Part shown: positions 1-29,325 of the stretch, piece by piece
Numbering within the stretch: position 1 is the first letter of the stretch
Layout: every line of letters starts with the position of its first letter
Notes under the pieces: model-generated
Told to the model about the DNA's origin: nothing
The model's input: only the letters and a program-made list of their open reading frames with translations
Database searches by the model: none
IMG/VR virus record: IMGVR_UViG_3300042691_052129
Location: 1 to 29,325 of that record
Source: a virus
DNA length: 29,325 nucleotides
Strand: one strand, 5' to 3'
Made by a program: the position numbers and the translations under genes

Positions 1-2
1 GC

Positions 3-326
3 AGTAGTAGCACTAGCACTAGTACTAGCAGTAGTAGCTCTAGTAGTAGTTCTAGCACTAGCAGTAGTAGTTCTAGTAGTAGCAATAGTACTAGCAGTAG
101 TAGCACTAGTACTAGCAGTAGTAGCTCTAGTAGTAGTTCTAGCACTAGCAGTAGTAGCACTAGTACTAGCAGTAGTAGCACTAGCACTAGCAGTAGTAGC
201 ACTAGTACTAGCAGTAGTAGCACTAGCACTAGCAGTAGTAGCACTAGTACTAGCAGTAGTAGCACTAGTACTAGCAGTAGTAGCTCTAGTAGTAGTTCTA
301 GTAGTAGTAGTAGCTCGTCTAGTACT
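3..326 (+). repeat. Ser/Thr linker 1 with 21-base tandem units
   Basis: This is 108 codons of almost pure Ser and Thr, written nearly only with AGT, AGC, TCT and ACT. Positions 150-275 are six head-to-tail copies of a 21-base unit encoding SSSTSTS, differing only at one AGT/AGC position. Outside this core the same words are shuffled with TCT-containing variants. All copies stay in frame, so gain or loss of units changes only linker length. Confidence 0.9.
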
Positions 327-1586
327 GAAGAACAAGAAGTCTATACTATACAAGTTTTAACTAATGTAGAATTAACTGGTAATGGACTACAATTTGAAGC
401 TACCAAAATACAAGTACTAGATCCTCCAGATTACTATGTAGCAGCAGTAATTCCAACAACCGACTGTGAAATAGCAAGCTCTAGTTATAGTAGCATTAGT
501 AGTAGTAGTAATAGTAGTAATAGTAGTAGCTCATCTAGCAGTACTAGTAGTGAAGAAATTATTGGCTATAGATATACTAATAGCGCTGGAGATGGTAATT
601 GGTGCAATATTTCAAACTGGGTTGATGAAAATGGAACCCCAGCAACTAAATTACCAGGACCTAGTGATGATGTTATTGTAGAAGGAGACGTTACTAATTC
701 TAGTGGATGCACGGCACATGCTGATACTTTGACAATAAACGGGTCTTCGTTTAATGGAGTAACTATTTTTGTTAATGCTCTTTTAGCAAATAATAGTATT
801 ATTGGCGCAGCAGCAGTTATTACAATTAATGGAGGAGGAGAGTCTGTTCTAAACAATACAAATAATTATGGAATAATAATCATTATTCCTCCTGGATATA
901 TCATACTATTGAATGGTTCAATTAATTTTGGAACTATCGACGGTAATATATCTAATAGTAGCAGTAGCGACTCTACAGATAGTTCAAACAACACCAGTTC
1001 CAGTAGCACTACCAGTAATTCAAGTAGTAGTAGTACTAGTAGCAGTAGTAGCTCTAGTAGCAGTAGTAGTTCTTCTAGTAGTAGCTCTAGTAGTAGCTCT
1101 AGCACTAGCAGTAGTAGCTCTAGTAGTAGCTCTAGTACTAGCAGTAGTAGCTCTAGTAGTAGCTCTAGTACTAGCAGTAGTAGCTCTAGTAGTAGCTCTA
1201 GTACTAGCAGTAGTAGCTCTAGTAGTAGCTCTAGCAGCACCAGCAGCACTAGTAGTAGCTCTAGCAGCACCAGTAGTACTAGTAGTACTAGTAGTACTAG
1301 CAATAGTAGTAGTAGTGAAGAAGATATTGTTTTATTGGCAACTTGGCGAACAATATCTGGAACAGAGCTCTGTTATAGACAATTAGTGTTTCTTGGTCCT
1401 TCAGAAGCTTTGCAAGCTATATTTGGTAGTCCTTTTTCAAGAGATGGTGGACCTTTACAAGAATGTCCTCCAGAAGGCGCTTTTGCATATCCTAGTCTAT
1501 ATCGTCCATTAGCTTATTATCCTTTTTATGAGTTAGATTACGACAACCACCCTAATTGGCTTGAAGCTCCAGGAAATCCAGAATAA
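3..1586 (+). CDS. Modular Ser/Thr-rich surface or tail-fibre-like protein (5' partial)
   Basis: One reading frame is open from the window edge to the TAA at 1584-1586 (527 residues visible), so the gene begins upstream and the TTG at 729 is internal. The visible order is: Ser/Thr linker 1 (3-326), globular segment A (327-476, about 50 residues), linker 2 (477-551), segment B (552-950, about 133 residues), linker 3 (951-1316) and C-terminal segment C (1317-1583, 89 residues). Each linker ends just before a Glu-Glu pair that opens the next segment. Segment B starts with a GDGNWCNISNW...PGPSDDVIVEG pattern, like the W-NW-P-D-V motifs that open beta-solenoid repeats in secreted bacterial proteins, and it continues with Asn/Gly/Ile-rich strands. 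Segments A and C share a faint G-x-x-L...L-x-P pattern and may be related. A fibre or adhesin role is inferred from the modular Ser-linker design; no database family was recognised. It is followed 12 bases later by a glycosyltransferase-like gene. Confidence 0.85.
   Translation, partial: SSSTSTSTSSSSSSSSSSTSSSSSSSSNSTSSSSTSTSSSSSSSSSSTSSSSTSTSSSSTSTSSSSTSTSSSSTSTSSSSTSTSSSSTSTSSSSSSSSSSSSSSSSSTEEQEVYTIQVLTNVELTGNGLQFEATKIQVLDPPDYYVAAVIPTTDCEIASSSYSSISSSSNSSNSSSSSSSTSSEEIIGYRYTNSAGDGNWCNISNWVDENGTPATKLPGPSDDVIVEGDVTNSSGCTAHADTLTINGSSFNGVTIFVNALLANNSIIGAAAVITINGGGESVLNNTNNYGIIIIIPPGYIILLNGSINFGTIDGNISNSSSSDSTDSSNNTSSSSTTSNSSSSSTSSSSSSSSSSSSSSSSSSSSSSTSSSSSSSSSSTSSSSSSSSSSTSSSSSSSSSSTSSSSSSSSSSSTSSTSSSSSSTSSTSSTSSTSNSSSSEEDIVLLATWRTISGTELCYRQLVFLGPSEALQAIFGSPFSRDGGPLQECPPEGAFAYPSLYRPLAYYPFYELDYDNHPNWLEAPGNPE
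477..551 (+). repeat. Short Ser-rich linker 2
   Basis: About 25 codons, mostly AGT/AGC Ser with single Tyr, Ile, Asn and Thr interruptions, ending in STSS before the Glu-Glu that opens the next globular segment. It is shorter and less regular than the other two linkers, with no clear long tandem unit. Confidence 0.8.
951..1316 (+). repeat. Ser/Thr linker 3 with 33-base tandem units
   Basis: About 122 codons of Ser/Thr-rich sequence. Positions 1104-1235 hold four tandem copies of a 33-base unit encoding one Thr and ten Ser; the only difference is AGT/AGC in the final codon. The flanks use mixed AGC/ACC/ACT triplets. The unit length differs from linker 1 (21 bases), so the two linkers expanded independently from the same codon vocabulary. 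Confidence 0.9.
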
Positions 1587-1598
1587 AATATTTTTATA

Positions 1599-2897
1599 AT
1601 GATAAATATAAAACTTAATCGTAAATATACGCAAAATGATATTTGGGGAAAATATTTAATATATCATTTAAGTAATCATCCTGACATCAAAACAGAAATA
1701 TTAAAAAATCCATTACCTATTTTAATAGGAGGTAGGCGTGGAATTAATAATTTAACACCATTTATATATAATGATGTAGTTTTTATTGTTGATGATTGGG
1801 ATCATGCTAGTCCTACATGCTATTTACTAAATAATCCAAATATTCCTAAATTTTATTTAAATAATAATGTATGTATATTAAAAATACAATATTGTCATAG
1901 TGAAATTAATAATTATGATAAAATCTATAAACAATGCAATATTAAAATATTACCATTCACTATGTTTTCTGAACACTCTTTTAAATTAGCAAATTTTAAA
2001 TATAATATTAACTATAATCATAAATATAATTATATTATTACAGGTAGACCATGGAGACATAGGCTTTCCTGGATAAGAAATGCTCAACAACTAGAATATG
2101 GATCAAATAATCTAAATACAAAATATAATTTTGATAATGATTCAATATCCCCAGATATAAGATTTTATGAAATGTTGAAAGAATCCCGTTGGGGATTAAT
2201 ATTAAAAGGAAAAGGATGTGGAGGAAAAAATAGAAGAGAGGTTGAGTTTAGCTCATTAGGAATGCCACTAGCCCTTAATTATATTCCAAATTATCCTTTT
2301 CACTTTGTCCCGAATAAAGATTTTTTACTTTTAGAATCTCCAGAAGATTTAATAAAATTAAAGGACATTGATCCAGAACCTTTTGCAAAAAGATCAGAGT
2401 ACATCTATTATGAGTATTTTTCTCCAGAATTTGGTATATACAATAGTTTTAAAAAAGCATATGAAGAATTCAAATATTATTCTATGCTAGACAACACATT
2501 ATCATCAGCAATAGACTATACTTCTATTGAAGAAGACTATAATATTATTGAAATAATTCCACATATAGGATATAATCTAGGATTATTAAATAATGGAGAC
2601 TATATTAGTCTTCAATACAAGAAGGGATCTTGGAAATCTTGGGGACGCAAAAAACGCAAACAGGTAAATCCTGACAACACCAATGGCAGAGGAGGCAACA
2701 GAGCAAGACTAGGAATTTTTTGTATTAATAATAATAGTAAAACCCTTATACAGATTATACCAGAATATACACATAAAAATCCATTTATTTTTAATGTTCC
2801 AGAAAATAATATGAATCTATATATAGATATATGTGATCAAGAACATCTAGCTGAAGGCTCGGTGTCGTACTTTATTAAAGTTAATAAAAAAAGTTAG
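1599..2897 (+). CDS. Glycosyltransferase-like protein with C-terminal LecA/PA-IL-like domain
   Basis: 432 residues. The N-terminal ~300 residues look like a GT-B/exostosin-type transferase: the stretch at 196-226 (SRWGLILKGKGCGGKNRREV then LGMPLAL) matches the 'fGl.l.GkG...R..E....G.pl' donor-site pattern of exostosin-like and related enzymes. Residues ~318-430 resemble the beta-sandwich of the Pseudomonas galactose lectin LecA (PA-IL): GD at 333-334, a G-x-W-x-S-x-G stretch at 343-349, NPD at 357-359, a late CD (412-413) and EGSVSYFIKV near the end. The Ca/sugar loop around 413-420 is shorter than in LecA and lacks its Asn-Asn pair, so sugar binding may be lost or different. The ATG lies 12 bases after the Ser-rich gene and has no clear Shine-Dalgarno, suggesting coupled expression. 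Its stop codon overlaps that of the opposing gene. The fold calls rest on motifs only. Confidence 0.65.
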   Translation: MINIKLNRKYTQNDIWGKYLIYHLSNHPDIKTEILKNPLPILIGGRRGINNLTPFIYNDVVFIVDDWDHASPTCYLLNNPNIPKFYLNNNVCILKIQYCHSEINNYDKIYKQCNIKILPFTMFSEHSFKLANFKYNINYNHKYNYIITGRPWRHRLSWIRNAQQLEYGSNNLNTKYNFDNDSISPDIRFYEMLKESRWGLILKGKGCGGKNRREVEFSSLGMPLALNYIPNYPFHFVPNKDFLLLESPEDLIKLKDIDPEPFAKRSEYIYYEYFSPEFGIYNSFKKAYEEFKYYSMLDNTLSSAIDYTSIEEDYNIIEIIPHIGYNLGLLNNGDYISLQYKKGSWKSWGRKKRKQVNPDNTNGRGGNRARLGIFCINNNSKTLIQIIPEYTHKNPFIFNVPENNMNLYIDICDQEHLAEGSVSYFIKVNKKS

Positions 2898-5062
2898 TTA
2901 TAGTCTACTATTTTTCTAAAATCTATAATTAGAGAAGTATATGTTAATTTATTTTTTTTATTTCTTCTATCATATCTTGAGCTTCTTTTAATAAAACCAT
3001 CTTCTATGTCCCATTCTTGAAAATGAAACTGACCATTTTCATCAAAATACTCCAATAAGTCACCCTCAAATCCATTTTCTTTAAATAGCTCTAGTAAAGT
3101 TACATAATTGTATAAGAATTTATGATCATGAGCAGAAGCTCCAGATCCCTCAACATCCACGCTTTTTATATAATCAGCACTTGGATGGTAACCATCTGGC
3201 ACAGCTATTCTAATAGATCCATCTTTATGCAGAAATTTTTTAAAATTATTTATAGTATTGATTCTATCTTTATCGTTCAAATGCTCAAAAACATGTTCTG
3301 CTAATATTCTATTAATAGAATTATATTCTATATTATTTTTAATCCATGAATCTTCATTTGTTATATCTAATATGTCTTTATTTGTATTTATCCAATTTCT
3401 ATACTGTTTTCTTCCACATCCAACATGTAATTTTATCGCATTATTTTCTGGCTGTTTTATTTTAGCTATAGAATCTTTTATTTGTTCTGCTGTTCTTTTA
3501 TTATATAAACCACACCGTCTTTTAAAATCATACCTAAGAGTTTTTTTATTAAGGGCCATAGCAATATACCATAAATATGTATCTTGACTAGGTATGGGCA
3601 ATCTTTCTCCTGCTAATTCAGCTGCTTGTTTTGTAAATTCAGTTGAGTGTAATTGCACAAAACTATTGGTTCTGTGATGATAATATCTATTTTTTATAAT
3701 TTTTGAACTATCTATTATGTATTGAAAATTGAGATTTTTATTTATAGACCATTCATTAAGAGTATTTATCCAGGACCACGGTTTTGTATAGTTCCATTTA
3801 TGGCCAACAATGTCAAATCCAGAAATATTTTTATTTAAAATTTCTCTACTGTCTACGGCATACGTATCACAATCTAACTTTAACCAATATTTCGTATTTA
3901 CATTTTTTGCTGAACCAAATACAAAAGCACTCAACATTTTTTCTCTTTGGGAATCAGCATTATTCATTTCCCAAGGGATAAGTGTAATATTTTTATAGTT
4001 TTTTATAAAATCTAGGCGTTCATCATTTTCTTTAAATCCATTAATAAATATTATTATTGGAAATTTTAATATATTTTTATATTTAATCCATGTTGGAAAA
4101 GTTAGTTTTAAGCATTCTACATATCTTGTATCACAAGCTGTTACAATTGTAGTATTTGTATAGTTAGGGTCATCGTTTTCATTATAATTATATTCTCTAG
4201 TATTATTTATAATTTTATTACATTCATTGACATATGACTCCATACCATATCTATTTTGTAAAAATTTATTAAGATTATAATCATGTTTTATATTGTCTAT
4301 AATATTATCTATATTATTTTTTTCATTATGTAATAAATTAATAAATTCTTTTATCCATAACTCCGCCAAACTAAATTTTCTACAATGTTTTCGTCCATGA
4401 TAATGTATAATCCTTTTGTCTTCTTGATTTTGGCCAAATTTAACACTAGTATTAAATTTTGAATCTAATATTTTAATATTATACTTAGGTAAAAGAATTT
4501 GACAAGCAATTTCATCTGGTATGTATAGTCTATTTGATTGTCCTATTCTTGCTATTTCTAGCCAATCTTTAAATATTCTAGAATTTTTCATAAAAGCATA
4601 AATTCCAGTATTAATCGCTGGACCATAAGATATTGCTTTAGATATGACTTCGTTGCCTAAATATTTTTCATAATTTTTAATACGACGAGATATGGTTTTT
4701 CCACTAGACAACCAGTTACTAAATTGAGTTACGCATAAATCATAATTTTGTATATCAATAAATAACTCATCAATATTACCAATAATTAATGTATCAGCGT
4801 CTATAAAAATTGTTTCATCATAAGGAGATAATTGAGACACAATAATTTTTCTTACATAAGTATTATCTAATTTTTCAGAATCTAAGTTTATAATAGAAAT
4901 TTTATATTTTTCTAAAAACCAATTTATCTGATTATAGTTATAATTTTCCATTAAAATAGTGATATTTCCATTATAAAATTTTCTTAAGCTTTGAATAGAT
5001 ACCATAAGTCGTATAACACAACCCTGTCCTCTATTGTAATAAATAATGCCTTGAGTAGTCAT
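2894..5062 (-). CDS. Three-domain fusion: GT8-like transferase, second GT-A-like domain, SAM methyltransferase
   Basis: 722 residues in three parts. Residues 1-~265 match family 8-type glycosyltransferases (glycogenin/LgtC fold): IFIDADTLIIGNIDELF carries the metal-binding DxD at 88-90, followed by NTGIYAF (151-157) and a late HYHGRKH (220-226). Residues ~303-515 form a second GT-A-like unit, with TTIVTACDTRY (304-314), KLDCDTYA containing a DxD (395-402) and SQDTYLWY (492-499). Residues ~541-722 are a class I SAM methyltransferase of the COG4627-like type: KLHVGCG (544-550), AEHVFEHL (588-595) and VPDGYHP (621-627). The combination suggests sequential addition and methylation of a sugar on one acceptor. 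The ATG overlaps the upstream cupin stop as ATGA, so the two are translationally coupled. The acceptor and the sugars are unknown. Confidence 0.8.
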   Translation of the reverse strand: MTTQGIIYYNRGQGCVIRLMVSIQSLRKFYNGNITILMENYNYNQINWFLEKYKISIINLDSEKLDNTYVRKIIVSQLSPYDETIFIDADTLIIGNIDELFIDIQNYDLCVTQFSNWLSSGKTISRRIKNYEKYLGNEVISKAISYGPAINTGIYAFMKNSRIFKDWLEIARIGQSNRLYIPDEIACQILLPKYNIKILDSKFNTSVKFGQNQEDKRIIHYHGRKHCRKFSLAELWIKEFINLLHNEKNNIDNIIDNIKHDYNLNKFLQNRYGMESYVNECNKIINNTREYNYNENDDPNYTNTTIVTACDTRYVECLKLTFPTWIKYKNILKFPIIIFINGFKENDERLDFIKNYKNITLIPWEMNNADSQREKMLSAFVFGSAKNVNTKYWLKLDCDTYAVDSREILNKNISGFDIVGHKWNYTKPWSWINTLNEWSINKNLNFQYIIDSSKIIKNRYYHHRTNSFVQLHSTEFTKQAAELAGERLPIPSQDTYLWYIAMALNKKTLRYDFKRRCGLYNKRTAEQIKDSIAKIKQPENNAIKLHVGCGRKQYRNWINTNKDILDITNEDSWIKNNIEYNSINRILAEHVFEHLNDKDRINTINNFKKFLHKDGSIRIAVPDGYHPSADYIKSVDVEGSGASAHDHKFLYNYVTLLELFKENGFEGDLLEYFDENGQFHFQEWDIEDGFIKRSSRYDRRNKKNKLTYTSLIIDFRKIVDYN

Positions 5063-5403
5063 ATTATACTCCCAGTATCTTCTCTTACTATATCATGCTC
5101 GTCTATAGACACATAATATATTTCTATGGCTGAAGTATTTTCTTTGGCTGTAAATCTATGATAGACGCCTGACTTAATTTCTGTCATTTGTTCATTTTCT
5201 AAAATCGTAATATCAACCAAGCCATTAGATTTCCATTCTTCTATCTCAAGTCTACCGTTTTGCACAAAAAAAATATTGTTTTTATGTTTGTGCATATGCT
5301 TTGAGCATCTGCCTCCCTTTTTGATATAAATTTGATTAATTTGTATATTATCATTCTTAAAAAGAAGCATATTTTCGCCCCAAATCTTACCCTCTTTAAT
5401 CAT
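5059..5403 (-). CDS. Small cupin protein (ManC/phosphomannose isomerase type II cupin-like)
   Basis: 114 residues, a single cupin barrel. It begins with K-x-WGEN, as in the C-terminal cupin of bifunctional mannose-6-phosphate isomerase/GDP-mannose pyrophosphorylase and COG0662 proteins. Cupin motif 1 appears as GGRCSKHMHKHKNNIFFVQNG, with the HxH metal ligands present but the usual Glu replaced by Asn. Motif 2 appears as IKSGVYHRFTAKEN, with the late His. It probably acts on, or binds, a sugar phosphate or nucleotide sugar. It overlaps both neighbours by four bases (ATGA), placing it in the sugar-modification operon. With the Glu ligand missing, it may be a binding or structural cupin rather than an isomerase. 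Confidence 0.7.
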   Translation of the reverse strand: MIKEGKIWGENMLLFKNDNIQINQIYIKKGGRCSKHMHKHKNNIFFVQNGRLEIEEWKSNGLVDITILENEQMTEIKSGVYHRFTAKENTSAIEIYYVSIDEHDIVREDTGSII

Positions 5404-6314
5404 CTTCCCCTCTGTGCTAATCTAGTTGCCTTTGCATTTTCTTTATTAATTTTTTGTTTAATTTTAGCTTCTCTGTCGTATAGTCCTTCTGCTTTTTCAT
5501 TTTTAATATCAACACCAAATTTAGAATAAATACTTAAGATGGCTGTGTCAAAATCTATAAATTCAAAACTTTTAAGTTCAGATTGTTTATTACAATTAAA
5601 AATCTTTAGACCGGCTTGTGAGAATATTGGGTTTAACTGATTGAATCTATCTATCATTCTTTGATATGTTTTAGTATTATTTTTAATAGCTTGTTTGGAT
5701 CTATCTTGTTTGAAATGATACTTATGATTTTCATCCATTTTAAAATCACACCCCAATAGATAAATTTCTCTAATACCAAGATAATATAAGAGCTTAATAC
5801 CTATTAACATTACAGACCTACCGCCGCCATAATCTTTATGATCACCCCAATTAAAGGTCGGTTCTGTTAAAAATGTACTAGCATTAAATCTATCGTTTCT
5901 TTCTATACCAAAAACATTTGCACATGTAGATACCGGAACATTAGTTTCTTGCCATGAAATATTATCAAAAATATTTTTATTCATATTTTCATATGGAATA
6001 AATTTTTGTATTTTTGGATCTAGCCAAATTGATTTCATAAATCTGCTAGGATCATCAACAGATGTCCATAGATTTGGCCTAAAGCTTTTAACAGAATTGT
6101 TAACTCCCATAGTTAAAAAACCAGGATATTTTAAAGCGTCTTTATACCAAAACTCTTTGCTTCCAAGATTAATTTTTTCTTTAGAATCTAATATTTGTTT
6201 AAAACTCGGTCCGCTTAATATTAAAAAAGCAGACGAATTTTTATAAATATTTTTTAAACTTATCCTGTTGTTATCTGTTGTAAAAATAGATATTTCTTTA
6301 TGAAGTTGATTCAT
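5400..6314 (-). CDS. DUF115/Maf- or GT42-like Rossmann-fold protein
   Basis: 304 residues. The N-terminal AFLILSGPS (29-37), TMGVNNS (68-74) and WTSVDDP (83-89) segments, and the central YGGGRSVML (162-170) with EIYLLGCDFKMD (183-194) and H200, match the pattern of DUF115/MptE-like and sialyltransferase family GT42 proteins: a GPS nucleotide loop, a conserved Asn after the second strand and a late G-x-D. Members include Maf proteins that modify flagellin Ser/Thr with nonulosonic acids and phage-encoded relatives of unknown role. The C-terminal ~40 residues are Lys/Glu-rich and look helical. The stop overlaps the cupin ATG (ATGA). An acceptor-modifying role is inferred from the family and the neighbours; substrate and true family assignment need a profile search. 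Confidence 0.55.
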   Translation of the reverse strand: MNQLHKEISIFTTDNNRISLKNIYKNSSAFLILSGPSFKQILDSKEKINLGSKEFWYKDALKYPGFLTMGVNNSVKSFRPNLWTSVDDPSRFMKSIWLDPKIQKFIPYENMNKNIFDNISWQETNVPVSTCANVFGIERNDRFNASTFLTEPTFNWGDHKDYGGGRSVMLIGIKLLYYLGIREIYLLGCDFKMDENHKYHFKQDRSKQAIKNNTKTYQRMIDRFNQLNPIFSQAGLKIFNCNKQSELKSFEFIDFDTAILSIYSKFGVDIKNEKAEGLYDREAKIKQKINKENAKATRLAQRGR

Positions 6315-6325
6315 AGAACTAGAAA

Positions 6326-6655
6326 CTATTTATCTTTAGAATCTTTGCTCCATTTATGCCAACCTTTATTAGGCAGATAATTTCCATCATCATCTTTACG
6401 TTTTGGAAATAATGTACCGCCTTTTTTGTGTTGTCCAAAAGCTAATATAGCCCCACAATCAGAACATCGTAATTCGTAATAGTCATTACCATCAACATTA
6501 CGTACCACAAAACGCAGATTTGTATTATTACAAAGGCCGCATTTTTCTTCAGCAAAAATTTCCTGAATTAGTGCTAATTCCTTAAAAATTTCTTTTTGGC
6601 CAGCTCCTTCAAGCTCAAACTCTAATTTATCGCCAACTTTATATTTAACTTTCAT
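6326..6655 (-). CDS. Small zinc-ribbon protein next to the annealing protein
   Basis: 109 residues. An N-terminal segment of about 35 residues (KVKYKVGDKLEFELEGAG...) is followed by a zinc ribbon with paired cysteines C39/C42 and C64/C67, then a basic, Trp/Lys/Asp-rich tail (KGWHKWSKDSKDK). It may bind single-stranded DNA or assist the annealing protein encoded immediately upstream, which ends five bases before this ATG. No catalytic residues are visible. The function is inferred from position only. Confidence 0.55.
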   Translation of the reverse strand: MKVKYKVGDKLEFELEGAGQKEIFKELALIQEIFAEEKCGLCNNTNLRFVVRNVDGNDYYELRCSDCGAILAFGQHKKGGTLFPKRKDDDGNYLPNKGWHKWSKDSKDK

Positions 6656-6660
6656 AATTA

Positions 6661-7383
6661 TTATTTCCAGTTTGAATCATATCCTAGAATATCATCAGAT
6701 ATTGACGAGATATTTTGCTGATATGATGATAGTGTTTTAATAAGATTTACAGCATCGCTGTGCTCTATATTATAGATATTTTTAGTATCATGTCCAATTT
6801 TTTCTATCATCTTAAGAGCGTTTATATCGAGTCTCTTACATAAGACATCTATAAAATTAAGTTGATTATTGCTAATCTTATTAATATTGTGAGAATCAGG
6901 ATTATCTTCAATATCCTTAGCGATTTCTTCTGCTGCTACTACTTTTCTTAATCTTAATGCTCTTCTTAATGCTCTTCCTTCTGCTCTTGTTTCAGCAACC
7001 GCAACAGGATGGTTTCTATAGATTTTGTCACAATTTCCATAATACACATCTGCTGCTCCATCTGTGGTTATCGTATTTAAATGATCCCTATCACCATCCA
7101 TATCTTTTAATACAAAGGTTATGGAATGAACCACGGTGGCTCTTTTTTCATTATTTGGTTCAGGAGATTGAACCACTTGGGATGTTGAGCTTATTACTCT
7201 ACAATCTAATGCTAATTCAAATATTCTTCTTAATCCATCTGTTGTAGGATTACCACTTATTTTTTCATCTTCGGACAATAAGCTTAATACATAATCAGTC
7301 CATTCTATCGAATGAATAGATGGCTTAATATTGTCTTTTTCAACAGATTTTTCTTCAAGATTTGTATTTTTTTTAGCTGGCAT
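6661..7383 (-). CDS. Rad52/ERF-like single-strand annealing protein
   Basis: 240 residues. The stretch at 127-146 (AVAETRAEGRALRRALRLRK) is the hallmark helix of phage Rad52/ERF/Sak-type annealing proteins, where it follows a beta-rich core; that core is seen here as HSITFVLKDMDGD...ITTDGAADVYY (86-115). The C-terminal part (NKISNNQLNFIDVLCKRLDI) resembles the small helical domain appended to many such proteins. It should promote RecA-independent annealing of complementary single strands at replication or recombination ends. The start ATG follows an AGGGGA Shine-Dalgarno and directly abuts the upstream nuclease stop. It sits with a zinc ribbon and a Vsr-like nuclease as a small recombination cassette. 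The subfamily cannot be fixed by eye. Confidence 0.65.
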   Translation of the reverse strand: MPAKKNTNLEEKSVEKDNIKPSIHSIEWTDYVLSLLSEDEKISGNPTTDGLRRIFELALDCRVISSTSQVVQSPEPNNEKRATVVHSITFVLKDMDGDRDHLNTITTDGAADVYYGNCDKIYRNHPVAVAETRAEGRALRRALRLRKVVAAEEIAKDIEDNPDSHNINKISNNQLNFIDVLCKRLDINALKMIEKIGHDTKNIYNIEHSDAVNLIKTLSSYQQNISSISDDILGYDSNWK

Positions 7384-8175
7384 TTAATCCCCTATTTCTA
7401 TTAGTCTATTATTGATATCTGGAAACTTATTTTTAATATTTGATAAATTGGTTAATAATTGTTTATAAAGTAGTTTGGCTCGTGTTGGAGAAAAGTCGCT
7501 TAACTGCTTAATTCTAATTAAAACCAAGCCCTTGCCAAGTATTAAGCCACTTTTTTTATTATCATATTTGATATTTCTTTGTAAAGCATCCTCTCCCCAT
7601 ACTGGTAAAAAATGTGATGGACCATCGATTTCTATAGCCACATTTAATTCTGGTAAAAACAAATCAATTTGTAGCTTAGTATTAAGCAAAGCTTGCTCTT
7701 TATGAAAGTCTACTCTATAACCATTATTTAATAATTCTTTAAAGAGATATTTTTCTAATTTAGAACCATTTTTGCTAGACTCTCTAACGGCATCATTGGC
7801 TAACTTAGTAAAATTTTGTTTCTGATCCTCTGATAAAGAATCCCACCTTTTTTTAGCATCTTGTTTGCGTTTATTTAATTCTGTTGCGTCGAGATTTTCC
7901 CAATTTTGTAAAATCTTTAAACCTATTTTATCTTTGGTGTTTTGTGATCTGGTAGTGCCTTTTGTTGGATGCTTATGATTTCCTGTAATAAGTGCGTTTT
8001 TTTGGGCTTCGCTTTTATCCCTAACAGCTATATTGAATTTCTTAGCATCTCTACGTATTTTATTAGCATATGTATCATACTGATCAGCTATTTGTTTGAA
8101 TGATTTTTTATCTGTTAAATATAATTTTTGTATCAGATTTTTTTTAGCAGTGTCCGTCATTTCTTCATATTTCAT
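7384..8175 (-). CDS. Vsr/EDxHD-like PD-(D/E)XK endonuclease with N-terminal DNA-binding segments
   Basis: 263 residues. The N-terminal ~50 residues contain a helix-turn-helix-like stretch (KSFKQIADQYDTYANKIRRD). Residues ~66-88 (NHKHPTKGTTRSQNTKDKIG) resemble a NUMOD3 DNA-binding repeat of homing endonucleases. Residues 138-230 are a Vsr/DUF559-type nuclease core: E141, D171 in LQIDLFLP, E182 and D184 in AIEIDGPSHF, H188 and a basic or acidic run after it (K204-K208). It could be a free-standing homing endonuclease or a repair or resolving nuclease. The ATG overlaps the upstream stop (ATGA) and follows AGGTGA. Its presence beside the annealing protein and inside a sugar-modification island fits either a mobile insertion or a recombination function. 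Confidence 0.7.
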   Translation of the reverse strand: MKYEEMTDTAKKNLIQKLYLTDKKSFKQIADQYDTYANKIRRDAKKFNIAVRDKSEAQKNALITGNHKHPTKGTTRSQNTKDKIGLKILQNWENLDATELNKRKQDAKKRWDSLSEDQKQNFTKLANDAVRESSKNGSKLEKYLFKELLNNGYRVDFHKEQALLNTKLQIDLFLPELNVAIEIDGPSHFLPVWGEDALQRNIKYDNKKSGLILGKGLVLIRIKQLSDFSPTRAKLLYKQLLTNLSNIKNKFPDINNRLIEIGD

Positions 8176-8543
8176 ATTTCACCTATTTGTGTTAAACTAT
8201 TTATAGTAGTTACTCCTGGTATTGAGTGGTTATTAAATAATATATAGTATCTATTATTTGGAAATGTATCAATTAGCCAGTCATCATTCGCATTTTCTAA
8301 TATAACATGATGAAATTTATTAGCTAAATATAAGGTATGAAATACTGGTATATAAATATTATCTTTTAAGTACGAAGATTCGGTATAGCAAGCATAGGTA
8401 TATTTATATGGGTCATTTTTAACCAAAGAGATTAATTCTATAAATCTATTATCTTTATAGATATTATCGTTTAATATATTAAAAAATAACGATATATCGA
8501 TATTATTATTATTATTATTATTTGTAAAATTTTGTAATTGCAT
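8172..8543 (-). CDS. Hypothetical protein with an Asn homopolymer
   Basis: 123 residues, no family recognised. Residues 8-14 are seven Asn encoded by a pure AAT run. The rest is a compact, aromatic- and Asn-rich sequence with alternating strands (YIPVFHTLYLANKFHHVILENAND), as in a globular alpha/beta protein. It overlaps the upstream nucleotidyltransferase-like gene by 26 bases and the downstream nuclease gene by four. It lies in the sugar-modification island, so a role there is possible but unsupported by motifs. Confidence 0.5.
   Translation of the reverse strand: MQLQNFTNNNNNNNIDISLFFNILNDNIYKDNRFIELISLVKNDPYKYTYACYTESSYLKDNIYIPVFHTLYLANKFHHVILENANDDWLIDTFPNNRYYILFNNHSIPGVTTINSLTQIGEI
8502..8522. 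repeat. (ATT)7 / (AAT)7 microsatellite
   Basis: Seven perfect trinucleotide copies. They encode the Asn run near the N-terminus of the downstream protein. The run also contains the stop codon of the overlapping upstream gene, which terminates in the first AAT copies. Slippage by whole units would keep both frames. Confidence 0.9.
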
Positions 8544-9183
8544 TTCTTTGTCTCATATTGTTAAAATAAATAAAGTTATTACTATTGATATTAGATATTT
8601 TAAATACTTCATTAGCAGATACTAACATATTTATGATTTCAAAATATAATAAATTTTTGATACTATATTTAGTATCAGAAAGAATTTTATTAGTACTATA
8701 TTCATTAATATAAAAAATATTACAAAACTTATTATTTGGTAAATCAAAAAACATATTAATAAGGTTAGATGATTGGTCTGAGATACATCCCACATCAATA
8801 GCACTATCTTTAGTGCTATGTAAACATAAAATCGAAGAATTATCGAATTTTATAGCGGATAATGTTTTTTCATTAAAAATGCAACCATAATCTATAAATA
8901 CTATATTTTTATATTTAGCTTTTAAGCACCCAGTGTATATCGGATTATGTTCTAAACAATTAACAACTTTAATCTTATGAAAGTTTTTTTGTATTTTTAT
9001 TGTATTAAAAGAACTAATAACTATTATTTCATAACTAGTATTTTTCTTATTAAAATTATGGATAGCTTTGATCTGATGATCTAATAATTTTTGATTATTA
9101 AACATCATTAAAGACTTGGGTCCACGAGACTTCATGCCCTTATCCGTATAACAAGCTAATATTATATAAGAAATATTATTCAT
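8518..9183 (-). CDS. Nucleotidyltransferase-like (GT-A fold) protein, degenerate
   Basis: 221 residues. The start (YIILACYTDKGMKSRGPKSLMMFNNQKLLDHQIKAI) follows the layout of sugar-nucleotide/MobA-type nucleotidyltransferases: a first strand, a loop with R-x-PKSL, then 'kLLdHqI'. The classic GxGxR loop is not intact. YEIIVISS (51-58), VFIDYGCIF (95-103, with D98 in the position of the metal-binding Asp) and following strands fit the fold. It may activate a sugar or choline-like group, or be an inactive relative. It overlaps the next gene upstream by eight bases and the next downstream by 26. Confidence 0.5.
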   Translation of the reverse strand: MNNISYIILACYTDKGMKSRGPKSLMMFNNQKLLDHQIKAIHNFNKKNTSYEIIVISSFNTIKIQKNFHKIKVVNCLEHNPIYTGCLKAKYKNIVFIDYGCIFNEKTLSAIKFDNSSILCLHSTKDSAIDVGCISDQSSNLINMFFDLPNNKFCNIFYINEYSTNKILSDTKYSIKNLLYFEIINMLVSANEVFKISNINSNNFIYFNNMRQRNAITKFYK

Positions 9184-9616
9184 ACAACATACACTCTATA
9201 TAATATTGTGATGCATTAATATAATTAATAGATAATATCTTGAGCCCATCTATTTCTAATAAAAGCTCTTTAATATCGGATGTTGTATATGTAGATTTTT
9301 TTCCTATTCCATAAATCATAGACTTATAAACTTTAGTATTGATTTGACCATATAATAATGCCGCCGATGCTGACTTTATGTCTGTGCCTTGTATGTATAG
9401 TTTTCCATTATGAATTAATTTACTTTTTAATATTCTAATAGTTTTGTTTAGATCTTTTTCTTCAATATAGTCTAATAAATCATGTATATAAATAGATTCT
9501 ATGGAACCAGGTTCTATACTATTTATTTTTTCAAAAGATATAAATTCAAAATCTTTAAGATCATTTATAGGTTGAAAAAAATGTATAAAATATTTTTTAT
9601 TTATCGTGGTATTCAT
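9176..9616 (-). CDS. Methyltransferase-like protein lacking the SAM glycine loop
   Basis: 146 residues. SIYIHDLLDYIEEKDLNKTI, then LKSKLIHNGKLYIQGTDIK (75-93 region), and a late helix-turn region (TYTTSDIKELLLEIDGLKIL) match the second half of type 11 class I methyltransferases (D/L-hydrophobic helix, 'L..gG.l.i...D', C-terminal strand). The N-terminal GxGxG SAM loop is absent. It could be a degenerate or scaffold domain, or the partner of another protein. It overlaps its neighbours by eight and 20 bases. Confidence 0.45.
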   Translation of the reverse strand: MNTTINKKYFIHFFQPINDLKDFEFISFEKINSIEPGSIESIYIHDLLDYIEEKDLNKTIRILKSKLIHNGKLYIQGTDIKSASAALLYGQINTKVYKSMIYGIGKKSTYTTSDIKELLLEIDGLKILSINYINASQYYIECMLYE

Positions 9617-10088
9617 TGTATGTATTATTAATAATAAATGGACTAGAACATAATTCTAAAATGTATGATCGCCATTGATCTATACTTTTTTTATTATAGA
9701 TGTCAAATTTTATTATGGCACTATATTTCTTAAGCAAAATTTTATTTAATGTGCTTGATAAAGAGACCACTGGAGATGGCTGAAAATAAATATCTACATC
9801 TAAAGTTTTATAATCATCAGCTTTATCAAAGATTAATAATAATGGTATATGAAAATATTTACATAATTCTACGCTCTTAATAAGAGTCTCTTCTGTCATA
9901 TCCATAGTAATAATAATATGCGGATTATTTATTCCATAAAAAGTATCATCAAAATTAACAAAACTAACCACAGGAAATAAATTGTATACAAATGCGTTGA
10001 ATTCGTGGTCTTTGTCTTTTGGTATATATAAAATATTTATCCTATTCTCTATAGTTAGAGACTCTTTTTGTATAATATTTTGTATCAT
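9597..10088 (-). CDS. Hypothetical Rossmann-like protein of the sugar island
   Basis: 163 residues, no family recognised. Repeated short strands and helices (NRINILYIPKDKD, NPHIIITMDMTEETLIKSVELCKYFHIPLLLIFD, DVDIYFQPSPVVSLS) resemble half of a GT-B-type Rossmann domain, but no donor-site motif is seen. The ATG overlaps the stop of the upstream GT4 gene by four bases, and its own 3' end overlaps the methyltransferase-like gene by 20. A role in glycan transfer is inferred only from this coupling. Confidence 0.45.
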   Translation of the reverse strand: MIQNIIQKESLTIENRINILYIPKDKDHEFNAFVYNLFPVVSFVNFDDTFYGINNPHIIITMDMTEETLIKSVELCKYFHIPLLLIFDKADDYKTLDVDIYFQPSPVVSLSSTLNKILLKKYSAIIKFDIYNKKSIDQWRSYILELCSSPFIINNTYNEYHDK

Positions 10089-11188
10089 AATATTTTAAAT
10101 TGTTCCGAAACTTTTTGCAAAGTAAACTGTTTTATTTGTTCTGTTTGGTTTTTTATTCTTTGTTTTTTTGATGCCTTAGATTCATTAATAGCTAAAAACA
10201 TTTTTTCAACAATATCATCTATTTTGGGTTCGTACCATTTTTGATATACAGAATTATATATAGGGAAAATTCTATTTTTATCTTTACATGGCACAAGATC
10301 GCTTGCAATTTTTAATCCGCAAGCATTATTTATAATATCGTCAAATCCTGTATTTTCTGTTGTTATAATTTGATTATTAAATGCCATAGCTTCTAGTGCT
10401 GAATATCCAAAACTTTCACCATATGATGTATTTATATAACAATCATTATTATTATGTAAATATAGTATATTTTTATAATCAGTATTTCCTATATATAACT
10501 TTGGCTTTTTAACAAAATTTTTTCTTACAGTTGTATAAATTTTTTCAAATTCATACTCTATATACTCTTGCATATTAGCAACGTTATCTATATGTCTAAG
10601 TTTTATAGATAAATCTATATCAGAATAATGATTTGAACATATTAGAAAAGCCATCAATAATGAATTTAAATTTTTTCTATCTTCAAAACTAGTAATAGCA
10701 TAAAACTTGTAATTATAATCTGTAATTTCTATAGGATTATTATTTCTATAATTTATTATATAATCAAGATCAATTGGTTCTGGTACAATAGAAATTTTTG
10801 ATTTAATATCTAATTCATTTAAAGCAAGTTTGACAAATCTAGATCCGACAATAATTTTATCCATAATATTTAGATGGTCTTTTAGCATATTAGTATTATT
10901 AATGGATTCTAGATGAATTAATCCTATATTTTCATCAAATCTACTATCAAATACCAGCTGATGTGGATAGCAATGCTGTATAATTTTATGATAATGTTTA
11001 CTATGATTTTTCTCTAATTCTAAAATCGAACTATCTATAGATTCTGGTGGGTATGAAACATAATAATTATACGATGGTCTAATAGATATATTATGACCAG
11101 AAAGAGCTAGTGCTCTAATATATTGTCTGGATGCGTTACCCATACCAGAAAATTCTCTATATGGGCCTATATATAGTATATTATCCAT
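10085..11188 (-). CDS. GT4-family (GT-B fold) glycosyltransferase
   Basis: 367 residues. An N-terminal Rossmann domain starts with NILYIGPYREFSGMGNASRQYIRAL, the Gly-rich acceptor loop of GT4 enzymes. The linker IIVGSRFVKLAL...ISIVPEPIDLDYI is typical of the family. The C-terminal donor domain carries the E-x7-E motif in YGESFGYSALEAMAFNN and then the 'i.t...G..d.i....G..i' pattern. It should transfer a sugar from a nucleotide donor to an unknown acceptor in the cytoplasm. It lies seven bases after the other GT4 gene and overlaps the next gene by four bases. Confidence 0.85.
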   Translation of the reverse strand: MDNILYIGPYREFSGMGNASRQYIRALALSGHNISIRPSYNYYVSYPPESIDSSILELEKNHSKHYHKIIQHCYPHQLVFDSRFDENIGLIHLESINNTNMLKDHLNIMDKIIVGSRFVKLALNELDIKSKISIVPEPIDLDYIINYRNNNPIEITDYNYKFYAITSFEDRKNLNSLLMAFLICSNHYSDIDLSIKLRHIDNVANMQEYIEYEFEKIYTTVRKNFVKKPKLYIGNTDYKNILYLHNNNDCYINTSYGESFGYSALEAMAFNNQIITTENTGFDDIINNACGLKIASDLVPCKDKNRIFPIYNSVYQKWYEPKIDDIVEKMFLAINESKASKKQRIKNQTEQIKQFTLQKVSEQFKIL

Positions 11189-11194
11189 ATTATA

Positions 11195-12802
11195 TTATTT
11201 ATTCAAAAAAATATCATTTATTGAGATTTCGCCAGACCTTACTTTTTCACAATATATTTTGTTATTCAGCAATGTCTCTAGAACCCTAACAAAATCTTGT
11301 CGTTGTGTTTGAGATACTCCAGTATTTGATGTTATAAAATTTTCGTCTAAAGATTTAATAATTGATTGAATATAGTGAGTACGATTTAACTGTGGTTCTT
11401 TTAATAGATTATTGACTATAAAATATACAAAAGCTCTATTGTTAGATATTGTGGGAACAGACAAGTCTGGATTTGTTAATAATGGCTTGTTCCACATATT
11501 TTTTGGCTCTAAGCTATTAAAAACTTTTGTCCATACTGCTGCTGTTTTATCCCAACTATAATTATCTAATAATAATTTTCTAGTATTTTTTGAAATCTGT
11601 TTTTTTTCTTGCGTCGGCTTATTAAGCCAATCAATAACTTTATCTATTAAATCATCATTGTCTGGAACAGCTCTATCAGCACCAGTTTCAAGTTCTTTAG
11701 ATAAGAGACACTTAATTTTAGTCCCACCCAGCAAAGATGTCAATTCTTCCATACCACTATAATTTACGGCAAATAATGGAATTCCACAAGATGCAGCTTC
11801 TAATTGTGGTATTCCAAGACCTTCACATATTGCATATTGTACATATATATCGAATATATTGTATATATCACATAGTTGAGAATTAGACACTCCATTAGAA
11901 ACATTAGGGAAGAACGCATATTGATTGGGATTAAAAATACAATTTATTCTAGCTCCCTTATATAGTGACGGAAAAATTACTTTAGATGTAGGATTATAAT
12001 AGGTAAATAGAACATTATTATAAACGCCGTATTCCTGTAATAATTCTGGTATATTCCATCCAGCGTTTTCTGGATACGAAGTGTGTAAGTATAGAAAAAC
12101 TTGATGATTTTTAATTTTTTTGATTAAGGATTTGAGACTACGAAATAATTCAGCAATAAGTTTTCTTTTTTGGTTTCTCATTACAGAACCAATAATAAAA
12201 CTATCTCCAGGAATACCAAATTTTGCTTTATGATAATTTTTTGTCCATTGTATTGGCTTAAATTCTTCTGGATTTACAGAGTCGCTAACGCATGGACCAA
12301 TATTAATTGGTCTATTTAAAGATTTTAAATAATTAGACGCCCATTCGGTATGTGTTAAAACTAAATCCGCATTCTCAAATGTTTTTAACCATTCTGGTTT
12401 TTGTGGGATACTGTCTATAGTTGGAGCAACTACCCAGTGATAATATGGTCTTAAACAAGACAATTCTTGATATGAAAACATCCAATAGTCACGAATATCA
12501 AAAACAATATCTGGTTTAAAATGTAAAACTACTTTATCGAATCGCCATTGTCCAAAATGATTAATGGGATTACTATTATAAATTTTTAATTCATCGCTAT
12601 TATCATATGGAACATTAGGATAGACTTTCCATGGAACATCTCGAATATAATCGTCTTTTAAATATGAGGCGAATTCTGCAATTTCATAATTTGGATCTTT
12701 AGATAATCTAGACAGAATCTCATAGGTATATCTGCCAAATCCACTTTTTATGGTGTGTGATTCACCACACATTAAAATTCTTTTTTTTCTTTGTATTTGC
12801 AT
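11195..12802 (-). CDS. GT4-family glycosyltransferase, long form
   Basis: 535 residues from the ATG at 12802. An in-frame TTG further upstream lies inside the ssb terminator hairpin and is rejected as the start. The acceptor loop is RILMCGESHTIKSGFGRYTYEIL. VVAPTIDSIP and LVLTHTEWASNYLKS are typical inter-domain segments. The donor domain has E-x7-E in CEGLGIPQLEAASCGIPLF. The C-terminal ~90 residues, after TAAVWTKVFNSLEPKN, form an added helical region not needed for the GT-B fold. No Shine-Dalgarno is visible, and the start lies just ten bases after the ssb terminator T-run, so expression would depend on read-through or an unseen promoter. It heads the sugar-modification island. Confidence 0.85.
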   Translation of the reverse strand: MQIQRKKRILMCGESHTIKSGFGRYTYEILSRLSKDPNYEIAEFASYLKDDYIRDVPWKVYPNVPYDNSDELKIYNSNPINHFGQWRFDKVVLHFKPDIVFDIRDYWMFSYQELSCLRPYYHWVVAPTIDSIPQKPEWLKTFENADLVLTHTEWASNYLKSLNRPINIGPCVSDSVNPEEFKPIQWTKNYHKAKFGIPGDSFIIGSVMRNQKRKLIAELFRSLKSLIKKIKNHQVFLYLHTSYPENAGWNIPELLQEYGVYNNVLFTYYNPTSKVIFPSLYKGARINCIFNPNQYAFFPNVSNGVSNSQLCDIYNIFDIYVQYAICEGLGIPQLEAASCGIPLFAVNYSGMEELTSLLGGTKIKCLLSKELETGADRAVPDNDDLIDKVIDWLNKPTQEKKQISKNTRKLLLDNYSWDKTAAVWTKVFNSLEPKNMWNKPLLTNPDLSVPTISNNRAFVYFIVNNLLKEPQLNRTHYIQSIIKSLDENFITSNTGVSQTQRQDFVRVLETLLNNKIYCEKVRSGEISINDIFLNK

Positions 12803-12811
12803 ATAATTAAT

Positions 12812-12833
12812 AAAAAAGGGGCGTTGCCGCCCC
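12812..12833 (-). terminator. Strong intrinsic terminator after ssb
   Basis: Read on the - strand this is GGGGCG, a GCAA tetraloop (GNRA type), CGCCCC, then TTTTTT: a six-base-pair all-GC stem in an otherwise AT-rich sequence. It lies about 28 bases after the ssb stop codon and just before the next gene. Confidence 0.92.
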
Positions 12834-12860
12834 AATTTTAATTTGAACTATTTTAATTCC

Positions 12861-13229
12861 TTAAAAAGAAACAACTTCTTCTGAGACAGTATCTGTCTTT
12901 TTAAGTTTTGTAATTTTTGCAAAATTATTAACTCTAATTTTGAGACTTGAGCGTTTAACGCCATCCTTTTCCCAAGTATCGTTTCTAGCAGTACCTTCGA
13001 TCATAACCAAATCTCCTTTCTTAAAAGATGATGCAATAACTTCCGCACCACTATCCCATGCTTCGCATGGCAAGTATGAAACCACCTTATCTTTGGTTCC
13101 ATTCGCTCTTGTAAAATCCTTAGATACAGCAACAGTAAATGAAACTACTGATGTTTGTTTATCTCCAGTAGTTACTGTTCTTAGTTCTGGATCTCTTGTT
13201 AAGTTACCACGCAAAAGTACAATATTCAT
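12861..13229 (-). CDS. ssb: Single-stranded DNA-binding protein
   Basis: 122 residues from the ATG at 13229; an in-frame TTG one codon upstream is less likely because AGGAG lies six bases before the ATG. It has the OB fold of bacterial-type SSB: MNIVLLRGNLTRDPELRT, then VVSFTVAVSKDF and VSYLPCEAWDSGAEVIASSF, then KGDLVMIEGTARNDTWEKDG and SLKIRVNNFAKI. The C-terminal end, SEEVVSF, mimics the acidic tip ending in Phe that recruits partner proteins in cellular SSBs. It coats single strands during replication and recombination. It has its own promoter and terminator, unlike all neighbouring genes, suggesting separate and high expression. Confidence 0.95.
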   Translation of the reverse strand: MNIVLLRGNLTRDPELRTVTTGDKQTSVVSFTVAVSKDFTRANGTKDKVVSYLPCEAWDSGAEVIASSFKKGDLVMIEGTARNDTWEKDGVKRSSLKIRVNNFAKITKLKKTDTVSEEVVSF

Positions 13230-13235
13230 CAAAGT

Positions 13236-13240
13236 CTCCT
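13236..13240 (-). promoter_or_regulatory. Ribosome binding site of ssb
   Basis: AGGAG on the - strand, within AAAAAGGAGA, lies six bases before the ATG at 13229. It decides the ATG over the TTG one codon upstream. Confidence 0.85.
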
Positions 13241-13270
13241 TTTTAAAAAATAATCACAACAAGTTAACAT

Positions 13271-13298
13271 ATTATATACAATATTGATCACTGGTCAA
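13271..13298 (-). promoter_or_regulatory. Near-consensus sigma70-type promoter of ssb
   Basis: On the - strand, TTGACC (13298-13293), a 16-base spacer and TATAAT (13276-13271) match the bacterial housekeeping promoter in 11 of 12 hexamer positions. The ssb ATG lies about 40 bases downstream. The -35 box sits just past the stop codon of the upstream polymerase gene (13300-13302), so the promoter is in a true intergenic gap. Confidence 0.82.
13284..13298. promoter_or_regulatory. Imperfect palindrome overlapping the ssb -35 box (candidate operator)
   Basis: The sequence TTGATCACTGGTCAA on the + strand pairs with itself around position 13291 at six of seven positions. It covers the -35 hexamer and part of the spacer, where a dimeric repressor would block RNA polymerase. 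No repressor gene was identified in the window, so this is only a candidate. Confidence 0.35.
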
Positions 13299-13299
13299 G

Positions 13300-14895
13300 C
13301 TATATGACAAAACATTTTTTTACAATAACACTATTGTCTTTTTTTGCTTTTTGACCATTAAACATCAACACTCGACCATCTACTAATAGGTCTTTGTAAT
13401 TCATAAATTCATCTGGAAAGATAACGCAATCTGTTGATCCATAAGAATCTGACACTTTTATAAAACACATTTCCTGACCGGGATTTTTCCCTTTTTTAGT
13501 TTTGATAATATTAATGCTATCAATTTCTGCTATTAGAAAAAACTGTTTTTCTGATGGAAAAGTTTTTATATTTTTACAGTCTGTATTTGCATAAGAAGAG
13601 TCATAAGAATCAGTTTTAGCACACGTGATTGACGCTCCTAAAAATTCTTTCTCGTTGTCCGCTATCCATTCTGGTTCATCTATCATAGAATAAGAAGGGT
13701 CTGCAACTTGATTCAATATACTAATTACTTTCGTTTGTCTATTTTTCATAATTTTGCCATCACCAACCAGTTGTCTTAATGTTTCTAAAACTGTTTTATT
13801 ATTGATACAAAATAATAAGCACTGTTCTATTTCTTTTTTTGATAATTGTGTTATTAAATTAAACTCATACAGCATTTGATTTCTTGATACTTTTAGATAG
13901 TCTAAAGCCCCACTACATATCAATGCTTTTGCGGATGAGCTGTTGATGTTCAATAATATAGAGAATAGTGTTTGTGGCCAATAAAGTTTATTTAAATCTA
14001 TATCTTTGATTAATTCATATAATTTATCATATACAGAATCTCCAAGGCTCTTGATATTCGTGAGACCAAAATATATTTTTTTATTATTGATAATAAATTC
14101 TTTATTTTTTAATCTCAGGTCTGGACCAAATATATCTATATCCATCTCTCTAGCATTATTAATTAATTCTAACATTTCTTCTTGAGGATCTATTTTATCC
14201 TTAGCTAATTTTAAATAGGACAAGAAAAATATTAAAGGAAAATGAGCTTTTGCATGGGCGCTGATGTAGGCATTTATAGCATAGCTCACAGCATGGCTTT
14301 TATTAAAAGAATATCTTTGGCTTTTTTCTATCCAGCTAAAAATTTGCTCTGTTTGATCTTCAGCAACTAAACCCTTAACTTTAGATCCTTCCAAGAACTT
14401 TAATTTAATTTTTGCCATTTCTTCTGGCTTTTTCTTACCAATAGCCTTTCTTAGCATATCTGCTTCTTGCAAATTAAAACCAGCTATGTCTTTAGCTATC
14501 TCCATAGCTTGTTCTTGATAGACCATCTCCCCATAAGTATTTTTTAATATAGGCTCCAATGCTTCATGAAAATAGTCAATAGACTCTAATCCATTTTTTT
14601 TATCTATAAAATGATTACTAACACTTTTTCCATCCCTTATCGCTTCCAAACATCCTGGTCTCATTATGCTAATTAAAGCCGATAATTGCTCTATATTTTC
14701 TGGTTTAAGTTTTTTTGCCATACTTTGGCCAAGCCTAGACTCTAATTGAAATACTCCTTTTGTATTTCCTTCGGAAATTAAACTCCAGGTCTTATTACAT
14801 TCAAAATCTATAGATGACGGATCATATTCTATAGTTTTATTAGATCCAAATACCGAACAATTAAACTGACAACCGCAAGCAAAATTAAGATTCAT
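13300..14895 (-). CDS. dnaE: DNA polymerase III alpha, C-terminal half (fingers, HhH, OB)
   Basis: 531 residues. It begins where the N-terminal half stops in intact DnaE. Characteristic motifs are GNTKGVFQLES (43-53), ISIMRPG (75-81), GEMVYQEQAMEIAKDIAGF (122-140), ADMLRKAIGKKKPEEM (145-160) and FNKSHAVSYAINAY (197-210), all of the fingers domain. FGLTNIKSLG is the helix-hairpin-helix entry, and an OB-fold segment near residues 445-500 (LIAEIDSINIIKTKKGK) follows. The catalytic palm Asp residues are in the other half. The first ~35 residues are extra and Cys-rich (C7, C9, C13, C33), possibly a small metal site or an interface to the N-half. The two halves sum to 1158 residues, close to a full-length DnaE. 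It overlaps the exonuclease gene by 11 bases. No intein motifs are seen. Confidence 0.92.
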   Translation of the reverse strand: MNLNFACGCQFNCSVFGSNKTIEYDPSSIDFECNKTWSLISEGNTKGVFQLESRLGQSMAKKLKPENIEQLSALISIMRPGCLEAIRDGKSVSNHFIDKKNGLESIDYFHEALEPILKNTYGEMVYQEQAMEIAKDIAGFNLQEADMLRKAIGKKKPEEMAKIKLKFLEGSKVKGLVAEDQTEQIFSWIEKSQRYSFNKSHAVSYAINAYISAHAKAHFPLIFFLSYLKLAKDKIDPQEEMLELINNAREMDIDIFGPDLRLKNKEFIINNKKIYFGLTNIKSLGDSVYDKLYELIKDIDLNKLYWPQTLFSILLNINSSSAKALICSGALDYLKVSRNQMLYEFNLITQLSKKEIEQCLLFCINNKTVLETLRQLVGDGKIMKNRQTKVISILNQVADPSYSMIDEPEWIADNEKEFLGASITCAKTDSYDSSYANTDCKNIKTFPSEKQFFLIAEIDSINIIKTKKGKNPGQEMCFIKVSDSYGSTDCVIFPDEFMNYKDLLVDGRVLMFNGQKAKKDNSVIVKKCFVI

Positions 14896-15580
14896 TAATA
14901 AAAGATCCTTTAAAATTTACTTTTTCTGCCAATCTTCTATGTAGTCTTAAAAATCTAACTAAGATTTTAGCGCAATCCTGTACATCTTTTAGAGCATCAT
15001 GCGCTCCTTCTTTTGAAATGCCTAAATAATCTCTTACTGTATCCAATGAATAGCTTTTTAAATCAGAACTTTCGAACCAATAAAAAACTAAATTCATGAT
15101 ATCTAAGACATCTCTAGGATAAAATAATGATGAAATATTTTCTTTTGCTTCAATATTTTTATATTTATGAGACAATCTATTAATAATTTTTAAATCAAAT
15201 CTATGGATATTATATCCAGCAGCTATTGGCGCAGAAAATACACTCTTTTTCTTTCTATTCCCGCAATGATATTTATCAAGATAAGAAATAAATGAATTCC
15301 ATGCTATTTGTTGCGAAGGATATTGTCTCCATTGTTTGTATATATCCTCTTTAGAACACCCTTTAACTCTAGCATGAAAATCCATTATATCAGTATCATA
15401 TATGTACTCGGAGTTAGTTTCCATAACTTCTGGTTTACAGAAAACATTAAACTCTGAATCTTTTATAATCTCTAATCTTATTGGATCTATCATTACCGCA
15501 GATAACTGTACTGGACTACAAATCTCTGGATCAGATCCATCTGTCTCAAAATCAAAAACGCATATTTTTTTAGTTAACAT
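14885..15580 (-). CDS. DnaQ-like 3'-5' exonuclease (DEDDh)
   Basis: 231 residues from the ATG at 15580 (an in-frame TTG one codon upstream is less likely, because this ATG overlaps the stop of the upstream small gene by one base). ExoI is CVFDFETDGS (D10, E12), ExoII is AGYNIHRFD (N124, D129) and ExoIII is GAHDALKDV (H194, D199), giving a full DEDDh catalytic set. It should act as the proofreading exonuclease of the split polymerase, matching the epsilon subunit of Pol III. The gene sits between the two polymerase halves, the strongest context evidence for joint function. An insertion of ~35 residues around 70-112 lies between ExoI and ExoII. Confidence 0.9.
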   Translation of the reverse strand: MLTKKICVFDFETDGSDPEICSPVQLSAVMIDPIRLEIIKDSEFNVFCKPEVMETNSEYIYDTDIMDFHARVKGCSKEDIYKQWRQYPSQQIAWNSFISYLDKYHCGNRKKKSVFSAPIAAGYNIHRFDLKIINRLSHKYKNIEAKENISSLFYPRDVLDIMNLVFYWFESSDLKSYSLDTVRDYLGISKEGAHDALKDVQDCAKILVRFLRLHRRLAEKVNFKGSFINES

Positions 15581-15759
15581 CAATTACTTTCAATCTTTTC
15601 AACTTCATCTAATGGTTTTAGGACGATCTTTTCATTGGTCTGAACAAGTTCACAGTTATATTTTACTTTACAACAACTTGCTTTGACTTCTTGAACCTTT
15701 AAATACTCTTGATTATTAAATTTAAATTTTTCACCAACTGCTAATTCATGAAATTTCAT
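15580..15759 (-). CDS. Small conserved-looking protein of the polymerase operon
   Basis: 59 residues: starts MKFHELAVGEKFKFNNQEYL, has a Cys-Cys pair at 29-30 and Cys36, and ends KPLDEVEKIESN. The ATG at 15759 has a strong AGGAG six bases upstream. The gene overlaps the end of the polymerase N-half by 14 bases and its TGA overlaps the exonuclease ATG by one base, so coding signals are good at both ends. The 'F.elavGekF.f.n.eY.Kv' start resembles small SH3-like phage proteins. Function unknown. Confidence 0.72.
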   Translation of the reverse strand: MKFHELAVGEKFKFNNQEYLKVQEVKASCCKVKYNCELVQTNEKIVLKPLDEVEKIESN

Positions 15760-17629
15760 TATTAACTCCTTTTCTAAGATATTCTGAGATATACATAATT
15801 TTATCTAACATAGCGACGCCTAAAATATCAAATTTTACTACGCCTATACTTTCTAAATCTTCCATTTCCATACCAGCAATTTTAGTTTTTGTTTTTGGGT
15901 CATATATCATTGGACATATTTGAGAAAGATCTGAATCGGCAATAACTACTCCTGCGGCATGTTTTGACTGATTAACTTTCGTTCCCTCAAGTCTTATAGC
16001 CTGTTCAAATCTTTTGGCAAGTGGTCCTTGAAATTCATTATTTTCATCAATAAAGCACCATTCCTTAAGTTTTTCTGATTCGTTTTCTAAGGCCCATCTT
16101 ATAATAGAGGCTTCTCCAGTTTCATCTTTCATTTCCTGTAATTCATCAGCAATTTTTGCTTCATCTGGAATATTTTTAGTAATCTTATTCATTTCTTCAA
16201 AATTAATATTGCCATAAACTCTCAAAACATCTTTTATTGCTCCACGACCTTTAATAGTATTAAAAGTAACCATTTGAGAAACTTGATTTGCTCCATATTT
16301 TTCTTTTATATAAGAAATAATTTCTTCTCTTTTTTCTATCGGAACATCGACATCAATATCTGGCATACTAACTCTATCTTTTGTATTACGTCCAGAATTA
16401 TAAAATCTATCAAACATTAGGTTATATTTAATAGGATCTATTCCTGTTATACCTATTAGGTAAGAGACAAGACAACCTGCCGCACTACCCCTTCCTGGTC
16501 CTGGAAGCCACCTATTTTGTCTAACATAATCAACTATATTTTGCACTATTAAAAAGTAGCTTGATAATCCAGCTCCTTGCAAGATATCTAATTCATATTT
16601 AATCCTATCTAAATATACTTGTTGATTATCTTTATCAATCACATTAGCTATTTTTTCTTTCCATCCGTTTCTACACAGTTGTCTTAAAAATTCATCTGGG
16701 TTTGGACTACAATCAAATGGGGGTAGTCGTGGTCTGCTAGTTATATCGTATTGTTCACACATATCAGATACTAAAATAGTATTATTAATTTCTTCTTCTG
16801 TATGCAAAGACCTAATTTCTTCTTGTGATAAAATATGAAAATTATCAGATAGAAAAAAACATCCCAATGGAACGTCTTGGTTGTTATTAATTTTTTTACT
16901 AATTTCTGGTAGTGTTGTTTTTAAATTATTACAAAGAAGAATTCTTTGATCAGAAGCGTCTTCTTTTCTGACATAATGAGCGTCTGGAGTAGCAACTAAT
17001 TTTGTCTGTGTTAAAATACCGAGTTCTCTAATACAATCTGTTAAAGGTTTTTGTATTGGAGTATTTTCACTATCCATTAATTGAGCCTCTAAGAAAAAAT
17101 TATCCTTACCAAAAATATCTTTTAGTTGCCAAATAGTATTTTGTCCAATATTTTTCCAGTCGCTAACAATTTGATTATTATCTACTAATTTATCGGCCAA
17201 TAACGAACCAAGATGACCACATATGCCTATCAAATTGCCGTCACAGAACCTTCTCAGGTTGTTTAAATCGATTCTAGGCTTGTGATAATAAAAGTCCGGC
17301 CTGTTGGACTCTGAAACTAAACCAATCAGTTTCTTCCATCCTTCTAGGTTTTTGGCTAAAATTAAAAAATGACTTAATTCTTTGTTGTCTTTTGTTTGAT
17401 TAGTAACATCAGAATCGCAAACATATATTTCACAGCCTAATATTGGTTTGATTCCTGCTTTAGTCATTTCTTTATGAAATTTGATTGATCCAGCTATTGT
17501 TCCGTGATCGGTTAATGCGCACGCAGTTGCGCCAATTTCTAAACATCTTGAAGCTATTTGAGATGGTTTGGATAATCCATCTAATAAGCTATACATAGAG
17601 TGACAGTGTAGAGGATTATAGTTTTTCAT
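15746..17629 (-). CDS. dnaE: DNA polymerase III alpha, N-terminal half (PHP and palm)
   Basis: 627 residues. The PHP domain opens with NPLHCHSMYSLLDGL (H8, H10) and ALTDHGTIAG (D41, H42), keeping metal ligands of active PHP domains. The palm includes GPGRGSAAGCLVSYL (377-391), SMPDIDVDVP (421-430; D424 and D426 equal the E. coli catalytic D401/D403) and GVVKFDILG (596-604; D601 equals D555). It ends about 26 residues later, without the fingers. All three catalytic Asp are therefore in this half, while the fingers and OB fold are in the separate 13300-14895 gene. The ATG overlaps the upstream nuclease stop (ATGA). The residue numbering of the family is from memory. Confidence 0.94.
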   Translation of the reverse strand: MKNYNPLHCHSMYSLLDGLSKPSQIASRCLEIGATACALTDHGTIAGSIKFHKEMTKAGIKPILGCEIYVCDSDVTNQTKDNKELSHFLILAKNLEGWKKLIGLVSESNRPDFYYHKPRIDLNNLRRFCDGNLIGICGHLGSLLADKLVDNNQIVSDWKNIGQNTIWQLKDIFGKDNFFLEAQLMDSENTPIQKPLTDCIRELGILTQTKLVATPDAHYVRKEDASDQRILLCNNLKTTLPEISKKINNNQDVPLGCFFLSDNFHILSQEEIRSLHTEEEINNTILVSDMCEQYDITSRPRLPPFDCSPNPDEFLRQLCRNGWKEKIANVIDKDNQQVYLDRIKYELDILQGAGLSSYFLIVQNIVDYVRQNRWLPGPGRGSAAGCLVSYLIGITGIDPIKYNLMFDRFYNSGRNTKDRVSMPDIDVDVPIEKREEIISYIKEKYGANQVSQMVTFNTIKGRGAIKDVLRVYGNINFEEMNKITKNIPDEAKIADELQEMKDETGEASIIRWALENESEKLKEWCFIDENNEFQGPLAKRFEQAIRLEGTKVNQSKHAAGVVIADSDLSQICPMIYDPKTKTKIAGMEMEDLESIGVVKFDILGVAMLDKIMYISEYLRKGVNNEIS

Positions 17630-18669
17630 TCGGCGCTTCCTGGTGCTTTATATTTTCCAAAAGAATGATTAGGGTGTTTATATAAATTGGTGGTTTCATC
17701 AATTCCATAAAGTTCTATATCATGTTTGATTTGTTCACATTTTGTCATAAAACTATCTTTGCGAGACACCTGACCATCACGATACTCCATAGTCGGCAAA
17801 ATGCAAGTATTCTCAAAAGTTGTTTTGCCAAAATGACACAGCTTATTACACATCCATGTTTTTGATAATTTAGGTTTTTTGGTTCTTTTGATAATTTCGA
17901 ATTTATTCTTTAACATAGATTCTGTTTCTGTCATATCATTTTTATCAAATAATACCGAAAATGGACCACCATCATTAATAAAATATATAGTAAAAATTAC
18001 GTGATCAAATTCAGGAAAGATATGACTAATAGCATAATGGTATATCATTAACTGAGGATCTTTTTGTAATTTTTCGTGTGTTTTTTCTTGACCGGTTGCC
18101 CAGTCTAATCTTTTGCCTGTTTTCCAGTCTATGACTTCTAATGTTTTGTCATCTACTTTTGTTATTAAATCTATTGTGCCTTTTAAAGCTAAATTTCCTT
18201 TCATGTTTCCTTCAGGAGTGTTAAAATCATATTCTGCCCATTTTTTATTAATAGTAAAATCAAAATGTTGTTCTGGACTTAATATTTGTCGATTTCTTGG
18301 ATCAAACATACCATTATTAAATTCAATAGCTTTATATGACCATTCTTTACAATCTTTTAGATCTTTGGGGGTCCATTTATGATGATCAAATTTGGCGGAA
18401 TAATATTCATAAACTTTATTTATGATTGAATCCAATGAATAGTTATTAACATTAATTTCTCCAACAACATCATCAATAAAAGTTGAATTACCATCTTGTT
18501 GTTGTTGTTTAATAACTGCTAGTATCTCTAATATCTTATGAACGATGGTTCCCTTATCTGCTTTTTGTCCAGAAGGACCTCTCCATCCCAATACGTATTC
18601 GAGATAGTATTGTTGTTCACACATATTGTGCGTATTAAAAGAACTGCTTCTAAAATATGTTATTATAAT
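17626..18669 (-). CDS. Cas4/RecB-like PD-(D/E)XK nuclease with Cys cluster, probable non-ATG start
   Basis: 333 residues from the ATG at 18624, or ~348 from an upstream ATT/ATA. The nuclease core is GTIVHKILE (His), LALKGTIDLI (Asp), LEVIDWKTGKR (D-x-K) and the QLMIYHYA helix. One Cys in MCEQQYYLEYVLG and three in WMCNKLCHFGKTTFENTC fit the four Cys ligands of the Cas4/AddB iron-sulfur cluster, though the spacing (CX3CX10C) is unusual. Upstream of the ATG the frame stays open and encodes ITYFRSSSFNTHN, which is the normal family N-terminus (FR-S-S...C..Y). Hence the true start is likely ATT at 18669 or a nearby ATC/ATA, with AAGGA about 8-9 bases before it. It may resect or trim DNA ends in replication-linked recombination. 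Confidence 0.87.
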   Translation of the reverse strand: MIITYFRSSSFNTHNMCEQQYYLEYVLGWRGPSGQKADKGTIVHKILEILAVIKQQQQDGNSTFIDDVVGEINVNNYSLDSIINKVYEYYSAKFDHHKWTPKDLKDCKEWSYKAIEFNNGMFDPRNRQILSPEQHFDFTINKKWAEYDFNTPEGNMKGNLALKGTIDLITKVDDKTLEVIDWKTGKRLDWATGQEKTHEKLQKDPQLMIYHYAISHIFPEFDHVIFTIYFINDGGPFSVLFDKNDMTETESMLKNKFEIIKRTKKPKLSKTWMCNKLCHFGKTTFENTCILPTMEYRDGQVSRKDSFMTKCEQIKHDIELYGIDETTNLYKHPNHSFGKYKAPGSAE

Positions 18670-19283
18670 GATATTATTCCTTGTTTAATAAGAAATCTTT
18701 TTATAAGATAATTTTTTTGATCTATATTGCAGCCGTCGTTATCAATGATACAACTAAATTTAGTCCAGTCATATTTATCTGGATCCAAGGCACATTCTGG
18801 TTCAGATATAGACCTAAAGGGGTTTCTTGTTAATCTAACAACATAACCACCGATATCTAATATTGGATCTACTTCATTAGGAAATCTATTATCTAACAAT
18901 AATGCAATGTCTGGTTTATCGTCTTGTATTTTTTTGAGCGTGGTAGTTACCCATATATCGTCCTTCATTTTTCTAAATATTTTTGTACCAACATATTCCA
19001 TAACTTCTCTTGCTGTCATGAATCCTTTTAGATTTCCGTTATACCCAAGCATATCTTCCCACCGTATCATGGTAATGGTATTTTTATCTTCATCGCTACC
19101 ATAACATTGTTGTTCTGTTAATCCTAATAAATTGATACAAATATCCTTTTTTAATGGATCAGCAAAACTATAGGTTTTAACGCTGATTGTTGGTTCTATG
19201 TCATAGATAAGATTTTTTATGTATTCTCCAGATGTGCTTTTGCCCGATTGTTTTCTTCCAGAAAATGCTATAATTTTAGTCAT
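18663..19283 (-). CDS. Deoxynucleoside monophosphate kinase
   Basis: 206 residues. The P-loop is IAFSGRKQSGKSTSGEY (5-21). SFADPLKKDI, then a MTAREVMEYVGTKIFRKM segment, IALLLDNRFPNEVD (with the Asp-Asn-Arg/Phe-Pro-Asn-Glu pattern) and VVRLTRNPF match phage dNMP kinases of the T4 gp1 type. It phosphorylates dNMPs, for example from host DNA breakdown, to dNDPs for the phage polymerase. The ATG overlaps the primase stop (ATGA) and its own stop overlaps the probable start of the Cas4-like nuclease. Confidence 0.87.
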   Translation of the reverse strand: MTKIIAFSGRKQSGKSTSGEYIKNLIYDIEPTISVKTYSFADPLKKDICINLLGLTEQQCYGSDEDKNTITMIRWEDMLGYNGNLKGFMTAREVMEYVGTKIFRKMKDDIWVTTTLKKIQDDKPDIALLLDNRFPNEVDPILDIGGYVVRLTRNPFRSISEPECALDPDKYDWTKFSCIIDNDGCNIDQKNYLIKRFLIKQGIISL

Positions 19284-20419
19284 ATTTTACTCTTAATTTC
19301 TTCATTTATTTGATCACAAGATAATTCTGCTATATCATTTTTACTAATTCTAATATTGGTTATATTATATGTGTTTTTGCATTTGTCGTAAATAATTTGT
19401 CTAGCTTTTTCACCAGCTTCATCATTATCAGTTATTATAATAATATTCATTGCTCCAGAACCATCCAGTATAATTTTTTGTCTATCGCTTAGATTAGAAC
19501 CAAAAAGAGCCACAGAGTTATGAATGCCACATTCCTCTAGTCTCCATACATTACCAGGACTTTCTACAAGGATAACGCTAGATTGTTCCATAATAAAATC
19601 TTTCGCATACCAAAAATTATATAAATAATTTTGGCTTTTGAAATCAGCATTATGTTTCCATTTTGGGTATTTCCATGTTTCTTCTTTGTTTGGACAGATA
19701 TTGTCTGGATTGTGATAACAGTTGCATGATGAACATTTTTCAAAAATACTACGACCAGTACACCCAACGACATACTTATGATTTTGGTCATATATAGGAG
19801 CTACGGCCCTATTATACATTTCTTTTTCTGGCTTATCACACAATCCCACATCATATTTATCCAATATATTTTTTGAAAAACCCCTAGAAATAAAATATTC
19901 ACATGGTATAACCAAAGCATTTCTAGCAATAGGTCTTGTTATTTGGCTTTTAACTAAAACGGTATCTGTTGATACTATGTTTTTAACTATATTAGCAAAT
20001 TTTTTCTTTTCTATTTCTGTCTTAGATATTTTAATATTGTGTAATTTATTACCTAAAAATTCTTCGATAAAATCAATAGTTTCTTTAAAAGATGCTGTGG
20101 TGTCTCCATTTTTTTGCCAATTATATTTTTTATTAGAAAGAACACCTCTAATAAATCCTATAATAGATCCTTTAAAAATCTTATCACAATTGTGTGTCCT
20201 ACATTTCCAATTTCCTCTATAACTATCGCCGTCTGGATATAGGTTAAAAGCGCTTTTGTTATCTCCATTATGAATTGGGCATTCTCCAACTAGCATTTTA
20301 CCATTGTTTTTTATGGAATCTATTCCTAGTGTATCTAAAAGATTTTCTATATTATCGCACAATGAATCACAAATTACTTTTAATTGGTGTTGATTATACG
20401 AACGGAATGTTTTGGTCAT
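19280..20419 (-). CDS. DnaG-like DNA primase (zinc finger plus TOPRIM)
   Basis: 379 residues from the ATG at 20419; in-frame ATGs at 20431 and 20446 are possible, and none has a convincing Shine-Dalgarno. The zinc-binding domain is GECPIHNGDNKSAFNLY (C47, H50) followed by WKCRTHNC (C73, C78), a C-H-C-C arrangement. The TOPRIM core is VILVESPGNVWRL and IIIITDNDEAGEKAR with the D-x-D. A second Cys cluster (CSSCNCYHNPDNIC) in the middle is not part of the standard core. It should lay RNA primers for the lagging strand. Its 5' end overlaps the helicase gene by 26 bases, consistent with a tight helicase-primase pair. Confidence 0.88.
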   Translation of the reverse strand: MTKTFRSYNQHQLKVICDSLCDNIENLLDTLGIDSIKNNGKMLVGECPIHNGDNKSAFNLYPDGDSYRGNWKCRTHNCDKIFKGSIIGFIRGVLSNKKYNWQKNGDTTASFKETIDFIEEFLGNKLHNIKISKTEIEKKKFANIVKNIVSTDTVLVKSQITRPIARNALVIPCEYFISRGFSKNILDKYDVGLCDKPEKEMYNRAVAPIYDQNHKYVVGCTGRSIFEKCSSCNCYHNPDNICPNKEETWKYPKWKHNADFKSQNYLYNFWYAKDFIMEQSSVILVESPGNVWRLEECGIHNSVALFGSNLSDRQKIILDGSGAMNIIIITDNDEAGEKARQIIYDKCKNTYNITNIRISKNDIAELSCDQINEEIKSKI

Positions 20420-21860
20420 TTGTTTGTTCATCAATTGAAAACCCATTATTATTTTTATCAATATTATTAGAAATTTCTAGTTTAGTTCTGCCTTCTGTAA
20501 TTTTAGCACACCAGCCTTTCATATGACAATTAATATAATCATTGTCATCCAATCCTCCTCCATGTCTACTAATTATTGGAACCAATTTTCTATTACCTTC
20601 ATTTGGTCCGTCTTCAGCTATTTCCTCATCACTTTTTCTCTTAAAAATACTAAAATTACTACATAACCAAATAATTCTATCAGAACCGCTGGCAGAATCA
20701 GTGCTTTCTTTTGTAATGCCATCTCTGTTTAATTGAATAAAAGCCAATATTGGTATTTGATATTTGACGGCAAAATTATGAAGTGCTGTCATCATAAATC
20801 CTAATACCTGATATTCTTTCATATCAGAAGATATGCCCGAAGCATCCATGAGCTTTAAATAATCATATATAACAACACAATTTTTAGCTGTTCCATCATC
20901 ATTTAATCCAACAGTTTTTATTAACCATCGTTTCATAATAGACAGTTGTTCATCAAACCCCTTACCCGCTATAACTTTATGGTATAGTGGTGTATCATTT
21001 AAGTCTTTGATAGCTTTTTGAATTTTATTTTTGTTATTCGGGGTATCAGTTGATTTACCTGTTTCTATTTTTTTTATCTCAATTTCTGTATGCATCGCCA
21101 TTAATCTATGGATATGATCCTTTTTACTCATTTCTGTATCCATATTTAAAACTGGAATTTTTAATTTATTTGCTATATAAAAACCAATATTATCTGCTAA
21201 TAATGTTTTACCAGTTTTGGGTCTAGCTCCTATTACATTAACAGTACCACGCCTCAAACCTCCGCCTATTGCTTCGTCATATACTGAAAAACCAGTCGGT
21301 ATTCCGACTTGATCAATCTGATTTTCTGATAAATATTGAATATATTCTTCTAATCCATTACCGATATGTTCTGGTTCATTTTCTTGATCATTTCCAAGAG
21401 ATGTTGAAAAATCTAATACAGCATCTTCAGCTATGCTTAAAATAGAAGAAATAGATTCAGAGCCGGTAACATCCAATAAATTGTCTTGTGTTGATTCTAG
21501 TTTAGCGTGTAACAATCTAGCTATTTCAAGTTTTCTTATTTTAGAAGCAAACTTTTTAACATTTTCTTTATTAACTGGAAAATCGATAATAGCTTTTAAG
21601 TGCTGTGCTTCTTCTTTTCTGGATAATATATCATTAAAACCAAGTTCTTGTGCGGCTGAATATATTGATGGTAAATCTATATTTTTGGTTGAGTGGCCAG
21701 ATGAACAAATTAGTTGCATGCATTTAAAAATCATGCTATTACTATCTATAGTAAAAGAGGAAGGCTGTAAAATATCAGCAATTTCAATATATGTTTCCTC
21801 GCCATACTTATATATTCCAGATAGTACAGCTCTTTCGGCAGAAGGGTCAGCTAAAATCAT
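20394..21860 (-). CDS. dnaB: DnaB-type replicative helicase
   Basis: 488 residues. The N-terminal domain begins DPSAERAVLSGIYKYG, as in DnaB. The RecA-like motor has Walker A GARPKTGKT (211-219), NMDTEMSKKDHIHRLMAM (239-256) for the catalytic Glu region, Walker B CVVIYDYLKLMDA (328-340) and the AFIQLNRDG motif near 376. It should form the hexamer that unwinds the fork 5' to 3' and works with the primase encoded directly downstream. Only two bases separate it from the upstream zinc-ribbon gene. Confidence 0.94.
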   Translation of the reverse strand: MILADPSAERAVLSGIYKYGEETYIEIADILQPSSFTIDSNSMIFKCMQLICSSGHSTKNIDLPSIYSAAQELGFNDILSRKEEAQHLKAIIDFPVNKENVKKFASKIRKLEIARLLHAKLESTQDNLLDVTGSESISSILSIAEDAVLDFSTSLGNDQENEPEHIGNGLEEYIQYLSENQIDQVGIPTGFSVYDEAIGGGLRRGTVNVIGARPKTGKTLLADNIGFYIANKLKIPVLNMDTEMSKKDHIHRLMAMHTEIEIKKIETGKSTDTPNNKNKIQKAIKDLNDTPLYHKVIAGKGFDEQLSIMKRWLIKTVGLNDDGTAKNCVVIYDYLKLMDASGISSDMKEYQVLGFMMTALHNFAVKYQIPILAFIQLNRDGITKESTDSASGSDRIIWLCSNFSIFKRKSDEEIAEDGPNEGNRKLVPIISRHGGGLDDNDYINCHMKGWCAKITEGRTKLEISNNIDKNNNGFSIDEQTNDQNIPFV

Positions 21861-21862
21861 TT

Positions 21863-22249
21863 TTATGCACCAGCGTTAGTTGAACAGTTATTGCATTTGT
21901 ATCTATCGGCAGATTCCGGCAATATCTTTGGGTTAACTTTTTCTTTTTTACCGCATGTTCTACAAGATACATCAATATATTTAAATGGCCTATTTCTTGG
22001 TGTTGGTGGCTGTTGTGCGAGTTTTTTGTCTATTTTTGTGTCAGATTTATGCATATTCATTTCTGGCATAGATAAGAACTTATTTTCATGGTCTTCGTCA
22101 TTTTTTTTGCCTGATTTAGTTTTTTTGGTTTTAATATTATTTTTATTTTTTGATAATTTTTTATTATCTGTTTCATTTTTTGGCAATAATGCTTGTAATG
22201 CGTTTATTAATTGTTGTATTTGTTCTGGACTAGATAAATTAAGATCCAT
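21863..22249 (-). CDS. Small zinc-ribbon protein with Lys-rich linker
   Basis: 128 residues. The N-terminal helix (SPEQIQQLINALQALL) is followed by a long low-complexity Lys/Asn/Asp-rich stretch (~24-85) and a C-terminal zinc ribbon with C96/C99 and C119/C122. The layout (helix, flexible linker, zinc ribbon) suggests an adaptor that tethers a protein partner to DNA. It is followed directly by dnaB and overlaps the upstream gene by 11 bases. A helicase loader or accessory role is possible by position only. Confidence 0.6.
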   Translation of the reverse strand: MDLNLSSPEQIQQLINALQALLPKNETDNKKLSKNKNNIKTKKTKSGKKNDEDHENKFLSMPEMNMHKSDTKIDKKLAQQPPTPRNRPFKYIDVSCRTCGKKEKVNPKILPESADRYKCNNCSTNAGA

Positions 22250-22766
22250 GTTTCACCTTGGTTTTCTGAATTGATAGTAATATGTCTGATAAATTTTTAA
22301 CAGATGATGCTAGGTAAGTTAATCTGTCAGATCTTTGTTTAGCGTATTTCTTTATTTTATTTAAGGCATTGGCTTTGTCATTATGTTTAATTGCTTGCGC
22401 TGATTTTTCGATATATCCATATCCTTTATAGTTGTTAATTTCGTCAGCAATAGTATCCTTGATACTCTCTTCTGCCCAATTATATCTAGCATTTTCTCTG
22501 TTTAAAGTTCTTTGAAGATGAAATGAAAACTGCCCCAGTCTATATGATATCTGGGCACAGTCTTCTGGGCTTAGTTTTTCTAATACGTCTCTATTCATTG
22601 ATAAATACTGACTCAGTTCATTTTCGGGTAATAAAGAAGCATTATATATGGGCAATCCTAGTCCATTTTCATATTCGTCTAATATTTTATCCCAATAATT
22701 AATTTGATCGCTTGCTGATGATCCTTTATTTTCTGATTCTTTCTGACCATTCATTTTCTGACTCAT
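22239..22766 (-). CDS. Helical protein, possible UvsY-like recombination mediator
   Basis: 175 residues. The first ~45 residues are low complexity; the rest is predicted mostly helical. The pattern in 75-170 (LGQFSFHLQRTLNRENARYN, W-A-E, then INNYKGYGYIEKSAQAIK and LTYLASSVKNLSDILLSI) resembles the helical layout of T4-type UvsY mediators, which help load the recombinase on SSB-coated DNA. The position two genes after RecA supports this, but the match is weak and no diagnostic residue was found. An ATG at 22754 is an alternative start. Confidence 0.45.
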   Translation of the reverse strand: MSQKMNGQKESENKGSSASDQINYWDKILDEYENGLGLPIYNASLLPENELSQYLSMNRDVLEKLSPEDCAQISYRLGQFSFHLQRTLNRENARYNWAEESIKDTIADEINNYKGYGYIEKSAQAIKHNDKANALNKIKKYAKQRSDRLTYLASSVKNLSDILLSIQKTKVKHGS

Positions 22767-23130
22767 GATAGGGTAATTCTATATATTTAATATTATTAAT
22801 TTCACACCATTCCCTTTTTTCTCTATCTCTTTTTTGTGATTTGAGAAATCCTAATTGGGAATTATGATAAAATCCTACAAATTTGTAATGCTGTTCGCCA
22901 TGAACTTCTATTGCTGTTTTTAATATTGGTAAATAAAAATCTAAAAAATAATTATCTGATTTTTTAACAGGAATCGGGACTTCTTCCAACACTTGCAAAG
23001 TAGGATATTGTAATGTTATTAGTTTTCTCGCAAGTAAATGTAATGAAGACTTATTTCCTAGTTTAGCATGAGAGTAATGTCCTGTCAACTGCCAATTTTG
23101 AACAAAACCATCCAATGTTCTTATTTGCAT
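22726..23130 (-). CDS. Vsr-like PD-(D/E)XK nuclease beside recA
   Basis: 134 residues, a minimal nuclease domain. YFLDFYLPILKTAIEVHGEQHY gives D64, E75, H77 and the Q-H-Y triplet (80-82), and a basic helix KSQKRDREKREWCEINNI with D102 and K105 follows. The strand IKYIELPYHE closes the fold. It matches the Vsr/DUF559-type cores of short-patch repair and phage endonucleases. Lying ten bases inside the recA gene end, it is most easily seen as a recombination or repair nuclease, but a homing function cannot be excluded. It is shorter than the 263-residue relative at 7384-8175 and lacks its DNA-binding N-terminus. Confidence 0.65.
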   Translation of the reverse strand: MQIRTLDGFVQNWQLTGHYSHAKLGNKSSLHLLARKLITLQYPTLQVLEEVPIPVKKSDNYFLDFYLPILKTAIEVHGEQHYKFVGFYHNSQLGFLKSQKRDREKREWCEINNIKYIELPYHESENEWSERIRK

Positions 23131-24134
23131 TGTACTCCCATTGTTTGCTTAACATTTTGTTCTAGTTTCATATATTCTGGATTATTATCTACAAAATATT
23201 GTCTTAGCTTTTCTAAACCTTGAAACTTTTCGCTACCATAGGAATACCAAGCACCACCCTTATTTATTAATCCTATATCAACAGCAAAATTTAATAATTC
23301 TGTATATTTATCAATACCTTGGCCATATCTTATATATGATGTTGTAGAACCCCCTGGAGGCCCTAAAGCCGAACAAACAACTTGCCACTCTATTTCTTGT
23401 CCTATTTGAGAACTATCAGAACTTAATGTCCATGGTTTAAAGCTTTTTGCTCTAAGTTTAATATCTGTTTGATAAGCTATTGCTTGCCCGCTCTTCTCCT
23501 TAAATTCTGCTCCATAGCCTGTTGGATTCCCCATAAGATGAGTAATGCCTATAACTATATTTTTATTAACAGGAATAACGTTAGCAACTTTTCTACAAAA
23601 TTTAGCTAATAACTTAGCTCCATCAGCTCTTTGCATTTTATCCATATCACTAGTTATCTCTGCTTCTGTACATAGTGCTGAATAAGAGTCAATTATTAGA
23701 ACGCAACCTGGTATTTCATTAATAATTCTTTCTGCAATTTGCAAATATTCTTCTGCGTGTAATATTTTCCCTTGTTGAGAACCTATAACATGAAATTTTT
23801 GTAAATTTAATCCTGGTATACCTTCTAGATCTCTCTTTTTTAATCTACCTTCGATATTTAGGTAGTACACCTCTCTACCATCTTTGAAAGAGCTATGTGC
23901 ATATTCTTTTTTTTGTGCTGTTGCAGAAAAGTCTAAGGATGTTGTTGTTTTACCACATTTTGGTTGACCAGTTAAAACTACGAAGCTTCCTTCTGGTATG
24001 CCTCCGTTAAGCACAATATCTAAAGATGGACTAATTGGTATTACCATAGTTTTCTTATCAACTATAGCATTTCCGTTTAAGATAATATCTGAACCAAACT
24101 GTTTGGTAACATCATCTTTTAATTTTGTTGTCAT
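23121..24134 (-). CDS. recA: RecA/UvsX-like recombinase
   Basis: 337 residues. Walker A is GQPKCGKTT (56-64), the catalytic Glu lies in VYYLNIEGRL (E95), Walker B is CVLIIDSYSAL (D149) and the following sensor segment is NIVIGITHLMGNP (192-204). Strand-exchange loops around 158-172 and 203-218 are glycine- and charge-rich. It forms ATP-dependent filaments on single strands for homologous recombination and recombination-dependent replication. It overlaps both neighbours (4 and 10 bases). It is shorter than E. coli RecA and lacks its full C-terminal domain, nearer phage recombinases in length. Confidence 0.93.
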   Translation of the reverse strand: MTTKLKDDVTKQFGSDIILNGNAIVDKKTMVIPISPSLDIVLNGGIPEGSFVVLTGQPKCGKTTTSLDFSATAQKKEYAHSSFKDGREVYYLNIEGRLKKRDLEGIPGLNLQKFHVIGSQQGKILHAEEYLQIAERIINEIPGCVLIIDSYSALCTEAEITSDMDKMQRADGAKLLAKFCRKVANVIPVNKNIVIGITHLMGNPTGYGAEFKEKSGQAIAYQTDIKLRAKSFKPWTLSSDSSQIGQEIEWQVVCSALGPPGGSTTSYIRYGQGIDKYTELLNFAVDIGLINKGGAWYSYGSEKFQGLEKLRQYFVDNNPEYMKLEQNVKQTMGVQCK

Positions 24135-24541
24135 TCTAATTCCTTTAGTTTAGATATTATAGATTTGTTATTATTATAATTTGTAGTAAATTTTTTATTA
24201 TTATTTCTATCATATTCTTTTGTAAGTCTTTGATTCTCTTTCTCTATCGATACAGATTCTTGCTCTATGATAGGTATGAGATGAGGCGCTCGCAATGAAT
24301 ATATTTTTGTTGCTTGTGTAGTTTTTAAAGCACGAATAATAGCCTGTGGATTATATTGTTTGACCAACTTATTTGCAGTGGCTATTTGATTTCTATAATA
24401 CAAAGACCATTCTTTAGAGGTCCAAAATTTAAAATATAAATCTTTTTTTTCTTGTTTGGCTTTATTTTCGCATATCAATTCTGTAATATATTGAGCAGCT
24501 GTGACATATTTTCCATTTGAATATTTAGAAATATATTTCAT
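24131..24541 (-). CDS. Conserved-looking hypothetical protein upstream of recA
   Basis: 136 residues, family not recognised. It starts with a YSNGKYVTAAQYITELICENKA helix and continues KKDLYFKFWTSKEWSLYYRNQI, then KIYSLRAPHLIPIIEQE. The tail is Lys/Asn-rich. The folded region is basic and aromatic, consistent with DNA binding, but there are no catalytic or metal motifs. Its stop overlaps the recA ATG by four bases, so the two are translationally coupled. Confidence 0.55.
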   Translation of the reverse strand: MKYISKYSNGKYVTAAQYITELICENKAKQEKKDLYFKFWTSKEWSLYYRNQIATANKLVKQYNPQAIIRALKTTQATKIYSLRAPHLIPIIEQESVSIEKENQRLTKEYDRNNNKKFTTNYNNNKSIISKLKELE

Positions 24542-24873
24542 TTTTTCTTGTTTGGTCTATATATTGAATTTCTGGCTGTTCTGGATATAGTGCTATTTAA
24601 TTGTTTTTTAAATTCATCATTAACCTCTGATGCTGCTTTTGTCATAATAGCAACATTTTTAGTTCCTTTTACTGAAGTTTCTCTAATCATCAAATCTTGA
24701 CTTGTTACTTTAGCTGAGGTTGTTTTTATATTAGGATTTTTTTCTTGTACCCTGGTTGTAATAATTTCTTTAACTATTTTCATACTAATACCTAATTTTT
24801 TAGATATCTGTTTTGCTTCTAATCCACTATCTACTAAATAATAAACCGCACATTGTGTTGTAAAATCACTCAT
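24538..24873 (-). CDS. Small helix-turn-helix protein
   Basis: 111 residues. Residues 5-40 (CAVYYLVDSGLEAKQISKKLGISMKIVKEI) form a helix-turn-helix of the sigma-4/MarR-like kind (AKQISKKLGISMKIV). The C-terminal half is Thr/Lys-rich with a basic end (RTARNSIYRPNKKK). It probably binds DNA and could be a transcription regulator or a replication accessory factor. It overlaps both neighbours by four bases, so it is part of the recombination operon. Confidence 0.55.
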   Translation of the reverse strand: MSDFTTQCAVYYLVDSGLEAKQISKKLGISMKIVKEIITTRVQEKNPNIKTTSAKVTSQDLMIRETSVKGTKNVAIMTKAASEVNDEFKKQLNSTISRTARNSIYRPNKKK

Positions 24874-25241
24874 GAAAGTTCCCTTTCTGCATTATTGAGC
24901 CACGCGATATTTTTAGATTTTAGAAAATTTAGATACATGTCAAATACTTTTCGATTTACTCTGGTGAAATTATATTCATTTTTACCTATCTTGGCCATAA
25001 ACTTATTTGATTTTCCTTCAGAATATAGACCCATAGGATTATAAATTTTACCATATAAACCGACTTTTAAGAAGTACTGTATCTCATTATTAATATTTTT
25101 CGTATATGCTAATGAATGTTCTTTGTTATTAATTATTGGAAAACCATCTGTGTCTATATAATCTTGTTTTCCTAAAATAGTATAATATGTAAAAGATGGT
25201 AATATTTCATCTTTTTTAGATATTTGAAATAAATTATCCAT
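24870..25241 (-). CDS. Hypothetical protein
   Basis: 123 residues, no family recognised. It shows alternating strands (FTYYTILGKQDYIDTDGFPI, YFLKVGLYGKIYNPMGLYSE, MAKIGKNEYNFTRVN) and a final helix (FDMYLNFLKSKNIAWLNNAE). The character is that of a small globular alpha/beta protein. It overlaps its neighbours by four and eight bases and is expressed with the recombination genes. Function unknown. Confidence 0.55.
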   Translation of the reverse strand: MDNLFQISKKDEILPSFTYYTILGKQDYIDTDGFPIINNKEHSLAYTKNINNEIQYFLKVGLYGKIYNPMGLYSEGKSNKFMAKIGKNEYNFTRVNRKVFDMYLNFLKSKNIAWLNNAERELS

Positions 25242-25620
25242 TTTGTGTTTTCCTTTTTTGTTTTTTATTAGTATTTTTAGACCATTTTGGCTTTGGAGGC
25301 TTTTTAATTCTGTTCATTCCGGTAGGTAATTCTTTAGTGCCATGTTCAAATTTATAGGAATTATGTTTTTGGTATAAATGTATTTTTTCATCTTCGCTCA
25401 TTCTATCAGAATTTCTTTTAGCTAAATCTCCTATCGTGTTTAATTCTGAATCAGACTTTCTTATAGATGTACTTTGACTAAGAACATCATCCACATATCT
25501 TCTATGGGTATCTGATGATTTACACTTTAAACATTTGGGTTGATTTATATAATCTTTAATATAAAAAAATAATTCAAAGTTATATTGACAGTTGTTACAA
25601 GAATATGAATATGTTGGCAT
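25234..25620 (-). CDS. FmdB-type zinc-ribbon protein
   Basis: 128 residues from the ATG at 25620; earlier in-frame residues are not needed because this ATG overlaps the HNH stop (TAATG). The N-terminus MPTYSYSCNNC...PKCLKC has the paired cysteines C8/C11 and C30/C33 and the 'MPtYeY.C..C' signature of FmdB-like regulatory proteins. A low-complexity Lys/Pro/Asn-rich tail follows. It probably binds nucleic acid or protein; the role in phages is unknown. Confidence 0.75.
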   Translation of the reverse strand: MPTYSYSCNNCQYNFELFFYIKDYINQPKCLKCKSSDTHRRYVDDVLSQSTSIRKSDSELNTIGDLAKRNSDRMSEDEKIHLYQKHNSYKFEHGTKELPTGMNRIKKPPKPKWSKNTNKKQKRKTQNG

Positions 25621-26198
25621 TATAGATAAGAATCCGGGAGATATAGTATCCATTCAGGTGGAATATCTAGTTTTATCTTAGACAAGTGGTTGATCACAGG
25701 CAAGTATTTTAGATTTCTACATGGTTTTATTGGTAAATTTATTAGCGGCATATTAGCTTCTTTTGGTGTTCGATTTCCCTTTTTTCTATTACAATCTGCA
25801 CAAGCGGTCACTATATTAGTCCAACAAGTTGGTGATAGTTTTTTATTTGTCCATTTAGATTTAGGTATAACATGATCATATGTTAAATTATCAATATTTT
25901 GTTTTTTATTACAATATTGACATGTAAAATTATCTCTAGTAAAAATATTTTTTCTAGAAAATGTTACTGTATGATTATTTAATTTGAAAAATCTATTAGT
26001 TTTAGCTACTGCTGGTATAGGATATTTTTTATTTACTCCATTAATATGATCATTTTTATAGAAATCTATAATTTCAATTGAATATTTTGGATTGTTATTA
26101 AATCTCATAGACCATATTATTGCCTTTTGCCAAGAAATAATTCCTAATGGAGTATAATCTGCATTAAGCAATAAGCATTGTTTATGGTTTTGTTGCAT
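25620..26198 (-). CDS. HNH endonuclease
   Basis: 192 residues. It starts with CLLLNADYTPLGIISWQKAI, the lead-in of a widespread HNH family. The core is SRKNIFTRDNFTCQYCNKKQ with C93/C96, LTYDHVIPKS with D108/H109 (catalytic His), and WTNIVTACADCNRKKGNRT with N128, C133/C136 and N137. These are the beta-beta-alpha-metal residues of an active nuclease. It may be a homing-type or a genome-processing HNH. Its 5' end overlaps phoH by 17 bases and its stop overlaps the next ATG. Confidence 0.87.
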   Translation of the reverse strand: MQQNHKQCLLLNADYTPLGIISWQKAIIWSMRFNNNPKYSIEIIDFYKNDHINGVNKKYPIPAVAKTNRFFKLNNHTVTFSRKNIFTRDNFTCQYCNKKQNIDNLTYDHVIPKSKWTNKKLSPTCWTNIVTACADCNRKKGNRTPKEANMPLINLPIKPCRNLKYLPVINHLSKIKLDIPPEWILYLPDSYL

Positions 26199-26907
26199 TT
26201 TCTAGATTATCTAATCTTGCTAAAATTTTAGCTATGATTTGATTTCTTACTATATCTGATGATTCTAATTTACAATTACCAATACCATCAATACCATCTA
26301 AGGCATTGATCATATGAATAAAGCCGCCCTGTAAATGTCTATTTAAATCCGATTGTCCAATATCTCCAGTTAGTACTAATTTACTTTCTATTCCAACTCT
26401 TGTCAATAGCATTTTTAATTGTTCATAGGATGCGTTTTGACATTCATCTGCCACTATGAAACAATTATGGAAATTTCTACCTCTCATCAAGCCTAATGGC
26501 ACAACTTCTATCTTATTATTTAATTTAAGATTAGTATAGTGCGCAGTAGGGATAAAATAATTAATTTCATCTATAATTGGTAATAAATATGGGTGTAGCT
26601 TTTCTTCAGCTGTACCTGGTAAATATCCAATTTTTTCTCCTGCTTCTAATACTGGTCTGGTAATAATAATCCTACTTACTTTATCATCTAATAAGTATTC
26701 TAAAGCCATGCCTATAGCAATATGCGTTTTGCCAGACCCTGCCAATCCTTGACAAAAAGTAATAGTATTTTCAGCAATTGTTCTTATGTAGTCTTTTTGA
26801 TTTTCGCTCCTTGGTTTTAATCTATTTCTAAAAGCATGGCCGGTTTGTATATTTTCAACATTATTTGTTAAATCTATTGGTTTTTTCTTTTTGTTGTTTT
26901 TTCTCAA
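26182..26907 (-). CDS. phoH: PhoH-like P-loop ATPase, TTG start
   Basis: 241 residues. Walker A is GLAGSGKTH (54-62), RIIITRPVLEAGEKIGYLPG (79-98) is the PhoH signature, Walker B is CFIVADECQNAS (149-160) and LTGDIGQSD (179-187) follows. The start is TTG at 26907: no ATG occurs before the P-loop, and AAAGGG stands six bases upstream. It is an ATPase with a proposed RNA helicase or nuclease-linked role, common in phages, especially marine ones; a phosphate-stress role is not shown by sequence. It is preceded by a 22-base gap after the ribonucleotide reductase gene. Confidence 0.88.
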   Translation of the reverse strand: MRKNNKKKKPIDLTNNVENIQTGHAFRNRLKPRSENQKDYIRTIAENTITFCQGLAGSGKTHIAIGMALEYLLDDKVSRIIITRPVLEAGEKIGYLPGTAEEKLHPYLLPIIDEINYFIPTAHYTNLKLNNKIEVVPLGLMRGRNFHNCFIVADECQNASYEQLKMLLTRVGIESKLVLTGDIGQSDLNRHLQGGFIHMINALDGIDGIGNCKLESSDIVRNQIIAKILARLDNLENATKP

Positions 26908-26912
26908 GTTAT

Positions 26913-26918
26913 ACCCTT
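26913..26918 (-). promoter_or_regulatory. Shine-Dalgarno that supports the TTG start of phoH
   Basis: On the - strand the 22-base gap between nrdJ and phoH contains AAAGGG followed by TATAAC and then TTG. The spacing is right for initiation at TTG; no ATG exists in frame between this site and the Walker A motif. Confidence 0.65.
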
Positions 26919-26929
26919 TGCGAATAAAG

Positions 26930-29125
26930 TTAAATTAGACATGCACCACCAGCGCAACTAATTTCCTCTATTCCCGCGGTATTGTCCTCTGTTTCTGATA
27001 GTTGCGTATAATCAACCTTCTTGAAACTATTAAATAGATCACAATATATTTTCCAATTATAAACGTCCTTCATACAATATGTTAGTCTTCTAACATCACC
27101 ATTAAAATATTTGCCAGCAAAATTTTTCATTTTGGTTACAAACATTAATTTAGATTCATGATGATCTTTATTAGCTTGATTTAATACTACATAATCACAA
27201 GCAGCCCATAGACCATTATCAGGAAATGTATTTAGGGCTAGTTCTATTAATCCAGAACACCATAATGCGGCATCTCCGTATTCTTTTACAATTTCTCTAC
27301 TTGAGTAGACTGTTGTAAATGGGGCTTGTGGATAATCCTTATCTCCGCTTTGTGGAATAAGACTAATACCAGCAAAATATTTTCTGTTATTATAAATATA
27401 TTCTGTAACACTATCCCATTCGTCTGGCTTAACTGTAACGGTGTTGCTTACATTATGACACAAATATTCTTGTGTGCAAAGAGCTTTATTTTTTCCAGTA
27501 TGAACCCAATTTTTTTGTGTTTGTTTAACAATTTCTAGCATTTCTATTGCTGGTAATTGATTTTTTAGTTTCGATCCATCAGGTACTTCTATTGGAAATT
27601 TTATAACCTCATCCGTATTATTTGCTGACCAAGATGATTTTTCACACGCTTGAGGATTTATTTTTTTAAAGTGTTGGTACGGAGCTTCTAAAACATTAGC
27701 CTGTACATGGCGTATATATCGTTTAGCGTGATGAGGATGGATACCTGAACTTGTACCCAACATCGAACTAGAAGTACCTTCTGGCTTTAAGCAGGTTACC
27801 CTAGCAGCTTGATTAATATCTATTGCTTTGGCCATTAATTTATTTGTTTCAACTGCTATTTTTGCTCCGTTCTTCAACACCTTTTCTGTTAAAACTAATT
27901 CGTGTTTTTCCATTGTTCCTGTTAAAGAAACACCCAATAGAGCTTCTCTTTCAAAGATTTCTTCGCTATTTTTCCCTAGATATTCTAGTTTTGTAAATCC
28001 CGCTTGTAAAGTTCCTATAATGGCAGCAGCTTTACATCTTTCGTAAAAATCATTTTCATCTTCAATTGATGAACAATTGATGGTTGATAGATTACATCCT
28101 TGCCAACCGGACTCTCCTGTTTTTTCATTTACAGGATATAGACTAATTTCTACACAGGGATTAAATACCATCTCTGTTGAATCACTCCAAATAAATCCTG
28201 GTTCACCAAATTCTTTTACGCTATTCATTAGTTCTTGAAACTCTTCAAATTTTGTTTCGTCTTTTAATAAGAGTGCGGAATTATTACTTCGTGCTCTTTG
28301 AGGATTTTCTATATACCAATTTCCAGTCTTAGCCTTAGCCATTTCTTCATCATCGGGACTAAATAGGGCTAGACTAGCAGATCTACGTACACCACCGCTT
28401 AAAACAGCGTCACTACTATGCATAACAATATCATATGCATCAATTGGTCTTAATTTTTTCTGACCATTTTTGATACAACGATCAAGTAATGCTCTGATTT
28501 TTTCTAAACCATTTGCTAATGGCTCATATCCAGGCGCTTTACCAACACCGCTAGCAAGAGATGATCCTTTTGGTCTAATATTGCTATAGTCAAATAATAT
28601 ATGACAATTTTTATATTGCTTAAATTCTTCTACTGGTTTACTAAAATAACTACTAAGTAGTACGCCTAATGCATCAGACCATCCCTCGATGCTATCATCG
28701 ATAATATATTTAGTACCTTGATCTTCTGGGGGATTGTGTTCCAGTGTTGGTAACTTAGCAACATGATGTTTTTGCACACTAAAGCCAGTACCACTCCCAC
28801 ACAATAATAGCCAGAAACATTCCTGGAAAAATCTTAATCTGTCACAATAGCTGGCTGTACAGTTATATAGTTTTGCATTGCGTTTTAAAATTGGTTCTCC
28901 GCCAAATTGTAAACATCTTTGAGAACCTAATATTTTCTTTTTATACATCATATCATATGCCCAATTGATATCATCAGATATACCAAAATTAGCATATTTA
29001 ATATGCATCATATTTTTAACGCGCTCTACAGCTTCTTTCCACGTTTCTCTACGGTTTTTATCTTCTAACCAACGAGCATATTTACTAACAAATGTATAAT
29101 TCTGTAATTCTTGTAGAGCCGACAT
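26930..29125 (-). CDS. nrdJ: Adenosylcobalamin-dependent (class II, monomeric type) ribonucleotide reductase
   Basis: 731 residues, close to the 739 of Lactobacillus leichmannii RTPR. No N-terminal ATP-cone is seen. YNCTASYC supplies the first redox Cys (C89), FNPCVEISLYP the thiyl-radical Cys324 and Glu326 with Asn322, and WQGCNLSTINC the second redox Cys (C344). LSGGVRRSASLALF (242-255) and CLKPEGTSSSMLGTSSG are further family motifs. The C-terminus CAGGACLI has the C-x4-C pair (C724, C729) that re-reduces the active site. It makes deoxyribonucleotides without oxygen, using host vitamin B12. The ATG at 29125 has AGGAG five bases upstream. It is the first large gene of the replication operon. 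Confidence 0.94.
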   Translation of the reverse strand: MSALQELQNYTFVSKYARWLEDKNRRETWKEAVERVKNMMHIKYANFGISDDINWAYDMMYKKKILGSQRCLQFGGEPILKRNAKLYNCTASYCDRLRFFQECFWLLLCGSGTGFSVQKHHVAKLPTLEHNPPEDQGTKYIIDDSIEGWSDALGVLLSSYFSKPVEEFKQYKNCHILFDYSNIRPKGSSLASGVGKAPGYEPLANGLEKIRALLDRCIKNGQKKLRPIDAYDIVMHSSDAVLSGGVRRSASLALFSPDDEEMAKAKTGNWYIENPQRARSNNSALLLKDETKFEEFQELMNSVKEFGEPGFIWSDSTEMVFNPCVEISLYPVNEKTGESGWQGCNLSTINCSSIEDENDFYERCKAAAIIGTLQAGFTKLEYLGKNSEEIFEREALLGVSLTGTMEKHELVLTEKVLKNGAKIAVETNKLMAKAIDINQAARVTCLKPEGTSSSMLGTSSGIHPHHAKRYIRHVQANVLEAPYQHFKKINPQACEKSSWSANNTDEVIKFPIEVPDGSKLKNQLPAIEMLEIVKQTQKNWVHTGKNKALCTQEYLCHNVSNTVTVKPDEWDSVTEYIYNNRKYFAGISLIPQSGDKDYPQAPFTTVYSSREIVKEYGDAALWCSGLIELALNTFPDNGLWAACDYVVLNQANKDHHESKLMFVTKMKNFAGKYFNGDVRRLTYCMKDVYNWKIYCDLFNSFKKVDYTQLSETEDNTAGIEEISCAGGACLI

Positions 29126-29126
29126 T

Positions 29127-29270
29127 TTATCTCCTGTGTTCTGTTATTAAAGTGAGAAAACCCAGTATTACTAGGCCATGAAAAGAATAATTTAAGAAAT
29201 CTATATTATGAGTAATCCATCTATGATAAAAATATATTATAATATGTAAATAAAACGCTACCTTGTACAT
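29127..29270 (-). CDS. Small hydrophobic protein upstream of nrdJ
   Basis: 47 residues from the ATG at 29270, whose A is also the last base of the upstream gene's stop (TAATG); an ATG at 29285 would add five residues. It contains two hydrophobic stretches (VAFYLHIIIYFY and FHGLVILGFLTLI) and ends with basic EHRR. The TAA lies inside the nrdJ leader: its last two codons overlap the nrdJ Shine-Dalgarno. It may be a small membrane protein. The coding signal is limited to this context, so confidence is moderate. Confidence 0.5.
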   Translation of the reverse strand: MYKVAFYLHIIIYFYHRWITHNIDFLNYSFHGLVILGFLTLITEHRR

Positions 29271-29323
29271 TACAATACACCGCATAATTGTTTCAGCCAA
29301 GAAAGATCTTGATCAACATACTG
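29270..29323 (-). CDS. 3' end of an unidentified upstream gene (partial)
   Basis: Only the last 17 residues are visible (QYVDQDLSWLKQLCGVL) before TAA at 29272-29270. The residue mix is protein-like, and the stop-start overlap with the next gene (TAATG) matches the operon style here. The product cannot be identified from this fragment. Confidence 0.5.
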   Translation of the reverse strand, partial: QYVDQDLSWLKQLCGVL

Positions 29324-29325
29324 AA

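What the first reader, a model, noticed from the sequence alone, without database searches (positions are those of the whole stretch)
13300..17629. DNA polymerase III alpha split between palm and fingers, with an exonuclease gene in the gap
The N-half has all three catalytic Asp (D424, D426, D601) and stops ~26 residues later. The C-half starts just before GVFQLES and carries fingers, HhH and OB parts. Together they equal a normal DnaE in length. A 59-residue gene and the DnaQ-like exonuclease lie between them. The cut is not at the FNKSH site used by the cyanobacterial split DnaE intein, and no intein motifs are visible, so the halves probably assemble non-covalently.
Basis: partly seen in the sequence, partly recalled or inferred. 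Interest (0 to 1): 0.62.

Follow-up and report, generated by a model that had tools for sequence, protein, structure and literature searches.

The report
Two-piece phage replicase with embedded proofreader
A large family of uncultured aquatic phages makes its only detectable DNA-copying enzyme as two separate proteins, cut between the catalytic palm and the fingers, with the proofreading enzyme's gene fixed between the two halves; the two halves probably snap together rather than being glued into one chain.

Summary
The window is a 29 kb fragment of an uncultured phage. Its DnaE-type Pol III alpha is encoded as an N-half (627 aa, PHP+palm, all three catalytic Asp) and a C-half (531 aa, fingers/HhH/OB), with a 59-aa gene and an active-site-intact DEDDh exonuclease between them. 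About 150 IMG/VR contigs in two deep clades (about 50% identity) have the same cut and keep the exonuclease in the gap; none has an intact gene. The ~80 nearest cellular DnaE1 genes are single ORFs. In 20 long contigs (80-233 kb) there is one N-half, one C-half and no PolA or PolB match. The cut falls in a naturally variable surface loop: the halves align to Taq alpha 6-636 and 639-953. No intein, intron or bypass signal lies at the break, while true split and contiguous inteins occur elsewhere in the same genes in relatives. All parts are under strong purifying selection. A cultured phage, Rossellomorea phiT1, is independently cut at the same loop. Best reading: a three-piece Pol III core that assembles without covalent rejoining (inferred, not shown). 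Split phage polymerases, including a minimal split Pol III alpha, were already known, so this is a new variant of a known kind.

The parts
15746..17629 (-). DnaE N-half (627 aa): PHP + palm/thumb, catalytic D424, D426, D601
17081..17611 (-). PHP domain (N-half 7-183); HHDHEHHDH metal motif complete (H8 H10 D17 H42 E67 H87 H139 D216 H218; the last two lie just past the Pfam boundary)
   Evidence: motif definition PMC12926913
15818..16690 (-). Palm/thumb domain PF07733
15580..15759 (-). 59-aa gene (conserved CC motif, function unknown), overlaps the N-half end by 14 nt; usually present in relatives, absent in some
14885..15580 (-). DnaQ-like 3'-5' exonuclease (231 aa), DEDDh invariant in 76/76; lies between the halves wherever the contig spans both
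13300..14895 (-). DnaE C-half (531 aa): fingers, HhH, OB; overlaps the exonuclease end by 11 nt
14797..14895 (-). C-half N-terminal lead (residues 1-33): CGC beta hairpin plus invariant C33, specific to the split family
14377..14844 (-). Fingers domain PF17657
13873..14139 (-). HhH domain PF14579
13339..13494 (-). OB fold PF01336
17626..18624 (-). PD-(D/E)XK nuclease directly upstream, conserved neighbour in nearly all relatives
12861..13232 (-). SSB directly downstream, conserved neighbour in nearly all relatives

Best explanation
This is a genuine, long-established two-chain Pol III alpha (family C, DnaE type). The operon PD-(D/E)XK - N-half - small gene - exonuclease - C-half - SSB yields three separately translated polypeptides: PHP+palm, a DnaQ/epsilon-like proofreader, and fingers+HhH+OB. 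The two alpha halves associate without covalent joining across the native palm/fingers contact surface and form the active site together. The exonuclease, made between them by coupled translation, probably docks as epsilon does, giving a three-piece phage Pol III core that is the phage's replicative polymerase. Shown here: genes, domains, conservation, catalytic residues, absence of joining signals, selection, absence of a detected alternative polymerase. Inferred: physical assembly, exonuclease docking, replicative role.
For: About 150 contigs share the cut, none intact; a further C-half scan gave 79/79 split with the exonuclease between. Halves tile Taq alpha 6-636 / 639-953. AF2 models confident: pLDDT 90.7 (pTM 0.88) and 90.6 (pTM 0.81); best PDB folds are Pol III alpha. 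D424/D426/D601 58/58, DEDDh 76/76. dN/dS about 0.03-0.13 where synonymous sites are not saturated. Exonuclease-to-C-half spacing -23 to +15 nt, mostly -4/-8/-11, indicating coupled translation. SD-like sites ahead of C-halves 26/58 versus 11% background. Twenty 80-233 kb contigs: one N-half, one C-half, no PolA/PolB match, no intact DnaE. Independent cut at the same loop in cultured phage phiT1.
Against: No co-fold or biochemistry; structure prediction takes one chain only. Long contigs are not certified complete, so another polymerase could be missed, and divergent PolA/PolB could escape Pfam. Some relatives lack the 59-aa gene or the CGC hairpin, so neither can be essential for assembly.
Confidence: 0.86

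Rival explanations
1. The halves are joined after translation by protein trans-splicing (hidden split intein) or before translation by RNA splicing that removes the 59-aa and exonuclease genes.
For: Relatives do carry inteins and an intron-like insertion in the same genes: a split intein in the palm of L028/L031/L068/L074, a contiguous HNH intein in the C-half of L055/L056, a LAGLIDADG-bearing insertion in L331.
Against: N-halves end about 12-26 residues after the third Asp helix with no IntN, and C-halves begin with a short hairpin or directly with DnaE sequence, no IntC. The exonuclease gene runs into the C-half start, leaving no intron end; no Rfam intron in the window (but Rfam also missed the L331 insertion, so this is weak). 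All elements found sit inside conserved motifs and leave the two sides exactly in register, unlike this break.
Confidence: 0.04
2. The split gene is decaying or one half has another job, and the real polymerase is the host's or another phage enzyme.
For: The contigs are fragments, so another polymerase could lie outside them.
Against: Catalytic residues invariant across two deep clades, strong purifying selection on both halves, placement among helicase, primase, SSB and recombinase genes, no PolA/PolB match in 20 long contigs.
Confidence: 0.06
3. Assembly or sequencing error.
For: Single-contig metagenomic source of the window.
Against: Same gene order in about 150 contigs from many separate metagenomes.
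Confidence: 0.01

Closest known systems
Bacterial DnaE1 / Pol III alpha (E. coli, Thermus, Clostridia)
   Same: Domain order, catalytic Asp triad, fold, total length; closest solved sequences and folds.
   Different: Single chain in all ~80 nearest cellular homologues checked; no CGC hairpin, no Cys at the positions of N C572 and C C33.
Minimal split Pol III alpha of group 2.2 jumbo phages (Iyer et al. 2021, PMC7824862)
   Same: A phage Pol III alpha made as two proteins proposed to reconstitute an enzyme.
   Different: That one is a minimal catalytic module without the other domains, its genes lie far apart, and it co-occurs with a family B polymerase; here the enzyme is full length, the halves share an operon with the proofreader between, and no PolB was found.
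Rossellomorea phage phiT1 gp20-gp19-gp18
   Same: DnaE cut at the same palm/fingers loop with a small (49-aa) gene between.
   Different: Outside the split clade in the tree, no CGC hairpin, no exonuclease in the gap: a separate event.
Cyanobacterial split DnaE intein; 'fractured genes' of Dassa et al. 2009 (cited in PMC3653736)
   Same: DnaE or another replication gene in two pieces, sometimes with another gene in the gap.
   Different: Those are rejoined by trans-splicing inteins; none is present at this break. True examples occur in relatives' palm (L028).
Actinophage DnaE split between PHP and palm (Leopard, Terapin, Weiss13, Tedro)
   Same: Phage DnaE in two neighbouring genes, often with a small ORF between.
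   Different: Cut at the PHP/palm boundary.
T4-like split gp43A/gp43B; split archaeal PolB (own knowledge, not tested here)
   Same: Replicative polymerase in two non-covalent chains.
   Different: Family B polymerases, unrelated fold.

Membership tests
Family C DNA polymerase, DnaE type | PHP + palm + fingers domains with three catalytic Asp | tested here: met
Family C DNA polymerase, DnaE type | HhH and OB domains after the fingers | tested here: met
   (OB score 27.2 against cut-off 27)
Family C DNA polymerase, DnaE type | Single polypeptide | tested here: not met
Family C DNA polymerase, DnaE type | Beta-clamp and tau binding | not tested
   The profile match to E. coli alpha breaks between 901 and 950 and ends at 1055; motifs and partners were not examined
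DnaQ / epsilon proofreader | DEDDh active site | tested here: met
   76/76 at all five positions
DnaQ / epsilon proofreader | Binds alpha | not testable with these tools
   no multi-chain prediction
Active PHP proofreading domain | HHDHEH[C/H]DH motif (PMC12926913) | tested here: met
   complete in the window; 51-56 of 58 relatives per position
Split-intein DnaE / fractured gene | IntN at the end of the N part and IntC at the start of the C part | tested here: not met
   positive examples for contrast
Minimal split Pol III alpha (Iyer 2021) | Lacks PHP and other accessory domains; distant genes; PolB present | tested here: not met

The most novel reading that the evidence does not exclude
The split created a dedicated junction: the CGC hairpin and C33 of the C-half together with C572 of the N-half (all absent from intact DnaE) form a metal-bound staple across the two chains, and assembly of N-half, exonuclease and C-half is a controlled step that switches on phage replication with proofreading built in.
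Probability: 0.13. Interest if true: 0.68.

Novelty: new variant of a known kind. Interest (0 to 1): 0.52.

Why it matters
It shows that the bond between palm and fingers, unbroken in every cellular DnaE1 checked here, can be dispensed with in a full-length Pol III alpha that is apparently a phage's only polymerase, and that this has happened at least twice at the same loop. It gives a natural two-chain replicase for asking how the fingers move relative to the palm, whether assembly is regulated, and how a proofreader is recruited. It also warns annotators that half-length DnaE proteins in aquatic viromes are intact subunits, not fragments.

Tried and rejected
Assembly error: rejected by about 150 contigs. 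Intein at the break: no intein parts. Intron or bypass removing the gap genes: overlapping genes leave no room, no Rfam hit. phiT1 N-part scanned in viral contigs: no relatives. T4-like gp23 test: the control did not ring, uninformative. Bacteroides phage DAC19, one of the only three cultured phages (near-identical) hit by the exonuclease, encodes a terminase and a ligase beside it, not a split DnaE. Jayan's broken DnaE lies inside the palm and looks like an insertion, not this split. DNA search for cultured close relatives: none. Sampling limit: scans keep the 80 best loci, so an intact relative at 38-48% identity could have been missed.

Full report
What is there. The window is a 29,325-bp virus record. 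On the minus strand, in transcription order, are a PD-(D/E)XK nuclease (17626-18624), the DnaE N-half (15746-17629, 627 aa), a 59-aa gene (15580-15759), a DnaQ-like exonuclease (14885-15580/15583), the DnaE C-half (13300-14895, 531 aa) and SSB (12861-13232). Nearby are DnaB, a Toprim primase, a RecA/UvsX recombinase, PhoH, a dNMP-kinase-like protein and a ribonucleotide reductase: a replication cluster. The N-half holds PHP and palm with D424, D426 and D601; the C-half holds fingers, HhH and OB.

Is it conserved? Homologue scans of IMG/VR gave about 150 different contigs carrying both halves (102 in the first set, 50 more); every one is split at the same place. Wherever the contig spans both halves the exonuclease lies between them (102/102 in the first set). 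A separate scan with distant C-halves gave 79/79 split with the exonuclease between, partly the same contigs. The family has two deep parts about 50% identical in the N-half. Distance from N-half stop to C-half start is typically 850-880 nt in the window's group. The small gene is replaceable: it is missing in L087/L098, and L025 has a SET-domain gene and L173 a uracil-DNA glycosylase before the exonuclease, while L147 has a cytidylyltransferase-like gene after it. The exonuclease is the fixed element. A scan of one genome per bacterial/archaeal species found only intact DnaE1 at 37% identity or less. In a tree the split family is one clade with full SH-aLRT support on a long branch (quick method, long-branch warnings).

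Is it the phage's polymerase? In 20 contigs of 80-233 kb there is exactly one N-half (itself interrupted in one) and one C-half and no PolB or PolA match (both controls rang). The contigs may be incomplete. Catalytic residues are invariant: D424/D426/D601 in 58/58, exonuclease DEDDh in 76/76. The PHP metal motif HHDHEHHDH, the published signature of an active PHP proofreader (PMC12926913), is complete in the window, so two proofreading sites may coexist. Nei-Gojobori dN/dS is about 0.03-0.13 for N, C and exonuclease where synonymous change is not saturated. AlphaFold2 gives pLDDT 90.7/pTM 0.88 (N) and 90.6/0.81 (C); best PDB folds are Pol III alpha.

Where is the cut? Profile alignment to Thermus alpha ends at 636 for the N-half and begins at 639 for the C-half. 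It falls after the short helix that follows the third catalytic Asp strand, in a loop whose length varies in intact DnaE. Most C-halves add a 20-25 residue beta hairpin with a CGC motif there (49/56); some lineages lack it and start directly in DnaE sequence, so it is not essential. Two further Cys are invariant in the split family and absent from intact DnaE: C572 in the N-half and C33 in the C-half. A metal-bound junction is possible but untested.

How could the chain be made whole? Inteins: none at the break. The same genes in relatives show what inteins look like: L028, L031, L068 and L074 carry a split intein exactly at PGRG|SAAG in the palm, with a separate ORF (I read it as Vsr-like by eye) between the intein halves, and L055/L056 carry a contiguous HNH intein at RPG|C in the C-half. 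L331 has an insertion with a LAGLIDADG-looking ORF inside the palm. These sit in conserved motifs and leave the flanks exactly in register. At the palm/fingers break, by contrast, genes overlap (exonuclease stop to C-half start is -4, -8 or -11 nt in 65 of 100 loci), there is a family-specific hairpin, and 26/58 C-half starts have SD-like sites against 11% background. So the C-half is independently translated and coupled to the exonuclease. The most likely mechanism is non-covalent assembly of the two halves over the native palm/fingers surface, with the exonuclease as third subunit. This last step is inference.

Known precedents. Iyer et al. 2021 (PMC7824862) described a minimal split Pol III alpha in group 2.2 jumbo phages with distant genes and a PolB alongside. 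Actinophages Leopard, Terapin, Weiss13 and Tedro have DnaE cut between PHP and palm. Cellulophaga phage phiST is cut within the palm and Bacillus phage G has its third catalytic Asp on the C-terminal piece. Rossellomorea phage phiT1 is cut at exactly the present loop, with a 49-aa gene between, and branches outside the family. It is a cultured, independent case. Full-text searches found no description of the present arrangement, but that library is partial.

Verdict. Observation confirmed; interpretation supported. New variant of a known kind: full-length, operon-encoded, palm/fingers-split Pol III alpha with a fixed embedded proofreader, widespread in uncultured phages.

Noticed in passing
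L028 8004-11064, L068 around 4065-7127 (also L031, L074, L312): Genuine split intein inserted at PGRG|SAAG in the palm of the N-half, with a separate ORF (Vsr-like by eye) between the intein halves: in these phages DnaE is encoded in three pieces, only one break being healed by trans-splicing.
   Followed up: partly
L055 4145-6481, L056 7707-10043: Contiguous intein with an HNH-like segment in the C-half at RPG|C (fingers).
   Followed up: partly
L331, L337, L349 near 3397: Insertion in the palm just before PDIDID carrying a LAGLIDADG-looking ORF, probably an intron; no Rfam match.
   Followed up: partly
L282 2489-5771 (Rossellomorea phage phiT1 gp20-gp18): Cultured phage with an independent DnaE split at the same palm/fingers loop and a 49-aa gene between.
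   Followed up: yes
L277/L279/L280 (Bacillus phage G, JN638751 about 240460-250008): Phage G DnaE appears to be in several pieces; gp339 begins just before the third catalytic Asp. The record annotates it only as 'DNA pol III-like'.
   Followed up: partly
L271, L272, L273, L274: Actinophage DnaE split between PHP and palm, three of the four with a small ORF between.
   Followed up: partly
L186 8731-12223 (same contig as L305); L320: About 3.5 kb extra between exonuclease and C-half; in L186 it includes a DUF1559/N_methyl protein (a family I associate with Planctomycetota, a possible host hint), an FkbM methyltransferase and ThyX.
   Followed up: partly
L025 5045-5356; L173 7908-8456; L147 8547-8972: Gap between the DnaE halves carries varying cargo: SET domain, uracil-DNA glycosylase, cytidylyltransferase-like.
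   Followed up: partly
L053 2130-2813; L028 7243-7962; window 25620-26198: Free-standing HNH-type homing-endonuclease-like genes next to replication genes; the L053 one sits between N-half and the small gene.
   Followed up: no
window 15580-15759: 59-aa protein family with a conserved CC motif and an SD-like site in 44/44 relatives checked; weak match to phrog_19240, no match in cultured phages.
   Followed up: partly
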